64,000 nt of DNA, taken from positions 62,001-126,000 of the forward strand of contig NZ_OMOQ01000001.1 of NCBI RefSeq assembly GCF_900302475.1, read 5' to 3'. The position numbers and the translations under genes were made by a program. Below the pieces are notes generated by a model. It searched no databases and had not been told where the DNA came from. It saw only the letters and a program-made list of their open reading frames with translations. Source of the stretch: Defluviimonas aquaemixtae (GTDB taxonomy: Bacteria; Pseudomonadota; Alphaproteobacteria; Rhodobacterales; Rhodobacteraceae). Positions 1-64,000 of the stretch are shown piece by piece. Position 1 is the stretch's first letter. Each line of letters opens with the position of its first letter.

Positions 1-1
1 G

Positions 2-253
2 GCGTTTCTCGAGGCGCAGTCCGTCGAAGTGATCGTGCTCGACCTCGTTCTCGAGGAAGGCAGCGCCATCGCGGTCGCCGATTATGCGAGCTACCGCCAT
101 CCGTCCACGCGCGTCGTCTTTGTCACGAATACCAGCTTCTTCTCGGACGGTTCGATCTTTCAGCACATTCCGAACGCCTGCGCTTTCCTGCCGAGTGCCA
201 CGCCGCCCGAAGACCTCGCGGCGGTGGTGGAACACTACGGCAGCACCGGCTGA
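2..253 (+). CDS. Receiver-like (response regulator) protein, C-terminal part only
   Basis: The reading frame is open from the left edge, so the start lies outside the window. The visible 83 residues resemble the second half of a receiver domain. There is a hydrophobic strand ending in an aspartate (VIVLDLVLEEGSA) that could be the phospho-acceptor, a strand with a threonine (VVFVTN), and a final helix ending at the stop. The strand that normally carries the conserved lysine reads FLPSATPP, with no lysine at the expected place, so phosphotransfer may be impaired. No output domain follows, which suggests a stand-alone receiver or a C-terminal receiver. The fold call is moderately sure; the partner is unknown. 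Confidence 0.5.
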   Translation, partial: AFLEAQSVEVIVLDLVLEEGSAIAVADYASYRHPSTRVVFVTNTSFFSDGSIFQHIPNACAFLPSATPPEDLAAVVEHYGSTG

Positions 254-256
254 GCC

Positions 257-1231
257 TCAGCCGCGCCTGTGGGGGGAGTCAAAATCCAGGATCGGATTGA
301 TCGGAATGATCCGGTGCGGATTGATGCTCTCGTGGCTGAAATAGTAGTGGCGCACGATGTGATCGAGCCGCACCGTCGCGGCGACGCCGGGATGCTGATA
401 GAGGGCACGCGTGTAGTCCCAGAGGTTCTCGTAGTCGATCAACCGCCGCCGGTTGCACTTGAAATGCGTGTGATAGACGCTGTCAAAGCGCACGAGCGTC
501 GGGAAGAGCCGCCAGTCCGCTTCTGCCAGCCGGTCGCCCATAAGCCAGCGCTGCCGCGATAGCCGGTCCTCGAGCCAGTCGAGAGAGTCGAACAAAGCCG
601 CGACGGCAGCGTCGTAAGGGCCCTGCCGAGTAGCGAAACCCGCCTTGTAGACGCCGTTGTTGACCGTGTCGTAGATGCGCGCGTTCACGGGTTCGATCGC
701 CGCGCGCAGATCTTCCGGCCAGTAGTCGTCCGTGTTGCCGGTGAGGTGGTCGAAGGCGGAATTGAACATGCGGATGATCTCGGCGCTTTCGTTCGACACG
801 ATCGTGCCGCGCTTCCCGTCCCAGAGCACCGGTGTGCTGACCCGGCCTGTCATCCCCGGCTCGGCGCGGAGATAGATATCACGGAGGAACTCCGTGCCGT
901 GGAGCGTGTCGCCCGTCGCGCCGGGAAAATCGGTGCGGAAGGTCCAGCCGTCGTCCAGCAAATCCGGATGGGTCACCGAGACGCCGATCAGGTCCGTGAG
1001 CCCCTTGAGCGCGCGGAAGATCAGCGTGCGATGAGCCCAGGGACAGGCGTAGGACACGTAGAGGTGGTAGCGCCCGGCCTCGGCGCGAAAGCCTCCTTGG
1101 CCCGAGGGGCCGGGCGCGCCGTCAGGCGTGACCCAGTTGCGGAAGGTGGACTCGGCTCGACGGAACGCACCGTCCGTGGGGGCGGAACCGTTTCCGTCAG
1201 CCGACCATCTGCCGTCGATGAGCTTACCCAT
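257..1231 (-). CDS. yqjG: Glutathionyl-hydroquinone reductase (GST family, YqjG/ECM4-like)
   Basis: A 324-residue cytosolic enzyme of the Xi-class glutathione transferases, which reduce glutathionyl-hydroquinones using glutathione. The signature CPWAHRT is present, with the catalytic cysteine near residue 63. The N-terminal thioredoxin-like part (with PVLWD and SNESAEI) and the helical C-terminal part (GVYKAGFAT and later YHTHFKCN) are both of family type. The frame runs upstream to 1360, but the ATG at 1231 is preferred: GGAGG lies about ten bases upstream and the protein then begins MGKLIDGRW. It is convergent with the receiver fragment and divergent from the next small gene. The family assignment is firm; the substrate is inferred. 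Confidence 0.88.
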   Translation of the reverse strand: MGKLIDGRWSADGNGSAPTDGAFRRAESTFRNWVTPDGAPGPSGQGGFRAEAGRYHLYVSYACPWAHRTLIFRALKGLTDLIGVSVTHPDLLDDGWTFRTDFPGATGDTLHGTEFLRDIYLRAEPGMTGRVSTPVLWDGKRGTIVSNESAEIIRMFNSAFDHLTGNTDDYWPEDLRAAIEPVNARIYDTVNNGVYKAGFATRQGPYDAAVAALFDSLDWLEDRLSRQRWLMGDRLAEADWRLFPTLVRFDSVYHTHFKCNRRRLIDYENLWDYTRALYQHPGVAATVRLDHIVRHYYFSHESINPHRIIPINPILDFDSPHRRG

Positions 1232-1473
1232 GCTTGCCGTTCCTCCGTCGCCGCTTGGCATAAGAAATATGAAAGCGACACCTCCGCCGGAACCGGCCGA
1301 GGCGCGGAAACGTTCTGCATCCTTGCACAGACAAACGCCCCGGCGATTGTCTGGCGACAACGAACAGAGTGACCCTGCGGAACCCTATTGAGCGCAGGAC
1401 TGCCGGCGGTAGGGCGCAAAAGCTTGATTCTGACGGAAAAAGGTTCATTCTTGTGGTTCTGGGGGAAGGTGTG

Positions 1474-1824
1474 ATGACGGACTATCTGCCGGACGAGGTG
1501 CGCGCCGGGCTTGAAGAGGCGCGAAAACGCGAGATGCGGCGGCGCTCGAGACTCTGCGTGCACGCGGATGACGACGTCTATCCGATCCTGCGGTTCTGGG
1601 ATACCGGCTTCGCGCTCGACGCCGACCAGGTCGAGCATCTGAGGGGACTCGTCGACATCTACGACGGGCCGCGCCATCTCTACCAGTCGCTGATCGTGGC
1701 CTCCGGGGTGGAGGGTGGCGAGCTCATCTGCACGATGAAGCGCTCGACCGAGGCGCGCGAAGGTCCCGCGCTCGACTACGCGCGCGACGACGATGCGCCC
1801 AAGGGCTATCTGCCGCGCACCTGA
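1474..1824 (+). CDS. Conserved hypothetical protein, 116 aa
   Basis: I do not recognise a named family. The protein is acidic with a highly charged N-terminus (EEARKREMRRRSR) followed by a compact alpha/beta-looking region (YPILRFWDTGFALDADQVEHL) and a tail rich in Asp and Arg. There is no signal peptide or membrane segment. The ATG at 1474 follows a purine-rich GGGGAAGG stretch; the frame is open upstream to 1369 but has no better start. It ends ten bases before the convergent C-S lyase gene. The composition fits a small soluble protein of alphaproteobacteria; the function is unknown. Confidence 0.7.
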   Translation: MTDYLPDEVRAGLEEARKREMRRRSRLCVHADDDVYPILRFWDTGFALDADQVEHLRGLVDIYDGPRHLYQSLIVASGVEGGELICTMKRSTEAREGPALDYARDDDAPKGYLPRT

Positions 1825-1834
1825 CGCAACTCGC

Positions 1835-3007
1835 TTATTGCAGGTCGGCGAAAGCCCTCTGCATCCGCTCCACCGCGTCGTCGATCCGCGCCCGCGGCAT
1901 GGCGATGTTGAAGCGCAGGTAGCTCTCGCCCCCCAGGCCGAAGACCGGACCCGGGCTCGCCGCGATCTTCGCGCCTTGCGCGACGCGGCCCACGAATTCC
2001 TCGCGCGCCATGCCGGTGCCCGCGAAGTCGACCCAGGCGAGGTAGGTGGACTGCATCGGCATCATCTTCAGCCCGGGGACCGCGTTGATCCCGTCCAGCA
2101 TGCGGCGATGGTTTGCGTCGAGATAGCGGGTTAGCCCATCGACCCAGTCCGCGCCCTCGGGTGAGTAGAGCGCGGGCGTCATATGCATCGACATCGAGTT
2201 GGGCGAGATCGAAAGCTGGTGGATGCGGCGCGCGAAAGCTGCCCTGAGCGCCTCATCGTGAATGATCGCATTTCCGCAATGCATACCGGCCACGTTGAAG
2301 GTCTTAGACGTCGCGGTGAGCATGATCAGCCGGTCGGCGATCCCCGGATCGACAAGCGGCATGGCGATGTGCTTGCGGCCGGGATAGACGAGGTCGTGAT
2401 GGATCTCGTCCGAGACCAGGATCAGGTCGTGGCGCTTGGCGAACTCGGCCATGCCCTGAAGCTCTTCCCGTGTCCAGACCCGGCCGCCGGGATTATGCGG
2501 CGAACAGAGGATCGCCATCTTTTCGCCGCCTGTCATCTGCGCGTCCCAGGCGTCGAAATCCATCGCGTACATGCCGTCGCGGATGGCGAGCGGGCATTCG
2601 ACCAAGCGCCGGTCGTTGGCGCGGATCACGCGGGCGAAGGCGTGATAGACGGGGGTGAATATCACCACCCCGTCGCCGGGCTTCGTGTAGCATTCAAGAC
2701 AGAGCGACACCGCGTTGACGATGCCATGCGTCGTGAAGATCGCCTTCGCGTCCACGTCCCAGCCGTGGCGCGTCTTCATCCACCACTGGATTGCGGCGTC
2801 GTACTCGGTCTTGTCGCCGAAATAGGTGAAGAGCGCGCTGTCGGCCAGGCGCTTGACCGTGTCGATCATGCCCTGTGGCTGACGGAAATCCATGTCGGCC
2901 ACCCACATGGCCAGCCCGTCCTCGGACGACACGCCGAGCTTGTCCTCCATCGTGTCCCACTTTTCGGAGTGCTGCCCGCGGAAGTCGATGAGTTCGTCGA
3001 AATTCAT
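1835..3007 (-). CDS. patB: MalY/PatB-family pyridoxal phosphate C-S lyase
   Basis: A 390-residue fold-type I PLP enzyme of the MalY/PatB group, which cleaves C-S bonds in cystathionine or cysteine conjugates to give pyruvate, ammonia and a thiol. Diagnostic pieces are the N-terminal MWVADMDF, the cofactor-binding SPHNPGGRVW, the SDEIHHDL strand, and the Schiff-base lysine in TSKTFNVAG. The frame extends upstream to 3379, but the ATG at 3007 gives the family-typical N-terminus (MNFDELIDFRGQHSEKWD). It is divergent from the peptide deformylase gene, leaving about 100 bases for promoters. The in vivo substrate (cystathionine or another thioether) cannot be told from sequence. Confidence 0.88.
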   Translation of the reverse strand: MNFDELIDFRGQHSEKWDTMEDKLGVSSEDGLAMWVADMDFRQPQGMIDTVKRLADSALFTYFGDKTEYDAAIQWWMKTRHGWDVDAKAIFTTHGIVNAVSLCLECYTKPGDGVVIFTPVYHAFARVIRANDRRLVECPLAIRDGMYAMDFDAWDAQMTGGEKMAILCSPHNPGGRVWTREELQGMAEFAKRHDLILVSDEIHHDLVYPGRKHIAMPLVDPGIADRLIMLTATSKTFNVAGMHCGNAIIHDEALRAAFARRIHQLSISPNSMSMHMTPALYSPEGADWVDGLTRYLDANHRRMLDGINAVPGLKMMPMQSTYLAWVDFAGTGMAREEFVGRVAQGAKIAASPGPVFGLGGESYLRFNIAMPRARIDDAVERMQRAFADLQ

Positions 3008-3110
3008 GATGGTCCCTCTGATCCGCGCGCAGGTTAGCCATCGGGGTGTCCGGCGCAAGAGGGTGCGGGCGGCATTGCACGCGCCTGAGGCTTGGCCTAA
3101 ATCGGGGCGC

Positions 3111-3632
3111 ATGACGATACGCCCGATCCTGATCCATCCTGATCCGCGCCTGAAGAAGCTTTGCGATCCCGTGACCGAGCTCACGGACGAATTGCGCGCC
3201 ACTGCCGCGGACATGCTTGAGACGATGTACGACGCGCCGGGCGTCGGGCTCGCGGCGCCGCAGGTCGGGGTCATGCAGCGGATGCTCGTGATGGACTGCA
3301 TCAAGGATCCCGAGGCCAAGCCGCGCCCGATGGTGCTGATCAATCCCGAGGTGACGTGGACCTCGGACGAGACGAACACCTACGAGGAAGGCTGCCTTTC
3401 GATCCCCGAGCAATACGCCGACGTCACCCGGCCCGCCGAGGTGAAGGTGCGCTGGATGGATCTCGAGGGTGCCGCGCAGGAAGAGCAGTTCGCCGGTCTT
3501 TGGGCGACCTGCGTCCAGCACGAGATCGACCACCTGAACGGCAAGCTCTTCATAGATTACCTGACGCCGCTCAAGCGCCAGCTCATCACGCGCAAGATGC
3601 AGAAGCTGAAGCGCGAAAAGGCGCGCTTGTGA
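3111..3632 (+). CDS. def: Peptide deformylase (active form)
   Basis: This 173-residue metalloenzyme removes the formyl group from the N-terminal methionine of new proteins. All three signature motifs are intact: [16 protein letters not shown] (metal ligand Cys95) and QHEIDH (His137 and His141 as ligands, Glu138 as catalytic base). It is first in a def-def2-fmt run in which each stop overlaps the next GTG start, so formylation and deformylation enzymes are probably co-translated. The start at 3111 gives the usual [14 protein letters not shown] beginning. Confidence 0.95.
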
Positions 3633-4132
3633 CGGTCAGGCCCTTCGTTCCCTATTCCGACAAGCGTCTGCGGACTACGGCAGAGCCGGTCGCGGCGGTG
3701 ACCGAAACGGTCCGGATGATTTGGGACGACATGGTCGAGACAATGGACGCCATGCCGGGTTACGGTCTCGCCGCGCCGCAGATCGGGATCATGATGCGGC
3801 TCGCCGTCGTCGATTGTTCGGACAAGCGCGGGCAGGCGGTCAAGATGGCCAACCCGGAAGTGCTCCACGCCTCGACCCAGATGCGCAAACACGAGGAGGC
3901 GAGTCCGAACCTGCCGGGCATCTCGGCGGTCATCGAAAGGCCCCGCGCGGTGACCGTGCGCTTCCTGAACGAGGACGAGGGAGTCGAAGAGAAGGATTTC
4001 GTGGGCCTTTGGGCGACGAGCGTCCAGCATCAGATCGACCACCTGAACGGCAAGATGTTCGTCGACCATCTTTCGCCCCTCCGGCGCAAGATGCTGGTCG
4101 CCAAGGCGGAGAAGCTGAGGGGGCGCGCGTGA
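3629..4132 (+). CDS. Peptide deformylase paralogue with substituted active site
   Basis: A 167-residue peptide deformylase homologue, starting at GTG 3629 and overlapping the def stop by four bases. Motif 1 ([10 protein letters not shown]) and the zinc histidines (His134, His138) remain. However, the Cys metal ligand in motif 2 is replaced: EEAS, with Ser92 in place of Cys. The catalytic glutamate of motif 3 is Gln135 (QHQIDH). Those residues are required for hydrolysis in characterised deformylases, so this copy is probably not an active deformylase. The reading frame is full-length and undamaged, which argues for a retained other role rather than decay. It sits between def and fmt and overlaps both. 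Confidence 0.85.
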
Positions 4133-5034
4133 GGGTCGTCTTCATGGGCACGCCGGACTTTTCCGTCCCGGCGCTCGAGGCGCTTCATTCCGCGCACGAC
4201 ATCGTCCGCGTCTACACCCAGCCGCCGCGACCTGCGGGCAGGGGAAAGAAGGACCGGCCGAGCCCGGTTCAGGCGAGAGCCGCGGCGCTGGGCCTGCCGG
4301 TCCGTCACCCGGTCAGCCTCAAGGGAGCAGTCGAGCAGGCAGACTTCGCCGCGTTGAAGGCAGATGTCGCCGTCGTCGTCGCCTATGGGCTGATCCTGCC
4401 GCAGGCGGTGCTGGATGCGCCTGCGAAAGGCTGCCTCAACATCCACGCCTCTCTCCTGCCGCGCTGGCGGGGGGCGGCGCCGATCCACCGCGCGGTCATG
4501 GCCGGGGATGCGGAGACCGGCGTCTGCATCATGCAGATGGAGGCGGGGCTCGATACGGGGCCGGTAGTCGCCTGCGAGCGGACGCAGATCGCGGCGGAGG
4601 AAACGACGGGCGATCTGCATGACCGGCTGGCCGGGATGGGCGCGCGGCTGATCCTGTCGGTTCTCGACGCTGTCGGGACAGGTGTCGGGACGGATGCCAT
4701 ACGCCAACCCGACGCGGGCGTGACCTATGCCAGCAAGATCGACAAGGCCGAGTCGCGGGTCGACTGGACCCGCCCGGCGGTAGAGGTCGACCGCCAGATC
4801 CGGGGGCTGTCGCCCTTTCCCGGCGCATGGTGCCCGGTCGCTGGCGAGCGCGTGAAGCTCCTCCGCTCGCGTCTCGCGAAAGGACAGGGTGCTCCCGGCG
4901 AGGTGCTCGGCGGGTTCACCATCGCCTGCGGCACGGGCGCGGTCGAAGTTACAGAGGCGCAGCGTGAAGGAAAGAAGGCCATGCCGGCGTCGGAGGTGCT
5001 GAAGGGGCTGCATCTGCCCGACCGAATGGAGTGA
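4129..5034 (+). CDS. fmt: Methionyl-tRNA formyltransferase
   Basis: This 301-residue enzyme transfers a formyl group from 10-formyltetrahydrofolate to initiator Met-tRNA. Landmarks are the N-terminal [12 protein letters not shown], the folate and catalytic region [23 protein letters not shown], and a C-terminal OB-fold-like domain from about residue 205 ([11 protein letters not shown]). The start is GTG 4129, overlapping the preceding stop as GTGA; the protein then begins VRVVFMGTP, as in other members. It is the third gene of the def cluster. The length is slightly below the usual 310-315 residues but no motif is missing. Confidence 0.95.
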
Positions 5035-5087
5035 GCATTCACACGCGGCCGCGTCCGCCCCATATTGAGGGACATGGGGGGCAGGAC

Positions 5088-5330
5088 ATGGGCATCATCG
5101 GACTGATCATCATCGGCGCGGCGGCGGGCTATATCGCCACGCGGATCATGGGCGTTGAGGCGGATCTGCTTTCGACCGTCGGGATCGGGGTGCTGGGCGC
5201 CATCACGGGCGGGCTGGTGCTGCGCTTCATCCTGACCGTCTCGGGCTGGCTCGGCGGCTTCGTGGGCGCCGTGCTCGGGGCGATGGCACTGATCTGGCTC
5301 TGGCAGACCTACGGACCGAGACGCCGCTAG
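5088..5330 (+). CDS. GlsB/YeaQ/YmgE-family small membrane protein
   Basis: An 80-residue, very hydrophobic protein with about three membrane segments and the glycine-rich pattern GIIGLIIIGAAAGYIATRIMG of the GlsB/YeaQ/YmgE stress-associated family. The ATG at 5088 follows GGGGGGCAGGAC and is better than the upstream in-frame ATG at 5031, which would add a polar, non-conserved leader. The positively charged C-terminus (YGPRRR) probably faces the cytoplasm. Its last four bases overlap the convergent TRIC-type channel gene. The biochemical role of the family is not well defined. Confidence 0.8.
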   Translation: MGIIGLIIIGAAAGYIATRIMGVEADLLSTVGIGVLGAITGGLVLRFILTVSGWLGGFVGAVLGAMALIWLWQTYGPRRR

Positions 5331-5947
5331 CTGCGCGGCGGGCGCGATCTGTAGACCGGCAGGCTCCAGCCGAAGATCAGGCTGCCGGCGCGCAGCGTGA
5401 AGGTCGTCCCGGCGCAGACAAGAAGGGCGAGCCCGATCGGCAGAAACTGCGTTGCCACCAGCGCCGCCGCCGCCCCGGAAAAGGCGGCGGTGACGTAAAG
5501 TTCGCCCTGCTTCAGCACCAGCGGCACCTCATTGCAAACGACATCGCGCATCAGCCCGCCGAAGCAGCCCGTCGCCACACCCATCAGCAACACGATCCCC
5601 CAATGCGCGCCAAGCGCCAGCGCGACCCCTGTTCCTGCCGGAACGGCGACCGACAGGGCGCAGGCATCGAGCCAGGTCAAAACTTTCAGCCGGCTCTCGA
5701 AGAGGTGCGCCGTGAAGAAGACGAGGATCGCGGCCGCCACCGCGACCGCGATGAAGGACGGTGCGGCAACCCAGAAGATTGGGTGGCGGTCGAGCAAGAC
5801 GTCGCGCACCGTGCCGCCGCCGACGGCGGTCAGGCTCGCGACGAAGGCGAAACCGACGATGTCGAGCTGCGCGCGGCTCGCCACCAGCGCGCCGGTCAGC
5901 GCGAAGATGAAGACCGAGGCGTAGTCGAGCAGCTCAAGCAGGGTCAT
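5327..5947 (-). CDS. Trimeric intracellular cation (TRIC)-like channel, UPF0126
   Basis: A 206-residue inner-membrane protein with about seven transmembrane helices. It is built from two homologous halves, each carrying the glycine/arginine signature: [12 protein letters not shown] in the first and [13 protein letters not shown] in the second. Bacterial UPF0126 members share the fold of TRIC cation channels. The start overlaps the end of rnhA by 14 bases on the same strand, so it is probably translated from the rnhA message. The ion specificity is unknown. Confidence 0.85.
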
Positions 5948-6419
5948 CGGCGGCTTTTTTCGGCTTCTTCGGCTTGAACGGTTTCATGCCCTTGCGCGCG
6001 AGTTCGTCGGCGCGCTCGTTCTCGGGATGGCCGGCATGGCCCTTGATCCATTCCCACGTCACGTCGTGGCGGGCCTGCGCCTCGTCCAATCGAAGCCACA
6101 GGTCAGCATTTTTGACCGGCTTCTTGTCGGCCGTGCGCCAGCCGTTCCGTTTCCAGCCATGGATCCATGTCGTGACGCCGTTCTTCACGTAGGCCGAGTC
6201 CGTCACGATCGTGATCGCCGAGGGCCGCGTCAGCGTTTCGAGTGCGGTGATCGCCGCCAAGAGCTCCATCCGGTTGTTCGTGGTCTGCGCCTCGCCGCCC
6301 TTCAGTTCGCGTTCGCGCAGAACTCGGTCGCCATTCCGCGCGATCATCAGAACACCCCAGCCACCCGGGCCGGGATTGCCCGAGCAGGCCCCGTCGGTAT
6401 AGGCGACAAGCTCAGGCAT
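5934..6419 (-). CDS. rnhA: Ribonuclease HI
   Basis: This 161-residue enzyme degrades the RNA strand of RNA-DNA hybrids. The DEDD catalytic set is visible: [24 protein letters not shown] and NERADELA. The basic handle region [16 protein letters not shown] is present, as in the E. coli enzyme. The C-terminus carries a lysine/proline tail ([10 protein letters not shown]). The ATG at 6419 gives [10 protein letters not shown], the usual beginning; the longer frame to 6560 is shadow within the methyltransferase gene. It overlaps the upstream methyltransferase by 8 bases and the downstream channel gene by 14, indicating one leftward operon with ispH at its head. Confidence 0.94.
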
Positions 6420-7005
6420 GGGCGCGCATGACGATCCAGGGATCGAGCGTCCCCGCCAGACCGCGCTCGGCCCCTTCCTCGATAGAGGTGACCGTGAACC
6501 CCGCGTCGCCGAGAAGGCCCAGAAGTTCGTCGCGGGAATAGTAGGTGTAGAACCGGTCAAGCGTGTCGCGTGCTTCGCCGGTCCCGGTCTTCATCCCGAT
6601 ATGGAACAGCCCGACCGGCCTCATTGCGCGGTGAAGGCTTGCCAGATGGCCCGGCACATCACCGCGCGCCGCATGGAGAAGCGAGAAGTTCGCCCAAATG
6701 CCGTCATAGATTGCCACGCCGTCGATTTCGTCGAACGTCGCGAGGCGCGCGCGGATCGCATGGTGCGCGTTGGCGAGCCGCACCATCTCGGCCGAGCCGT
6801 CGACCGGATCGGGCGCCAGCCCGGCGGCGCGCATGAAGGCGGCGGCATCGCCCGGCCCGCAGCCGAGGTCGAGAACGCAGGCGCCTTTCGGCAGCGCGTC
6901 TATAAAGCTCTGCAAGTGCCGGTCGGGCCGGTCAGAACCGAAACGCGCGGCATATTCCGAAGCCTTCGCGTCGTAAACCGCAAGGGTCCGGCTGTCCGCG
7001 TTCAT
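6412..7005 (-). CDS. Class I SAM-dependent methyltransferase
   Basis: A 197-residue Rossmann-fold methyltransferase. Motif I is [14 protein letters not shown] near residue 43; an acidic loop (PVDGSAEMV) follows that would bind the ribose of SAM, and [13 protein letters not shown] sits at motif IV. The C-terminal half ([16 protein letters not shown], then [19 protein letters not shown]) is typical of the Methyltransf_11/25 group acting on small molecules. The substrate is unknown. It starts inside the ispH stop (ATGA) and overlaps rnhA. Confidence 0.83.
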
Positions 7006-7949
7006 GCAGGTTCTCGCAGCACGCGCGGCACCTTGAACTCGACCCGCTCCTTCGCGGTTTCCACAAGCTCTACCCTCACATCGAAGCGGGCGCGGAAGGC
7101 GTCGATGACTTCGTTCACGAGCACTTCGGGCGCCGAGGCACCGGCCGTCACGCCGACGGCGCGGATACCGTCAAGCGCCCGCCAATCGATGTCCGCAGCC
7201 CGCTGGACGAGTTGCGAATAGGGGCAACCGGCGGCGCGGCCAACCTCGACGAGGCGCTTGGAGTTCGACGAATTCGGCGCCCCGATCACCAGAAGCGCGT
7301 CAATACCGGGGGCGATGGCCTTTACAGCCTCCTGCCGGTTCGTCGTGGCGTAGCAAATGTCTTCCTTGTGCGGTCCAACGATCACGGGGAAACGCGCATT
7401 CAACGCGCCGACGATATCAGCCGTGTCGTCGACCGACAGCGTGGTCTGGGTGATGAATGCCAGCTTGTCGGGATCGCGCGGCGTGAGATGTGCGACGTCG
7501 CCGACGGTTTCCACCAGCAGCACTTCGCCGTCGGGAAGCTGGCCCATCGTGCCGAGCGTCTCGGGATGGCCCGCATGTCCGATCATCACCATTTGAAGGC
7601 CGTTTTGATGGTGCCGCTCCGCCTCGATATGGACCTTCGAGACGAGCGGGCAGGTGGCATCCACGAAGGTCATTTCGCGCCGTGCCGCCTCTGCCGGCAC
7701 CGCCTTGGGTACGCCATGCGCGGAGAAGATCACCGGCCGGTCGTCAGGGCAATCGTCAAGCTCCTCGACGAAGACGGCTCCTTTCGCGCGCAGCCCGTCC
7801 ACGACGAAGCGGTTGTGCACGATCTCGTGGCGCACATAGACGGGCGCGCCCCATTTCTCGAGCGCCATCTCGACGATCTTGATCGCCCGGTCGACACCGG
7901 CGCAAAAGCCGCGCGGCGCGGCGAGGTAGAGCGTGAGCGGTGCCGGCAT
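7002..7949 (-). CDS. ispH: 4-hydroxy-3-methylbut-2-enyl diphosphate reductase
   Basis: The last enzyme of the MEP isoprenoid pathway, an iron-sulfur protein that makes IPP and DMAPP. The three cluster cysteines are in [21 protein letters not shown] and GCPYSQLV. Conserved histidines occur in VRHEIVHN and GHAGHPET, and PNSSNSKRL binds the diphosphate. The length of 315 is normal. It is the first gene of a leftward operon (ispH, methyltransferase, rnhA, channel) and is divergent from the RTX gene. Confidence 0.95.
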
Positions 7950-7998
7950 CGGGTCCGATCCTCGATCCTTAGGTTGCGGCGCAAGTTATGATACACTG

Positions 7999-8025
7999 CG
8001 CACCGCAACAACCGGGTGCGGTGCG
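7999..8025. repeat. Perfect 9-bp inverted repeat between ispH and the RTX gene
   Basis: CGCACCGCA (7999-8007) is repeated as TGCGGTGCG (8017-8025) with a 9-base spacer, in the 144-base divergent gap. It lies about 50 bases upstream of ispH and 70 bases upstream of the RTX protein. It could be an operator for either promoter or a hairpin in one leader; no T-run follows, so a terminator is unlikely. Confidence 0.5.
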
Positions 8026-8093
8026 ATTATGCGCCGCGCAGACCGCTTGTTGCGGACTTGCTTTGAACGAAGAACTTTTCAGGAGGAATTATC

Positions 8094-8684
8094 ATGGCCA
8101 GAGGCGATTCAAATCCTAGCAGCAGCGGCACCCCTTTCGGTGGCTACATACCGCCTTATGTCTTCTACAACACCATCTACGCCTCGGGCGGATTCACCTA
8201 CGGTACACCGTTCCACGACATCATCTATGGCACGCGCGGCGTCGATGTGGTGGCCGGGGGCGCCGGCAGCGATATCATCTACGGCTATAGCGGCGACGAC
8301 CGCATCGTGGGGGAATCCGGGCATGACCAGATTTTCGCCGGAATCGGAGACGACTGGGCATTTGGCGGAACCGGCAATGATACGATCGATGGCGGGTCGG
8401 GTGACGATCGCATTGCAGGCGACGAGGGCGACGATGTGCTGACCGGCGGCTCCGGTGTCGACAAGTTCGAGTTCACCGTCGGCGACGGCAACGATGTCGT
8501 GACGGATTACGAGCCCGGGATCGACGAGTTCTTGTTCTTCGCCGCCTATGTGAACGGGCCGATCGACCACAGCTTCACATTCACGAACGAGGGCATTCTG
8601 ATCGAGTACGGCGATCAGGGCGATTCTGTGCTGCTTCAGGGCGCGACGTTTTATATTCCGGGCGATTTCGGATTCTTCCACTGA
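8094..8684 (+). CDS. Small RTX (hemolysin-type calcium-binding repeat) protein
   Basis: A 196-residue acidic protein. Residues 1-50 are Gly/Ser/Tyr-rich. Residues about 53-120 carry nonapeptide calcium-binding repeats (GGAGSDIIYG, GGTGNDTIDG, GGSGDDRIAG, GGSGVDKF), which fold as a parallel beta roll. There is no N-terminal signal peptide, and the end is hydrophobic (YIPGDFGFFH), as in type I secretion substrates, so export by a TolC-dependent ABC exporter is inferred; no exporter is encoded nearby. A strong AGGAGGAAT ribosome site precedes ATG 8094. No enzyme domain is visible, so it may be a structural or adhesion protein. Confidence 0.85.
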   Translation: MARGDSNPSSSGTPFGGYIPPYVFYNTIYASGGFTYGTPFHDIIYGTRGVDVVAGGAGSDIIYGYSGDDRIVGESGHDQIFAGIGDDWAFGGTGNDTIDGGSGDDRIAGDEGDDVLTGGSGVDKFEFTVGDGNDVVTDYEPGIDEFLFFAAYVNGPIDHSFTFTNEGILIEYGDQGDSVLLQGATFYIPGDFGFFH

Positions 8685-8791
8685 CGCGTGGTGGTTCTTT
8701 CTGAGAGGCGGAATGCAACAAAGCCCGACTTTGCGCTTCCCTGGGGCGCAGGGTCGCGGTGCACCGTCATGCGAGAGCTACCGCTCCGCCG

Positions 8792-9364
8792 TCACTTGCC
8801 GTTGGCGGTCTCCTCGGCGCGGTCCATGCGCGGTTCGCGCGGGGGGCGCCCGATCACTTCGCGCAGTGCATCAAGCTCAATAAAGTTGTCGGCCTGACGG
8901 CGCAACTCATCCGCGATCATCGGCGGTTGCGAACGGATCGTCGAGACAACCGAAACGCGAACGCCCTGGCGCTGGAGGCTTTCCACGAGCGGCTTGAAGT
9001 CGCCGTCGCCGGAGAAGAGAACGATATGATCTATCCGCGGCGCAAGTTCCATGGCATCGACCGTCAGCTCGATGTCCATGTTACCCTTTACTTTCCGCCG
9101 GCCCTGACTGTCGGTGTATTCCTTCGCGGGCTTCGTGACCATGCAGAAGCCGTTGTAGTGCAACCAGTCGACAAGCGGCCGGATCGGTGAGTAGTCATCG
9201 TTCTCCAGAAGCGCCGTGTAATAGAACGCGCGTAACAGTTTGCCGCGACGCTCAAATTCCTGGCGGAGGAGTTTGTAGTCGATGTCGAATCCAAGCGACT
9301 TTGCCGCCGCATATAGATTCGAGCCGTCAATGAACAGCGCGAGCCGTTCGTCCTTGTAGAACAT
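8792..9364 (-). CDS. NYN-domain (LabA/DUF88) putative ribonuclease
   Basis: A 190-residue protein with the NYN/PIN-like fold found in LabA and related RNases. Conserved acidic positions are visible: LALFIDGSNLYAA at the N-terminus, GNMDIELTVDAM in the middle, and VLFSGDGDFKPLVE, the typical metal-binding strand. The C-terminus is charged and probably disordered. The ATG at 9364 has AAGGA seven bases upstream; a TTG one codon earlier is less likely. It is divergent from folK with about 107 bases between. The RNA substrate is unknown. Confidence 0.83.
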   Translation of the reverse strand: MFYKDERLALFIDGSNLYAAAKSLGFDIDYKLLRQEFERRGKLLRAFYYTALLENDDYSPIRPLVDWLHYNGFCMVTKPAKEYTDSQGRRKVKGNMDIELTVDAMELAPRIDHIVLFSGDGDFKPLVESLQRQGVRVSVVSTIRSQPPMIADELRRQADNFIELDALREVIGRPPREPRMDRAEETANGK

Positions 9365-9471
9365 CAATTGTTCCTTCCAATATCCCCTCGCCGGTCCATC
9401 CGTGAAACGTTTGGGTGGGCAAACTGAACGGGCCCGGCGATCTTCCCCACATTAGTTTAGGATTAGACAGA

Positions 9472-10059
9472 GTGACACACAATTTGGTATCTGTCCAAAA
9501 GGACAGGATAGCAGCGATCGCGCTTGGCGGCAATCTGCTGTCAACCTTGGGATTTCCTGAGCAGAACATAATTCGCGCTATGCGCGATGTGCAGGAGCGA
9601 ATCGGTGGGATTGTCGCCGTTTCGAGGCTGTACCGCACGCCCGCCTTCCCGCCCGGATCAGGGCCCGACTTCGTGAATGCGGCGCTGCTGCTCGACACGG
9701 GGCTGTCCGCGCCCGCCCTCCTTTCCGAGTTGCACGCCATTGAGCGTGACCACGGGCGCGAGCGAAAGGAGCGTTGGCGCGCGCGGACGCTCGACCTCGA
9801 TCTCCTCTGGCTGGATGATACCATCCTGCCGGATACTCCGACGCTCGAAAGCTGGATGTTGTTGCCTGCCGAACGGCAGCGGACCGAGTCGCCCGATCGC
9901 CTGATCCTGCCGCATCCGCGTTTGCAGGACCGGGCTTTCGTGCTGATTCCCCTGGCCGAGATCGCTCCGTTCTGGTGCCACCCCCTGACCGGCCAGACGG
10001 TTGCCGAGATGGCCGCGGCGCTGCCCGAGGCCGATAAAGCGGCAATTTGCCCGCTTTGA
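9472..10059 (+). CDS. folK: 2-amino-4-hydroxy-6-hydroxymethyldihydropteridine diphosphokinase
   Basis: This 195-residue enzyme (HPPK) transfers pyrophosphate from ATP to the pterin in folate synthesis. Signatures are IALGGNLLSTLGFPEQNI, FVNAALLLDT, the ATP/Mg motif RWRARTLDLDLLW, and LPHPRLQDRAFVL. The start is uncertain. GTG 9472 places the conserved strand about 12 residues from the N-terminus, as in other HPPKs; the upstream ATG at 9415 would add 19 unconserved residues. The gene order folK-rpoZ-rsh is common in Rhodobacteraceae. Confidence 0.9.
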   Translation: MTHNLVSVQKDRIAAIALGGNLLSTLGFPEQNIIRAMRDVQERIGGIVAVSRLYRTPAFPPGSGPDFVNAALLLDTGLSAPALLSELHAIERDHGRERKERWRARTLDLDLLWLDDTILPDTPTLESWMLLPAERQRTESPDRLILPHPRLQDRAFVLIPLAEIAPFWCHPLTGQTVAEMAAALPEADKAAICPL

Positions 10060-10140
10060 CCGGGAATCTTGGCTTGTCAAGGGGGATGCGAGGCCCTAAA
10101 TAGCGGTCTCCACATCTCCCAGGTCGATTGGAGCATTCAG

Positions 10141-10494
10141 ATGGCCCGCGTGACGGTTGAAGATTGCGTTGACAAAGTCCCGAACCGGTTCGAGCTCGTG
10201 ATGCTCGCTTCGCATCGCGCGCGCGAAATAGCGTCCGGCGCGCCGCTGACGATCGACCGCGACAATGACAAGAATCCGGTCGTTGCACTGCGCGAGATCG
10301 CCGATGAGACGCAGGGTTCCGCCGAACTGCGCGAGCGGATGATCGAAAGCAATCAGACCCAGATCGAGGTCGACGAGCCCGAAGACGACGCGATGGCGCT
10401 CCTTATGGGCGCCGAAGTCGACCGTCCGGCCGAGGACGACATGTCCGAGGAGAAGCTTCTCAGGGCGCTGATGGAAGCCCAGGGGCAGGGCTGA
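10141..10494 (+). CDS. rpoZ: RNA polymerase omega subunit
   Basis: A 117-residue omega subunit that helps assemble beta-prime into RNA polymerase. The conserved core [20 protein letters not shown] and [10 protein letters not shown] is intact, followed by [12 protein letters not shown]. The acidic C-terminal half ([13 protein letters not shown] and on) is longer than in E. coli, as usual in alphaproteobacteria. The start at 10141 is fixed by the universal MARVTVEDC beginning. It is just upstream of rsh, an association also seen in E. coli (rpoZ-spoT). Confidence 0.94.
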
Positions 10495-10525
10495 GGACAA
10501 CGATGTCCGGGGTGCTGGCGCGGGA

Positions 10526-12649
10526 ATGATCGACGTCGAAGACCTGATCGCGCTGGTTCGCAACTACAATCCTCGAACAAACACCGGTCTGATCCGGCTG
10601 GCCTATGACTACGGCCGCTACATGCACCACGGCCAGAAACGGCATTCGGGCGAGGATTATTTCAGCCACCCCGTCGCCGTCGCCGCCATCCTGACCGAGC
10701 AGCGGCTGGACGACGCCACGATCATCACCGCGCTCTTGCATGACGCGATTGAGGACACGAAGTCCACCTATGTGGAGATCGCCGAGAAGTTCGGCGCCGA
10801 GATCGCGGAACTGGTGGACGGGGTCACCAAGCTTACGAATCTTCAGCTTTCGTCGACCGAGACCAAGCAGTCGGAGAATTTCCGCAAGCTCTTCATGGCG
10901 ATGTCGAAGGATCTCAGGGTGATCCTCGTCAAGCTCGCGGACCGGCTGCACAACATGCGCACGATCAAGTCGTTGCCCATGGAGAAACAGGTCCGCAAGG
11001 CTCGCGAGACGATGGACATCTTCGCACCCCTCGCCGGCCGCATGGGCATGCAATGGATGCGCGAGGAGCTCGAGGACCTCGCCTTCAAGGTGCTGAACGC
11101 CGAGGCGCGTTCGTCGATCATCCGCCGCTTCATCACGCTCCAGAAGGAGACCGGCGACGTGATCCACAAGATCACCGCCGACATCCGCGCCGAGTTTGAG
11201 AAGGAGGGGATTGATGCCGACGTCTTCGGCCGCGCCAAGAAGCCCTACTCGATCTGGCGCAAGATGCAGGAAAAGCAGCTTGCCTTCTCGCGGCTCTCCG
11301 ACATCTACGGTTTCCGGGTGATCTGCCGCAATGAGGTGGACTGCTACCGCATCCTCGGGGCGATTCATCGGCGCTGGCGGGCGGTGCCGGGGCGGTTCAA
11401 GGACTATATCAGTCAGCCGAAGTCGAACGGCTATCGTTCGATACACACGACCGTATCCGGCCGCGACGGCAAGCGTGTCGAGATCCAGATCCGCACGCGT
11501 CAGATGCACGAAGTCGCCGAAGCCGGCGTTGCCGCGCACTGGTCCTATCGCGACGGCGAACGCGCCCAGAACCCTTTCGCCGTCGATCCAGCAAGGTGGA
11601 TCGCGGCACTCACCGAACGGTTCGACAACGGCGAAGACCACGACGAATTCCTCGAGAATGTGAAGCTCGAGATGTATTCCGACCAGGTCTTCTGCTTCAC
11701 GCCCAAGGGCGACGTGGTGCAGCTTCCGAAGGGCGCGACGCCGATCGACTTCGCCTATTCGATCCACACGAGGATCGGCAATTCCTGCGTCGGCGCCAAG
11801 GTCGATGGCATCCGAGTGCCGCTCTGGACCCGGCTGAAGAACGGGCAATCAGTCGAGATCATCACCGCGTCCGGGCAGCGCCCGCAGGCCACCTGGATCG
11901 ACATCGTCGTCACCGGCCGCGCGAAATCCGCGATCCGGCGGTCCCTGCGCGAGGAGGACAGGGAGCGCTTCGTCAAGCTCGGTCAGGAGCTCGCGCGCGT
12001 CGCCTTCGAGCATGTCGGCCGCCGGTCCACCGAGAAGGCGCTCCGCACCGCGGCCAAGACACTCGGCCTCGGCGACGAAACGGAGGTCCTCGCGCGTCTC
12101 GGCAGCGCGGAGCTGACCGCCCGGGAGGTGATCGAGGCGATCTACCCCGAACTCGCCACGCAGCAGGCCGTCGAAGAGGTCGACGCCCGCCGCGCGGTTG
12201 TTGGGTTGACCGCCGATCAGTCCTTTCGCCGTGCGAATTGCTGCCAGCCCGTACCGGGCGAGAGGATTGTTGGCATCACCTATCGCGGACAGGGTGTCGT
12301 CGTGCACGCAATCGATTGCCCCGCGCTCGCCGAGTTCGAGGAACAGCCCGGTCGCTGGGTCGACCTGCACTGGCATTCGGGCCGCCACCCACCCGTCTAC
12401 ACCGTTAGCCTGAACACGACGATCACCAACGACGCAGGCGTGCTCGGTCGAATCTGTACGTTGATCGGCGAGCAGAAGGCCAATATTTCCGATCTCACTT
12501 TCGTCGATCGAAAGCCGGATTTTTACCGTCTTATTGTGGAAGTTGACCTCAGGGATGCTGAGCATCTGCATACGGTGCTGACCGCGCTCGAAGCGGAAAG
12601 CGATGTTGCGCAGATCGAGCGTTACCGCGATCTTGGTCGCAAGCCCTGA
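10526..12649 (+). CDS. rsh: Bifunctional (p)ppGpp synthetase/hydrolase RelA/SpoT
   Basis: A 707-residue RSH protein controlling the stringent response alarmone. The HD hydrolase domain (about 30-180) keeps HHGQKRHSGEDYFSHP and LLHDAIEDT, so hydrolysis should work. The synthetase domain (about 225-370) contains GFRVICRNEVDCYRILG and PKSNGYRSIHTTV. A TGS domain (about 390-450, VFCFTPKGDVVQLPKGATP) and a C-terminal ACT domain (about 630-700) complete the regulatory half. Both active sites look intact, consistent with a single bifunctional RSH. It starts 31 bases after rpoZ. Confidence 0.95.
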   Translation: MIDVEDLIALVRNYNPRTNTGLIRLAYDYGRYMHHGQKRHSGEDYFSHPVAVAAILTEQRLDDATIITALLHDAIEDTKSTYVEIAEKFGAEIAELVDGVTKLTNLQLSSTETKQSENFRKLFMAMSKDLRVILVKLADRLHNMRTIKSLPMEKQVRKARETMDIFAPLAGRMGMQWMREELEDLAFKVLNAEARSSIIRRFITLQKETGDVIHKITADIRAEFEKEGIDADVFGRAKKPYSIWRKMQEKQLAFSRLSDIYGFRVICRNEVDCYRILGAIHRRWRAVPGRFKDYISQPKSNGYRSIHTTVSGRDGKRVEIQIRTRQMHEVAEAGVAAHWSYRDGERAQNPFAVDPARWIAALTERFDNGEDHDEFLENVKLEMYSDQVFCFTPKGDVVQLPKGATPIDFAYSIHTRIGNSCVGAKVDGIRVPLWTRLKNGQSVEIITASGQRPQATWIDIVVTGRAKSAIRRSLREEDRERFVKLGQELARVAFEHVGRRSTEKALRTAAKTLGLGDETEVLARLGSAELTAREVIEAIYPELATQQAVEEVDARRAVVGLTADQSFRRANCCQPVPGERIVGITYRGQGVVVHAIDCPALAEFEEQPGRWVDLHWHSGRHPPVYTVSLNTTITNDAGVLGRICTLIGEQKANISDLTFVDRKPDFYRLIVEVDLRDAEHLHTVLTALEAESDVAQIERYRDLGRKP

Positions 12650-12670
12650 GGGGCGGAAGGGGAACGGGTT

Positions 12671-13327
12671 TTGGTTTTCAAGAGGCGCAATCCGCGGTCT
12701 TACCTGCAGATTATCGCCGAGGCCCTCTGGCCGCGCGGCGGCTGGACCCGCGCCTTCCATTACGTCAAACATCGCGTGCGACGATTGCCGGACGATCCCC
12801 ATCGCATCGCGCGCGGCATCGCCGCGGGTGTGTTCACGAGCTTCACCCCGCTTTTCGGCATGCATTTCGTGATCGCCTTTTTCGTTACGCGCGTCATCCG
12901 CGGTAACATCCTGGCCTCTCTCCTGGCGACCTTCGTCGGCAATCCGATCACCTTCCCGGTCATCGCCTTCACGTCGATGAAGCTCGGCCACCTCATTCTC
13001 GGCACGACTTTCGACGAAAGCAAACACCCCACGCTTTTTGGCAAATTCGTGGGCGCGGGCGAGGATCTGAAGCACAATTTCTTCGCGATCTTCACCGACG
13101 CGACGGCACATTGGAGCAATCTCTACAATTTCTACAATGAGATTTTTCTGCCCTACCTGGTTGGCGGGCTCGTGCCTGGCTTGGTGTGCGGCGTCGTTTC
13201 CTACTATTTGTCCGAACCGGTTATCGCCGCCTATCAGAAGCGCCGGCGCAAAAAGCTGAGAGCGCGTTTCGAAAAGCTGAAGGCCCGGCTTCACGCCCGC
13301 GTGGGGGAGCGGCACGAACAGGGCTGA
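12671..13327 (+). CDS. DUF2062 membrane protein
   Basis: A 218-residue inner-membrane protein with the DUF2062 pattern: DPHRIARGIAAGVFTSFTPLFG, then hydrophobic helices with GNPITFPVI, and a third hydrophobic segment near residue 160 (LPYLVGGLVPGLVCG). The C-terminus is strongly basic (KRRRKKLRARFEKLKARL) and cytoplasmic. The only credible start is TTG 12671, preceded by GAAGGGGAACGGG. It lies between rsh and pdxJ. The family function is not established. Confidence 0.8.
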   Translation: MVFKRRNPRSYLQIIAEALWPRGGWTRAFHYVKHRVRRLPDDPHRIARGIAAGVFTSFTPLFGMHFVIAFFVTRVIRGNILASLLATFVGNPITFPVIAFTSMKLGHLILGTTFDESKHPTLFGKFVGAGEDLKHNFFAIFTDATAHWSNLYNFYNEIFLPYLVGGLVPGLVCGVVSYYLSEPVIAAYQKRRRKKLRARFEKLKARLHARVGERHEQG

Positions 13328-13420
13328 GTGCACGATTGTATCCGTGACGATTCCGGCGTTCACACTTTGCGGACCTGCCGCTACCTTGACCCCGTGGCAC
13401 AGGCGGGAACGGAGCGGATC

Positions 13421-14167
13421 GTGGACTATCTGCGACTTGGCGTGAACATCGATCATGTGGCGACCGTGAGGAACGCGCGCGGTTCGGCCTATCCAGATCC
13501 GGTGCGTGCCGCGAAACTCGCGGAAGAGGCGGGCGCGGACGGTGTCACCGCGCATCTGCGCGAGGATCGCCGCCACATCACCGATGGCGACATCGAACGG
13601 CTGATGGCGGCGCTGTCGGTGCCCTTGAATTTCGAGATGGCCGCTACGGACGAAATGCAGAAGATCGCGCTTCGCCATCGCCCGCACGCCGTCTGCATCG
13701 TCCCCGAGAAGCGCGAGGAGAGAACGACCGAAGGCGGGCTTGAGGTCGCGCGTGAGGAAAACCGTCTGGCGCATTTCATTGCGCCCCTGGCCGAGGCCGG
13801 CTGCCGGGTGTCGATCTTCATCGCCGCCGACCGCGCCCAGATCGAGGCTGCGCACCGGATCGGCGCGGCGGTGGTCGAGCTTCATACCGGCGCCTATTGC
13901 GACCTGCACGCCGAGGGCCGGCTCAAGGAGCGCGACGAGGAACTCGCGCGGCTGCGGGACATGGCCGCCTTCGCCCATTCGCTGGGGCTTGAGGTCCATG
14001 CCGGTCACGGCCTGACCTACGAGACCGTTGGCCCGGTCGCCGCCTTTCCCGAAGTTCGCGAACTCAATATCGGCCATTTCCTAGTCGGCGAGGCGATCTT
14101 CACCGGCCTGACGGCCGCGATCGCCGGAATGCGCCAGCGGATGGACGCGGCGAGGGCGGTCGGATGA
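13421..14167 (+). CDS. pdxJ: Pyridoxine 5'-phosphate synthase
   Basis: This 248-residue TIM-barrel enzyme condenses 1-deoxyxylulose 5-phosphate with 3-amino-2-oxopropyl phosphate in DXP-dependent vitamin B6 synthesis. Signatures are [49 protein letters not shown] and [12 protein letters not shown] 13421 with GGAG eight bases upstream gives the standard beginning [12 protein letters not shown]; the frame is open back to 13328 without a sensible start. It is overlapped by the downstream quinone reductase gene. Confidence 0.94.
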
Positions 14168-15141
14168 GGGCTGTCTGGTACGAAGGCTTCGGTCCCGCGG
14201 ACGAGGTGCTGGTCACCGGCGACTTGCCCGACCCGGAACCCGGGCCGGGGGAGGTGCTCGTGCGACTGAAGGCCAGCGGCGTCAATCCGTCCGACGTCAA
14301 GCTCCGCGCCGGCGCACGTCCGGGCGTGACGATGGCCTGGCCGAAGATCGTGCCACATTCCGACGGCGCGGGGGTGATCGAGGCCGTGGGAGCGGGCGTC
14401 GACGTCGCGCGCATCGGCCAGCGCGTCTGGATCTGGAATGGCCAGTGGCAGCGCGCCTTCGGCACCGCGGCAGAACTAATCGCGCTTCCAACCGAGCAGG
14501 CGGTCCCCTTGCCGGAGGGCACGAGCTTCGCCGACGGCGCATGTCTCGGCATCCCCGCCATGACCGCCTGGTTCGCGGTCTTCGGCGACGGTCCTGTCGA
14601 GGGCAAGACCGTGCTGGTTACGGGCGGTGCAGGCACGGTGGGGCGCTACGCCTGCCAGATGGCCCTGCTTGGAGGTGCGCGCGTCATCGCGACGGTTTCT
14701 TCGGAGGAGAAGGCGAACCACTCCACTGCTTCCGAGTGGGTGAACTACCGCGAGGCCAACGTGGCCGAGACGGTGGCCGAAGTGACGGGTGGCGCCGGTG
14801 TCGACCGGATCGTCGAGGTTGACTTCGCCGCCAACCAGGCGGCGTCGCTCGCGCTGATCAAGCCCGGCGGCACGATCGCGGCCTATGCCTCAGCCTCCGA
14901 CGTGCGGCCCGCCCTCGACTTCTATCCGTTCATGTTCAAGAACACTGTTCTGCGGATGCTGATCGTTTATCTTCTCGACGCGCAAACGCGCCGCCGTGGA
15001 GAAGATCAGCTCACCCGCTGGCTCGCCGAAGGCGCGCTATCGCATGCCGTCGTCCCGGGCGGCGGGCTGGCCTATGCCGCCGCCGCGCACCGCAGGGTAG
15101 AGGCGGGCGACAAGCTTGGTACCGTGGTCCTGGATATCTGA
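14164..15141 (+). CDS. Zinc-free NADPH:quinone reductase-like MDR protein
   Basis: A 325-residue medium-chain dehydrogenase/reductase. The N-terminal GroES-like domain (about 1-120) has [13 protein letters not shown] and [13 protein letters not shown]. The NADPH-binding Rossmann motif is [18 protein letters not shown] near residue 150. The cysteine cluster of structural-zinc alcohol dehydrogenases is absent, pointing to the quinone oxidoreductase (QOR/zeta-crystallin) branch. Its ATG overlaps the pdxJ stop and acpS begins two bases after its end, so it is co-expressed with housekeeping genes. The physiological substrate is unknown. Confidence 0.85.
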
Positions 15142-15143
15142 CA

Positions 15144-15569
15144 ATGATCCTCGGAATCGGCACGGACCTCTGCAATATCGACCGCATCCAAGGCACGCTC
15201 GACCGCTTCGGCGACCGGTTCCGGAACCGCGTCTTCACCGAGACCGAGCAGCGAAAGGCCGAACGCCGCCACGACACAGCCGGCACCTACGCCAAGCGCT
15301 GGGCGGCGAAGGAGGCCTGCTCGAAGGCGCTCGGCACGGGGCTGAGGATGGGGATCGCCTGGAAGGACATGGGCGTCGCCAACCTCAGGACTGGTCAGCC
15401 CGTGATGACGCTGACCGGCTGGGCCGCCGACCGGCTGGCCGAGATGACGCCAGACGGGCACAAGGCTATCGTTCATGTGACGCTGACCGACGACCATCCC
15501 TGGGCACAGGCGTTCGTCGTCATCGAGGCACGCCCCGTCGCCACGCAACCGGCCGCGAGCGAAACTTGA
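15144..15569 (+). CDS. acpS: Holo-[acyl-carrier-protein] synthase
   Basis: A 141-residue enzyme that attaches 4'-phosphopantetheine from CoA to acyl carrier protein. The two metal-binding motifs are present: [11 protein letters not shown] with its aspartate near the N-terminus, and [16 protein letters not shown] with the catalytic glutamate. The start at 15144 gives the universal MILGIGTDL. It lies two bases after the quinone reductase and just upstream of lepB, an order common in alphaproteobacteria. Confidence 0.94.
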
Positions 15570-15627
15570 CTCCCCGACGCGGGGCGATCATGTAGCTGCA
15601 CGCATGAGAGCAGGGGCAGGAAACAGT

Positions 15628-16404
15628 ATGTCGGGTACCGCCAAGGACGGGATCGTCGAGACGATCAAGACGGTCATCTACGCGCTTCTGATCGCGGGTG
15701 TGTTCCGGACGCTCTTCTACCAGCCGTTCTGGATCCCCTCCGGCTCGATGAAGGACACGCTGCTGATCGGCGACTTCCTTTTCGTCAACAAGATGGCCTA
15801 CGGCTATTCAAAGTATTCCTGCCCCTTCGCAATCTGCCCGATTTCGGGCCGCATCTTCGCCTCGGAGCCCGAGCGCGGCGATGTCGTGGTCTTCCGGCAT
15901 CCGGCAAACGGGTCCGATTTTATCAAACGCCTCGTCGGCCTGCCGGGCGACACCGTGCAGATGAAAGACGGAATTCTGTGGCTTAACGGCCAGCCCGTCC
16001 CGCAGGAGGACGCGGGAATGTTCGAAGAGATCAAGGAACCCCAGGGTTCGCAGCGCAACATCCCGCAATGCGCAAACGATCCCATCGGCATCGGCGGACA
16101 GTGCCTGAAAGAGCGCCGGACCGAGACGCTCCCGAACGGTGTCAGCCACGACGTCCTTAACATCCGCAACGGAGCAGCAGACAACACGCCGGTCTACACG
16201 GTGCCCGAAGATCACTACTTCTTCCTCGGCGACAACCGCGATAACAGCCAGGACAGCCGCTTCGCGCTGCCGAACGGGGTGGGCTACCTGCCGTCCGAGT
16301 ATCTCATCGGGCGCGCCGACCGCATCATGTTCTCCTCCGCCGGCCGCTCGCTCTTCTTCTTCTGGACCTGGCGAGGGGACCGTTTCTTCAAGGCGGTGGA
16401 GTGA
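15628..16404 (+). CDS. lepB: Signal peptidase I
   Basis: A 258-residue membrane serine protease that cleaves signal peptides from exported proteins. One N-terminal transmembrane segment ([17 protein letters not shown]) leads into the periplasmic catalytic domain. The catalytic serine is Ser40 in [10 protein letters not shown]; the general-base lysine is Lys100 in [14 protein letters not shown]; box E is [11 protein letters not shown]. The ATG at 15628 with AGGAAACAGT upstream is preferred over ATG 15604. It overlaps the rnc start by four bases. Confidence 0.94.
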
Positions 16405-17090
16405 AGCTCTCGACCGACTTGCAAGCCTTCGCGGCCCGGATCGGGCATGACTTCCGGCGCCCGGAACTGCTGGTCCGCGCCGTCACCCATGCCTCGATCG
16501 CAACGCCCACCCGGCCCGACAACCAGCGGCTCGAGTTTCTTGGCGACCGGGTTCTGGGTCTAGTCATGGCCGAGGCGCTCCTAGCCGCTGACAAGGCGGC
16601 GACGGAAGGACAGCTCGCGCCGCGGTTCAATGCCCTTGTCCGCAAGGAGACCTGTGCGGAGGTCGCGCGCGAAGTCGCGCTGGGCGAAGTGCTAAAGCTC
16701 GGCCGGTCCGAGATGATGTCGGGTGGGCGGCGCAAGGAAGCGCTTCTTGGCGATGCGCTTGAGGCGGTGATCGCGGCGGTTTACCTCGATGGCGGCTTCG
16801 ATGCGGCCCGGGCGCTCGTACTGAAACTCTGGGGCAAGCGCATCGTCACGGTCGAGGCGGACGCGCGTGACGCCAAGACCACGCTTCAGGAATGGGCCCA
16901 GGCGCGCGGCCTGCCGCCCCCGACCTATGAGGAGATCGGGCGCGAGGGGCCGGACCATCAGCCGTTGTTCACCGTCGAGGCGCGGCTTGCGACGGGCGAG
17001 GCGGAGCGGGCAAGGTCCGGCGCGAAACGGCAGGCCGAACAGGCGGCGGCAAAGGCGCTCTTGGCGCGGATGGAGAAGGCGGATGACTGA
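16401..17090 (+). CDS. rnc: Ribonuclease III
   Basis: A 229-residue double-strand-specific endoribonuclease that processes rRNA precursors and structured RNAs. The signature [14 protein letters not shown] carries the catalytic acidic residues, and a second acidic site lies in [20 protein letters not shown]-terminal double-stranded RNA-binding domain starts near residue 155 ([21 protein letters not shown]). GTG 16401 overlaps the lepB stop; its own end overlaps era by eight bases. The lepB-rnc-era-recO order matches E. coli. Confidence 0.95.
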
Positions 17091-18006
17091 GTCTGGTGAA
17101 GAGACACGCGCAGGCTTCGTGGCGCTGATCGGAGAGCCGAATGCCGGCAAATCGACGCTGTTGAACCGCATGGTCGGCGCGAAAGTGTCGATCGTGACGC
17201 ATAAGGTCCAGACAACACGCACCCGCATTCGCGGCATCGCAATGGAAGATCAGTCGCAGATCGTCTTCGTCGACACGCCTGGTCTTTTCCGCCCGCGCCG
17301 CAGGCTCGACCGGGCGATGGTCGCCGCGGCCTGGGGAGGCGCGGCGGATGCAGACATCGTCGTGCTTCTGGTGGAGGCGCATCGCGGGTTGACGCCGGGC
17401 GTCGAGGCAATTCTGGATGCGCTGAAAGAGCGCGCGAGCGATAAGCAGCGTGTCGCCCTCGCCATCAACAAGATCGATCGCGTGAAGGCGGAGACGCTGC
17501 TGGCCATGACGCAGAAGCTGAACGAGGCCTATCCGTTCGAAAGGACGTTCCTGATCTCGGCCGAACGCGGCCACGGCGTCGACGATCTGAAGACATGGCT
17601 CGCCGCGGAACTCCCCCAGGGACCGTGGCTCTACCCCGAAGACCAGATCGCCGACCTGCCGCTCAGGATGATCGCCGCCGAAGTGACGCGCGAGAAACTC
17701 ACGCTGCGGCTTCACGAGGAATTGCCCTACCAGCTTACTGTGGAGACAGAGAAATGGGAGGAGCGCAAGGACGGCTCGGCCCGCATCGACCAGATCGTCT
17801 ACGTCGCCCGCGACGGCCACAAGGGCATCGTGCTAGGCCACAAGGGCGAGACGATCAAGGCCGTCGGCCAAGCCGCGCGGGCGGAACTGACCGAGTTCCT
17901 CGGCCGCCCCGTCCATCTCTTCCTGCAGGTCAAGGTGCGCCCCAACTGGCTCGAAGAAAAGGAGCGCTATTCCGAGATGGGGCTCGAGTTCCGGGATGGT
18001 GACTGA
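17083..18006 (+). CDS. era: GTPase Era
   Basis: A 307-residue GTPase needed for 30S ribosome maturation; it binds near the 3' end of 16S rRNA. G-domain motifs are GEPNAGKST (G1), the switch region [15 protein letters not shown] (G3) and NKID (G4). The C-terminal KH domain runs from about residue 205, with [16 protein letters not shown] as its RNA-binding loop. The start at 17083 gives [17 protein letters not shown]. The end overlaps the DUF1491 gene by eleven bases. Confidence 0.96.
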
Positions 18007-18337
18007 GCCGCGGCTTGCCACCGACTTTTGGGTCCGCGCCTATATCGCGCGGCTCGAAGCCGCCCACATTCCCGCCTATGTGACCGCGCGGGGTGATCCG
18101 ACCGCGGGCGCGGTGCTTGTCAAGCTCGCCTCGCTCGACGGGCAGGCGAAGCTTTTCCAGCGCAGCTTCGACCTCATGACCGGGGCGCGCGCCTGGGTCG
18201 TGCTGTCCGAGGGTCCGGAACCCGACGTGGACGAGGCCATCGGCCGTCAGCGAGCGACCGATCCGGATCTCTGGGTCATTGAGATCGAAAGCCGCGGTGG
18301 CCGCACGTTGCTCGATGAAGACGGGCTCGCGCACTGA
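17996..18337 (+). CDS. DUF1491 family protein
   Basis: A 113-residue soluble protein of the alphaproteobacterial DUF1491 family. Recognisable stretches are [22 protein letters not shown] without its last residues, [19 protein letters not shown], and [18 protein letters not shown]. The start codon at 17996 lies inside era, so translation is coupled. The function is unknown; conservation between era and recO suggests a housekeeping role, but this is only context. Confidence 0.82.
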
Positions 18338-18449
18338 TCCCTCGCATGCTGGCCAAGCGCCTCGGTGGTTGGGCAGCAGCGCCCCCGATGCGACATGGAC
18401 ATTCCTTTCGGCCGCAGGGATAGTTCGCGGAGGCTGCTTCGGAGGGCAG

Positions 18450-19172
18450 ATGGACTGGCGTGACGTGGGGGCGCTTCTCGCCGTAAGGACGCACGGCGAA
18501 ACTTCGGCGATCATCGAGGTCTTCACGGCCGATCACGGCCGACATGCCGGCGTCGTGCGCGGTGGCGCGTCGCGCAAGACTGCGCCGCTTCTGCAACCCG
18601 GAGCGCAGCTTGACTTGACCTGGCGCGCGCGGCTTGAAGATCATATCGGTACGTTTACGGTCGAGCCGGTCCGCTCCCGCGCCGCGCTGCTGTCGGACCG
18701 TCTCGCGCTAGCAGGCCTCAACGCTATCTGCGCGCTTTTGCATTTCACGCTCCCCGAACGCGAGCCCCACCCCGATCTCTATGCCCGCTCGATCGCGCTT
18801 CTCGACACGCTCGGCGCGGCGCCCGGCTGGCCGCTCGACTATCTCCAATGGGAGCTCATGCTGCTTGAAGAGCTGGGCTACGGCCTCGATCTGACCGGCT
18901 GCGCCGTCAGCGGAAGCCGTGAGGATCTGGCTTACGTGAGCCCCAAGACCGGGCGCGCGGTGTCGCGCGACGCGGCGGGAGACTGGGCCAACCGTCTTCT
19001 GCCCCTGCCGCCCTGCTTGCTCGGGCAGGGCCCTGCGTCGGGATCGGAGATCGCCGACGGTCTGAGGACGACGGGATACTTCCTCGAACACCGCCTTGCC
19101 TACGACCTCCGTGGCCGCGGCCTGCCCGAGGCGCGGCGGCGTCTCGTGGACATGCTGGCCCGTCAGGGCTGA
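18450..19172 (+). CDS. recO: DNA repair protein RecO
   Basis: A 240-residue recombination mediator that with RecR loads RecA on SSB-coated DNA. The N-terminal OB fold begins [21 protein letters not shown] and contains [12 protein letters not shown]; the helical C-terminal part has [20 protein letters not shown], cut here for length, and [10 protein letters not shown]. The zinc cysteines of some RecO proteins are mostly absent. The ATG at 18450 has GGAGG upstream. The final ten bases overlap the convergent META lipoprotein gene. Confidence 0.9.
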
Positions 19173-19579
19173 TCCGCCGCCTCGCGCTGAAAGACCATCT
19201 CGCGACCGTCTGTGTTGGACAGGATCAGGATGTCGTCCTGCACTTCGGCGAGCGTCATCTCCGTCAGCGCACGGAAATAGGCGTTCTCGGCCTGAAGGTC
19301 GGGACAGGCGCGGCGCGTGGACAACAGCATTTCGGCCTGAAACCAAGGGTAGGGTGCGCCTTGCGTGCCGTTGAAAGCGTTGCAGGGTCCATCCCCCGAT
19401 ATCCGCCCCGGTGCTGGGAACCCGAGTGTCGCGCGCGCCTCGAACGCCGCGCCATCAAGCTCCGAGAGCCGCCATGTCCCTTCGCGCGCGCCATGGCCTG
19501 ACAGCGTCTCGTCACCCGCGCAGGCGCCGAGCGTGGCGGAAAGGGCGAGGCAAAGCGGGCTGAGGCACATGCGGATCAT
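19163..19579 (-). CDS. META-domain lipoprotein
   Basis: A 138-residue protein with an N-terminal lipoprotein signal (hydrophobic [15 protein letters not shown]; lipobox LGAC places the lipidated Cys near residue 20). A META/HslJ-type domain follows: [21 protein letters not shown], and a late motif with [18 protein letters not shown] proteins sit in the cell envelope and several are heat-shock linked, but no catalytic role is known. Two possible ATGs (19579, 19570) differ by three residues. It is convergent with recO. Confidence 0.8.
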
Positions 19580-19714
19580 GCCTTGAGGAGACAGAAGCCC
19601 GGCCCCAGTGGCAAGCCCCTAAGTCTCCTGACGAGGAGCGCAAGCGACATCCGCGTCGGAAATCGTCGCGACGTCCCTGCGCGCGACGGCTCAAACGGGA
19701 TGGCAGGAGGTCCG

Positions 19715-20941
19715 ATGCTAAGTCGCAATATCCCCGAATTCGTGCGCCACGCTCCGGTCCCGGGCGTGAAGGGGTTCGCAATCCTGACAGGGCTCGACGC
19801 CTCGGTCCGCGGCATCCTTATTTCCGTGTGGCCTCTCGTGATGTACCGCGCGCTCGAGGGCGATGCGGCGCTGGTCAGTCTCGCCTACTTCGTCATCGGA
19901 TGCGTCTCGCTCCTCACCGGGCTGATGGTGCCGTGGCTCAGCCGTTTCGCGCCCCGTCGCTGGGTCTATACGGGCGGAGCGGTGCTCTATCCCGCGGCTG
20001 GCATCCTCGCGATCATCGGCGGGCCGGTCCTGACACCCGTCGCGCTGCTTTTGTCCAGCCTCGCAACCGTTACCATCTTCATCTGCCTGAACGCATATGT
20101 GATGGACTATATCGCCCGGCATGAACTCGGGCACGGCGAGACGCTGAAGATGCTCTACAGCGCCGCTTCCTGGGCGGTTGGGCCGCTGCTCGGCGTCTTT
20201 ATGTGGAAGTACTGGGAGCCCCTTCCGTTCATCTTCGCCATGGGGTTTGCGCTTCTGCTGCTCGCGACCTTCTGGTTCATGCGGCTCGGCAATGGAAAGC
20301 TCATCACCCGGGCCCGGGCGCCCGCGCCGAACCCGCTCGCCTATCTCGGCCGGTTCTTCCGCCAGCCTCGGCTCATTGCGGGATGGCTCTTCGCGGTGCT
20401 GCGCTCGGCGGGATGGTGGGTCTATGTGGTCTATCTGCCAATCTTCTGCCTCGAGACCGGGCTTGGCGACTGGATCGCGAGCGCGGCATTTACGCTGTCG
20501 AACGCGCTCCTCTTCACCTCCCCGTTGATCCTGCGCTGGATGCAGCGGCGCGGACTGAGGCGTGCGATCCAGATCGCGTTCGCGAGCTGTGCAGGCTGCT
20601 TCGCGCTGGCCGCTTTGGGTCAGTTGTGGCCCCCGGCCGCTGTTGCGGCGCTTTTTGCAGGGTCGATCTTTCTCGTCATGCTCGATACGTTCGGCGGTCT
20701 GCCGTTCCTGATGTCGGTCAAGCCGGCGGAACGGACAGAGATGTCGGCCGTCTATTCGAGCTTCCGCGACGTCTCGGGCATCGTTACGCCGGGCGCGGCT
20801 TGGCTGGTTCTTCTCGTCGCTCCGATCTCCGGCGTTTTCGTCGCCTGCGCAGCCGGGCTCGCGATGATGGCCGGAGTTGCCGGGCTCATGCATCCGCGCT
20901 TTGGTGAAAAGCGCCAACCCCGCTTCGACCAGCCCGCGTAA
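19715..20941 (+). CDS. Major facilitator superfamily transporter
   Basis: A 408-residue polytopic membrane protein with about twelve hydrophobic helices. The loop after helix 2 has PWLSRFAPRRWVY, a relaxed MFS loop pattern. The second half contains WVYVVYLPIFCLETGLGDW and SAVYSSFRDVSGIVTPG. The ATG at 19715 follows CAGGAGGTCCG; the frame upstream to 19583 is not protein-like. No substrate can be assigned. It is divergent from the META lipoprotein and convergent with the sulfotransferase across a 156-base gap in which I see nothing firm. Confidence 0.82.
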   Translation: MLSRNIPEFVRHAPVPGVKGFAILTGLDASVRGILISVWPLVMYRALEGDAALVSLAYFVIGCVSLLTGLMVPWLSRFAPRRWVYTGGAVLYPAAGILAIIGGPVLTPVALLLSSLATVTIFICLNAYVMDYIARHELGHGETLKMLYSAASWAVGPLLGVFMWKYWEPLPFIFAMGFALLLLATFWFMRLGNGKLITRARAPAPNPLAYLGRFFRQPRLIAGWLFAVLRSAGWWVYVVYLPIFCLETGLGDWIASAAFTLSNALLFTSPLILRWMQRRGLRRAIQIAFASCAGCFALAALGQLWPPAAVAALFAGSIFLVMLDTFGGLPFLMSVKPAERTEMSAVYSSFRDVSGIVTPGAAWLVLLVAPISGVFVACAAGLAMMAGVAGLMHPRFGEKRQPRFDQPA

Positions 20942-21097
20942 CAACTCGCACCCGCCGTGCCAAACACATGCCGGGGCGCGAGCCTTGACCGTCCTGGGTC
21001 GTTTTCGGTTGTGCCGGGCTCCGGGGGGGCAAGATCGACAGGTCTTTGTCGTTGCGCCGTGCGTCTGCGCGGATGCCACGTCGGCCAGATACTCCAA

Positions 21098-22213
21098 CTA
21101 CGGCGACTTGGGCTGCTCGTCGGCGCTTTCAGGAGAATTGATCGTGTGTTGCTCTGCGAGCCGCTCGAATGTGCCTCGGTCGAGCGTTTGGCGCTGTCTT
21201 GGCTGAAGCGGCGTAAGTTCCACTGGGATATCGTGAAACCCGAACACGTTGCGCGCGATCTTCCGGACGATCGACGCAGGGTCGGCGCAGAGTTCTTCGT
21301 AGCTGACGACCGCGAAACGATCCGTGCCGAGGCGCTGCATCTGCTGTTCCTGCAGGCCATCGTAGAACCGGATTTGGCTCCGGACATCTTCGATGGGATC
21401 GTCAGGATACGCGCCGCCGCTTGCGGAGTGGTCGAGGCCGTAGCCGATCTTGGTCGAGCCTTGAATGTCGCGCCGCGCCTTCAGCAGAGACTGCGCGAGA
21501 TAGAGAGGATCACGGCGGAGGCAGACGAAGCGCGCGGTTGGCAGGATGGCCGCGACAAGATGCGCCGAGCCCAGGAGATTGTTATTCTTTGCCAAGACCG
21601 GCCGGCCGGACTGTCGCTCGAGGCGCGCGAAGAAACGGCGCATATCCTCGGTGGCACTTTCCGGAATCGATGACGGGATCGCGCGGCGGTCGGTGCCCAT
21701 CCATCGGTCCCAGAATTCAAGCCCGTCGCTTGGACCCGACAGCGACCGGGTGCGGCCGTAATAGCTTTCGAGGCGAACACGTTGGTTTGCAATTCCCCCG
21801 GTCAGAGGAAAGGCGCCAGATGCGGCGCTGCGCGGGAGCAGGCTTGCCAGGTTCGTGATGTAGGCGACGGGCAATGCCCGGATCAGGAGCTGGTGGAGAA
21901 GGGTGGTACCACTGCGTGGCGGCCCGGTGACGAAGAGGACCGGACGCGAGGGCGCCTCGGCCGCGTCGGCATCGCTCGCGACGAGACGCGCGATGGCCAT
22001 GTCGAAAGGCGCGAGCCCCAGCCGCAGCCCCGCCTGAAAAAGCGCAGCAAGGGCGTCGCGGTTACCGGACCGTAGAACGCGAAGTGCCAGTCCCGCCGGG
22101 TTGTGGAAGTGGCTTGGCACCACATGATGCAGCGCCCGACGGATTCGCCGTGAGTGACCGCCTTCCGGCGACAAGGATGCTAGATTCGGATCGCGTGCTT
22201 TTGGCTCGGGCAT
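21098..22213 (-). CDS. Sulfotransferase family protein
   Basis: A 371-residue protein with the PAPS-binding P-loop-like motif GPPRSGTTLLHQLL (about residues 97-110) and the downstream 3'-phosphate-binding region FVCLRRDPLYLAQSLL, both typical of Sulfotransfer_3 proteins. It would move sulfate from PAPS to a hydroxyl or amine of a glycan, lipid or small molecule. The N-terminal 90 residues are helical and basic with no signal peptide. The ATG at 22213 is preferred to a TTG at 22255, though neither has a strong ribosome site. It is divergent from the glycan cluster, so its acceptor may be that glycan (inference). Confidence 0.82.
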   Translation of the reverse strand: MPEPKARDPNLASLSPEGGHSRRIRRALHHVVPSHFHNPAGLALRVLRSGNRDALAALFQAGLRLGLAPFDMAIARLVASDADAAEAPSRPVLFVTGPPRSGTTLLHQLLIRALPVAYITNLASLLPRSAASGAFPLTGGIANQRVRLESYYGRTRSLSGPSDGLEFWDRWMGTDRRAIPSSIPESATEDMRRFFARLERQSGRPVLAKNNNLLGSAHLVAAILPTARFVCLRRDPLYLAQSLLKARRDIQGSTKIGYGLDHSASGGAYPDDPIEDVRSQIRFYDGLQEQQMQRLGTDRFAVVSYEELCADPASIVRKIARNVFGFHDIPVELTPLQPRQRQTLDRGTFERLAEQHTINSPESADEQPKSP

Positions 22214-22742
22214 CGTGGAATGACGTTCAAATGGCCCCCGCCTAGGTCGGCGCAAGATGGCGACGCACGGCAGGGCGGTGGCGCTTGCATCGAGGGGACA
22301 GGAAATCGGCGCTCATGGCAAGCCGTTCGACAATGAATATTCCGCGCGTGGATTAGTTCCGCGCGGACAACGTGCCGAAGGCGGATTCAATCCCAAGCGG
22401 TACAAAATGAGAAAAGCCTTCGATATTTCTTGACTGGACAGGGCGTTGCCCGGAACCTTGAAAGTGGTGGAAGGTCACGAATCGTCGCCCTGAAATCCTT
22501 CAGACGCGTAGCGTTGGACGGCTGGTCGACGAGGAAGTGTGGGTTCGGTTTTGACTACTTTCGACATGCTGAATTGACAAAAGGCGCATCTCGCGGTGCA
22601 GCTGCCATTACATCGCGCCGCAGAGTAGCCCTGAGGACCGACCGAAACCTTTGTGCGGGGTGGGAGGCCAATTGGTCGTGCCGATGCAAAACTACATTGG
22701 GAAGATTGAACCGGCCGCGCCGGGCGCCGGTTGGGCGGTTTC
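22214..22742. other. 529-base intergenic region between the sulfotransferase and glycan cluster
   Basis: No convincing gene is seen. The stretch looks less GC-rich than its surroundings and must hold the divergent promoters for the sulfotransferase and the nine-gene cluster. It contains a direct repeat TCCGCGCG at 22341-22348 and 22358-22365, and several TTGAC boxes (near 22433, 22551 and 22573) without a convincing -10 partner. At the right end an inverted repeat AACCGGC/GCCGGTT (22709-22732) abuts the ribosome site of the first cluster gene. ORFs in this stretch have no protein-like features. Confidence 0.6.
22709..22732 (+). promoter_or_regulatory. Hairpin next to the ribosome site of the first glycan-cluster gene
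   Basis: AACCGGC (22709-22715) and GCCGGTT (22726-22732) form a perfect 7-bp stem with a 10-base GC-rich loop. The GGGCGG ribosome-site candidate begins at 22733, directly after the stem, and the ATG is at 22743. A structure here could reduce translation of the whole coupled operon. Whether it acts as a regulator is inference. Confidence 0.35.
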
Positions 22743-23981
22743 ATGAACCAACCGGGATGTCGAACAAGAGATGTCTGGGGCACGAGCACGCCGCTGTCCA
22801 CGGACACGCGGAAGCGACCGGATTTGGACCCCCTGAAGGTCCTCTGCGCATTCGGAACCCGACCTGAGCTCATCAAGTTCCTTCCGGTCCTGCGCACGCT
22901 CCGGCGCCGGCGCGGCCTCATGCCGGTAACGGTACTCACGTCCCAGCATACCGACCTCGTCAAGCCGCTCATCGAGCTTTGGAAAATCCGGGTCGACCAT
23001 GATCTTGGCGCGATGGTTCACGGTCAGACGCTGAACAGCCTCTTATCCCGACTTGTCGCGCGTTTCGACGACGTACTCGCGGATGAGGCGCCGGACTTCG
23101 TGCTGGTTCAAGGCGATACGACGAGCGCGCTGGCCGCGGCGCAAGCTGCATGGCACCGCCAGATCCCGGTTGGGCACATCGAGGCCGGACTTCGGTCGGG
23201 AGCGCGCGAGAATCCCTTTCCCGAGGAGATGAACCGTCGACTCATCACGGCGCTCGCGACGCTGCATTTTGCCCCCACCGACCGAAATGTCGCGGCATTG
23301 CTGTCAGAAGGTGTGGCGCGCGATCGGATCATCCTGACCGGTAATCCGATCGTCGATGCGATCGGGCTGATCCGGAAACGGCAGACACCCTCGCCAGAGA
23401 TCCGGGACCTTGTCGCGAGTCTTGCCGGCCGCCGGCTCTTGCTTCTTACAACGCATCGCCGCGAGAGCTTCGGGGCGCTCATGCGCGGGCGTTTGCGCGT
23501 CTTGCGCGATTTCGTCGAGCGGCGGGCCGATGTCAGCCTCGTCTTCCCGGTGCATTGCAATCCAGCCGTCACCGAGGTCGCCACGCAAGAGTTAGGCGGG
23601 GTGCCGAACATCCATCTCGTGCCGCCGCTTCACTATCCCGATTTCCTGCATTGCCTCGCCTCCGCATGGCTCGTCGTGTCGGATTCGGGTGGCGTGCAGG
23701 AAGAGGCGCCGAGCCTCGGCAAGCCGCTGCTAATCCTTCGCGAAAACACAGAGCGGCCAGAGGTCGTGGAATCTGGCGTCGCGCGCCTCGTGGGCCGGAC
23801 ACCGCAGCGGCTTAGCGACGAATTGATCCTGGCTGAGGCGCAGGATTCTTGGGCGTATCGAGTGCAACCGATCGAAAACCCGTTCGGACGGGGGGAGAGT
23901 GCACGGCGCATCGTCGACGCGATTCAGGCGTGGCGCACTGAAGCCGCCATTCAAGGCAGGGGGGCGGCTGAGGCATCGTGA
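22743..23981 (+). CDS. UDP-N-acetylglucosamine 2-epimerase-type enzyme (WecB/WbpI-like)
   Basis: A 412-residue GT-B-fold epimerase that inverts C2 of a UDP-linked N-acetyl-sugar, usually UDP-GlcNAc to UDP-ManNAc. Motifs are FGTRPELIKF, VQGDTTSALAAA, GHIEAGLRS, FPEEMNRRLI, TTHRRESFG and SDSGGVQEEAPSLGKP, all at the expected places. The first 35 residues are an extra polar leader, so a later start is possible, but no strong internal site is seen. Because the cluster also has DegT, Gfo/Idh/MocA and acyltransferase genes, the substrate may be a 3-amino or 3-acylamino sugar, as for WbpI. It overlaps the next gene by four bases. Confidence 0.85.
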   Translation: MNQPGCRTRDVWGTSTPLSTDTRKRPDLDPLKVLCAFGTRPELIKFLPVLRTLRRRRGLMPVTVLTSQHTDLVKPLIELWKIRVDHDLGAMVHGQTLNSLLSRLVARFDDVLADEAPDFVLVQGDTTSALAAAQAAWHRQIPVGHIEAGLRSGARENPFPEEMNRRLITALATLHFAPTDRNVAALLSEGVARDRIILTGNPIVDAIGLIRKRQTPSPEIRDLVASLAGRRLLLLTTHRRESFGALMRGRLRVLRDFVERRADVSLVFPVHCNPAVTEVATQELGGVPNIHLVPPLHYPDFLHCLASAWLVVSDSGGVQEEAPSLGKPLLILRENTERPEVVESGVARLVGRTPQRLSDELILAEAQDSWAYRVQPIENPFGRGESARRIVDAIQAWRTEAAIQGRGAAEAS

Positions 23982-25609
23982 ACGACATCCGTCATCTACT
24001 TTCGGTCGACTTCGAGGAACATTTTCAGCTCGTGACCTCTGGGCGCGGAGTGCCGGAACGGCACTGGGATAGATTTCCTTCGCGGATCGTGGACAATACC
24101 GAGAGAGTTCTGCGCTTGCTGGACCGCCACGACACGAAGGCAACATTCTTCGTCGGTGACTGGGTCGCGGAACGATATGGCGCGCTGATCGCTGACATTG
24201 CCCTCGAAGGTCATGAGATCGCGTGCCGCCTTTCCCCGTCAAGGCGGCGGGCCGGACTCGCCTTCGCAGATCCTTCGCTGCACGCGGTTCAGTTCAAACG
24301 CCGGTTGGAGTCCGTGGCGGGCAGAGCCGTCCATGGATGCCGGATCGATCGCCCGGCAAGGGCGGTGCCATCTGGCGTCGGGTCGGGCGCCTCACCATTT
24401 CGGTACGAATGCCGCCCCGGGCCTGCCCTTGGCCCGCTTCGTGTCACCACACGAGCCGCATCGGACGGGACCCCCGTTCAGCTCGGTATGCCGAGCCTGC
24501 GCATCGCGGGGCAGGACGTGCCCCTCGTCGGCGGCGAGAGCCTCAGGCACGTGCCCGGCGCTCTCGAAAACCGCCTTCTCGCCGGCTGGGCGCGAAGCCG
24601 CGCGCCGCATCACTTCACGTTCAAGCTCTGGGAACTCGATCCCGACCTAGCGCGACTGGCGGTGCTTTCATCCGTCCAACGGCTTATTTGTTACCGAAAT
24701 CATCACCTGTTCGAGGAAAGGTTTGCGCGGCTTCTGGAGCGCGCGGCCTTCAGCCCAGTGCGGGCGCATCTCGGGCTTGCAGAGGAAAAAGTCGCCCGAA
24801 CCGCTCCGCTCGCGCCGGTTTCAGCGCCGCCCGCGGAGCCGGAAGTGCCGGGCGTGCCGGTCTCGATCATCGTGCCGTGCTTCAACGAGGAGGCAGGGCT
24901 TAGCTACCTCGCGAACGTGTTCTCGGCGCTCGATGCGGAACTCGGCCGGCGCCACAGGCTCAGCTTTGTCCTCGTCGATGATGGCAGTACCGACCGAACC
25001 CGGCAGGAAATGCAGCGGCTGTTCGGCCACGACGGACGATATCGGATCGTGCGGCATGAGATGAACAGGGGTATCGCGGCAGCCATTCTCACCGGAATCG
25101 GCGCGGCCAAGGACGACATCGTCGTCACCATGGATAGCGACTGTAGCTACGATCCGGCCCGGATTGAGGACATGCTGGCGCTGCTTGCGCCCGACGTGGC
25201 GTTGGTTACCGCCTCGCCCTATCACGCCGATGCCGGGGTTGAAGGCGTGCCCGGCTGGCGGATTTTCGTGTCGAGGGGCGCCTCATCGCTTTATCGAATG
25301 GTGCTTCGCACCCAGCTCGCGACCTACACCAGCTGCTTCCGCGTCTACCGGAAACGCGCTCTCGAAGGTCTGATTCTGCACCACGAAGGTTTCATCGGAG
25401 TCGCCGAGATGCTCGCGCGGCTGGATATGGCGGGCGGGCGGATTGCCGAATACCCGGTCGTGCTGGAGGCTCGGGTTCTTGGCCGTTCGAAACTCAGGCT
25501 GTTTCGTACGATTGTCGGACACTTGCGGCTGCTCGGCGCGATTTTTGCGACACGATTGCGGGACCGAAGACGCGCCGGTGCCATCGCATTGACGAAGGAG
25601 GAAGGTTGA
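23978..25609 (+). CDS. Pseudo-deacetylase / family 2 glycosyltransferase fusion
   Basis: A 543-residue two-domain protein. Residues 7-270 follow the polysaccharide deacetylase plan: SVDFEEHF at 9-16, ATFFVGDWVAERY, and a C-terminal block with LWELDPDLARL. But the metal-binding His-x3-His after GHEIAC is gone (it reads RLSPSRRR), and the RxPxx catalytic-arginine motif is replaced by CRIDRPARAVPSG, so this half is probably not catalytic. Residues 293-515 are an intact GT-A/GT2 domain: VSIIVPCFNEE, LVDDGSTDR and the DxD motif DSD at 386-388, resembling dolichol-phosphate mannosyltransferase or ArnC enzymes that act on polyprenyl phosphate. The start is GTG 23978, overlapping the epimerase stop. 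Confidence 0.82.
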   Translation: MNDIRHLLSVDFEEHFQLVTSGRGVPERHWDRFPSRIVDNTERVLRLLDRHDTKATFFVGDWVAERYGALIADIALEGHEIACRLSPSRRRAGLAFADPSLHAVQFKRRLESVAGRAVHGCRIDRPARAVPSGVGSGASPFRYECRPGPALGPLRVTTRAASDGTPVQLGMPSLRIAGQDVPLVGGESLRHVPGALENRLLAGWARSRAPHHFTFKLWELDPDLARLAVLSSVQRLICYRNHHLFEERFARLLERAAFSPVRAHLGLAEEKVARTAPLAPVSAPPAEPEVPGVPVSIIVPCFNEEAGLSYLANVFSALDAELGRRHRLSFVLVDDGSTDRTRQEMQRLFGHDGRYRIVRHEMNRGIAAAILTGIGAAKDDIVVTMDSDCSYDPARIEDMLALLAPDVALVTASPYHADAGVEGVPGWRIFVSRGASSLYRMVLRTQLATYTSCFRVYRKRALEGLILHHEGFIGVAEMLARLDMAGGRIAEYPVVLEARVLGRSKLRLFRTIVGHLRLLGAIFATRLRDRRRAGAIALTKEEG

Positions 25610-25610
25610 G

Positions 25611-26849
25611 ATGACGAGTGTGCAGGTATCCGGGCTGACAGTGCCTCCTATTCCATCGGATCAGGACGCAAGCGGTCGGCAGCTTGGCGACGAGGAGATC
25701 GAGATGCTCGCGCGCGCGGTGCGCAGCGGCACGTTGACGAGCACCAAGGGGACATTCGTCAAGGCATTCGAAGAGGGGTTCAGCAAGCGGATCGGTGTCG
25801 CGCACGCCGCCGCCTGCGCGTCGGGCACGAGCGCCATACATGCGGCGGTCGCCGCCATCGACCCTGAACCCGGAGACGAGATCGTGACCTCTCCGGTCAC
25901 CGACATGGGTGCGATTACGCCGATCATCTACCAGACCGCCGTACCGGTATTCGCCGATGTCGACGCTTCCTCTGGCAATATCACCGCCGAGACGGTCGAG
26001 CGTGTCCTCGGCCCCAAGACGCGCGCAATCGTGGTCACACATCTTTTCGGAAATCCGGCCGAGATGGGTCCGATCCTCGAGCTCGCTGAATCGCGGGGCA
26101 TCGCGGTCATCGAGGATTGCGCCCAAGCTTTCGGCGCTACATATGACGGACGACCCGTTGGCACGCTGGGCGCGATCGGATGTTACAGTCTTCAACAGGG
26201 CAAGCACATCACGACCGGCGAAGGCGGCATTGTGATCTCGAACGACGACCGCTTGGCCCGCCGGGTCAAGCTGTTCATCGACAAGGCCTGGGGCTACGGG
26301 GACCCCAGCCCGGATCACTACTTCGCCGCACTGAACGGCCGGATGAGCGAGCTGCAGGGCGCCGTCGCGACCGCGCAGCTAGGCAAGCTCTCCCAAAGCA
26401 TCAGCCAGCGACAGCGGATGGCCGAGCGGCTGACTTGTGCGATCGGCGACATTGAAGGGATTTACGCGCCCTGCGTGCCGAAGGCCGGCCGGCATAGTTT
26501 CTGGAAATACGCGCTGCGTGTCTCTCTGGATCTCGGCGGGCCAGACGTACTGGCGGCCGCGTTGCGAACTGGCGACATCGCATCGGCGCCGCGCTACATC
26601 CGCAAGCCGGCCTTCGAATGCGCCGTGATCCGTGACCAGCGGACCTTCGGAAACAGCCGATTTCCGTTCTCGCTCGCGCGCCCCGAGATTCTCGACTACG
26701 CGCCGGAACGGTACCCGGGGGTTTACCGGTTCCTGCGAGATGTCCTGGTCTTGCCCTGGAACGAGCGGCTCGAGGAGTCGCATGTCGATCTGATCGCCGA
26801 CCGGCTTCGTGCCTATGCGGCCAGCGAAGCCGCGGGCGCGGCGCAATGA
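25611..26849 (+). CDS. DegT/DnrJ/EryC1/StrS sugar aminotransferase
   Basis: A 412-residue PLP enzyme that aminates a keto-sugar nucleotide. The Schiff-base lysine is Lys198 in SLQQGKHITTGEGG; the cofactor aspartate is in VIEDCAQAFGA (Asp169); SGTSAIHAAV binds the phosphate. With the next gene (oxidoreductase) it forms the GnnB/GnnA or WbpE/WbpB pairing, which installs a 3-amino group on UDP-GlcNAc or its uronate. It starts one base after the GT2 stop and its end overlaps the next start (ATGA). The exact sugar is inferred from neighbours. Confidence 0.88.
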   Translation: MTSVQVSGLTVPPIPSDQDASGRQLGDEEIEMLARAVRSGTLTSTKGTFVKAFEEGFSKRIGVAHAAACASGTSAIHAAVAAIDPEPGDEIVTSPVTDMGAITPIIYQTAVPVFADVDASSGNITAETVERVLGPKTRAIVVTHLFGNPAEMGPILELAESRGIAVIEDCAQAFGATYDGRPVGTLGAIGCYSLQQGKHITTGEGGIVISNDDRLARRVKLFIDKAWGYGDPSPDHYFAALNGRMSELQGAVATAQLGKLSQSISQRQRMAERLTCAIGDIEGIYAPCVPKAGRHSFWKYALRVSLDLGGPDVLAAALRTGDIASAPRYIRKPAFECAVIRDQRTFGNSRFPFSLARPEILDYAPERYPGVYRFLRDVLVLPWNERLEESHVDLIADRLRAYAASEAAGAAQ

Positions 26850-27868
26850 GCGGCGCATTCAGACTTGGCCTTGTTGGCGCTGGGGCGATCGCGCGCAGCT
26901 ATGCGGCGGCCATCTCGGGCGGAGGAACGGCGCAGCTTGTCGCGGTGGCCGATACCGATGGTGACGCGGCCGCGGCCTTCGCGCGCGACACCGGCGCCGT
27001 TCCCTTTTCGTCGCACCGCGACTTGGCGGCGGCCTCGATCTGCGACGCGGTGCTCGTGACGACACCGCCGGCGACCCATGCCGCCATCGTGATCGATTTG
27101 GTGTCACGTGGTCTTCCCGTTCTATGCGAGAAGCCGCTCAGCATAACTCTCGACTCGGCGCGGCAGATGACACAGGCGGCAGCAGACAACGGTGTCGTCT
27201 TGTCGATGGCGTCCAAATTCCGGTTCGTCGATGACGTGATCAGGGCGCGCGAGATGATCGCCGAGGGCGCCATTGGCGCTCCGCTCATGCTGGAAAACGT
27301 CTTCACCAGCGTCGTCGACATGACGAACCGTTGGAATGCGGACGCCCGCATCAGCGGCGGCGGAGTGCTGATCGACAACGGCACCCACAGCATCGACATC
27401 GTGCGCTATTTCCTGGGGCCGATCACGGAGGTATTCGCGGTCGCCGGGCCACGCATGCAGCCGGTCGGGGTCGAAGACACAGTAACCCTTATCGCGCGGA
27501 CCGCAGGTGGGGCGCAGACGACGGTTGAAACATCGTGGAGCCTGCACAAGGACCGAAGCGCATTCATCGCCGTATATGGAACGGAAGGCGCCATCGAGGT
27601 CGGCTGGCAGGGCTCGCGCTTTCGGCGCGGGCGAGCCGGGATCTGGGAGCCGTACGGCACTGGCTACGACAAGTCGGCGGCATTCGCACGGCAGATCGAC
27701 CATTTCGCTGCGGTCGTTCGCGGCGAGGACAAACCGCTGCCCGATGCTGCGGACGCTCTCGCCTCCGTCGCAGTGATCCAGGCGGCGTACCGATCCATCG
27801 CGACCGGGCGCTGGGTTCCGGCCGAGCCGGATCTGGCCCATTCGCCCTTCATGGAAATTGCCCGATGA
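26846..27868 (+). CDS. Gfo/Idh/MocA-family sugar oxidoreductase
   Basis: A 340-residue NAD(P)-dependent dehydrogenase. The N-terminal Rossmann fold begins LGLVGAGAIARSYAAAI. The family signature CEKPLS (Glu95, Lys96, Pro97) is present, and the catalytic-type histidine is His181 in LIDNGTHSIDIVRYF. In GnnA and WbpB, such enzymes oxidise C3 of UDP-GlcNAc or its uronate before transamination by a DegT partner, which is the preceding gene here. No UDP-sugar 6-dehydrogenase (WbpA-like) is in the window, so the GnnA-type reaction is the simpler reading. It is coupled to both neighbours by four-base overlaps. Confidence 0.86.
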   Translation: MSGAFRLGLVGAGAIARSYAAAISGGGTAQLVAVADTDGDAAAAFARDTGAVPFSSHRDLAAASICDAVLVTTPPATHAAIVIDLVSRGLPVLCEKPLSITLDSARQMTQAAADNGVVLSMASKFRFVDDVIRAREMIAEGAIGAPLMLENVFTSVVDMTNRWNADARISGGGVLIDNGTHSIDIVRYFLGPITEVFAVAGPRMQPVGVEDTVTLIARTAGGAQTTVETSWSLHKDRSAFIAVYGTEGAIEVGWQGSRFRRGRAGIWEPYGTGYDKSAAFARQIDHFAAVVRGEDKPLPDAADALASVAVIQAAYRSIATGRWVPAEPDLAHSPFMEIAR

Positions 27869-28491
27869 ATGTGCGCATTCATCCGACTGCGATCGTGGAA
27901 GATGGTGTCGAGATCGGAGATGGGACCTCGATCTGGGATAACGTTCACATCCGGGGGCCATCGAGGATCGGCCGCGACTGTATCATCGGCGGCAAGACCT
28001 ACATCGCTTACGGCGTGGAGATTGGCGACCGCGTGAAGGTCAATTCCTTCGTCTACATCCCGACCGGCGTGACGGTGGAAACCGGTGTAATGATCGCGGC
28101 TGGCACGATCTTTGCAAACGACCGGTTTCCGCGCGCGACGACGCCGGACCTGAGTACTTTGCGTGGATCCGGCCCCGACGAGCATACCGAGCCGACGGTC
28201 GTGCGCGAAGGTGCCACGCTCGGGGCAGGGTGCCGCTTGGGTCCGGGGATCGAGATCGGAGCATTTGCGCTTGTCGGTATGGGGTCGGTCGTGACCAGGA
28301 GCGTCTTTCCTCACGCACTGGTCGCCGGCAATCCCGCGAAACCCGTCGGTCTCGTCTGCCGCTGTGGAGAAAGACTCTACTCCGGCGACCCCGAAGCCGC
28401 CAAGGACGGGTTGTTGCGCTGCGAAATCTGCGCCGACACTTACCGGTTGAAGAACGGACGGCTACTTGCGCCAGCCGCTGCTCGGGCATGA
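27865..28491 (+). CDS. Left-handed beta-helix sugar N-acyltransferase (WbpD-like) with C-terminal zinc ribbon
   Basis: A 208-residue hexapeptide-repeat transferase, probably trimeric. Coils are visible from IHPTAIVEDGVEIGDGTSIW through VREGATLGAGCRLGPGIEIG, with the conserved ending VAGNPAKPVG. This matches WbpD/WlbB enzymes that acetylate the 3-amino group of UDP-sugars using acetyl-CoA. After the helix come two Cys pairs (CRCGERL and RCEICADTY), a likely small zinc ribbon. Its place directly after the aminotransferase and oxidoreductase fits N-acylation of their product. The acyl donor is not certain. Confidence 0.85.
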   Translation: MNVRIHPTAIVEDGVEIGDGTSIWDNVHIRGPSRIGRDCIIGGKTYIAYGVEIGDRVKVNSFVYIPTGVTVETGVMIAAGTIFANDRFPRATTPDLSTLRGSGPDEHTEPTVVREGATLGAGCRLGPGIEIGAFALVGMGSVVTRSVFPHALVAGNPAKPVGLVCRCGERLYSGDPEAAKDGLLRCEICADTYRLKNGRLLAPAAARA

Positions 28492-29831
28492 ACGCGCAGG
28501 GAAAAAGAACCTGGTGCGTAGCGGGCGGTGGCGTTCTCGGTCAGGTGATCGCGCTCCGGCTTGCGCAGGCCGGTCACCATGTCTCCGTCCTCGAGGCGGC
28601 ACCTGAGACTGGAGGGCTCGCAGCGAGTTGGAGCATCGACGACATTGTCTGGGATAAGCACTACCATGTAATCCTGCCTGCGGACCGCAGAACCCTCGAA
28701 TTGGTTAGTGAGCTCGGACTTTCCAGCGCGCTTGTCTGGAAGCGCTCGCGGACGGGGTTTTTCGCTGACGGGCGGCTGTCACCGCTCAACAGTGCAGTGG
28801 ACTACCTGCGCCTTCCCTCGCTCGGGATTCTTGCCAAGGCGAGACTTGCCTTCACGCTGATGTGGGCTGCGCGGATTGAGGATGGCCGGCCGCTCGACCA
28901 GGTGCCGGTCGGGGATTGGTTGACGAAGTGGTCCGGCCGCGAAGCGTACGAGCGGCTCTGGCGGCCGCTCCTGCGCGCCAAACTCGGCACCAACGATGAC
29001 CGTGCCTCGGCCGCGTTCATTTGGGCCACAGTGCGCCGGCTGTATCTTGCGCGGAGCGCCGGCGCCAAGACCGAAACTCTCGGCTTCATCGACGGCGGCT
29101 ACGACAGGATCCTCAGCGCGCTGCGCGACCGCCTTTCCAGTGCCGGCGTCGACATCGTCACGGGCTGCCCGATCACGAGAATCGCTCCGCAGGGCGATCA
29201 ATTGCAGGTCGAGACCGCGAAAGGCGCCCGGCTGTTCGACGACGTCGTATCGACCTTGCCCTGCGGCGTCACCGCGCGGCTCTGCGATGCACTGTCGCCC
29301 GAGCTGAAGGCGCGCCTCGACAGCGTGGTCTATCAGGGCATCATCTGCGCGTCGCTCGTCCTCGACCGCCCGCTCGGCGGCTACTACCTGACCTACTTGA
29401 CCGATTCCGACCTGCCCTTCACCGCCGTCGTCGAGATGTCAGCCCTCGCCGGCCGCGAGCGGTTCGGCGGGAAAAGCCTTGTCTACCTGCCGCGGTACGT
29501 TGCACAAGATGATCCCTTCTGGGAGCTTGACGATGGCGCGGTGCGGGCCCGGTTCGTCGCCGGCATCACACGCATCTATCCGGACCTTGATCCGGGCGCC
29601 ATTCGCGCGTTCCGCCTCTCGCGCGTACGCAACGTCATGGCGGTTCCAACGGTTGGATATCTTGACGCGGTGCCTGCCGTCGAAACCAACATTCCGGGCT
29701 TCCATATCGTCAATTCGGCGCAGATCACGGACGGCACACTCAACGTGGATGCCACACTCGGCGTAGCCGAAGCCGCCCTGCCACGGCTTCTGGGCGGCGC
29801 CATGGCCGACAATCTGAGCTCGGCGGCATGA
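28488..29831 (+). CDS. FAD/NAD(P)-dependent oxidoreductase (amine oxidase / HemY-like fold)
   Basis: A 447-residue flavoprotein. The dinucleotide-binding motif is CVAGGGVLGQVIALRLAQAG at the N-terminus, followed by VLEAAPETGGLAASW, where FAD ribose would bind. The middle (GTNDDRASAAFIWATVRRL, FIDGGYDRILSAL) and the end (NSAQITDGTLNVDATLG) are typical of the protoporphyrinogen-oxidase-like and UDP-galactopyranose-mutase-like superfamily. No heme genes are nearby; it is embedded in a sugar and polyprenyl operon with four-base overlaps, so it probably acts on the sugar or lipid carrier. The reaction is unknown. Confidence 0.75.
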   Translation: MNAQGKRTWCVAGGGVLGQVIALRLAQAGHHVSVLEAAPETGGLAASWSIDDIVWDKHYHVILPADRRTLELVSELGLSSALVWKRSRTGFFADGRLSPLNSAVDYLRLPSLGILAKARLAFTLMWAARIEDGRPLDQVPVGDWLTKWSGREAYERLWRPLLRAKLGTNDDRASAAFIWATVRRLYLARSAGAKTETLGFIDGGYDRILSALRDRLSSAGVDIVTGCPITRIAPQGDQLQVETAKGARLFDDVVSTLPCGVTARLCDALSPELKARLDSVVYQGIICASLVLDRPLGGYYLTYLTDSDLPFTAVVEMSALAGRERFGGKSLVYLPRYVAQDDPFWELDDGAVRARFVAGITRIYPDLDPGAIRAFRLSRVRNVMAVPTVGYLDAVPAVETNIPGFHIVNSAQITDGTLNVDATLGVAEAALPRLLGGAMADNLSSAA

Positions 29832-30841
29832 GACGGAAACTCGCGAGCCTGTCTCTCGACCTCGACAACCTGTGGTCCTACATGAAGACGCACGGCGATC
29901 CGGGTTGGGAGACATTTCCCTCCTATCTCGATGTGGTTGTGCCGCGTGTCCTGACGCTTCTCGATGCTCTGTCCCTGAAGATCACCGTTTTCGTGGTTGG
30001 CAAGGACGCGGCACTCGAGAAGAATCATGCGGCGCTCCGATTGATCGCTGACGCCGGCCACGAAATTGGCAATCATTCCTTTCATCACGAACCCTGGTTG
30101 CATCTCTACTCAGCTGACGAGGTTGCGGACGAGATCGAGGGGGCGGAACATGCAATCGCCGCCGCGACAGGCACGCTTCCAACGGGGTTCCGCGGACCCG
30201 GCTACAGCCTGTCGGAAACCGTGATCCGCGTTCTCATCGAACGGGGATACCGTTATGACTGCTCGACTTTCCCGACCTTTGTCGGACCCCTGGCGCGTGC
30301 ATACTACTTTTTCAACGCGCGCCTCGACGCGGCGGAGAAGGCCATGCGGAAGGCGCTGTTCGGCGGATTGCGCGACGGACTTCGCCCGCTTGTCCCCTAT
30401 CATTGGGTCCTTGGCGGGGGTCGGCTATTGGAAATCCCGGTCACGACGATGCCGATCGCGCGCTTTCCCATGCATTTCAGCTATCTGCACTGGATCGCCG
30501 GCAGATCTGAGCCGCTTGCCCACGCCTATTTCGCCGCGGCGCTGCGAAGCTGCAATCTCTGCGGGATCACACCGTCCTTACTTTTACATCCGCTCGACTT
30601 CATGGGGCGCGACGACGTGGAAAGGCTCGCGTTCTTCCCGGGCATGGACCGGACGGCCGAGGTCAAAATGGCCCGCATGGGCCGCTGGCTCGCCACGCTG
30701 AGCGATCGGTTTGACGTCGTGCCGATCCGCGACCACGCAGCTGCGCTCGAGGGACGTTCGTTACCGCTCCGCAGACCGGACTTCAGCGCCGCGCCGGCCG
30801 CGCGACAGGCTAGGGGGCGCATGGGGCTGGACAAGCGATGA
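29828..30841 (+). CDS. Polysaccharide deacetylase family protein, intact active site
   Basis: A 337-residue NodB-homology enzyme. Catalytic motifs are present: the aspartate pair in SLDLDN (Asp11, Asp13), His83-x3-His87 in GNHSFHH as metal ligands, and FRGPGYS (Arg122) as motif 3. There is no signal peptide, so it should act in the cytoplasm, like ArnD, which deformylates a lipid-linked amino sugar. The C-terminal region has LLLHPLDFMG. It contrasts with the degenerate deacetylase domain in the GT2 fusion of the same operon. It overlaps both neighbours by four bases. Confidence 0.85.
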   Translation: MRRKLASLSLDLDNLWSYMKTHGDPGWETFPSYLDVVVPRVLTLLDALSLKITVFVVGKDAALEKNHAALRLIADAGHEIGNHSFHHEPWLHLYSADEVADEIEGAEHAIAAATGTLPTGFRGPGYSLSETVIRVLIERGYRYDCSTFPTFVGPLARAYYFFNARLDAAEKAMRKALFGGLRDGLRPLVPYHWVLGGGRLLEIPVTTMPIARFPMHFSYLHWIAGRSEPLAHAYFAAALRSCNLCGITPSLLLHPLDFMGRDDVERLAFFPGMDRTAEVKMARMGRWLATLSDRFDVVPIRDHAAALEGRSLPLRRPDFSAAPAARQARGRMGLDKR

Positions 30842-32475
30842 CCGACGCTGCTGATCCCATGGACGAAAACGCCGCCGGTGCCGCGTTGGGTCGGGGGAAG
30901 GCGACGATCGTCTTCCTCGGCATCGTTCTGGGCTACCTTCTCACCGCGCCGACGAACCACTCCCTGTCCGTCGATACCTACTACTACGCTTTGATCATCA
31001 CCCACGACCCGATCATCGATGTTGAGAACCCACGGCTGTTTCTGTGGCTCGCCGCGATGAAGGGCCTTTACCGGCTGGCCTCGGCAGTTCTTACCGATAT
31101 TGACCTGTTCCGACTGATTGGGGTGGTGAACGCAGTCCTGGCGTCTCTTGCCGTGATGCTGCTTGCGCGACTTCTTGTACGTGATTTCAGCCTGGCGAGA
31201 CGAAGCGCCTGGCTCACCGCTGGCCTTTTCGCGAGCTGCTACGGATTCTGGCGCTACGCGACCGAGATCGAGGTCTATGCGAGCGCGGTGCTGTTGTCGT
31301 TGCTTCTTGTTCACGCGGCATTCCGCCTTGTCCGCAATGCGCCCGCGCGCTCGTTCGGATCTGTCCTCGGTCTTGCCGTGCTGGGGGGCATCGGCACTCT
31401 CACGTATCAGCCGATCGGCATCGTAGCCGGGCTGGTGGTCCCAGTCTTTCTGCTGCTGAGCGGACGGATCCGGTATCTCGCACAATACAGCGCGATAGCG
31501 GGCGCCATGGTCATCGGAGGTTTCGGGCTGGCCGCCCATCTCGGGACGGAGGAGGAGGCTGCGCATGCCGTTTCATTTGTGCTTCAGGCCGATCACGTGG
31601 CTCCCAAACTTCCGTCGCCAATGTCGCTTGCGAAGATGGTCTACGCAGTCAGCCACGACCTCTTGTCCACGAACTGGATGTTCGCAATCGAATCCTTGCG
31701 CGAGCGGTTCCGTCTGACCGAAGGTTTTTTCTTGCACCAGGAGCACCGGTTCGTGGCCGAGAATGCTGGTCCGCAAGTCTGGGTGGCGCTCGCGACGCTC
31801 CCGGCCGCCGCCGTACTCGGCCTCGTCATCATCGGGACGGCGTGGCGGACTAAGCCACGCCAAGCTATCGACGCTCGCGAGGCTGCGGTGATCGTCTGGC
31901 TAGTCGCGCACGGCGCAATGATGCTGACCTTGTCGCCCTTGGGCTTCGAAGGGTGGATCCCCGGCCTCGTACCGCTCGCGGTTCTTTCGGGGAAACGACT
32001 GATCGCCCCTTGTGTCGCGGCCGACCGGTCTGCGGTGGTTGCCGCCCTTTTGGCAGTGTTCATCGTGCACAACGGGATTGTCGGCATTGGCACGCAGATG
32101 CGGGAAGCGGGTGACTACCTTCACACGCGCGGCACTGCACTGATCGAGCGTGTCCGCCCCGGCGACCTCATCGTGATGGCGGCGCACTGGAATCTCGAAC
32201 GCTACCTGCGGTTCAACAATGCGCCTCGCGCGATCATCGTCGAAAAGGAGGGGGTCAATGCGGTCCGCCGCGCGATCGAGGAGACGCTCGATCGGGGCGG
32301 ACGGGTCTTGATCCTCGACGATGTTGCGGCGCCGACGCGGCTTAGCCGGGGACGCCGGGTTCTTGTGCCGGACCTCGTTGCGCTGACGAACGATTATCTG
32401 GGAAACGCAGAGCGGTTTGCGACCGGGCAGGCCGGTTGGGCCTATGAGGTCAGGCGGGAAGAGGACAAGGAGTGA
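30838..32475 (+). CDS. GT-C-like polytopic glycosyltransferase (DUF2723/GT39-like)
   Basis: A 545-residue membrane protein with roughly ten to twelve hydrophobic helices and a soluble C-terminal portion from about residue 430 (LIVMAAHWNLERYLRFNN). The first outer loop contains SVDTYYYALIITHDP, and after helix 3 there is YATEIEVYASAV, a pattern seen in DUF2723/PMT-like GT-C proteins that use polyprenyl-phosphate sugars on the periplasmic side. It would be the ArnT-like final transferase of this pathway. The acceptor (lipid, protein or glycan) cannot be told. It is coupled to both neighbours. Confidence 0.72.
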   Translation: MTDAADPMDENAAGAALGRGKATIVFLGIVLGYLLTAPTNHSLSVDTYYYALIITHDPIIDVENPRLFLWLAAMKGLYRLASAVLTDIDLFRLIGVVNAVLASLAVMLLARLLVRDFSLARRSAWLTAGLFASCYGFWRYATEIEVYASAVLLSLLLVHAAFRLVRNAPARSFGSVLGLAVLGGIGTLTYQPIGIVAGLVVPVFLLLSGRIRYLAQYSAIAGAMVIGGFGLAAHLGTEEEAAHAVSFVLQADHVAPKLPSPMSLAKMVYAVSHDLLSTNWMFAIESLRERFRLTEGFFLHQEHRFVAENAGPQVWVALATLPAAAVLGLVIIGTAWRTKPRQAIDAREAAVIVWLVAHGAMMLTLSPLGFEGWIPGLVPLAVLSGKRLIAPCVAADRSAVVAALLAVFIVHNGIVGIGTQMREAGDYLHTRGTALIERVRPGDLIVMAAHWNLERYLRFNNAPRAIIVEKEGVNAVRRAIEETLDRGGRVLILDDVAAPTRLSRGRRVLVPDLVALTNDYLGNAERFATGQAGWAYEVRREEDKE

Positions 32476-33515
32476 GTTCGCGCCTTCGGAAGCTATTCTA
32501 TCCAGTGCTCCGGCTGGCGGTCGCCGGGGTCATTTTCGCCGTCCTCGCCGGCATCATGAATTTTGGCGAAACGCTCGCCGTACTGGGCGCATCCGAGCCA
32601 TCACTTGTCGCCGCCGCTATGGTCCTCTTTGGGGTCGGACAGGTGCTCTCGTGCGTTCGCTGGCGGCTGACGCTGTCGCAGATCATTGCTGCGCCGCCGC
32701 GGGTCCTGATGCTTCTGCGGCTGTACCTGATCGGCATGTTCGTGAACCTCGGACTTCCGACGATGACTGGGGGCGATATCGTGCGCGCAGAGCTATTGCG
32801 CCGCTTTGGTGGAGGCCGTGGCGGCGCATATGCCAGCATCTTCGCCGACCGGCTGGTCGGCGTGCTCGCAGTGGTTCTCGTGGCCATCGGCGCCATTGCG
32901 CTGGCGGGCGACCGGATCGATGGGCAGTCGCGGCACCTCGTGCTCGTCGCTTTGCTTGGACTGACGTGCGCGCTTGTCGTGTTCGTTCTAGTTTTCTCCT
33001 GGTCGCGTGCGCGATTGCGCTGGCCTGCGCTTGGCACTTTCTTCGAGGCGCTCCGCCTGCTCAGGCGACGGCCGCGCGTTCTGGCCCTGAGTCTCGCGAT
33101 CGCGATCTCCGTTCAGGTGATCGGTGTCATTGTGCCGATCGTCCTTCTTGCCTGGGCGATGTCGATCGCGATCCCCGTCGCGGTCCATTTTGCCCTGATT
33201 CCGATCATCGTCCTCGCGGCGCTCGTGCCCGTGGCGCCGAACGGATTGGGTGTGAGAGAGGCCGCCTTCGTCGTTCTTTACGGCCAGTTCGGCGTCGGGC
33301 CCGAACCAGCCTTCGCGCTTGGCCTGTCCTGGAGCATCGTGCTGACCATCTATGGGCTTTTCGGTGGGCTAGCCTTGGCCTTTGGGGACCCGAGCGTGCG
33401 ATCTGGCGCTCTTGGCGGGGCGAGGCAGAAACAGGATTGTCACGGCGCGACCACACAACACCGCTCGGACGGAGTTGTCTTGGGCGCGTTGCGGAGGAGT
33501 TGGCCCTGGCGCTAG
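32472..33515 (+). CDS. UPF0104 / LPG-synthase transmembrane-domain protein
   Basis: A 347-residue membrane protein with about eight helices and the signature FVNLGLPTMTGGDIVRAELL of the UPF0104 (YbhN, LPG_synthase_TM) family, plus VPVAPNGLGVREAAFV near the end. It lacks the catalytic aminoacyl-transfer domain of MprF, so only the flippase-like half is present. At the end of a polyprenyl-sugar operon, a lipid-linked sugar flipping role is attractive but inferred. GTG 32472 overlaps the GT-C stop. It is the last gene of the nine-gene run. Confidence 0.8.
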   Translation: MSSRLRKLFYPVLRLAVAGVIFAVLAGIMNFGETLAVLGASEPSLVAAAMVLFGVGQVLSCVRWRLTLSQIIAAPPRVLMLLRLYLIGMFVNLGLPTMTGGDIVRAELLRRFGGGRGGAYASIFADRLVGVLAVVLVAIGAIALAGDRIDGQSRHLVLVALLGLTCALVVFVLVFSWSRARLRWPALGTFFEALRLLRRRPRVLALSLAIAISVQVIGVIVPIVLLAWAMSIAIPVAVHFALIPIIVLAALVPVAPNGLGVREAAFVVLYGQFGVGPEPAFALGLSWSIVLTIYGLFGGLALAFGDPSVRSGALGGARQKQDCHGATTQHRSDGVVLGALRRSWPWR

Positions 33516-33573
33516 AAGCGGAGCTGCCTTGCTTGGCCGATTGAATGCTTAGAAATCGATTTTCCAGCCACTG

Positions 33574-33605
33574 TCATGCCCGATCACAGAGAGCTTAGGG
33601 CATGA
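33574..33605. repeat. Inverted repeat between convergent genes
   Basis: TCATGCCC (33574-33581) and GGGCATGA (33598-33605) form a perfect 8-bp stem with a 16-base loop in the 148-base gap between the end of the glycan operon and the convergent mcd gene. It has no T-run, so a terminator role is only possible, not shown. Confidence 0.35.
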
Positions 33606-33663
33606 AATGCGTGCCCGCCCCGATACCGGTGACCGCTCTTGCGGACGAGCACCGGGCGATTCC

Positions 33664-35337
33664 TTACTTCGCACCGTCCAGAAGCCGCCGCGCGATCACC
33701 TGCGCCTGAATCTCTGCCGCGCCCTCGAATATGTTCAGGATGCGTGCATCGCAGAGGATCCGACTGATCTGGTATTCGAGCGCGAAACCGTTGCCGCCGT
33801 GGATCTGCAAGGCATTGTCCGCGGCAGCCCAAGCCACCCGGGCGCCCAGAAGCTTGGCCATTCCGGCCTCGAGGTCGCAGCGCCTGTCGTGATCCTTCTG
33901 CCAGGCGCTGTAATAGGTGAGTTGCCGGGCGATCATGATCTCCACCGCCATCATCGCGAGCTTGCCGGCCACTCGGGGAAATTCGATGAGGCTCTTGCCA
34001 AACTGCTTGCGGTCCTCGGCGTATTGCATCCCCACTTCCAGCGCCGATTGGGCCACGCCAATCGCGCGGGCTGCAGTTTGGATGCGGGCGGATTCAAAGG
34101 TCTGCATGAGCTGCTTGAAACCCTGACCCTCCACGCCGCCAAGCAGATTTTCGCCCTTCACCCGGAACCCGTCAAAGCCGAGTTCGTATTCCTTCATGCC
34201 CCGGTAACCCAGAACCTCGATCTCGCCTCCCGTCATGCCGGGTGTGGGGAATGGGTTATCATCCGTACCTGGTGTCTTGTCCGCGAGGAACATGGATAGT
34301 CCCCGGTAGTCGGTCGTCGCAGGATCGGTCCGTGCAAGGAGCGTCATCACATGGGTCCGCGCCGCGTGCGTGATCCAAGTCTTGTTGCCAGTAACCAGCC
34401 AGTCCTCGCCGTCCGTGACCGCGCGGGTCCGGAGCGCGCCGAGATCGGACCCGGTGTTCGGTTCGGTAAAAACGGCAGTCGGCAGGATTTCCCCAGACGC
34501 AAGTTTCGGCAGCCAGCGCGCCTTCTGCTCGGGTGTCCCGCCACACAGGATGAGCTCTGCCGCGATCTCGGACCGGGTGCCGAGCGAGCCGACGCCGATA
34601 TAGCCGCGTGACAATTCTTCCGACACGACGACCATGGATGCTTTGGACAGACCCAGCCCGCCGAACTCTTCGGGAATCGTCAGCCCGAAGACGCCAAGCT
34701 CCGCCAGTTCTTCGATGATCTCCATCGGGATCAGCTCGTCCTTGAGGTGCCAGTCATGCGCGCTCGGCACCACCCGCTCCTCGGCATAGCGTCGGAACTG
34801 GTCGCGGATCATTTCCAGCTCGTCGTCGAGGCCGGTCACGCCAAAGGTTGATCGTCCATGGTTGTCGCGCATGAGCGCGACAAGCCGTGTCCTCGACGTG
34901 GTCGTATTGCCGCCCGCGATCAGCGTTGCCGCAGCGCCTTCCGGCTTCCAGTTCAGCCCGAGATCGGACAGCCGCGCCGTTTCACCCTGGCTCATCGGAA
35001 TGCCGCCGGCGATCTGCGCGAGGTATTCCCCGAAGCCGATCTGAAGGATCAGCGCCTCCATCTCGCCGAACGCGCCAGCCTCGGTAATCCGTCCGGCCCA
35101 GGCGCGCATCTGGCGAAGCGATTCCACGTAGGTGGCGAGCCACGATAACGCGTGCGCAGCAAACTGATGCCTCTCCAGGGCCGCGCCGGAGATTTTGCCG
35201 TCGATTGAAACCTTTGCCCGCAGGTTGGACCGCGCTTCGCCCAGCAACTTCTCGACTGGAGACAGAGCGTCTTCGGTCAGCGTCAGCAGGTCGCGAAGGG
35301 TTGCTGCATTCGGACTGTCGGCTCCATCATGCGGCAT
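33664..35337 (-). CDS. mcd: (2S)-methylsuccinyl-CoA dehydrogenase
   Basis: A 557-residue acyl-CoA dehydrogenase with an N-terminal extension of about 160 residues (AAHALSWLATYVESLRQM, FGEYLAQIAGGIPMSQGE), the hallmark of methylsuccinyl-CoA dehydrogenase from the ethylmalonyl-CoA pathway. The FAD domains contain FTEPNTGSDLGALRTRAV, WITHAARTHVM and IHGGNGFALEYQISR; NIFEGAAEIQ carries the Glu at the base position. It oxidises methylsuccinyl-CoA to mesaconyl-CoA during acetyl-CoA assimilation. AAGGAG lies upstream of ATG 35337. Other pathway genes (ccr, ecm) are not in the window. Confidence 0.88.
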   Translation of the reverse strand: MPHDGADSPNAATLRDLLTLTEDALSPVEKLLGEARSNLRAKVSIDGKISGAALERHQFAAHALSWLATYVESLRQMRAWAGRITEAGAFGEMEALILQIGFGEYLAQIAGGIPMSQGETARLSDLGLNWKPEGAAATLIAGGNTTTSRTRLVALMRDNHGRSTFGVTGLDDELEMIRDQFRRYAEERVVPSAHDWHLKDELIPMEIIEELAELGVFGLTIPEEFGGLGLSKASMVVVSEELSRGYIGVGSLGTRSEIAAELILCGGTPEQKARWLPKLASGEILPTAVFTEPNTGSDLGALRTRAVTDGEDWLVTGNKTWITHAARTHVMTLLARTDPATTDYRGLSMFLADKTPGTDDNPFPTPGMTGGEIEVLGYRGMKEYELGFDGFRVKGENLLGGVEGQGFKQLMQTFESARIQTAARAIGVAQSALEVGMQYAEDRKQFGKSLIEFPRVAGKLAMMAVEIMIARQLTYYSAWQKDHDRRCDLEAGMAKLLGARVAWAAADNALQIHGGNGFALEYQISRILCDARILNIFEGAAEIQAQVIARRLLDGAK

Positions 35338-35500
35338 CGGCGGCTCCTTTTCTGCACTCGCACTGTCCTAGCTATTTTGCACTTGCAGCGCAATAATAAT
35401 TCGCGTGTACACGCTTAGCCGTACTAAAATGACCTAGCTGTTTTTCGGATGCGCGTCTCTTCCGCAGTGGCTATAGCGGGCGCGGAAGGAGCGCCAACGC

Positions 35501-36259
35501 ATGTTCGGACACGATTTGACGGTACTTGCGCTGGCCGTCGCCGTCACAGTCTTCGCGAGCATCGTCAAAGGCGCCGTCGGCTTCGCGATGCCGATGATTA
35601 TGATTTCCGGACTAGCCTCCTTCCTGCCGGCGGAACAGGCACTCGCCGCGCTGATCCTCCCGACGCTCGCCACAAATCTCGCCCAGGCCTTGAGGCAGGG
35701 GTGGTCGGCTGCGATTGCCACTGCCTGGGAATACCGCCGGCTGCTGATTACACTCTGCGTCGTGATCGCTCTGGCGGCGCAGGCGGTTCCCGTGATGCCG
35801 CAGGCCGTGCTTCTGGCCACGCTCGGCCTGCCAATCGTCGCCTTCGCGCTCAGCCAACTCGCCGGCTGGCAACTGCGGTTCGAGGCCCATAACCGCGCGC
35901 GGGCAGAGGTCGTGACCGGCATCGTGGGCGGCTTCTTCGGCGGCATCTCGGGCGTCTGGGGGCCACCGACGATCGCTCTTCTCATCTCGCTCGACGTCGA
36001 AAAACGCGAGAACGTGCGTGTCCAGGGAGTGGTCTATATGATTGGATCGGCGATGCTTCTGGCCGCGCATCTTGGCTCGGGCGTGGCCAACGCAGAGACA
36101 CTTCCGCTGTCGGTGTTCCTATCCGTTCCCGCGCTCGCCGGCCTCTGGTTCGGCTTCTCGATTCAGGACAGACTCGATGCTCGCCGTTTCCGGCGCTGGA
36201 CGCTGATCGTGCTCGCCATTAGCGGGCTCAACCTTGTCCGCCGGGCGCTCACGCTCTGA
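35501..36259 (+). CDS. TauE/SafE-family sulfite exporter-like permease
   Basis: A 252-residue inner-membrane protein with about eight helices and the two-repeat arrangement of the TauE/SafE (DUF81) family. The first repeat has SIVKGAVGFAMPMIMI, the second GGFFGGISGVWGPPTIALL. Family members export sulfite, sulfoacetate or related anions, but many remain uncharacterised. ATG 35501 has GGAAGGAG nine bases upstream. It is divergent from mcd and convergent with pckA. Confidence 0.85.
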   Translation: MFGHDLTVLALAVAVTVFASIVKGAVGFAMPMIMISGLASFLPAEQALAALILPTLATNLAQALRQGWSAAIATAWEYRRLLITLCVVIALAAQAVPVMPQAVLLATLGLPIVAFALSQLAGWQLRFEAHNRARAEVVTGIVGGFFGGISGVWGPPTIALLISLDVEKRENVRVQGVVYMIGSAMLLAAHLGSGVANAETLPLSVFLSVPALAGLWFGFSIQDRLDARRFRRWTLIVLAISGLNLVRRALTL

Positions 36260-36328
36260 TCGTCAATTCTTGTCGAAATTGCCGGCGCGCGCTCCAGCCC
36301 AAAGGCGGGAAGGCGGGGCAGCGCACGC

Positions 36329-37927
36329 CTATCCGATCGCGGCCGCTTTCACTTCCGCGTCGATATGCGGGACATACTGGGCGAAATTGTCCGCGAACAT
36401 GTTCACAAGCCTTTGCGCCTGGGCGTCATAGGCCGCGCCGTCCGCCCAGGTCTGGCGTGGGTCGAGAAGCACGTCAGCCACACCTGGCACGCTGACCGGC
36501 ACTTCGAAACCGAAGTTCGGATCCCTGCGGAACTGCACCTCGTTCAGCGATTCGTCGAGTGCCGCCGTCAGAAGCGCACGAGTCGCACGGATCGGCATCC
36601 GCGAACCTGTGCCGTAGGCGCCGCCCGTCCAGCCCGTGTTCACCAACCAGCAGGTCGCGCCGTGGCGCGCAATCTTTTCCTGCAGGAGCTTGCCGTAAAC
36701 TTCCGGCCGGCGCGGCATGAAGGGCGCGCCGAAGCAGGTTGAAAAGGTGGGCTCGGGCTCGGTCACGCCGCGCTCGGTCCCTGCGACCTTCGAGGTGAAG
36801 CCCGACAGGAAGTGATACATCGCCTGCGCCGGCGTCAGCCGCGCGATGGGCGGCAGCACGCCAAAGGCGTCGCAGGTCAGCATGATAATGTTCTTCGGAT
36901 GGCCCGCAAGCGCCGTCGTCGAGGCGTTCGATATGTAGTCGAGAGGATACGCGCAGCGCATGTTCGCCGTGAGACTCGCGTCCTCGAAATCGAGTTCCAA
37001 GGTCTCGGGATCGAAGATCATGTTCTCGATCACGGTCGCGAACTTTTCGGTCGTGGCGTAGATCTCCGGCTCCGCATCGCGCGAGAGCGAGATGGTCTTG
37101 GCGTAGCAACCGCCCTCGAAGTTGAAGGTGCCCCTCTCGGACCAACCGTGTTCATCGTCGCCGATCAGCGTACGGGACGGATCGGCGGAGAGCGTCGTCT
37201 TGCCGGTGCCCGACAGGCCGAAGAAAACGGCGGCGGCGTCAGGATCGCCGATCGCGTGGTTCGCAGAGCAGTGCATCGGCATCACGCCTTTGCCGGGCAG
37301 GATGTAGTTGAGCAGCGTGAAGACCGATTTCTTGTTTTCGCCCGCATAGGCGCTGTTGGCGATCAGGATCAGCTTCTTGTCGAAGTTCAGTGCGATCACC
37401 GTTTCGGATCGGCAGCCGTGGCGTTCAGGATCGGCCTTGAAAGAGGGACAGTTGATGATCGTGAATTCGGGGATGAAATCGTCAAGCTCGGACCGTTCCG
37501 GACGGCGCAGCATGTGGCGGATGAACAGCCCATGCCAGGCAAGCTCGGTGACAACCCGCACATCAAGGCGATGCTCGGGCTCGGCGCCGGCATAGAGGTC
37601 CTGCACGAAGTAGTCGCCGCCCTTCATGTGGGCCAGCATGTCGAGGTACAGCCGGTCGAAGGCCTCGGGCGTCATCGGCGCGTTGTTTTCCCACCATATC
37701 GTGTCCTCGACCGACGGCGTCCGGACGACGAACTTGTCCTTGGGGGACCGGCCGGTATGCCTTCCGGTGGTGGTAAGCAGGGAGCCGCCCTTGCCGAGTG
37801 TTCCCTCGCCGCGCTTCAGCGCGGCCTCGACCAGCGCCGGCTCGAGCTGGTTGTAGAAGACGTGGCCAAGCCCCTCGATTCCCTGGTGTTCCAACCGGTG
37901 CGAGGGGTTCACACGTCCGTCTTTCAT
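36329..37927 (-). CDS. pckA: Phosphoenolpyruvate carboxykinase (ATP)
   Basis: This 532-residue enzyme converts oxaloacetate and ATP to PEP, the entry to gluconeogenesis. The kinase P-loop [11 protein letters not shown] and the PEPCK-specific [10 protein letters not shown] are intact; [14 protein letters not shown] and the C-terminal [16 protein letters not shown] are also conserved. The ATG at 37927 gives [16 protein letters not shown]; a longer frame to 37996 is unlikely. It is divergent from the chvI-chvG operon, a neighbourhood also known in Agrobacterium and Sinorhizobium, where ChvG/ChvI affects pckA expression. Confidence 0.96.
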
Positions 37928-38307
37928 CGCAAGCTCCCGTTTCCGCGTCGCGGCGCTGTCTGAGTTCCAGTGAGCACGCACCCCTGCCACCGTCACGGGC
38001 GCCGGCCGCCCCCAAACGGGGCCGACATGGCCCCGTATAGCATGTCGCTAGACGCTTGGAATAGAAGGCAATGTCGGGGTTAGCGCCATCATTGCCGGTT
38101 TAGCGCAATCATGACGGGAATGGTGATACCGATTTGGCGACGGTCGCAGGATGTGAGGCAAATTGGTCAAACCCGCAGATTTTTCGCGCCGCATGATTCG
38201 GTGGATGGCACCGATTCGCACATATCGGTTGCTTCTGCATTCCGGAAAATGGACAATGTCGGGAAAACAAAGAGAAACAAGACGAGAGCAGAACGAGGAA
38301 AGCGAAC
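37928..38307. promoter_or_regulatory. Divergent control region of pckA and chvI with a 20-bp-spaced direct repeat
   Basis: This 380-base gap separates pckA (leftward) and chvI (rightward). Two near-identical 13-base units, TTAGCGCCATCAT at 38080-38092 and TTAGCGCAATCAT at 38100-38112, are spaced exactly 20 bases apart, so both face the same side of the helix. They begin about 153 bases upstream of the pckA start. TTAGCGC resembles the half-site of LacI-type palindromes, and pckA is commonly under carbon-source regulators in this group, so a repressor or ChvI site is possible (inference). A ribosome site AGGAAAGCGAAC precedes chvI. Confidence 0.5.
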
Positions 38308-39009
38308 ATGTCGAGGATTGCACTGGTCGATGACGACAGGAACATCCTGACGTCCGTGTCGATGACGCTTGAGGCGGAAGGGTACGAAGTCGAAACCTAC
38401 AATGACGGTCAGGCGGCGCTGGACGCGTTTAACAAGCGCCTGCCGGACATGGCCGTGCTGGACATCAAGATGCCCCGCATGGACGGAATGGAACTGCTTC
38501 AGCGCCTGCGTCAGAAGACTTCAATGCCGGTGATCTTCCTGACATCCAAGGACGATGAGATCGACGAGGTTCTCGGGCTTCGGATGGGCGCGGACGACTA
38601 CGTCAAGAAGCCCTTTTCGCAGCGACTTCTGGTTGAGCGCATCCGCGCGCTCCTGCGGCGACAGGAAGCCATTGCTTCGGGCGAGGTCGCGACGACCGAG
38701 GAAACCAAGATCATGACGCGGGGCTCACTCACGATGGACCCGCTCCGTCATTCTGTCTCCTGGAAAGGGCGTGACGTTGCGCTGACGGTGACGGAATTCC
38801 TGCTTCTGCAGGCATTGGCCCAGCGGCCCGGTTTCGTTAAGAGCCGCGACCAGCTGATGGATGTGGCCTATGACGATCAGGTCTATGTCGACGACCGGAC
38901 GATCGACAGCCACATCAAGCGGCTGAGAAAAAAGATGCGGACAGTGGATGACGACTTCTCCGCAATCGAAACGCTCTATGGTATCGGGTATCGCTACAAC
39001 GAAGAATGA
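38308..39009 (+). CDS. chvI: Response regulator ChvI
   Basis: A 233-residue OmpR/PhoB-type regulator. The receiver domain has acidic residues DDD at 8-10, the phosphorylation site Asp52 in [11 protein letters not shown], the threonine in VIFLTSKDD, and the lysine in DDYVKKPF. The C-terminal winged helix includes [17 protein letters not shown] and [16 protein letters not shown]. High similarity to ChvI of rhizobia, with chvG next, supports the name. ChvI controls envelope, acid response and central carbon genes in relatives. Its stop overlaps the chvG start (ATGA). Confidence 0.93.
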
Positions 39010-40739
39010 CGCTGGCGTCGAGGATCGACTTGCGCGATCGAACTGAGTCCCGCCGCGCGGACGTGGTCCTCGGCGAGGACTGGACCGCGCCCGAAGGTTT
39101 TGTCGAATCCGAGCTGAAAGCCGGACGCGAACGGCGTGGATTCATCTCGCTTAACCGCTCGCCGCTTGCGCGGAAGATCATCACGTTCAACCTGATGGCG
39201 ATGATCGTTCTGGTCGCGGGCGTACTTTACCTCAACCCGTTTCGTGACAGCCTCGTCCTGCAGCGCGAAAGCGGGCTCGTCGCCGAGGTGCAGATCATTG
39301 CTAACGTGTTCGAGGCGCAGCTGCCGCGAGACGGTGATCCGATCGACATCGCCACGGCCGACGGCATCGATGTGCGGCGCACCGCGCTTGGAATCGAACT
39401 GCCGCAGGGCGCGGAGCTCTTTCTCTTTGACACGAAAGAGCGGTTGCTCATGTCCACTCTGGGCATTGAACGACCCGCTCCCGAAATCGTCGCTGGGCTG
39501 GAGCGCGACCATCGTTCGACGCTCATCGTAGACATCTTGAATACGGTCTGGGAGGCAATCGCGAGCCTGCTTGCTCCGGAAAGCGCGCAGGAAACGGCCG
39601 TCGCCACGGAGGACATGGCCCGCGACCTCATTCCCGGCGCGCTGGGCGGCGAGACGCGGATCCGCACGGGCCGCGACGTGGCCGGTGAGGCGGTGTTCAC
39701 GGTTGCGACGCCAATCCGTCACGGGGACAGTGTGATCGGCGTCGTGGCGGTCACTTCGGGCGCGGGCGAGATCGACCAGCTAGTGCGGGTGGAACGCGAG
39801 CAGGTCCTGCAGATGTTCGTCATCGCGATCATCGTTTCGATCGGCCTGTCGCTGGTGCTCGCCTCGACGATTGCCAACCCTTTGTCCGACCTTGCCGCCG
39901 CTGCCGAACTCGGCCGCGACAAGAACGCCCGCAAGATGAGCCCGAACCGCGTCAGGATACCGGATCTGACTGCGCGACCGGACGAGATCGGGCGGCTGTC
40001 AGGCGCGATGCGCGGAATGGTGGCCGCGCTCTACGACCGGATCGAGGCGAACGAACAATTCGCCGCCGACGTGGCACACGAGATCAAGAATCCATTGGCG
40101 TCGCTCCGGTCTGCCGTCGGCACGCTCAGAGTGGCCAAACGCGAAGATCAGCGCGAGAAGCTTCTCAACGTCATCGACCACGACGTTCGCCGGCTCGATC
40201 GCCTGGTCAGCGATATCTCAAATGCCTCACGGCTGGACAGCGAGCTCGTGAAAGAGGAAGAGGATAGCTTCAACCTCGTGAAAATGCTTGGGAACCTGAC
40301 CGAGTATCTCGGTGCGGAGGCAAGGGCGAAAGGGGTCGATTTCATCTCCGACTTGCCGCCGGAGCCAATCGTGATTCAGGGCCTCGAGGGACGGCTCGCG
40401 CAGGTATTCGTGAACCTCATCACCAACGCCATCTCGTTCTGCTCGGAGGGCGACGCCGTTCGTGTCTGGGCGCGCAAGCGCGAGAACCGCGTGCTCGTAG
40501 TCGTAGAGGATACCGGACCCGGCATTCCAGATCAGGCGCTGACCAAAATATTCAAGCGGTTCTATTCCGAACGGCCGGAAGGCCAGTTTGGCGAGCATTC
40601 GGGACTTGGTCTCGCGATCTCCAAGCAGATCGTCGAGGCGCATGGCGGTGTGATCTGGGCAGAGAACATCCGGCCCACGGATGCCGATATCACGTCGGAA
40701 CCGCTGGGAGCCCGCTTTGTCGTGGGCCTTCCGGTGTGA
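39006..40739 (+). CDS. chvG: Sensor histidine kinase ChvG
   Basis: A 577-residue membrane kinase. Two hydrophobic segments (about 60-80 and 265-290) flank a periplasmic sensor domain of about 180 residues, followed by a HAMP region. The H-box contains His358 in [15 protein letters not shown], and the ATPase domain has VEDTGPGIP and [13 protein letters not shown]. In Sinorhizobium, ChvG (ExoS) is restrained by periplasmic ExoR; no exoR is seen here. It overlaps chvI and the HPr kinase gene by four bases. Confidence 0.92.
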
Positions 40740-41170
40740 ACCGGGAGCCGCCGAACTCTGTCATCTTGCATGCCGGGTGCATTTCCTTGTCGGGGCGCGG
40801 CCTTCTGATTCTGGGACCATCGGGAAGCGGAAAGTCGGGGCTTGCGCTTCAACTCATGGCATTCGGATGTGCATTCGTTGCCGACGACCGTACATTCGTC
40901 TCCTCGCGTGAGGCCACATTGATCGCCATGCCGCCGCGCGGAATCCATGGTCAGATCGAGGCGCGTGGCGTGGGCATTCTTGCCGCCGAGAACGAGACGG
41001 CCGCGCGGGTCGTGCTGGCCGTCGATCTCGGGCAGGAAGAGCGAGAACGTCTGCCGCCCTGGCGCGTCACCGAGGTGCTGGGCGTCGAGCTGCCTCTTCT
41101 TCACAGGGTCGAGAGTGCCCATTTTCCAGCTGCGATCATGCAATATCTCAAGGCCGGACGAATTGAATGA
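40736..41170 (+). CDS. hprK: HPr kinase/phosphorylase, short alphaproteobacterial form
   Basis: A 144-residue protein consisting only of the catalytic C-terminal domain of HPr kinase. The P-loop is GPSGSGKS at 27-34 and the HPrK signature region is represented by [17 protein letters not shown]. It phosphorylates HPr (encoded four genes later in the same run) on a serine. The N-terminal domain of Firmicute enzymes is missing, as is usual in alphaproteobacteria. GTG 40736 overlaps the chvG stop. Confidence 0.9.
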
Positions 41171-42102
41171 CGACCATGGATGCCTCACGACCGGCAGAAG
41201 ACCAGCAAACCGGCCAGCGCGTGGTGCTGGTGACCGGTCCGTCTGGGGCTGGGCGTTCAACCGCGATCCATGCGCTCGAGGATCTCGGCTACGAAGCCAT
41301 CGACAACCTGCCGATCAGCCTCATTCCGCGGCTTCTCGACGGTCCGCCGATCGCGCGGCCCCTCGCGCTGGGCATCGACGTTCGCAACAGGGATTTCTCG
41401 GTTACGTCACTCATCGAGCTCATCGACCGGCTGACCCGGCTTCCTGATATCGATCCCGAGGTTCTCTATCTCGATTGCCGACCCGATGAGCTGATCCGCC
41501 GCTACAACGAAACCCGGCGCCGCCATCCTCTGTCAGGCGCCGGTACGCCGGCAGAAGGCGTTGCTGGCGAGATCGACCTCCTCGCGCCGATCCGCGTGCG
41601 CGCGGAAGTCTTGATCGACACGACGGAACTTTCGCCGCATGATCTCAAGGCCGAAGTCGCCCGCTGGTTTGCGCGCACCGCCTCGACACGGCTCGCCGTT
41701 TCAATCCATTCCTTTTCCTACAAACGCGGGGTCCCGCGCGGGCTCGACATGATGTTCGACTGCCGGTTCCTGAAGAATCCGCATTGGGAGGAAGCTTTAC
41801 GCCCGCTCGACGGCACGGCGCCGGATGTCGCGGATTTCGTCGCTGATGATCCCCGGTTCCCGGACTTCTTCGCCCGGACGCGAGATCTGCTGCTCATTCT
41901 CCTTCCGGCGCATGTCGATGAGGGCAAGAGCCACCTTGCGATCGGCTTCGGGTGCACAGGTGGGCAACACCGGTCGGTTGTCGTTACGGAAATGATGGCC
42001 AAAGCGCTTGCAGAGGCTGGTTGGCAGGTGTCTAAGAGGCACCGGGAACTTGAACGTAGGGCTAGCGGGACGACCGGACCAAGGCGGGGTGACAGGGCGT
42101 GA
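41167..42102 (+). CDS. rapZ: RNase adapter RapZ / P-loop nucleotide-binding protein
   Basis: A 311-residue protein of the RapZ (YvcJ) family. The N-terminal Walker A is GPSGAGRS at 24-31, with arginine where most members have lysine; the C-terminal domain has [20 protein letters not shown], here at its 20-residue core, and the signature [14 protein letters not shown]. coli RapZ senses glucosamine 6-phosphate and guides RNase E to the GlmZ RNA. In alphaproteobacteria its partners are not settled. It lies between hprK and the PTS genes with four-base overlaps. Confidence 0.92.
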
Positions 42103-42500
42103 TCGGAATCGTGATCGTCGCACATGGCGGACTGGCGCGGGAATACCTTTCCGCGGTTGAACATGTCGTTGGCAAGCAGTCCGGCATGCGCGCGATCGCC
42201 ATCGAGGACAATCATGACCGCGCGGCCAAGCAGGCGGAAATCCGCGCGGCCGCGAACGCCGTGGATACCGGCGACGGGGTCGTCGTGGTGACCGACATGT
42301 TCGGCGGATCGCCTTCGAATCTCAGCCTCGACGCGTGTACCGAGGGAAACCGCCAAATCCTCTACGGCGCGAACCTTCCGATGCTTATCAAACTGGCCAA
42401 GTCGCGCCATCTGAGCGTCCCGCAGGCGGCGGCCTCGGCGCTCGACGCCGGCCGCAAATATATCAACTGCTACGTCGGAACCGGTCAGGGCAACAAATGA
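42099..42500 (+). CDS. PTS system EIIA component, mannose/sorbose type
   Basis: A 133-residue EIIA-Man-like protein. The phosphorylated histidine is His9 in [22 protein letters not shown] is the other conserved motif. No EIIB, EIIC or EIID gene is present, so it is a regulatory PTS protein rather than part of a sugar transporter. In relatives this protein works with HPr and PtsP to report metabolic state. GTG 42099 overlaps the rapZ stop and its end overlaps ptsH. Confidence 0.9.
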
Positions 42501-42781
42501 GCGATGGCGCGGCGACGGTGAGGACGATTAAGATCGTCAACGAAAAGGGGTTGCATGCCCGCGCTTCGGCAAAGTTTGTGGAAGTGGTCGAGGCGCATGA
42601 CGCCACTGCCGAAGTGGGCCGCGACGGAATGAGTGTTTCGGGCGATTCAATCATGGGGCTCCTGATGCTCGCCGCTTCTCGGGGCAGTACGATCGATGTC
42701 CGGACGAGCGGTCCGGAGGCCGACAAACTTGCCGACGCGCTCGACGCGCTGGTTGCCAACCGCTTCGGGGAGGATTACTGA
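42497..42781 (+). CDS. ptsH: Phosphocarrier protein HPr
   Basis: A 94-residue HPr. The phosphorylation histidine is His20 in NEKGLHARASAKF, and the regulatory serine phosphorylated by HPr kinase is Ser51 in SGDSIMGLLML. It overlaps the EIIA gene (ATGA). Together with hprK upstream it forms a regulatory PTS. Enzyme I is not encoded in this window and is probably elsewhere. Confidence 0.93.
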   Translation: MSDGAATVRTIKIVNEKGLHARASAKFVEVVEAHDATAEVGRDGMSVSGDSIMGLLMLAASRGSTIDVRTSGPEADKLADALDALVANRFGEDY

Positions 42782-42816
42782 GCCTGCCTGAACTGGATTC
42801 GGAGGATCCCCGGATT

Positions 42817-43719
42817 TTGACGGACGGCCAAGAGACAGAGGCGGCGCCGGACATCGGCGAGAGGATACCCAGCCAGGCCGCGTCGAAACCCTACCAGATG
42901 CGCCGGCTTTCCTATGCCGGGACTTTCACCAACCCGGTGAAGGCAGGAGCCATTCGCACGATCGAATGGATGACCGGAAAGCTGCACCTGATCCGCCTCA
43001 TCCGACAGTTCGAACGCACCGGTGTTCCAATCGGCCAGCCGTTCTTCACCAAGGCCGTTCGGACGATGGGCATCGACATCCTGACGCCTGAAGAGCAGGT
43101 TGCGCGTATCCCGAGGACCGGGTCGGTTGTCGTCGTCGCGAACCATCCCCACGGCCTCGTCGACGGCCTCGTGATGGGCGAGCTCGTGGGCCGGGTGCGC
43201 ACCGACTACAAGATTCTCACGCGCTCCCTCCTGACCGGTATCCCCGAGATTGAGCATCACATGCTCCCCGTGCCGTTCCCGCATGAGAACAACGCCCGCG
43301 AGCTTAGCCTGCAGATGCGCAACACCTGTATGACGCATCTGAAGGATGGCGGCGTGATCATCCTGTTTCCCGCCGGCAGGGTCGCGACCACGAAGGGCTT
43401 CTTCGGGCCAGCGATCGAGCCCGAATGGAACCCTTTCACTGCGAAGATGGTGATGCGTTCCGGTGCGATGGTGCTGCCGATCTTCTTTCCGGGCCAGAAC
43501 ACGCGGCTGTATCACGTCGCCGACAAGTTGTCGGCCACCTTCCGGCAGGGTCTCTTGCTGCACGAGATATACCGGGCGCTCTACAAGCCGCAGGCGCCGG
43601 TGATCGGCCGCCCGATCCAGCAGGAAGAGCTGAGGAACTGGGCAAGCGATCCGCGCGGAATGCTGGCCTGGCTGCGAAAAACCACGCTTGCCCTAGGCGA
43701 GGCCGGAGGAGCCGTGTAG
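42817..43719 (+). CDS. Lysophospholipid acyltransferase-like (PlsC superfamily) protein
   Basis: A 300-residue protein of the glycerolipid acyltransferase superfamily. The acyl-transfer motif region reads VVVVANHPHGLVDGLVMGEL (an NHPxG variant of the HX4D motif), and the glycerophosphate-binding region is VIILFPAGRVATTKGF. No clear membrane segment exists at the N-terminus. The start is uncertain: TTG 42817 has GGAGG about eleven bases upstream, but the frame is open further upstream. It follows ptsH by 35 bases and is convergent with the hydroxybutyryl-CoA dehydrogenase gene. The acyl acceptor is not known. Confidence 0.75.
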   Translation: MTDGQETEAAPDIGERIPSQAASKPYQMRRLSYAGTFTNPVKAGAIRTIEWMTGKLHLIRLIRQFERTGVPIGQPFFTKAVRTMGIDILTPEEQVARIPRTGSVVVVANHPHGLVDGLVMGELVGRVRTDYKILTRSLLTGIPEIEHHMLPVPFPHENNARELSLQMRNTCMTHLKDGGVIILFPAGRVATTKGFFGPAIEPEWNPFTAKMVMRSGAMVLPIFFPGQNTRLYHVADKLSATFRQGLLLHEIYRALYKPQAPVIGRPIQQEELRNWASDPRGMLAWLRKTTLALGEAGGAV

Positions 43720-43728
43720 CGCCGAGGA

Positions 43729-44604
43729 TCAGCGCGTGGGAACCGGGGTTTCGCCGCGGTAGTCGTAGAAACCGCGCTCGGTCTTGCGACCGAGCCAGCC
43801 CGCCTCGACATACTTCGTCAGCAGAGGACATGGACGGTACTTCGTGTCGGCAAGCCCTTCGTGAAGCACGTTCATGATTGCGAGGCAGGTGTCGAGGCCA
43901 ATGAAATCGGCCAATTCCAGGGGGCCCATTGGATGGTTCGCACCGAGTTTAAGGCTCTGGTCGATCGACTTCACTGAGCCGACGCCCTCATAGAGCGTAT
44001 AGACGGCCTCGTTGATCATCGGCATGAGGATGCGATTGACGATGAAGGCGGGGAAATCCTCCGCGCTTGCCGCGGTCTTGCCTAGCTTCTCCACGACCTT
44101 CACCATCGACTGATAGGTCGGGTCGTCGGTCGCGATGCCGCGGATAAGCTCGACGAGCTGCATCACCGGGACCGGGTTCATGAAGTGGAAACCCATGAAC
44201 TTCTCGGGTCGGTCGGTGCGGCTGGCAAGCCGGGTGATCGAGATCGACGAAGTGTTCGAGGTCAGGATCGTCTCAGGCTTAAGATGCGGCAGCAGATCCT
44301 CGAAGATCGCCTGCTTGACCGTTTCGCGTTCGGTCGCCGCCTCGATCACAAGGTCGGTCTTGCCCAACTCGGCCAGTTTCAACGTCGTCTTGATTCGACC
44401 AAGCGCCTTGGCCTTGTCGGTCTCAGAAATCTTTCCACGCGAGATCTGGCGGTCCATGTTGTGGTCGATGAGAGCCATCGCCGCGTCGAGCGCTTCCTGG
44501 CTGATGTCGGTCATGAGGACGTCGAACCCAGCGAGCGCGAAGACATGAGCGATGCCGTTGCCCATTTGGCCCGCCCCGACGATGCCGACCGTTCTGATTT
44601 CCAT
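43729..44604 (-). CDS. hbdA: 3-hydroxybutyryl-CoA dehydrogenase
   Basis: A 291-residue NAD(P)-dependent dehydrogenase interconverting 3-hydroxybutyryl-CoA and acetoacetyl-CoA. The Rossmann motif is VGIVGAGQMGNGIAHVFA; the catalytic region is SNTSSISITRLA followed by GFHFMNPVPVMQLVE, with the catalytic histidine; the C-terminal domain has FIVNRILMPMINEAV and HPMGPLELADFIG. The ATG at 44604 begins MEIRTVGIVG; the frame upstream to 45546 is antisense shadow of the DUF6473-like gene. The length matches the short bacterial Hbd form. Confidence 0.92.
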   Translation of the reverse strand: MEIRTVGIVGAGQMGNGIAHVFALAGFDVLMTDISQEALDAAMALIDHNMDRQISRGKISETDKAKALGRIKTTLKLAELGKTDLVIEAATERETVKQAIFEDLLPHLKPETILTSNTSSISITRLASRTDRPEKFMGFHFMNPVPVMQLVELIRGIATDDPTYQSMVKVVEKLGKTAASAEDFPAFIVNRILMPMINEAVYTLYEGVGSVKSIDQSLKLGANHPMGPLELADFIGLDTCLAIMNVLHEGLADTKYRPCPLLTKYVEAGWLGRKTERGFYDYRGETPVPTR

Positions 44605-44769
44605 TGCCCGAACCTCGCTTCGCTTTCGCGCAAGACCATAGGCACCGCTTCCGGCCGGGTGCAAGGCATAAGCGCGGCGGTCGGCGACCCGTCCCAAGGC
44701 GCTTAGGCATTTGGCAAGGCTTGGGGGGCAGAGTGTTGCCTGGGTGAATCGAAAGGAGGGTGGGAAACC

Positions 44770-45594
44770 ATGGCCTACGAATACGGGGGCGGGTGTGCCC
44801 TGGACTATTTTCCGTGCCGTTACGGGCAGTCGAAGCTGCTGTTCCGCGGACCGCGGCGCAAACTGGAGGACGACTATGCCGCGGTGCTCGGCGGGACCGA
44901 GACCTACGGGAAGTTTGTCGAACAGCCCTATCCCGCGCTTCTGGAGAAGACGGTCGGCATCCCGGTGGTCAATTTCGGCTACATGAACGCCGGCACCGAT
45001 GTCTTCGTGAGCGAGCCGGTCATCATTGACGCCTGCTCGAAGGCCCGCGTGACGGTGATCCAACTCATGGGCGCGCAGAACATGTCGAACCGGTTCTACG
45101 CGGTCCATCCGCGGCGCAACGACCGGTTCCTGCGCGCCTCGACACTGATGAAGACGATCTTTTGCGAGGTCGATTTCACCGAGTTCCACTTCACGCGCCA
45201 CATGTTGTCTTCGCTGAAGCGGCAGGCGCCGGACAAATACGCCCTTGTTGAGGAAGAACTGAAATCCGCCTGGGTCGCGCGCATGCGGCTCCTGTTGCAG
45301 AAGGTCGAGAGCAAGACCGTGCTCTTGTGGATCGAAGGGCCCGAGATCGCGGCCGCGGTGCAGGATGGGCTTGGCTCCGAACCGCTGCTGCTCGACGAAA
45401 GCATGGTGGCGGCCGTCCGCCCGTTCGCAAGCACGCTTCTGCGGATGCGCCCGAGTGACGGGGCGTTGTCTGCAGGGACGGACGGGATGCACTTCGCCCC
45501 CCTTGATGAGCCTGCGGCGGCGGCGATGCCTGGCCCGCGCGTCCATGCCGAGGTGGCAGCGGCGCTCGATCCGGTGCTGCGCGATCTCATCTGA
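44770..45594 (+). CDS. DUF6473-like hypothetical protein
   Basis: A 274-residue soluble protein resembling a Rhodobacteraceae family of unknown function (DUF6473, from memory). It starts MAYEYGGGCALDYFPCRYG, followed by LLFRGPRRKLEDDYAAVLGG; the core contains VVNFGYMNAGTDVF and VIQLMGAQNMSNRFYAVHPR. The overall plan, with an early GG..TYG stretch and an Asn-rich turn, recalls SGNH/GDSL-like or polysaccharide pyruvyl folds, but no complete catalytic triad can be assigned. It is divergent from hbdA and convergent with dnaE2. Confidence 0.72.
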   Translation: MAYEYGGGCALDYFPCRYGQSKLLFRGPRRKLEDDYAAVLGGTETYGKFVEQPYPALLEKTVGIPVVNFGYMNAGTDVFVSEPVIIDACSKARVTVIQLMGAQNMSNRFYAVHPRRNDRFLRASTLMKTIFCEVDFTEFHFTRHMLSSLKRQAPDKYALVEEELKSAWVARMRLLLQKVESKTVLLWIEGPEIAAAVQDGLGSEPLLLDESMVAAVRPFASTLLRMRPSDGALSAGTDGMHFAPLDEPAAAAMPGPRVHAEVAAALDPVLRDLI

Positions 45595-45645
45595 CGCCTG
45601 TTCGCCCCTCGCGGGCCGCTTTCGGATGGCTGGCTGCAGGGGCGT

Positions 45646-48600
45646 TCAGTGGAAATCCCGGCTTGGGAACAGTACCTTGGCCTGTTCCCGGGGATGGCGT
45701 GCGGGGATCGCCGGTTTCGGCGGGCGCGGCGCATCGTCGGCCTGCGGCTGCGTGACGCCGATTGCGTCATCCATCGGATGGCCGAGTTCGCCCAAATGAT
45801 GGGAGACGTCCTCGATCCGCTGGGCGATCAGGTGGACCACGATCCCCTCGCGCTGCAAGGGTCCCGTGACGCGCAGAAGCCGCCCGCCCATGACGGCGCG
45901 GCGGAACCGTTCGTAGACCTTGGGCCAAACCACGACATTGCAGACCCCGGTTTCGTCCTCGAGCGTCAGGAAGATCACGCCCGATGCCGTGCCCGGACGC
46001 TGGCGGGTGATGACAAGGCCGCAGACCGTGACCCGGTCCGGCGGCGCTGTGGCCAGTTCCGCATGCGGCGTCAGGCCCGGCAGGGCGGGGCGCAGAAGCT
46101 CCATCGGATGGGCGCGCAGAGAGAGGCGCATCGCGACGTAGTCCTCCACGACCTCCTCGCCGAGATGCATCGGAGGCAGTTCCACTTCCGCCTCGCGGAT
46201 GCCCTCGCCGTCGATCGGATCGTTGAAAAGCGGCAGCGGCCGCTGTCCGCGGATCGCCTTGACCTCCCAGAGCGCGTCGCGCCGCGTGAGCCCCATATCG
46301 GAAAAGGCATCCGCCTCGGCCAGCCGTTCCAGCGCCGCGGGCGCGACGCCCGCGCGCAGCCACAGGCTTTCGGGGTGGCGGTAGCCGTTGCCGCGCGCCG
46401 CGACGATCCAGCTCGCGTCCTCCTCGCGGAACCCCTTGATCTGGCGGAAGCCGAGCCTGAGCGCCAGCGCCCCGTCGGTGCGCCGTTCCAGCGTGTTGTC
46501 CCAGCCGCTCGCGTTGATGCAGATCGGGCGCACCTCGACCTGGTGTTCGCGGACATCGCGGACGATCTGGGCCGGCGCGTAGAAGCCCATCGGCTGGGAA
46601 TTGAGAAGCGCGCAGGCGAAGACCGCCGGGTGATGGCATTTCAGCCAGGCCGAGACATAGGCGAGCATCGCGAAAGCGGCGGCGTGGCTTTCGGGGAAGC
46701 CGTATTCGCCGAAGCCCTCGATCTGGGAAAAGCAGCGCTCGGCGAAGTCGGGCTCGTAGCCGCGTTCCAGCATGCCGTTGATGAAGCGGTCGCGGAAGGT
46801 GCCGATCGTGCCCATCCTCCGGAAGGTGGCGAGCGAGCGGCGAAGCCGGTCGGCCTCTTCCGCCGTGAAGCCGGCGGCGACCACGGCGATCTGCATTGCC
46901 TGTTCCTGAAAGAGCGGCACGCCGAGCGTCTTGCCAAGGACGTCCTCCAGTTCCTTCGAGGGGTAGTTCACCGTCTCCCGCCCCTGGCGGCGATTGATAT
47001 AGGGGTGGACCATACCGCCCTGGATCGGACCGGGGCGGACGATGGCGACCTCGATCACCAAATCGTAGAAGGTGCGCGGCCGCATCCGGGGCAGGAAGTT
47101 CATCTGCGCCCGGCTTTCGACCTGGAAGACGCCGATCGCATCGGCGACGCAGAGCATATCGTAGGTCGCCTTGTCCTCCTGCTGGATGCTCCCGATCGTG
47201 AGCGCCTGCCGCTCATGTTCCTTCATCAGGTCAAAGGCCTTGCGGATGCAGGTGAGCATCCCGAGGCCGAGCACGTCGACCTTGAGGATGCCGAGCGTGT
47301 CGATGTCGTCCTTGTCCCATTCGATGACGGTCCGGTCCTCCATCGCCGCGTTCTCGATCGGGCAGAGCTCGTCGAGCCGCCCCTTGGTGATGACGAAGCC
47401 GCCGACATGCTGGGAGAGGTGACGCGGAAAGCCGATGACCTCGCCGATCAGCCGGATCGTCTGGGCCAGCCGGCGGTCGCCAAGGTCGAGGCCCAGTTCG
47501 CGGATGCGCTCGGGGTCGGCGCCGCCGTTCGACATGCCCCAGATCTGGCCCGAGAGGCTCGCGGTAACGTCCTGCGACAGCCCCATGACCTTGCCCACCT
47601 CGCGGATCGCGGCGCGGGAACGGAAGTGGATCACGGTGGCGCAGAGCCCGGCGCGGTGGCGGCCGTATTTCTCGTAGATGTGCTGGATCACCTCCTCGCG
47701 CCGCTCGTGCTCGAAATCGACGTCGATATCGGGCGGCTCGCCGCGATATTTCGACACGAAGCGCTCGAAGACCATCGTGATCTGTTCGGGGCCGACATCG
47801 GTGATGCCGAGCGCATAGCAGAGGATCGAGTTGGCGGCCGAGCCGCGGCCCTGGCAGAGGATTCCTTTTGTGCGGGCGTAGCAGACGATGTCGTGGACGG
47901 TGAGGAAATAGGCGGCGAAGCCGAGATCGGCGACGAGCCGCAGCTCCTTGTCGGCCATGGCGCGGTAGCGGTCGGGTACGCCTTTGGGATAGCGACGTTC
48001 CAGCCCCGCCTCCGTCAGCCGTTCGAGCCGGGTCTGCGGGGCTTCGCCCTCGGCGATCTCGTCGGGATATTCGTAGCTGAGTTCGCTTAGGCAGAAGCTG
48101 CATTTCGCGGCGATCTCCAGCGTGCGGCGGAGTGCTGCGGGATGGTCGCGGAAGAGCCGCGCCATGTCCCCGGCGTCCTTCAGCCGCCGTTCGGCGTTCG
48201 GCAGCGCGCGGGTGCCGATCTCGTCGATGGTGATCTTCTCGCGCAGGCAGGTCAGCACGTCGGCAAGCTGACGGCGCTGCGCGCGGTGCATCATGACATC
48301 GCCCACGGCGACCATCGGAGCGGCCGCCCGGTGGGCGAGGCGGGCTGAGCGCTGGAAGTATTCCCTGTCGCCGCCGTCGTAGCGCGGCGCGGCGCCGATG
48401 AAGACTTGGCCGGGGAAGCGTTTCACCGCCATGCGGAGATGGGCCGCGACCATGCGCGCGGGCGCACCCCGCTCAGGCAGCGCGATAAGGATCATGCCCG
48501 TGCAGCCGTCCAGCATGTCCCTGAGGTCGAGATGGCAGTCGCCCTTCTCCGCCCGCCGTTTGCCGAGCGTCAGGAGCCGGGTCAGGCGGGCATAGGCGGC

Positions 48601-48993
48601 GCGGTTCTTCGGCAGCGCCACCCAGTCGACCGGGCTGTCGCGCAACACGAGCCGGCAGCCGGTGATCAGCCGCGGCAGTTTCGGGGCGGCGGGGCGGGCG
48701 ATCGGCTGCGGAGAGCCGATTTCCTGACGCGAACAGGAGTCGATGCGATGTTGCGAGCGGATGCGGATGGCCTCTTCGGCCTCGCGCCTCAGTTCCTTCA
48801 GCGCCGAATAGGCGCGCACGACGCCGGCGAGCGAGTTGCGGTCGGTGATGGCGATGGCCTCGAGCCCGAGTTCCGCGGCGCGGGTGACCATTTCCTCGGG
48901 ATGCGAGGCGCCGGTGAGGAAGGTGAAGTTGGTCGTCACGCAAAGCTCGGCGTAGCCGTGGGGCGCTTGTGGGGCTCCGTTCCGGGCGGTCAT
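45646..48993 (-). CDS. dnaE2: Error-prone DNA polymerase DnaE2 (ImuC)
   Basis: A 1115-residue C-family polymerase that performs damage-induced mutagenesis with ImuA and ImuB. The PHP domain starts at ELCVTTNFTFLTGASHPEEM; the palm has GRGSAANSILCYALGIT and PPDIDVDFEHERREEVI; the fingers include FPESHAAAFAMLAYVSAWLK; an OB fold (VTVCGLVITRQRPGTASGV) lies near residue 960. The ATG at 48993 overlaps the imuB stop (ATGA). The PHP domain has a Ser/Arg/Pro-rich insertion (near residues 65-95) that looks like a lineage feature. The long frame to 49272 is not used. Confidence 0.94.
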   Translation of the reverse strand: MTARNGAPQAPHGYAELCVTTNFTFLTGASHPEEMVTRAAELGLEAIAITDRNSLAGVVRAYSALKELRREAEEAIRIRSQHRIDSCSRQEIGSPQPIARPAAPKLPRLITGCRLVLRDSPVDWVALPKNRAAYARLTRLLTLGKRRAEKGDCHLDLRDMLDGCTGMILIALPERGAPARMVAAHLRMAVKRFPGQVFIGAAPRYDGGDREYFQRSARLAHRAAAPMVAVGDVMMHRAQRRQLADVLTCLREKITIDEIGTRALPNAERRLKDAGDMARLFRDHPAALRRTLEIAAKCSFCLSELSYEYPDEIAEGEAPQTRLERLTEAGLERRYPKGVPDRYRAMADKELRLVADLGFAAYFLTVHDIVCYARTKGILCQGRGSAANSILCYALGITDVGPEQITMVFERFVSKYRGEPPDIDVDFEHERREEVIQHIYEKYGRHRAGLCATVIHFRSRAAIREVGKVMGLSQDVTASLSGQIWGMSNGGADPERIRELGLDLGDRRLAQTIRLIGEVIGFPRHLSQHVGGFVITKGRLDELCPIENAAMEDRTVIEWDKDDIDTLGILKVDVLGLGMLTCIRKAFDLMKEHERQALTIGSIQQEDKATYDMLCVADAIGVFQVESRAQMNFLPRMRPRTFYDLVIEVAIVRPGPIQGGMVHPYINRRQGRETVNYPSKELEDVLGKTLGVPLFQEQAMQIAVVAAGFTAEEADRLRRSLATFRRMGTIGTFRDRFINGMLERGYEPDFAERCFSQIEGFGEYGFPESHAAAFAMLAYVSAWLKCHHPAVFACALLNSQPMGFYAPAQIVRDVREHQVEVRPICINASGWDNTLERRTDGALALRLGFRQIKGFREEDASWIVAARGNGYRHPESLWLRAGVAPAALERLAEADAFSDMGLTRRDALWEVKAIRGQRPLPLFNDPIDGEGIREAEVELPPMHLGEEVVEDYVAMRLSLRAHPMELLRPALPGLTPHAELATAPPDRVTVCGLVITRQRPGTASGVIFLTLEDETGVCNVVVWPKVYERFRRAVMGGRLLRVTGPLQREGIVVHLIAQRIEDVSHHLGELGHPMDDAIGVTQPQADDAPRPPKPAIPARHPREQAKVLFPSRDFH

Positions 48994-50468
48994 GCGAATT
49001 CCCCTTGCACGAACCAGCCGGGGCGTTGCGGCGTGTAGAACAGCCAGAGCCGCCGGCCCTGCCGGGTCTCGACATGCCAGTAATCTCGCATGCCCGAGCG
49101 CCAGTTCTCGTCCTCGAGCCACCATTCCGGCGCGATCCGCTCCGGCCCCGTGGCGCGGGCAGCGGTCAGCGCCATGCGCCGCCAGCGGAAGCGTTCGGGC
49201 GGGCGCGGGCCGGTCCCCGCGATCGGTTCGGGCGGGAAAAGCCGCAAGGGCCGGGGGCGGAGGCTGATCCACGGGCCTTCGGGCCGAGACCAGGCGGCAG
49301 GCGCGATGATGTGGCCGCGTTCGGGGATATGGCTGTCGGCGGGCAGGAATCGCTGGATGTTCTCGAGCCCGATCCGCGTGCCGATCCGGGTGATGAGATC
49401 GTCGAGCGCATCGCCGCGCTTCGCCGCGACATGGCCGAGCTGTTCGACCGGCAGGGGCTCGACCCGGACCGCCTCGATCCGCATCTGGTCGATGCCGTAG
49501 CCCGCATCGACCGCGCCGAGCCCGCGTTCGAAGAGGGGAAGGATGCGGCCCGAATCGCGGAGCGCACGCGCCAGCCGCAACTCCACCTGCTGGCTTTCCT
49601 GATCGACCCGCCTCAGCGTCAGGCTGAGGGTGCGCGCGCCCATCTCCTCAGTCTTCAGTTTCGCGCAGAGCTGGTCGAGCAACCGCGCGGCCCCAGCCAT
49701 GACGTCGGCGGCGAGCCCGATGGGCTCTGGCAGCGTCATGCGCACGCCGAAATGGGGCGGCTCGGCCAGCGGCGATATCTCCTCGGGCTGCGCGCCGAGC
49801 GCCTGGTCGAGGCGCAGGACAACGCCGGGGCCGAAGCGGCGGGTCAGCGTGGCGCGCGGCGTCCCGGCCAGATCGGCGATGCGGCGGAGGCCGAGCCGCT
49901 GGAGCGCGGTGCAGGTTTCGTCGTCGAGCCTGAGCGCCGCGACAGGCAGGGGGGCGATCCGGGCAAGCCCCTCGTCCGGCTGGGCTACGCCTTCGCCATG
50001 ACGCGCAAGCGCCCAAGCCGCGCCGCGCGTATCGGCGAGCCCGATCTGCACGGTCAGGCCTGCGCGGACGAGCCCCCGGCGCATGTCCTCGAGCAGCGCG
50101 GACTCCCCGCCCCAGAGATGGGCCGAGCCGGTGATGTCGAGGACCAGCCCGTCGCGGCCCTCGAGCCCGACCCAGGGACAGTAGCGCGTGGCCCAGCGGC
50201 GGAGCACGTGCAGGAAGCGCTGGTCGGCGGTCTCGTCGGCTGGCCGGCTTTGCAGATCGGGGCAGAAGGCGCGGGCGTCCGAATAGGTCATGCCGCGGGA
50301 CAGCCCCTGCCGTTCGGCGGCGAGGTTCAGGCAGGAGAGGCGGTCGGCGCTTTTCTCCTTCCGGGTCAGCGCGAAGGGGCCCTCAACCGGGCGCGCCCTC
50401 AGAACCCGGTCGCTGGGCAGTCTCGGAAACCACAATGACACGACGCGCCTCAGCATCCCATCGCACAT
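48990..50468 (-). CDS. imuB: ImuB, inactive Y-family polymerase of the mutasome
   Basis: A 492-residue Y-family polymerase-like protein. It starts with RRVVSLWFPRLPSDRVLR; where active Y polymerases have catalytic acidic residues, this family does not, so it acts as a beta-clamp-binding hub for DnaE2. The palm/finger region (LVLDITGSAHLWGGE) and the little finger are recognisable; the C-terminal third has DYWHVETRQGRRLWLF. ATG 50468 or ATG 50456 could be used; neither has a clear ribosome site. Its 5' end overlaps imuA by 74-86 bases, so translation is coupled. Confidence 0.9.
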   Translation of the reverse strand: MCDGMLRRVVSLWFPRLPSDRVLRARPVEGPFALTRKEKSADRLSCLNLAAERQGLSRGMTYSDARAFCPDLQSRPADETADQRFLHVLRRWATRYCPWVGLEGRDGLVLDITGSAHLWGGESALLEDMRRGLVRAGLTVQIGLADTRGAAWALARHGEGVAQPDEGLARIAPLPVAALRLDDETCTALQRLGLRRIADLAGTPRATLTRRFGPGVVLRLDQALGAQPEEISPLAEPPHFGVRMTLPEPIGLAADVMAGAARLLDQLCAKLKTEEMGARTLSLTLRRVDQESQQVELRLARALRDSGRILPLFERGLGAVDAGYGIDQMRIEAVRVEPLPVEQLGHVAAKRGDALDDLITRIGTRIGLENIQRFLPADSHIPERGHIIAPAAWSRPEGPWISLRPRPLRLFPPEPIAGTGPRPPERFRWRRMALTAARATGPERIAPEWWLEDENWRSGMRDYWHVETRQGRRLWLFYTPQRPGWFVQGEFA

Positions 50469-50964
50469 CCCAGGCGCCTAATGTTCCTGATTTGTTCTTA
50501 ATAAGCTTCCAGCGTTGCAGAGTCGAGTCCCGAGGGTCGAAGGCGGGCTGGCAATGCCAGCGCGTCTCGGCCGCGTTGCTGCCCATGCCTTCGGGAATGA
50601 TGCAGAGCCCTGCGGCCTTCCCCGCCTCGGCAGCAAGCTGCAGCCGCCGCCCGGCGACGAGGCTCAGAGGCTTGCCGATCTCGGCCACGACAAACGATAC
50701 CGCGCCCGACCTCAAGGCTTCCTCCGTGACCGCCAGCACTTCGGTCTGGTCCTTGCCGGAGGCCAGAAGCAGCCGGTCGGGATCGCAATAGGAAGCGTAG
50801 CCGAGTGGATTGATGCGATCGGCCTGCCAGCCTTCGCGGACCCAGAGCACCGGTCCGCCGGAAAGTCCGACCGCGACGAAGGCGAAGAACAAAGCCCCCG
50901 CGCCACACACCTCGTGGGCACGGCCGGCGCGCGGCGGAAAATGGGGCGGGGCGGCAACCTGCAT
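50383..50964 (-). CDS. imuA: ImuA, RecA-like mutasome component
   Basis: A 193-residue protein of the ImuA family (RecA-fold-related), the first gene of the damage-mutagenesis cassette. It begins MQVAAPPHFPPRAGRAHEVC and includes GPVLWVREGWQADRINPLGY and later LVAGRRLQLAAEAGKAAG. The ATG at 50964 is preferred to the open frame up to 51108, which would add a basic non-conserved leader. It overlaps imuB substantially. LexA control is expected from relatives, but I could not find a GTTC-N7-GTTC box in the 209 bases upstream. Confidence 0.85.
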   Translation of the reverse strand: MQVAAPPHFPPRAGRAHEVCGAGALFFAFVAVGLSGGPVLWVREGWQADRINPLGYASYCDPDRLLLASGKDQTEVLAVTEEALRSGAVSFVVAEIGKPLSLVAGRRLQLAAEAGKAAGLCIIPEGMGSNAAETRWHCQPAFDPRDSTLQRWKLIKNKSGTLGAWDVRWDAEARRVIVVSETAQRPGSEGAPG

Positions 50965-51102
50965 GGACCGCTTATATCGCAGCCGGAGAGCGAGGCGAAC
51001 CGTTCTTCCGCGCAGACGAAACAAAGCCGGGACGCAAACAGGAATTGACTCATTTCGGTACAACCTGGCCGCGAGAAATCCCCCGAAAGACCCAAGCCGT
51101 GC

Positions 51103-51130
51103 CATCATTCGGACACCGGTCGGAATGATG
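51103..51130. promoter_or_regulatory. 8-bp inverted repeat in the imuA divergent promoter region
   Basis: CATCATTC (51103-51110) and GAATGATG (51123-51130) form a perfect 8-bp dyad with a 12-base spacer whose flanks extend the symmetry. It lies in the gap between imuA (leftward) and a 53-residue ORF (rightward, ATG 51174), about 43 bases upstream of the latter. Placement suggests an operator; it does not match the known alphaproteobacterial LexA box. Confidence 0.45.
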
Positions 51131-51173
51131 CTCAGTATCGAGGGGCACGGAACCGAAACGACAGGACCACAAG

Positions 51174-51335
51174 ATGAAACTCGCCGCCGCTATCCTGAGC
51201 CAGCTGATCCGGGGCAAGTCCGAGACGCCCGACGTGTTCGACACGCGCCTCGCGAACATGGGTGCCGAGAAGAAGCATCGCAGCCGTACCGCGCTTCCGA
51301 TGCTGTTCCACCGCTCAGCTCGCCAGGCTGCCTGA
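51174..51335 (+). CDS. Small ORF, 53 aa, divergent from imuA
   Basis: ATG 51174 follows ACAGGACCACAAG, a reasonable ribosome site, and opens a 53-residue frame starting MKLAAAILSQLIRGKSETPD and ending HRSARQAA. The protein has an amphipathic N-terminal helix and a basic C-terminus (EKKHRSRTALP). It fills most of the gap between imuA and the mipZ stop (51341). No family is recognised. The codon usage is GC-rich like real genes. It is likely but unproven. Confidence 0.5.
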   Translation: MKLAAAILSQLIRGKSETPDVFDTRLANMGAEKKHRSRTALPMLFHRSARQAA

Positions 51336-51340
51336 CCGGG

Positions 51341-52150
51341 TCAGAACGCGATCTCGACCCCGGGCAGTTGCAGTTCGCGCATGAGGTCCCGCACCTCCTG
51401 ACGCGCCGCCACGTTCGAGATATTGAGATTGCCGACACCCACGTCGCGCAGGTCGAGAAGCGTCAAGCCGCGCGGAAACAGCTCGCGGAAAATCACGCGC
51501 TCCGAAAAACCCGGCGCGACACGGAACCCGATACGCTTGGAGAGCTGTTCCAGCGCCGCGCCAACCTTCCTCTTGTTGTGCATCGCCTGAGCGCCGAGGC
51601 GGTTCCGCACCACCACCCAGTCGATAGGCTTCAGCCCCGCACGCGCCCGCAACTGACGCGCGTGCCACACCATCTCCGAATAGATCGACGGGCCGATTAC
51701 GCGGCTCGTATCCGGATCGACTCGCGCCAGAAGGTCGAAGTCGATGAAGCTGTCGTTCAAGGGCGTGATGAGCGTGTCGGCCAGCGAATGGGCGACCTGG
51801 CTCAGCCGCGTGTGTGATCCGGGGCAGTCGATCAGGATGAATTCCGCATCGCGTTCGAGCCCGGCCACCGCCGCAGAAAGCCGCCTGTCATAGACGTTTT
51901 CGCCGGCCGCAAGGCTCGACTGGTCGATCTCGGGCAGATCGCGGTAATCGGGGATCGGCAGTTCAAGCCCTTCCTTGCGCGCATAGGCACGGCGATTTTC
52001 GACATAGCGCCCGAAACTGCGCTGGCGCAGGTCCAGATCGAGGGCGCCCACCTTGTGGCCCATCCGGACGAGTGCGGTCGCCACATGCATGCAGGTTGTC
52101 GATTTGCCAGACCCGCCCTTTTCGTTGCCAACAACGATGATATGCGCCAC
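51341..52150 (-). CDS. mipZ: Division-plane positioning ATPase MipZ
   Basis: A 269-residue ParA-like ATPase that forms a polar gradient and restricts FtsZ to midcell in alphaproteobacteria. The deviant Walker A is VVGNEKGGSGKST, followed by GALDLDLRQRSFGRYVENR without its final residue count, FILIDCPGSHTRLS, and PLNDSFIDFDLLARVDP, all MipZ-specific. The start is GTG 52150 (VAHIIVVGNEKGG), with GGGGACAGGGAC upstream; a TTG at 52177 is less likely. It is convergent with the 53-residue ORF. Confidence 0.92.
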   Translation of the reverse strand: MAHIIVVGNEKGGSGKSTTCMHVATALVRMGHKVGALDLDLRQRSFGRYVENRRAYARKEGLELPIPDYRDLPEIDQSSLAAGENVYDRRLSAAVAGLERDAEFILIDCPGSHTRLSQVAHSLADTLITPLNDSFIDFDLLARVDPDTSRVIGPSIYSEMVWHARQLRARAGLKPIDWVVVRNRLGAQAMHNKRKVGAALEQLSKRIGFRVAPGFSERVIFRELFPRGLTLLDLRDVGVGNLNISNVAARQEVRDLMRELQLPGVEIAF

Positions 52151-52216
52151 GTCCCTGTCCCCGTTCTCGAGACTCAAAAGGCGCGCCGTTTCCAGCGCGC
52201 CCCCACTATATGTTGT

Positions 52217-52237
52217 GCGCTTCCTGTTGGGAAGCGC
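52217..52237 (-). terminator. Hairpin after rpmE
   Basis: GCGCTTCC (52217-52224) and GGAAGCGC (52230-52237) form a perfect 8-bp stem with a 5-base loop, directly after the rpmE stop (52245) on the minus strand. No T-run follows, so it may end the translation-gene operon weakly or protect its 3' end. Confidence 0.45.
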
Positions 52238-52244
52238 AACGGCC

Positions 52245-52466
52245 TCAGAATCCGAGACCCGCGTACTTGTTCTTGAATTTCGACACGCGGCCGCCCGTAT
52301 CCATAAGCTTGGCCGAGCCGCCGGTCCAGGCCGGATGGGCCGAAGGATCGATGTCGAGTGTCAGTGTGTCGCCTTCCTTGCCCCAGGTCGACCGGGTTTG
52401 GAAGGTGGTACCATCGGTCAGCTTGACCTCGACCATGTGGTAACCGGGATGGATGTCTTTTTTCAT
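52245..52466 (-). CDS. rpmE: 50S ribosomal protein L31
   Basis: A 73-residue large-subunit protein. It has the family beginning [20 protein letters not shown], the strand [19 protein letters not shown] and the end [13 protein letters not shown]. The cysteines of zinc-binding L31 are absent (cysteine-free type). It is the last gene of the leftward ffh-rplS-rpmE run, eleven bases after rplS. Confidence 0.95.
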
Positions 52467-52477
52467 GGCCCCGTTCC

Positions 52478-52861
52478 TTAAGCCTCAGCCGCGTTCTTGG
52501 GCTTGTAGTTGGTGACTTCGGCGATCCGGGCAGATTTGCCGCGACGGTCGCGCAGATAGTAGAGCTTCGCGCGACGGACTTTTCCGCGGCGCACGACTTC
52601 GATCGACTCGATGTTGGTCGAATAGAGCGGGAAGACGCGCTCCACGCCTTCGCCGAAGGATATCTTGCGGACGGTGAACGAAGCGGCGATGCCGTTTCCG
52701 CCCTTGCGGGCGATACAGACGCCTTCGTAGTTCTGCACGCGGCTGCGCGTGCCTTCCGTCACCTTGTATCCGACACGAACCGTATCGCCCGCCTTGAAGT
52801 CAGGGACGGACTTGGCCAGAGAAGCGATTTGCTCGGCCTCCAATTGCGCGATCAGGTTCAT
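52478..52861 (-). CDS. rplS: 50S ribosomal protein L19
   Basis: A 127-residue large-subunit protein. Conserved stretches are [38 protein letters not shown] and [20 protein letters not shown]. The ATG at 52861 gives [12 protein letters not shown], as in relatives; the frame to 52933 is not used. A 279-base gap separates it from trmD upstream; I saw no convincing terminator or gene there. Confidence 0.95.
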
Positions 52862-53140
52862 CGCGAGATCCTTTCCTATGCTCGCGGTAGTCCCGCGATG
52901 GTCTAGTGCGCCTTGAGAGCTCCTGGTCTTCATCGGGTCCGCCTAGAGCGCCCGCCGGAGGTCAGGTCGTCATTTCCAGCCTGCTGCCATCCTTGGCCGT
53001 GCCTTGCCGAAGAAAGCGAAGGGCATGAGCCAATAAACGACACGCCCGGACGACTCGATTGAGCCCCGGACGGGCGGGGTATAGGGGTGAAGGGCGCTGC
53101 GATCAAGGGATATTGTCGCGCGAAAGCAAGTCAATCCGCG

Positions 53141-53953
53141 TCAGATATTCTCTTGTCGGCGCTGATGGGCCGCCCACAGGTCCGGACGCCTTTCGCGCGT
53201 CAGCTCCTCGGCCCGTGCGCGCCGCCATTTCTCAATCTCGCCGTGATGGCCCGAGGTCAGGACCGCCGGTATCTCCCGGCCTTCCCAGACGGCCGGTCGG
53301 GTATAGTGCGGATGCTCCAGCAGCCCGCGCGAATGACTTTCCTCTTCGGTGGAACTCGCATTACCAAGGACGCCGGGCAAGAGCCGTACGACTGCATCGA
53401 TTATCGCCTGGGCGGCGATCTCTCCGCCGGTCAGAACGAAGTCTCCAAGGCTCACCTCTTCGACTGCGTAATGGTCGAGAACGCGCTGATCAACGCCCTC
53501 GAACCGGCCGCACAGCATCGTCACACCGTCGGTCGCGGCGAGCCTGCGGGCCATGGCCTGATTGAAGGTCTTGCCCCGGGGAGATAAGTAGATCACCGGC
53601 CAGCGAGCGCGGTCTTCATGCGTTCCGATGGCAGCCGCGTCGAATGCCTTGGCCACCACGTCGGCGCGTAGCACCATGCCCGCGCCGCCGCCTGCCGGCG
53701 TGTCGTCCACGTTGCGGTGCTTGCCGATGCCGAAGAGGCGCAGGTCGATCGTCTCCAGCGCCCAAAGCCGCTCCTGAAGGGCCTTTCCGGTCAGCGAATG
53801 CCCCAGCGTGCCCGGAAACGCGTCGGGGAAGAGCGTGATGACCTTCGCGCACCACGCGCCCTTGACGCGCGCCGTCGCGGTCATCAGCTCGCGCGGCTTG
53901 ATCGAGGCGGAAATCGAGAGCCGCCCGTGGGATCTGGGCTTGTCGTCGCTCAT
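53141..53953 (-). CDS. trmD: tRNA (guanine-N1)-methyltransferase TrmD
   Basis: A 270-residue knotted methyltransferase that makes m1G37 in tRNA. The SAM-binding trefoil knot is built from [24 protein letters not shown] and [26 protein letters not shown] is also conserved. The first ~33 residues (a polar [10 protein letters not shown] leader) are longer than in E. coli TrmD. The 5' end overlaps rimM (ATGA). Confidence 0.94.
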
Positions 53954-54459
53954 GCCTCGCTCTCCTGCGGCGGGTCGGCGATGATCCGGCCGGCGGTCAG
54001 GTCGACGGTTGGGACAACGGCCTTCGTGAAAGGCAGAAGGAGCGTCGTCTTGCGGCCCGGCGCGTGAACTTCGAGGATGTCGCCCGCGCCATGGTCATAG
54101 ATCGCCCGGACATTGCCGAGTTTGACGCCGCCGGTGTCGAAGACTTCAAGGTCGATCAGGTCGGCGTGGTAGAACTCGTCGTCCGGCAGGCTCGGAAGCT
54201 TCGAACGGTCGGCAAAAAGTGAGATCCCGCGCAGCGCGTCGGCTGCCTCCTTCGTCGAAACGCCCGACAGCCGCGCCGCCAGACCGCCATTGATCGTGCG
54301 GGTGATCTTTAAGGTGAAGCTGCGGCTGCCGTCTTCGGTATAGAGCGGGGCATAGTCCGTGATCGCCTCGGGTTGAGCGCAGAAGCTTTTCAGCCGCACT
54401 TCGCCCCTGACGCCGAAGGCGCCAGAGATGGCGCCGACGCAGATCCTGTCAGTTGCCAT
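53950..54459 (-). CDS. rimM: Ribosome maturation factor RimM
   Basis: A 169-residue factor that binds S19 and helps mature the 30S head. It starts with [21 protein letters not shown], has the PRC-barrel region [19 protein letters not shown], and ends with [17 protein letters not shown]. The ATG is at 54459, overlapping the small upstream membrane-protein gene by eleven bases and trmD by four. Confidence 0.93.
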
Positions 54460-54601
54460 TCGGCGCCTCCGGGCAATCGGCCGCCACTTTGGCGGCGGCC
54501 GGTTTCGGCTCGATCAGCCGTTCGGTCTTCATGCCCAGCCAGAACGAGGCCGCGCAGACAGTCACGGTCACGATCCGGCGAATGAAGAAGCCGAACAGCA
54601 T
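54449..54601 (-). CDS. Small membrane-anchored protein between rpsP and rimM, 50 aa
   Basis: ATG 54601 opens a 50-residue frame that overlaps rimM by eleven bases. The first ~23 residues form one transmembrane segment ([20 protein letters not shown] then WLGM), followed by a charged Pro/Ala-rich tail. The ribosome site is weak (GAAAAGAT). The position in a tight translation operon and the clean hydrophobic profile argue it is real; no family is known to me. Confidence 0.6.
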
Positions 54602-54615
54602 ATCTTTTCAAGACC

Positions 54616-55113
54616 TTATTCGGACTTCGCTTCTTCGGCCGCGGCCTCTTCCGCAGGGGCTTCGGCAGTCTCTTCCGCCGGCGCCTCAGCAGGCGCCTCG
54701 GTGGCGGTTTCAGCCGGCTCTTCTGCTGCAGCCTCAACCGGCTCTTCCTTCGGCGCGGCGGCGGCTTCGGCGGCGGCGGCGGCTTTCGCGACCTTCTCTT
54801 CGGCGCGCTTCTTGGCCTTCTCGCCGGGCTCGGCCTTCTTCATGTTGGCGCGTTCGGCCTTTTCCTTCACGCCGGCAGCTTCCAGCATGCGCGCGATCCG
54901 GTCGGTCGGCTGGGCGCCCTGGTCGAGCCAGTACTGCACGCGCTCCATGTTCATCTTCACCCTGTCTTCCGAATCCTTCGGCAGCAGCGGGCTGTAGGTA
55001 CCGAGCTTCTCGATGAAGCGGCCGTCGCGGGGCATCCGGGAGTCGGCGGCGACGATCGAGTAGAACGGCCGCTTCTTGGAGCCCCCACGGGCGAGGCGGA
55101 TTTTCATAGCCAT
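54616..55113 (-). CDS. rpsP: 30S ribosomal protein S16 with long Ala/Glu tail
   Basis: A 165-residue S16, twice the usual length of about 80-90. Residues 1-85 are a normal S16 ([36 protein letters not shown]). From about residue 110 the protein is a low-complexity Ala/Glu/Pro tail (repeats such as [19 protein letters not shown]), with a lysine-rich linker before it. The ATG at 55113 has AGGAGAAACTGAC upstream. Such tails occur on S16 in several alphaproteobacteria and are probably disordered. Confidence 0.94.
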
Positions 55114-55167
55114 GTCAGTTTCTCCTATGCTTGGCTCTGAAGCAGGCAAGTGCCTGCTATTTCTTGG

Positions 55168-55464
55168 TTATTTTTGCAGTCTCTCGTGATGCCGGATGAC
55201 TTCGCTGATCACGAAATTGAGTAGCTTCTTGGCGAATTCTGGATCGAGATCGGCCTCTTTCGAGAGCCGTTCGAGACGTGCAATCTGGATCGCCTCGCGC
55301 GCCGGGTCAGACGGCGGAAGGTCGTGTTCGACCTTCAGCCGGCCCACCGCCTGGGTGTGCTTGAACCGTTCCGCCAGCGTGTAGACGAGAATTGCGTCGA
55401 GCCGGTCGATCGACTCGCGGTGGCCTTTCAGAAGGCCCGCGGCGAGGGTGGTCGGGTCGTTCAT
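55168..55464 (-). CDS. Chorismate mutase (AroQ type)
   Basis: A 98-residue all-helical AroQ-class chorismate mutase, converting chorismate to prephenate for Phe and Tyr synthesis. Active-site-type residues appear in the expected spacing: HRESIDRLDAILVYTLAERF, KHTQAVGRLKVEHDLPPSDP and, near the C-terminus, FAKKLLNFVISEVIRHHE. It lies between the GNAT genes and rpsP, a conserved neighbourhood in Rhodobacteraceae. Confidence 0.88.
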   Translation of the reverse strand: MNDPTTLAAGLLKGHRESIDRLDAILVYTLAERFKHTQAVGRLKVEHDLPPSDPAREAIQIARLERLSKEADLDPEFAKKLLNFVISEVIRHHERLQK

Positions 55465-55580
55465 TCGGGCCTCCGGATGAGGGGCTGGCAGGCGTTGGGT
55501 TTACGTCGGGCATCCGTCGGGCATTTGTCCCGACACCGGGCGTGACGGGCCGCCGCGGAGATGAGGGCGCTCGGGCTCAT
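55461..55580 (-). CDS. Possible 39-aa ORF coupled to the chorismate mutase
   Basis: ATG 55580 overlaps the stop of the upstream acetyltransferase gene (ATGA), and its own TGA overlaps the start of the chorismate mutase gene (ATGA). The 39-residue product is Cys/Arg-rich (MSPSALISAAARHARC onward, ending CQPLIRRPE). The double overlap could serve translational coupling rather than make a functional protein. No family is known. Confidence 0.25.
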   Translation of the reverse strand: MSPSALISAAARHARCRDKCPTDARRKPNACQPLIRRPE

Positions 55581-56146
55581 GCGCGGCTCTCCCTCGGGTG
55601 GCGGTAGGCGAGGACCGGGTGAGCGATACCCGCTTCGGCGGCCTTGTCACGCCGCGCGCCGAGACGCTCGGCTACGCGGACCGAGCGGGCGTTTTCCGGG
55701 TCGATATAGCTGACGAGCTCCGTTAGACCCATTGCCGCGGCGTCGTCGCGAAGCGCCCGGGCCGCTTCGGTGGCATAACCCCGGCCCTCGGCCTCGGCCG
55801 TCAGGACCCAGCCGAGCTCAAGCTCCGGGTCGCCGTATTCGTGGTTGAGGATGACGAAGCCGAGCAGCGCGCCGCCCTCCCGACGCTCGATCGCCATCAC
55901 GCCCGTGCCGCGCAAGAGCCAGCCGGCGATCATCTGGCAATAGTCGAGCCAGACTTCCTCGCGCGTCGCCGCGTGATGACCCGGCCAGCGGTCGGACATG
56001 TAGATCTCGGCATAGGCGCCGAAATCCCCGATCCTCGGCGCGCGAAGCGTCAGGCGTTCCGTCTCGATGACCGGGATCGCGGCCGCGAGCGTCGCGGCGA
56101 CATCGGCGGCGGCACCGGTCGGGGGCTGTTCCCAGGGGCGGATCAT
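55577..56146 (-). CDS. GNAT N-acetyltransferase (tandem copy 3)
   Basis: A 189-residue RimJ-like GNAT protein. It has the family core: VIETERLTLRAPRIGDFGAY, LGFVILNHEYGDPELELGWV, the acetyl-CoA loop EAEGRGYATEAARALRDDA, and SYIDPENARSVRVAERLGA. It is the last of three tandem paralogues between ffh and the chorismate mutase gene; all share the SYIDxxNxRSxxxAERLGA block and end in YRHP. The substrate may be a protein N-terminus, an antibiotic or a small molecule. Confidence 0.83.
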   Translation of the reverse strand: MIRPWEQPPTGAAADVAATLAAAIPVIETERLTLRAPRIGDFGAYAEIYMSDRWPGHHAATREEVWLDYCQMIAGWLLRGTGVMAIERREGGALLGFVILNHEYGDPELELGWVLTAEAEGRGYATEAARALRDDAAAMGLTELVSYIDPENARSVRVAERLGARRDKAAEAGIAHPVLAYRHPRESRA

Positions 56147-56688
56147 CCCTGCCCCTCCGGCTTCGGATGGCGGTAGACGAGGCAGGGCACGTCGTCATCA
56201 TCGTGGTCGGGCGTCGCGGCGGCGGGGTCGCAGACCGCGCCGAGGCGCTCGGCGAGGGCGATCGAGCGGGTGTTGCCGCCGTCGATGTAGCTGACCGCCG
56301 TGTCCCAGCCGAGATCGCGGAAGGCATGGTCGCGAGCCGCCTTCGCAGCCTCGAAAGCGTAGCCTTTGCCCTCCGCCGCCGGCGTCCAGACAGTCCAACC
56401 GAGTTCACGTTCCGGCCAGCCTTCGGGATACCAAGGGCCAGTCATGCCAAGCGCCGTGTCGTCGCCTTTGGAGGTGAAGACGAAAGAGCCAAAGCCGCGC
56501 AGTACCCACATACCGATTACATGGCCGAAGGCGCGCCAGGCATCGGTGCGGTCCTTCGGGCCGCCGATGAAGCGCGACCGGTCCGAAGCGAGGAAATCCG
56601 CGAAGGCGTGCCAGTCCTGCGGAAGCGGCGCGCGCAGGACCAGCCGTTCGGTGTTCAGGACCGGCGTGTTGACGAGCGCGGGTTTCAT
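56143..56688 (-). CDS. GNAT N-acetyltransferase (tandem copy 2)
   Basis: A 181-residue paralogue of the flanking acetyltransferases. It includes LNTERLVLRAPLPQDWHAF, GMTGPWYPEGWPERELGWTV, the acetyl-CoA loop AAEGKGYAFEAAKAARDHA, and SYIDGGNTRSIALAERLGAV. It overlaps the neighbours by four bases on each side. Its strands differ most from copy 1 in the substrate-facing first half, consistent with a different substrate. Confidence 0.83.
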   Translation of the reverse strand: MKPALVNTPVLNTERLVLRAPLPQDWHAFADFLASDRSRFIGGPKDRTDAWRAFGHVIGMWVLRGFGSFVFTSKGDDTALGMTGPWYPEGWPERELGWTVWTPAAEGKGYAFEAAKAARDHAFRDLGWDTAVSYIDGGNTRSIALAERLGAVCDPAAATPDHDDDDVPCLVYRHPKPEGQG

Positions 56689-57209
56689 GCGGCCCTCGAA
56701 ACAGGATGGCGGTACACCAGATCATCGGGGTCGGCGCGTTCGGCGGCGTCGTCGCGGACCGCCCCGAGTCGTTCGGCAAGCGCAATGGAGCGGGCGTTGG
56801 CGGGATCGATGTAGCTGACGAGCGTCTCGAGCCCGCGAACCGCGAACCCCCAGCGCCGCGCGGTCTCGGCCGCTTCGAAAGCAATCCCCTTGCCCTCCGC
56901 CTCTTCGGTCACGCACCAGCCAAGCTCGGTCTCGGGGAAGCGCGCGGGCTTCGCGATCGCCACCTGCCCGAGAAAGTGCCCCGACGCGCGGTCTGTGACG
57001 CTCCAGCCGCCGTAGCCGTCGAGATGCCACGAGGCGAGGTCGCTGGCGAAGAATGACCAGGCGCCAGACCGATCGAAGGGTCCCCCCATCAAGCGCGCGC
57101 GAGGGGAGGCGAGGATCGCCGCGAACGGCTCGAAATCCTCACGCACGGGGCAGCGAAGGATAAGCCTTTCGGTCGTCAGGCTGGGTATATGGACGTCTGC
57201 GCCCGTCAC
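56685..57209 (-). CDS. GNAT N-acetyltransferase (tandem copy 1)
   Basis: A 174-residue paralogue directly after ffh. Motifs are LTTERLILRCPVREDFEPF, GQVAIAKPARFPETELGWCV, the acetyl-CoA loop EAEGKGIAFEAAETARRWG, and SYIDPANARSIALAERLGAV. Its ATG overlaps the ffh stop (ATGA), so translation is coupled to the signal recognition particle gene. Functional link to secretion or translation is not shown. Confidence 0.83.
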   Translation of the reverse strand: MTGADVHIPSLTTERLILRCPVREDFEPFAAILASPRARLMGGPFDRSGAWSFFASDLASWHLDGYGGWSVTDRASGHFLGQVAIAKPARFPETELGWCVTEEAEGKGIAFEAAETARRWGFAVRGLETLVSYIDPANARSIALAERLGAVRDDAAERADPDDLVYRHPVSRAA

Positions 57210-58714
57210 TTCTTCTTACCCATCCCGCCAAGGCCCGACAGCCCGGCTGGCAGCTTCATGCCGCCGAGACCGCCCGGCAGGCCGCCGCCCATGCCTTCGC
57301 GCATGCCCTTGGCCATTGCTTCCATCTCGGCGGGGTTCATCTTCGAGGGATCGGGCATGCCGCCCTTGCCCATCATCTGTTTCATCGCCTGCTTGAGTGC
57401 TCCGCCTTTGCCCATCTTGCCCATCTTCTTCATCATGTCCGCCATCTGGCGGTGCATCTTGATAAGCTGATTGAGATCGGAGACCTCGAGGCCGGACCCG
57501 GCGGCGATCCGCTTCTTGCGCGAGGCTTGGAGGAGCGCGGGGTTGGCGCGTTCCTTCTTGGTCATCGAGTTGATGAGCGCGATCTGGCGGCGCAGGACGG
57601 AATCGTCGAACCCGGCCTCGTCGATCTGCTTCGACAGCTTGCCCATGCCGGGCATCATCCCCATGAGGCCCTGCATCCCGCCCATCTTGAGCATCTGTTC
57701 AAGCTGGCCCTTGAGGTCGTTCATATTGAAGAGTCCCTTCTGGAACCGCTTCATCATGCGCTCGGCCTGTTCGGCCTCGAGCGTTTCCTGCGCCTTCTCG
57801 ACGAGCGCCACGATGTCGCCCATGCCGAGGATGCGGCCCGCGATGCGCTCTGCCTCGAAGGTTTCGAGCGCGTCCATCTTTTCGCCGACGCCGACGAAGC
57901 GGATCGGCTTGCCGGTCACGGCGCGCATGGAAAGCGCGGCACCGCCGCGGCCGTCACCGTCCATCCGGGTGAGAACAACGCCGGTGATGCCGACCTTGGC
58001 GTCGAATTCCTCGGCCACTTCGACGGCGACCTGACCGGTGAGGCCGTCTACGACGAGAAGCGTTTCGCGGGGGGTCGCCACGTCGCGGACGGCCTGAACC
58101 TCGTTCATCAGCACTTCGTCGATATGAAGCCGGCCCGCTGTGTCGAGCATGTAGACGTCGTAGCCGCCCAAGGTCGCCTGCTGCTTTGCGCGCTTGGCGA
58201 TCTGCACCGCGCTCTCGCCCTTCACGATCGGCAGAGTGTCGACGCCGACCTGCGCGCCGAGGATGGCGAGTTGCTCCATCGCCGCCGGGCGGTTGGTGTC
58301 GAGCGAGGCCATGAGGACGCGCTTCTTCTCGCGCTCCTTCAGCCGTTTGGCGATCTTGGCGGTGGTTGTCGTCTTGCCGCCGCCCTGAAGGCCAACCATC
58401 AGGATCGGCGCGGGCGGGTTGTCGATCTTGAGCGTGCCGGGATCTTCGGCGCCGCGAAGGACATCCACGAGTGCATCGTGGACGATCTTGACGACCTGCT
58501 GGCCGGGCGTGACGGACTTGGTGACCGCCTGGCCGGTGGCCTTCGCCTCGACCGCCTTGACGAAGTCGCGCGCGACGGCGAGCGAGACGTCGGCCTCGAG
58601 AAGCGCCACTCGGACTTCGCGGAGTGCGGTCTTGACGTCCTCCGCACTGAGGGCGCCCTGTTTCGTCAGCCGGTCGAAGACGCCGCCGAGGCGTTCTGAC
58701 AGGTTCTCGAACAT
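57206..58714 (-). CDS. ffh: Signal recognition particle protein Ffh
   Basis: A 502-residue SRP54 GTPase that delivers membrane proteins to FtsY. The N domain starts MFENLSERLGGVFDRLTKQG; the G domain has GLQGGGKTTTTAKIAKRL, DTAGRLHIDEVLMNEV, and TRMDGDGRGGAALS; the M domain from about residue 325 is methionine-rich (MNDLKGQLEQMLKMGGMQG) and ends with a glycine/methionine-rich tail. It heads the leftward ffh-GNAT-rpsP-rplS run. Upstream, 58715-58971 holds its promoter and that of the divergent rhodanese gene. Confidence 0.96.
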   Translation of the reverse strand: MFENLSERLGGVFDRLTKQGALSAEDVKTALREVRVALLEADVSLAVARDFVKAVEAKATGQAVTKSVTPGQQVVKIVHDALVDVLRGAEDPGTLKIDNPPAPILMVGLQGGGKTTTTAKIAKRLKEREKKRVLMASLDTNRPAAMEQLAILGAQVGVDTLPIVKGESAVQIAKRAKQQATLGGYDVYMLDTAGRLHIDEVLMNEVQAVRDVATPRETLLVVDGLTGQVAVEVAEEFDAKVGITGVVLTRMDGDGRGGAALSMRAVTGKPIRFVGVGEKMDALETFEAERIAGRILGMGDIVALVEKAQETLEAEQAERMMKRFQKGLFNMNDLKGQLEQMLKMGGMQGLMGMMPGMGKLSKQIDEAGFDDSVLRRQIALINSMTKKERANPALLQASRKKRIAAGSGLEVSDLNQLIKMHRQMADMMKKMGKMGKGGALKQAMKQMMGKGGMPDPSKMNPAEMEAMAKGMREGMGGGLPGGLGGMKLPAGLSGLGGMGKKK

Positions 58715-58971
58715 ATGCGGCCCTCCTTGGCCATTTCACCTTGCGCCCCCGAGATAGGCACGGGACCGCCCAAACGCAAAACGCATCCGTGGGCGCAACG
58801 CGCTGACGGATGGCGATCCCCTGACAGTCGGGGACCGGAAGCACTGACGGCTACCGGATCGCGGGCGCTCTACGCGGTCGCAGCAGGCGAGTCAAGGCAA
58901 AGGCGGGTTGTCTCGCCCGGGCGGGGCGGGCAAGGATGGAGCGACTTGGACGGGCAGTGCGGGAGGTAGGC

Positions 58972-59568
58972 ATGGCGTTTGGACGGACCCTCACGGTGAT
59001 CGCGTCGCTTCTCGCGGCGGGGGCGGCGGCGGCGGAGGAGATCAAGGTCGGCATAGCGTCCGACCGGCCCACCGTGACGGTCGCAACCCCGGACGGGCCG
59101 GTGGAGATCAGCCGCGATCAGAACCCGGAGGCGAAGCTGGAAGGCGACTGGGCGCTGACCTCGCGCGAATGCCCGCCGTTCTGCATCCAGCCGATGACGC
59201 CTGCCGAGGGCGTGACCACGATAGGGGAGTTGGAACTGCTCGACCTCCTGGAAGGCGGCGAAGCGGTGGTGATCGACAGCCGCACGCGCGACTGGTTCGA
59301 GGGCGGCACGATCCCCGGCGCGGTCAACATTCCCTACAACGAGATCGGCGACCAGCTGGGCGATCTCGGCTGCGAACCGGATTTCGAGGGCTGGGACTGC
59401 GCCGGAGCGAAGGAGGTCGCGCTGTTTTGCAATGGGCTGTGGTGCGGGCAGTCGCCTTCGGCGATCCGCGTAATGATCTCGCTCGGCTACCCGCCCGAGC
59501 GCATCCGCTATTACCGCGGCGGAATGCAGAGTTGGCGGCTACTCGGGCTGACTGTCGTGCAGCCGTGA
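58972..59568 (+). CDS. Exported rhodanese-domain protein
   Basis: A 198-residue protein with an N-terminal signal peptide (hydrophobic LTVIASLLAAGAAAA, cleavage expected before EEIKVG) and a single rhodanese domain: VVIDSRTRDWFEGGTIPGAV and the active-site loop FCNGLWCGQSPSAI, with two cysteines. The catalytic Cys would be in the loop CNGLWCG. It is periplasmic and may move sulfur or act on thiols. ATG 58972 has GGGAGGTAGGC upstream. It is divergent from ffh and convergent with the azoreductase. Confidence 0.85.
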   Translation: MAFGRTLTVIASLLAAGAAAAEEIKVGIASDRPTVTVATPDGPVEISRDQNPEAKLEGDWALTSRECPPFCIQPMTPAEGVTTIGELELLDLLEGGEAVVIDSRTRDWFEGGTIPGAVNIPYNEIGDQLGDLGCEPDFEGWDCAGAKEVALFCNGLWCGQSPSAIRVMISLGYPPERIRYYRGGMQSWRLLGLTVVQP

Positions 59569-59607
59569 CGGGCCGCTTCCGCCGGTAGGCGGAAGCGGCG
59601 CACATGA

Positions 59608-60198
59608 TCAAGCGGCGAGCCGGTCGATCTCGGCCTCGGCGCGGGTCAGCGTGGCTTCGGGGTCGAAGACCATCTGGTCGGCGGCGACGAATTCGACATC
59701 GGTGATGCCGAAGAAGCCGAGCATATGGCGCAGGTAGCCCGAGGCGAAGTCGATCTCGGAGCCCATCTTGGTGCCGTCCGAGGACAAGGCGACGATGGCG
59801 CGCTTGTTCTTCAGGAGACCGACGGGGCCGGTTTCGGTGTAGTTGAAGGTCTCGCCCTTCCGCGCGAGGTGGTCGATCCAGCTTTTCAGCTGCGCGGGCA
59901 GGCCGAAATTGTAGACCGGCAGGGCGATGACGAGGACATCGGCAGCCTTCACTTCGTCGAGAAGCGCGTCCGAATAGCCGGCGATCTTCGCCTGGTCGGG
60001 CGTGCGGGATCCGGCAGGGGTGTAGACGGCGCTCATCCAGCTTCCGTCGATTTGGGGCACGCCGGGCGCGAGGTCGCGGGTCGTGACGGTGGCACCGGCA
60101 TGAGATGCAGTAAGGCGCGAGACGACGCGGTCGGTGAGCTTGCGGGAAACTGAGGCCTCGCCCTTGATGGAGGTCTCGATGCGGAGGATGTGGGTCAT
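59608..60198 (-). CDS. azoR: FMN-dependent NADH-azoreductase / quinone reductase
   Basis: A 196-residue flavodoxin-fold enzyme. Motifs are ILRIETSIKGEASVSRKL near the N-terminus (FMN phosphate loop), LPVYNFGLPAQLKSWIDHLA, and YLRHMLGFFGITDVEFV. AzoR reduces azo bonds and quinones with NADH and probably protects against quinone stress. ATG 60198 has CAGGAG upstream. A 35-base imperfect dyad lies just upstream of it (60246-60280), suggesting repression by a thiol- or quinone-sensing regulator (inference). Confidence 0.88.
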   Translation of the reverse strand: MTHILRIETSIKGEASVSRKLTDRVVSRLTASHAGATVTTRDLAPGVPQIDGSWMSAVYTPAGSRTPDQAKIAGYSDALLDEVKAADVLVIALPVYNFGLPAQLKSWIDHLARKGETFNYTETGPVGLLKNKRAIVALSSDGTKMGSEIDFASGYLRHMLGFFGITDVEFVAADQMVFDPEATLTRAEAEIDRLAA

Positions 60199-60245
60199 TT
60201 GGTGGCTCCTGCGTGCGATGATGCAGGGAATGTAGTCTGTGCGTA

Positions 60246-60280
60246 CAGAAGTAAAATATGCTAGAATATTGTATCTTCTG
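60246..60280 (-). promoter_or_regulatory. AT-rich imperfect dyad upstream of azoR
   Basis: CAGAAG at 60246-60251 and CTTCTG at 60275-60280 close an AT-rich near-palindrome whose inner parts also match (TA, AATAT and CT on each side, with a one-base offset). It lies 48-82 bases upstream of the azoR start and overlaps the likely promoter. Azoreductase genes elsewhere are often repressed by small winged-helix redox sensors, so an operator is plausible. Confidence 0.45.
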
Positions 60281-60604
60281 CGCGCCATCGCACACTTATT
60301 CGCGAGAGGAACGACATGAGAATTGGGCATTGCGAATTCCAAATCGGAGCCGCCACCGAGTCAGCAGCGAACATGCGGAGGAAATCACCTGAAACCCGAG
60401 CGGCTTCTGCGTGGAGCCTGCGCTTCGTGGTCTTGGATCATGCCTCGGATCGTGGGTATTGCTGGGTTGCAAGATGCCTGACCGATCTGAGCCCTAGGCG
60501 AGTTCCCGGCTGCTTGCGCGAGTCAAGGTGCGCGCACTGCGCGATGCGCCGCTATCCCGGTTCGTCAGAGCAAACCGGGGCCGCTTCGGACCTACAAAAA
60601 AAAC
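60281..60604. other. Gene-poor interval upstream of azoR
   Basis: About 320 bases with no convincing gene. An ATG at 60316 has a good-looking ribosome site (GAGAGGAACGAC) and opens a 114-codon frame, but that frame runs through the downstream terminator hairpin and its product is Cys/Arg-rich with no recognisable domain. It could be the remnant of a lost gene. No repeat or RNA gene was recognised. Confidence 0.5.
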
Positions 60605-60626
60605 GCGCGCAGCCGGAGCTGCGCGC
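60595..60626 (-). terminator. Rho-independent terminator for the first small secreted protein gene
   Basis: On the minus strand a perfect 9-bp GC stem (60605-60613 with 60618-60626, loop of four) is followed by eight Ts (A-run at 60596-60603 on the plus strand). This is a classical intrinsic terminator, downstream of the gene ending at 60666. Confidence 0.9.
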
Positions 60627-60640
60627 ATTTGGTCATGGAG

Positions 60641-60657
60641 CGCCGGTTCGACCGGCG
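60641..60657 (-). repeat. Second GC hairpin before the terminator
   Basis: CGCCGGT (60641-60647) and ACCGGCG (60651-60657) form a perfect 7-bp stem with a TCG loop, between the gene stop at 60666 and the intrinsic terminator. It may stabilise the 3' end of the message. It has a tRNA-arm-like GGTTCGAC run but no tRNA is present. Confidence 0.5.
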
Positions 60658-60665
60658 TGAACGTC

Positions 60666-60932
60666 TCAGCGGTCCGAGCTCTGATTGCCGCGATCTGTGA
60701 CAGGCGTCGCCGTGGCGGAGAAAGCGGCACGCGAAACGTCGCTGCCAGAGCTGGTGTAGAAGCTCTTCAGGCGGGCCGCTTCGTTCGCCCTTTCTGCGCC
60801 GGCGATGTCGGCGATCTGGCTGAGCGTGTAAACGCCCGATTCAACACCCACCGAACGTTCGGCCTGGGTAGCGGCGAAAGCCGGGGCGGCGATGAAGAGG
60901 GCGAGCGTTGAAATAGTCAGGTTCTTAATCAT
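60666..60932 (-). CDS. Small secreted protein, paralogue A
   Basis: An 88-residue protein with a Sec signal peptide (MIKNLTISTLALFIAAPAFA, cleavage before ATQ). The mature ~68 residues contain ERSVGVESGVYTLSQIADIA, AERANEAARLKSF, VSRAAF and end with DRGNQSSDR. It is clearly related to the gene at 61335-61607: the spacing ERS-GVE-G-Y-LS, then IA-AE-AN-AARLKSF, SG, VSR, DRG and SDR is shared. AGGAAGACAACG precedes ATG 60932. No known domain is recognised; it lacks cysteines in the mature part. Confidence 0.85.
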   Translation of the reverse strand: MIKNLTISTLALFIAAPAFAATQAERSVGVESGVYTLSQIADIAGAERANEAARLKSFYTSSGSDVSRAAFSATATPVTDRGNQSSDR

Positions 60933-61334
60933 CGTTGTCTTCCTATTGTGGTGCGGGGGGAGCTCCCGCGGGGTTGCGGCCGAATGTCCGGCCTGGCGCC
61001 TTTGGGCTGGGTGGTCCTTGGCGTCCATGGAGTGAGAGATGGGGAGCGGAGGTATCCCTGAAAACGGGCGAAATTGACTGGCCTGTGTTCATCTCTGCAC
61101 ATTACAAATGCGTGAGCGTTCTTGATTGCCGACACGTCGTTTCTGGCATGGCCAATTTTGGTCATCAGCTGGGAAGGCGTTTCTTACCAAAGGCTTATAT
61201 GACAGCCGTAGGAACATCGTCCGCGCGCCGTGCCTACGACGCGGCCGCAGAGGGAACGAGATGGGCGCGCAACGAATGTTGCGCGCCCCAGTCTTCAAAC
61301 CGGCGCGAAAGCGACCGGCCTTATCGGACGCCGC
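60933..61334. other. 402-base spacer between the two small secreted protein genes
   Basis: No gene is recognised. It must contain the promoter of paralogue A and the 3' hairpin of paralogue B. A palindrome GGGAGCTCCC lies near 60958. The frames visible here have no protein-like composition. A separate promoter for A is implied because the hairpin at 61263 lies between the two genes. Confidence 0.5.
61263..61288 (-). terminator. 11-bp GC hairpin after the second small secreted protein gene
   Basis: GGGCGCGCAAC (61263-61273) and GTTGCGCGCCC (61278-61288) form a perfect 11-bp stem with a GAAT loop. On the minus strand it lies about 47 bases downstream of the stop at 61335. No T-run follows, so termination may be weak or Rho-assisted; mRNA 3'-end protection is also possible. 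Confidence 0.6.
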
Positions 61335-61607
61335 TCAGCGATCCGAACCCTTGCTTCCACGATCCTCGATCGTGTCGACATGCGGTGCGAACTGGGTGCG
61401 GGACACGGTGTGCCCAGACCCACCGAGGAAGCTCTTCAGACGAGCCGCGTCGTTGGCCTCTTCGGCCGACGCGATTTCGCCAAGCTCACTGAGACTGTAC
61501 ATGCCCGCCTCGACGCCGGCCGAACGCTCAAGCTGGGTTCTGCCATCAGCGAAAGCTGGCGCGGCAATTGCAATGAACAGTATGGAGAATGCTTGCTTCG
61601 CAATCAT
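61335..61607 (-). CDS. Small secreted protein, paralogue B
   Basis: A 90-residue protein with a Sec signal peptide (ending IAIAAPAFA before DGR). The mature part has ERSAGVEAGMYSLSELGEIA, AEEANDAARLKSF, SGHTVSRTQF and ends DRGSKGSDR, matching paralogue A at the same spacing. GAGGATAAACCA precedes ATG 61607. The pair lies between an azoreductase and a LysR regulator. No function is known; small exported or periplasmic helical proteins are the best description. Confidence 0.85.
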   Translation of the reverse strand: MIAKQAFSILFIAIAAPAFADGRTQLERSAGVEAGMYSLSELGEIASAEEANDAARLKSFLGGSGHTVSRTQFAPHVDTIEDRGSKGSDR

Positions 61608-61859
61608 TGGTTTATCCTCAAGTAAAAATGTAGTGTGATGCGGGACGAACCCGCGCGAAATACAATTGATACGAATACAACTCGTCTATTTTGGCGGTGC
61701 CCCGGTAAATGCGTGGGCCCAGCAAAATCGACGCGCCAAGGTATATCGAATCACCATTGCCTGCAAAGCGGCTTGTCTGCACAGGCTCCTGTTCATTTGC
61801 GCACAGGCTCGACGACAGGTGTCTGGACAGTGGCGTGCGCGCGATCAAGGATATTCGGT

Positions 61860-62741
61860 ATGGAGAACTGGGACGAGATTCGGACAGCGTATCAAGTTGC
61901 GCGGATCGGCACCGTATCCGGCGCCGCAGAGGTGCTCGGCGTCCACCACGCCACGGTGATCCGCCATATCGACGCGCTCGAGGGGCGGCTCGGCGCCAAG
62001 CTCTTCCAGCGCCACGCGCGGGGCTACACGGCGACCGAGGCGGGGCAGGAGCTTCTGAAAGTCGCGCAGGCGACCGAGGACCAGTTCGCCCATCTCGCCG
62101 CGCGCATTACCGGGGCGGCGACCGAGGTGTCGGGTGAGCTGGTCGTGACCTCGCTGCCTGGGCTTGCCGACCTTCTGACGCCGACGCTCGTCCGCCTCGC
62201 CGCGGCCTATCCCGAACTCAGGGTCCGCTACGTCTCGGACGCGCGGCTCTTCCGGCTGGAATACGGCGAGGCGCATGTCGCGATCCGCGCGGGCGGACGG
62301 CCGCAGGAGCCCGACAACGTCGTCCAGTCCTTCTGCACGCAGAAGTTCGGGCTTTACGCCTCGCAGGGCTATGTCGACCGGAACGGCCTGCCCGAGAGCG
62401 AGGAGGACGTCGCCCGCCATCGCTTCGTCGGCCCCGCCGATCCGGAAAGCCGCGCGCCGTTCTATCGCTGGCTCACGCAGCGCGTGCCGGCCGAAGCCAT
62501 CATCTACCGCAGCAACGAAGGCGAGGCGCTGCGGCACGCCGTTCTCGAGGGGGCGGGGCTGGGCTTCGTGGCGCTCCACCTGGCGGCGCGCGAGCCGACG
62601 CTCGTCGAGGCGCTGCCGCGGCGGAGCGAATGGGACAGCGCGCTGTGGCTCGTCACCCATGTCGATCTGCACCGCACGCCGCGGATCCAGCTCTTCCTCA
62701 AGGCGCTGAAGGACGACATGCGCGATTGCGGCATGTGCTGA
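61860..62741 (+). CDS. LysR-family transcriptional regulator
   Basis: A 293-residue LTTR. The winged helix-turn-helix spans residues 1-65 (ARIGTVSGAAEVLGVHHATV, HIDALEGRLGAKLFQRHARG); the effector domain starts near residue 90 (GELVVTSLPGLADLL). ATG 61860 has AAGGA eight bases upstream. It is divergent from the small secreted protein pair and immediately upstream of the EamA transporter (4-base gap), so it may regulate either. The ligand is unknown. Confidence 0.9.
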   Translation: MENWDEIRTAYQVARIGTVSGAAEVLGVHHATVIRHIDALEGRLGAKLFQRHARGYTATEAGQELLKVAQATEDQFAHLAARITGAATEVSGELVVTSLPGLADLLTPTLVRLAAAYPELRVRYVSDARLFRLEYGEAHVAIRAGGRPQEPDNVVQSFCTQKFGLYASQGYVDRNGLPESEEDVARHRFVGPADPESRAPFYRWLTQRVPAEAIIYRSNEGEALRHAVLEGAGLGFVALHLAAREPTLVEALPRRSEWDSALWLVTHVDLHRTPRIQLFLKALKDDMRDCGMC

Positions 62742-62745
62742 GGCG

Positions 62746-63657
62746 ATGAGCCAGGCCGCGCGCGGGCATGTCGCGATGCTTATCTTCTCGGCGCTCGTCG
62801 CGGGGTCCTTCTCGCTCGGGGCGCAGATGGCGAACTTCGTCTCGCCGGTGGCGTTCACGGCGCTGCGCTTCGTGTTGGCGGGGGTGATCGTCGGCGCGAT
62901 GGCCGCGGCGACGGGCGGCGTGCCGCGGACGGCGCTGGCCGCGCCGTGGCGCTATGCGGTTCTGGGCGCGATCTTTGGGGCCTATTTCGTCCTGATGTTC
63001 GAGGGGCTGAAGACCGCGCCGCCGGTTTCGGCCGCCGCCGTGTTCACGCTGACCCCGGTCCTGTCTGCCGCCTTCGGCTGGGTGCTCTTGCGCCAGATCA
63101 CGACGCCGCGCATCGCGGCGGCGCTTGCCATTGGGGCGGCGGGCGCGCTCTGGGTGATCTTCCGCGCCGATCTCGGCGCGTTTCTGAGACTCGAGATCGG
63201 GCGGGGCGAGGCCATCTACTTTCTCGGCTGCGTGGCCCATGCCGTTTACACGCCGCTCGTGCGGCGGCTGAACCGGGGCGAAAGCGCCACGGTCTTCAGC
63301 TTCGGCGTGCTGGTCGCAGGCTCAGTGGTGCTCACGGCCTATGGCTGGGGCGCGATCCGGGCGACCGACTGGACGGCGCTGCCGTCGATCGTGTGGCTCA
63401 CCCTCGCATACACCGCCATCTTCGCGAGCGCGACGACCTTCGTCCTTCTGCAATACGCCACGCTCAGGCTGCCGTCGGCCAAGGTTATGGCCTACACCTA
63501 CCTGACGCCGTCCTGGGTGATCCTATGGCAGATCGCGCTGAACGAGCCGCCGCCGCCCTTATTGATCGTGGTGGGGGTCGGGTTGACCGCCCTAGCGCTG
63601 CTGATGCTTTTGAAGGACGAGGAGCCCGCGGCGGACCCGTCGACGCAATCCGATTGA
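62746..63657 (+). CDS. EamA/DMT-family transporter
   Basis: A 303-residue membrane protein with ten hydrophobic helices in two EamA repeats (first repeat includes FVSPVAFTALRFVLAGVIVG; second includes PSIVWLTLAYTAIFASATTF). DMT transporters export amino acids or metabolites; the substrate is not evident. It begins four bases after the LysR stop, so the two are co-transcribed. Confidence 0.88.
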   Translation: MSQAARGHVAMLIFSALVAGSFSLGAQMANFVSPVAFTALRFVLAGVIVGAMAAATGGVPRTALAAPWRYAVLGAIFGAYFVLMFEGLKTAPPVSAAAVFTLTPVLSAAFGWVLLRQITTPRIAAALAIGAAGALWVIFRADLGAFLRLEIGRGEAIYFLGCVAHAVYTPLVRRLNRGESATVFSFGVLVAGSVVLTAYGWGAIRATDWTALPSIVWLTLAYTAIFASATTFVLLQYATLRLPSAKVMAYTYLTPSWVILWQIALNEPPPPLLIVVGVGLTALALLMLLKDEEPAADPSTQSD

Positions 63658-63738
63658 GCGCCTATGGCGCAAGCCTTCCTGCACTTCGTGCGGTTTGTCT
63701 CCGGCGGAGGTATTTCAGCGATGAAATTGCAGGGGTGA

Positions 63739-64000
63739 TCATTCAGGGGCCGGAAGCTCCGTCGCGAGGAAGCGTTCGAACGCGTCGAAGTCGACCGGTT
63801 CGAACTGCCCGAAGCCCTGGATCCAGACGGTCGCCGCGCGCATCGCGTCCGGCTCGAGCTTGCACCACTTGACCCTACCGCGCTTCTCCTGGCTGATCAG
63901 TCCGGCTTCGGCCAGGACGACGAGATGCTTGGAGATTGCGGCGAGGGACATGTCGAACGGCTCGGCCACGTCGGTCACCGCCATGTCGTCTTCGAGAAGC
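63739..64000 (-). CDS. ArsR-family regulator, start outside window
   Basis: The frame is open to the right edge, so the N-terminus lies outside the window. The visible part has the ArsR winged-helix core: VTDVAEPFDMSLAAISKHLV and LAEAGLISQEKRGRVKWCKL. This branch (AEPFDMSLxAISKHLxVL) is often paired with an SRPBCC/AHSA1 protein gene, which would be transcribed leftward but is not seen in the 81 bases before the EamA stop. The last visible residues end LPAPE. Confidence 0.85.
   Translation of the reverse strand, partial: LLEDDMAVTDVAEPFDMSLAAISKHLVVLAEAGLISQEKRGRVKWCKLEPDAMRAATVWIQGFGQFEPVDFDAFERFLATELPAPE

Follow-up and report, generated by a model that had tools for sequence, protein, structure and literature searches.

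A nine-gene operon of Defluviimonas aquaemixtae that may decorate a periplasmic acceptor with a lipid-linked amino sugar

Nine complete open reading frames, all on the forward (+) strand, span positions 22743-33515 of the Defluviimonas aquaemixtae window, the stretch of 64,000 nucleotides that was analysed here. The computed junctions confirm the tight packing described in the initial annotation: seven successive pairs share 4-bp stop-start overlaps (at 23978, 26846, 27865, 28488, 29828, 30838 and 32472), and the single gap, at 25610, measures 1 bp. With families assigned by Pfam and NCBIfam, and the GT-C protein by its predicted structure, the order is WecB-type epimerase, GT2, DegT, GFO/IDH/MocA, left-handed beta-helix (LbH), flavin amine-oxidase type, polysaccharide deacetylase, GT-C and LPG_synthase_TM/UPF0104. 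None of the nine proteins belongs to a Wzx, Wzy, ABC or priming transferase family in Pfam or NCBIfam, in agreement with the absence of these families noted at first. The block is flanked by MFS and acyl-CoA dehydrogenase genes, which are near neighbours of each other in three of the five relatives read. Between these flanks there is also a divergent sulfotransferase-family gene (21098..22255, reverse (-) strand; PF13469), part of the same inserted block, with an unproven link to the operon. A simple scan of 22200-22743, upstream of gene 1, revealed no sigma-70 site.

Gene 1 (22743..23981) seems to encode a non-hydrolysing UDP-GlcNAc 2-epimerase of the WecB type (TIGR00236, 369 bits; cut-off 210). 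The WecB domain starts only at residue 31 and the gene start is uncertain. The best PDB matches are UDP-GlcNAc 2-epimerase chains with approximately 300 bits; the diacetamido-glucuronic acid epimerase 8sxv scores 145. Genes 3 to 5 make up a putative cassette for the modification of an amino sugar. Gene 3 (25611..26849) is a predicted DegT/DnrJ/EryC1 PLP aminotransferase (PF01041, 266 bits), with 7b0m (182 bits) and the perosamine synthetase 3bn1 (180 bits) as its top PDB chains and WbpE lower (116 bits); it scores 152 bits with the NCBIfam ArnB model NF008658, far under the cut-off of 631. Gene 4 (26846..27868) is assigned by Pfam to the GFO/IDH/MocA NAD-dependent sugar dehydrogenases and has as its best PDB chain 3q2k, which we take to be WlbA. 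Its NCBIfam matches, inositol 2-dehydrogenase (136 bits) and UDP-GlcNAc 3-dehydrogenase (119 bits; cut-off 450), both lie far below cut-off. Gene 5 (27865..28491; PF00132) is a predicted LbH acyltransferase with four Cys in the C-terminal tail of its translation, and is closest in the PDB to 3mqg, a 'Lipopolysaccharides biosynthesis acetyltransferase' that is presumably WlbB. A diamino-type sugar cassette, as originally suggested, is supported in D. aquaemixtae. Among named PDB chains gene 3 is nearest to perosamine synthetases, and gene 4 is far under the UDP-GlcNAc 3-dehydrogenase cut-off; amination at C3 is therefore insecure. We propose that gene 4 oxidises C3 of the sugar, while the position of the amination cannot be fixed from the gene 3 sequence.

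Gene 2 (23978..25609; PF11959, PF01522, PF00535) combines a degenerate NodB/DUF3473 deacetylase domain (residues about 8-263) with a DPMS/ArnC-like GT2 (residues about 294-530), and no transmembrane helix was indicated in it by hydropathy. Its N-terminal domain, of the XrtA/DUF3473 type (TIGR03006, 117 bits, under the cut-off of 276), was missed when the gene was first described as an ArnC-like GT2. We applied to this domain the published meaning of the CE4/NodB motifs (PMC10967932). Both aligned zinc His are kept in none of 128 alignment rows (127 distinct proteins); the first occurs in 4 rows, the second in 89, and the first motif-1 Asp in 21. The two His columns are gapped in 5 and 21 rows, and an H-x3-H is shifted downstream in 11. 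Judged by this alignment, the deacetylase domain has lost its zinc site. The GT2 part finds its best PDB chain in 5mlz (DPMS) and is nearest to DPMS and ArnC in the PDB; the PpgS and ArnC models are matched weakly (ArnC NF007986, 48.7 bits against a cut-off of 529). Its substrate specificity is not readable from the sequence.

Genes 6 and 7 encode a flavoenzyme and a second, apparently intact deacetylase. Gene 6 (28488..29831), a predicted PRK07233-type FAD-dependent oxidoreductase, had been counted at first without being named, and was found in every cluster read. We know of no step in Arn, Gtr or a similar decoration pathway that needs such an enzyme. Gene 7 (29828..30841; PF01522) is of the NodB type, with motif 1 from about residue 9 and no signal peptide seen. 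Its residues D11, D13, H83, H87, R122, P124, D144 and H254 are conserved in 119-120 of the best 120 matches, its own sequence included (D11 and D13 in 119; H83, H87, R122 and P124 in all 120), in accordance with the initial description of an ArnD-like deacetylase with intact motifs. By sequence, the protein has the motif-1 Asp pair, the zinc His pair and the Arg and Pro of motif 3 that define CE4/NodB enzymes.

Gene 8 (30838..32475) has no Pfam or NCBIfam match at E <= 0.001, the ArnT family included, and its identification as a membrane glycosyltransferase comes from the predicted structure, which has the GT-C fold and so backs the original guess. STT3, PMT and AglB are among its best structural matches. 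A transfer to protein, with the GT-C enzyme placing a single lipid-linked amino sugar on secreted or lipoprotein targets in the manner of PMT and STT3, would fit these matches, and also the neighbourhoods of archaeal UPF0104 genes. In one published account, the latter have as neighbours either an AglD-like glycosyltransferase with a PMT/STT3-related protein or a glycosyltransferase with a polysaccharide deacetylase, and their products are predicted to be glycosylation flippases (PMC5898192). These archaeal cases are predictions, and the neighbourhoods described there include no flavoenzyme or amino-sugar cassette (PMC5898192). The GT-C fold, however, is uninformative on the acceptor, because ALG12, ArnT and STT3 are nearly tied in Z, and by eye the ORF lists of the loci contain no additional shared gene fit as a glycosylation target. 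We thus regard protein glycosylation as unlikely. The window and Sedimenticola GT-C proteins are only 28% identical; the family is diverse, and the acceptors could therefore differ. Gene 9 (32472..33515; PF03706, 116 bits; TIGR00374) encodes a UPF0104/LPG_synthase_TM membrane protein, a putative flippase, and shares only 24% identity with its counterpart in Sedimenticola. The flippase position assigned to it at first agrees with the other loci, as a UPF0104 or SMR protein lies 3' of the GT-C gene in 8/9 of them; an SMR protein takes the UPF0104 position in two Rhodobacterales loci.

Genomes were selected with the gene 7 profile (E <= 1e-60), which matched 3/385, 5/61 (one already counted), 1/1 (already counted) and 1/195 in the four genome sets. 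GT2, FAD, deacetylase and GT-C genes are contiguous in this order in all eight distinct genomes with such a match, one of them a gammaproteobacterium, and the same contiguous core was found in two further genomes via the GT-C gene. Nine other loci keep the core of genes 2, 6, 7 and 8 side by side in this order, which is more than chance would give. A WecB gene lies ahead of the GT2 gene in 7/9 of these. In five loci WecB, the core and UPF0104 are present but the 3-amino cassette is missing, and another two also lack one end gene; genes 3-5 therefore look like an inserted, accessory module that changes the sugar. As read from these loci, the conserved unit is GT2-FAD-deacetylase-GT-C, usually with WecB and UPF0104; it is smaller than the nine families initially proposed. 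LpxC is present in six of the seven host genomes checked, and was not detected in G1032 (genome 96% complete). DegT, GFO and LbH genes are frequent in exopolysaccharide and O-antigen loci, where they could serve as accessory genes with no lipid carrier, the GT2 acting on a soluble or growing-chain acceptor. This seems very unlikely here: by Pfam and NCBIfam, polymerase, exporter and priming enzyme families are absent from the nine genes, the neighbours vary by eye from locus to locus except within one genus, and GT-C and flippase-type genes recur instead.

No published description of the nine-gene system was found in the literature searched. The order of operations is the same as in the Arn (L-Ara4N) pathway, which proceeds through an aminotransferase, the ArnC GT2, a NodB-type unmasking, an ArnT-fold GT-C and a flippase, with the Arn deformylation replaced here by a proposed deacetylation. 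With the corrections given above, the Arn-like lipid-carrier logic of the initial annotation, in a self-contained system, is well supported for the putative polyprenyl-phosphate GT2, the deacetylase, the flippase-like protein and the GT-C. An Arn locus was nevertheless rejected, as the aminotransferase and GT2 fall far under the ArnB and ArnC cut-offs and neither the ArnT family nor the UDP-GlcA decarboxylase/formyltransferase ArnA is found among the nine proteins (Pfam, NCBIfam). With the Wbp/Wlb UDP-diacetamido pathway the operon has in common the trio of dehydrogenase, aminotransferase and LbH acyltransferase. A diacetamido-uronic acid locus of that kind was likewise rejected: Pfam finds no UDP-GlcNAc 6-dehydrogenase among the nine, the epimerase is WecB-like rather than of the WbpI type by the PDB scores given above, the aminotransferase is not closest to WbpE, and the trio is optional. 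The locus is thus neither Arn nor Wbp.

Precedents are found in two published systems. In the three-component (Gtr-type) systems and their pentofuranose variant, a polyprenyl-phosphate sugar synthase, a flippase and a GT-C are encoded together, much as their putative counterparts are here; the operon differs from those described by its additional deacetylase, flavoenzyme and degenerate deacetylase domain, and by UPF0104 rather than a GtrA or MATE flippase (PMC11127046). In Francisella, a C55-P-linked amino hexose, Und-P-galactosamine, is passed to lipid A by the dedicated transferase FlmK, similar to what we propose for the operon (PMC6581854). The sugar genes differ between the two. The Francisella pathway, in which NaxD and FlmF2 also take part, has an unmasking step as well, with a deacetylase of another family than gene 7, and to our knowledge no flavoenzyme.

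An amino-glycolipid is a further alternative, in which a membrane lipid would be glycosylated by the GT2, its sugar then unmasked by the deacetylase and the cationic product flipped by UPF0104, with the GT-C adding it onward or acting separately. A glycosyltransferase, a deacetylase and a UPF0104/MprF-type flippase are the known trio for amino-sugar lipids in GpgSDF (Pseudomonas aeruginosa) and HexSDF (Clostridioides difficile) (PMC12713373, PMC10128005). The operon carries a deacetylase and a UPF0104 gene likewise (genes 7 and 9), and the UPF0104 protein of locus L005 matches NCBIfam GlcN_PG_flip, though weakly, scoring 19.8 bits where the cut-off is 320. However, GpgSDF and HexSDF appear in these sources as three-gene operons without GT-C or sugar-nucleotide genes, in which GpgS belongs to GT4 and HexS carries the annotation of an MGDG synthase (PMC12713373, PMC10128005). 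The gene 2 GT2, in contrast, resembles DPMS/ArnC. The glycosyltransferase matches of gene 2 in Pfam and NCBIfam are to GT2-type families only, with none of the GT4/MGDG-synthase type. In addition, a GT-C gene is present in 9/9 other loci, and the GT-C of described three-component systems takes a lipid-linked donor. These differences make the amino-glycolipid improbable.

The analysis shows which genes are present, how their products are predicted to fold, which motifs are kept or lost and how the gene order is conserved. On these grounds, our best explanation is that the nine genes form an extracytoplasmic glycosylation system of the three-component type that includes an unmasking of the amino group, and that they moved horizontally as a block; we give this explanation as a whole a probability of roughly 0.65. 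The reactions, the identity of the sugar, the order of the gene 6 and gene 7 steps and the acceptor are what we infer. Gene 1 would supply UDP-ManNAc, and genes 4, 3 and 5 would oxidise a UDP-HexNAc (probably at C3), aminate it and N-acylate it to a 2,3-diamino-mannose- or glucose-type UDP sugar. At the cytoplasmic face, the GT2 part of gene 2 would transfer the sugar from UDP to polyprenyl phosphate and gene 7 would strip the lipid-linked sugar of an N-acetyl group, while gene 6 may carry out a flavin-dependent redox reaction on the same intermediate or on the carrier. Gene 9, or an SMR protein in some relatives, would flip the lipid-linked sugar, and gene 8 would pass it to an acceptor in the periplasm; a ubiquitous acceptor, e.g. 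lipid A/LPS, is most likely.

We also suggest, tentatively and at clearly less than even odds for all its parts jointly, that the operon represents a modular and so far undescribed class of systems for amino-sugar decoration in the periplasm of distant Pseudomonadota. Its core would include a flavin redox step on the polyprenyl-phosphate sugar or carrier, which we know of in none of the described three-component systems, together with a deacetylase domain that serves the GT2 as a non-catalytic partner. In Rhodobacterales, a swappable 3-amino cassette would make a 2,3-diaminomannose system out of a ManNAc-type one. If our explanation is right, a self-contained lipid-linked amino-sugar system joins the small set with understood chemistry (Arn, Flm, Gtr), and the UPF0104 and PRK07233 proteins gain a concrete, testable role. 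It would also mean that a sugar-changing cassette can slot into a decoration system and move with it as one block, and an envelope that carries a free amino group would differ in surface charge.

The operon (22743-33515, plus strand) holds nine ORFs; stop and start codons overlap by 4 bp at seven junctions, and a gap of 1 bp lies at the remaining one. According to Pfam and NCBIfam, they encode in order a WecB epimerase (gene 1), a GT2 (gene 2; 23978-25609), a DegT aminotransferase (gene 3), a GFO/IDH/MocA dehydrogenase (gene 4), a hexapeptide acyltransferase (gene 5), a PRK07233 flavoprotein (gene 6), a polysaccharide deacetylase (gene 7), a membrane protein without family match (gene 8, here GT-C) and an LPG_synthase_TM (UPF0104) protein (gene 9). 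The initial annotation was correct in all coordinates, families and overlaps, as judged from ORF calls, computed junctions and both family databases, but left the flavoprotein unnamed and overlooked a second domain in gene 2.

A core of GT2, FAD flavoprotein, deacetylase and GT-C is contiguous in all eight distinct genomes with a gene 7 profile match at E <= 1e-60 (3/385 genomes of the class; 5/61 of one order, one of them already found in the class search; the single genome of another order, also already found; and 1/195 of the order of Sedimenticola). A GT-C alignment scan pointed to five loci, three of which carry the core: L003 (uncultured Rhodobacteraceae bacterium, on a contig identical to that of locus L024), L004 (Ruegeria sp. 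THAF57) and L005 (the gammaproteobacterium Sedimenticola selenatireducens). No other core gene was found beside the GT-C of L006 and L007, MAG contigs titled Kiritimatiellaeota and Lentisphaerae, whose GT-Cs are distant relatives (26-35% identity).

We compared nine non-window clusters (L004, L005, L022, L023, L024 and L031-L034), which are not nine independent events because several are close relatives, four in one genus. WecB lies upstream of GT2 in seven of the nine, the exceptions being L024, in whose genome it is located elsewhere, and L005. Immediately before the Sedimenticola GT2, a short WecB-like stretch (L005 5702-5905; 38% over 68 aa) may be what is left of an epimerase gene that was lost. 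UPF0104 follows GT-C in six clusters (L005, L023, L031-L034). In two others its place is taken by a 117-aa SMR-family protein, whose gene converges on that of GT-C (L024 9557-9910, plus strand; L004 11564-11917, minus strand). This protein matches ArnF and ArnE weakly and below cut-off, alongside efflux SMR proteins, and likely represents a flippase swap. Neither protein was found after GT-C in L022; queries for both searches were drawn from these same loci, and the families were Pfam-confirmed for the four proteins scanned.

The DegT-GFO-LbH cassette (genes 3-5) occurs between GT2 and FAD only in the window, in Ruegeria (Rhodobacterales) and in L024, which belongs to the window's own family in the grouping used. 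Five of the nine loci have WecB, the core and UPF0104 in this order without the cassette; L022 and L005 also lack it and each miss one end gene. This distribution is most simply read as a six-gene ManNAc-type system that gained a 3-amino cassette by insertion within Rhodobacterales. A methyltransferase with a Cys-rich N-terminus lies near the cluster in each of the other two loci with the cassette (L024 8630-9532, plus strand; L004 1215-2129, minus strand); none is seen among the window's nine genes.

Gene 2 is a GT2 fused to a degenerate deacetylase domain. Its match to TIGR03006 (XrtA-type polysaccharide deacetylase) spans residues 8-122 and reaches 117 bits, where the cut-off is 276; DUF3473 covers residues 171-263. 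The GT2 occupies residues about 294-530 and has DPMS 5mlz and ArnC as top PDB relatives; in Ruegeria the GT2 is free-standing (281 aa). The public model of gene 2 (P0014; 373 aa, 69% of the protein) omits most of the N-terminal domain, which is present in full in relatives. In deacetylases of this type, the Asp residues for catalysis and metal binding belong to motif 1 and the His pair that binds the metal to motif 2; pseudoenzymes are already known among NodB proteins (PMC10967932). Of 7996 sequences scored in our search, 1929 were relatives at E <= 0.001. The alignment comprises 119 of the best 120, leaving out P0014, together with the window's gene 2 and another eight fusion proteins from fetched loci; its 128 rows stand for 127 distinct proteins, since P0031 is the L024 protein. 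Both aligned zinc histidines occur together in none of the 128 rows; the first is kept in 4 and the second in 89 (with gaps in 5 and 21 rows, respectively), and the first motif-1 Asp in 21. A control XrtA deacetylase above the family cut-off (L036) has the motif-1 Asp and both His. The six-gene clusters retain the second His (e.g. GHEIACQNYFH), and the window protein has lost both (GHEIACRLSPS). In eleven rows, none of them close to the window protein, an H-x3-H sits a few residues past the usual place (P0046, P0051, P0052, P0055, P0056, P0091, P0102, P0110, P0113, P0114 and P0130), where it could still constitute a metal site. In gene 7, Asp11, Asp13, His83, His87, Arg122, Pro124, Asp144 and His254 are kept in 119-120 of the 120 best matches, the window's own copy among them.

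Genes 1, 3, 4 and 5 would supply the UDP sugar. For gene 1, the match to WecB-type chains reaches about 300 bits versus 145 for 8sxv, so that it likely epimerises UDP-GlcNAc. The top PDB matches of genes 4 and 5 are 3q2k and 3mqg, which we take to be WlbA and WlbB, indicating C3 oxidation, amination and N-acylation. However, gene 3 is nearer to 7b0m and perosamine synthetases (180 bits) than to WbpE (116), and gene 4 falls far under the NCBIfam UDP-GlcNAc 3-dehydrogenase cut-off, so that the site of amination is not secure. By a simple hydropathy scan, neither gene 2 nor gene 7 has a clear membrane segment or signal peptide (gene 7 shows two borderline windows, both within its domain), and we hence assign transfer of the sugar to the carrier by gene 2 and deacetylation by gene 7 to the cytoplasmic face. 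Gene 9 would then flip the product and gene 8 transfer it outside. This scheme follows the three-component logic and resembles the Francisella C55-P-galactosamine/FlmK case (PMC11127046 and PMC6581854, respectively). LpxC was found in six of seven host genomes checked, not in G1032, so that lipid A could serve as acceptor in most of them.

The operon would work like the Arn, Flm and Gtr systems; membership of the Arn pathway itself was rejected by NCBIfam. It shares the deacetylase and UPF0104 with GpgSDF and HexSDF, but its GT2 and GT-C are absent from those three-gene operons as described in PMC12713373 and PMC10128005. In archaea, AglD-like, PMT/STT3-related and deacetylase genes have been noted before as neighbours of UPF0104 (PMC5898192).

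Judging by genome comparisons, the block is an insertion in the window genome. No match spanning gene 2 was found in other genomes of the genus (22 searched, own included), where the remaining matches cover mainly the GT2 part. Gene 8 is present in 2/244 genomes of the order, one being its own, and gene 7 in 1/398 sampled from the phylum (its own; E <= 1e-30). Among 20 relatives carrying the downstream acyl-CoA dehydrogenase, five were sampled as 19.9-kb stretches, which gave no match to any of the nine genes (E <= 1e-10). In three of these, 20-110 bp separate the MFS match from that of the dehydrogenase; the distance is 1.9 kb in one, and no MFS match was seen in the fifth. In the window, about 12.7 kb (20942-33663) separates the two, containing the operon and a divergent sulfotransferase-family gene (21098-22255, minus strand; PF13469), which might act on what the operon makes or else be a passenger. 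The block showed neither repeats nor a compositional signature of insertion.

Gene 6 is present in all ten clusters, window counted, and scores 413 bits against PRK07233 (cut-off 252), a model whose only description is 'hypothetical protein' and whose name was not found in the literature searched. The structural model of gene 6 fits the flavin oxidoreductase fold common to protoporphyrinogen oxidase, phytoene desaturase, amine oxidases and UGM. The gene 6 step may be oxidation of the lipid-linked sugar, a ring change or alteration of the polyprenyl chain, with no preference among the three. The interest of this operon lies in its modularity, its degenerate domain and this flavoenzyme.
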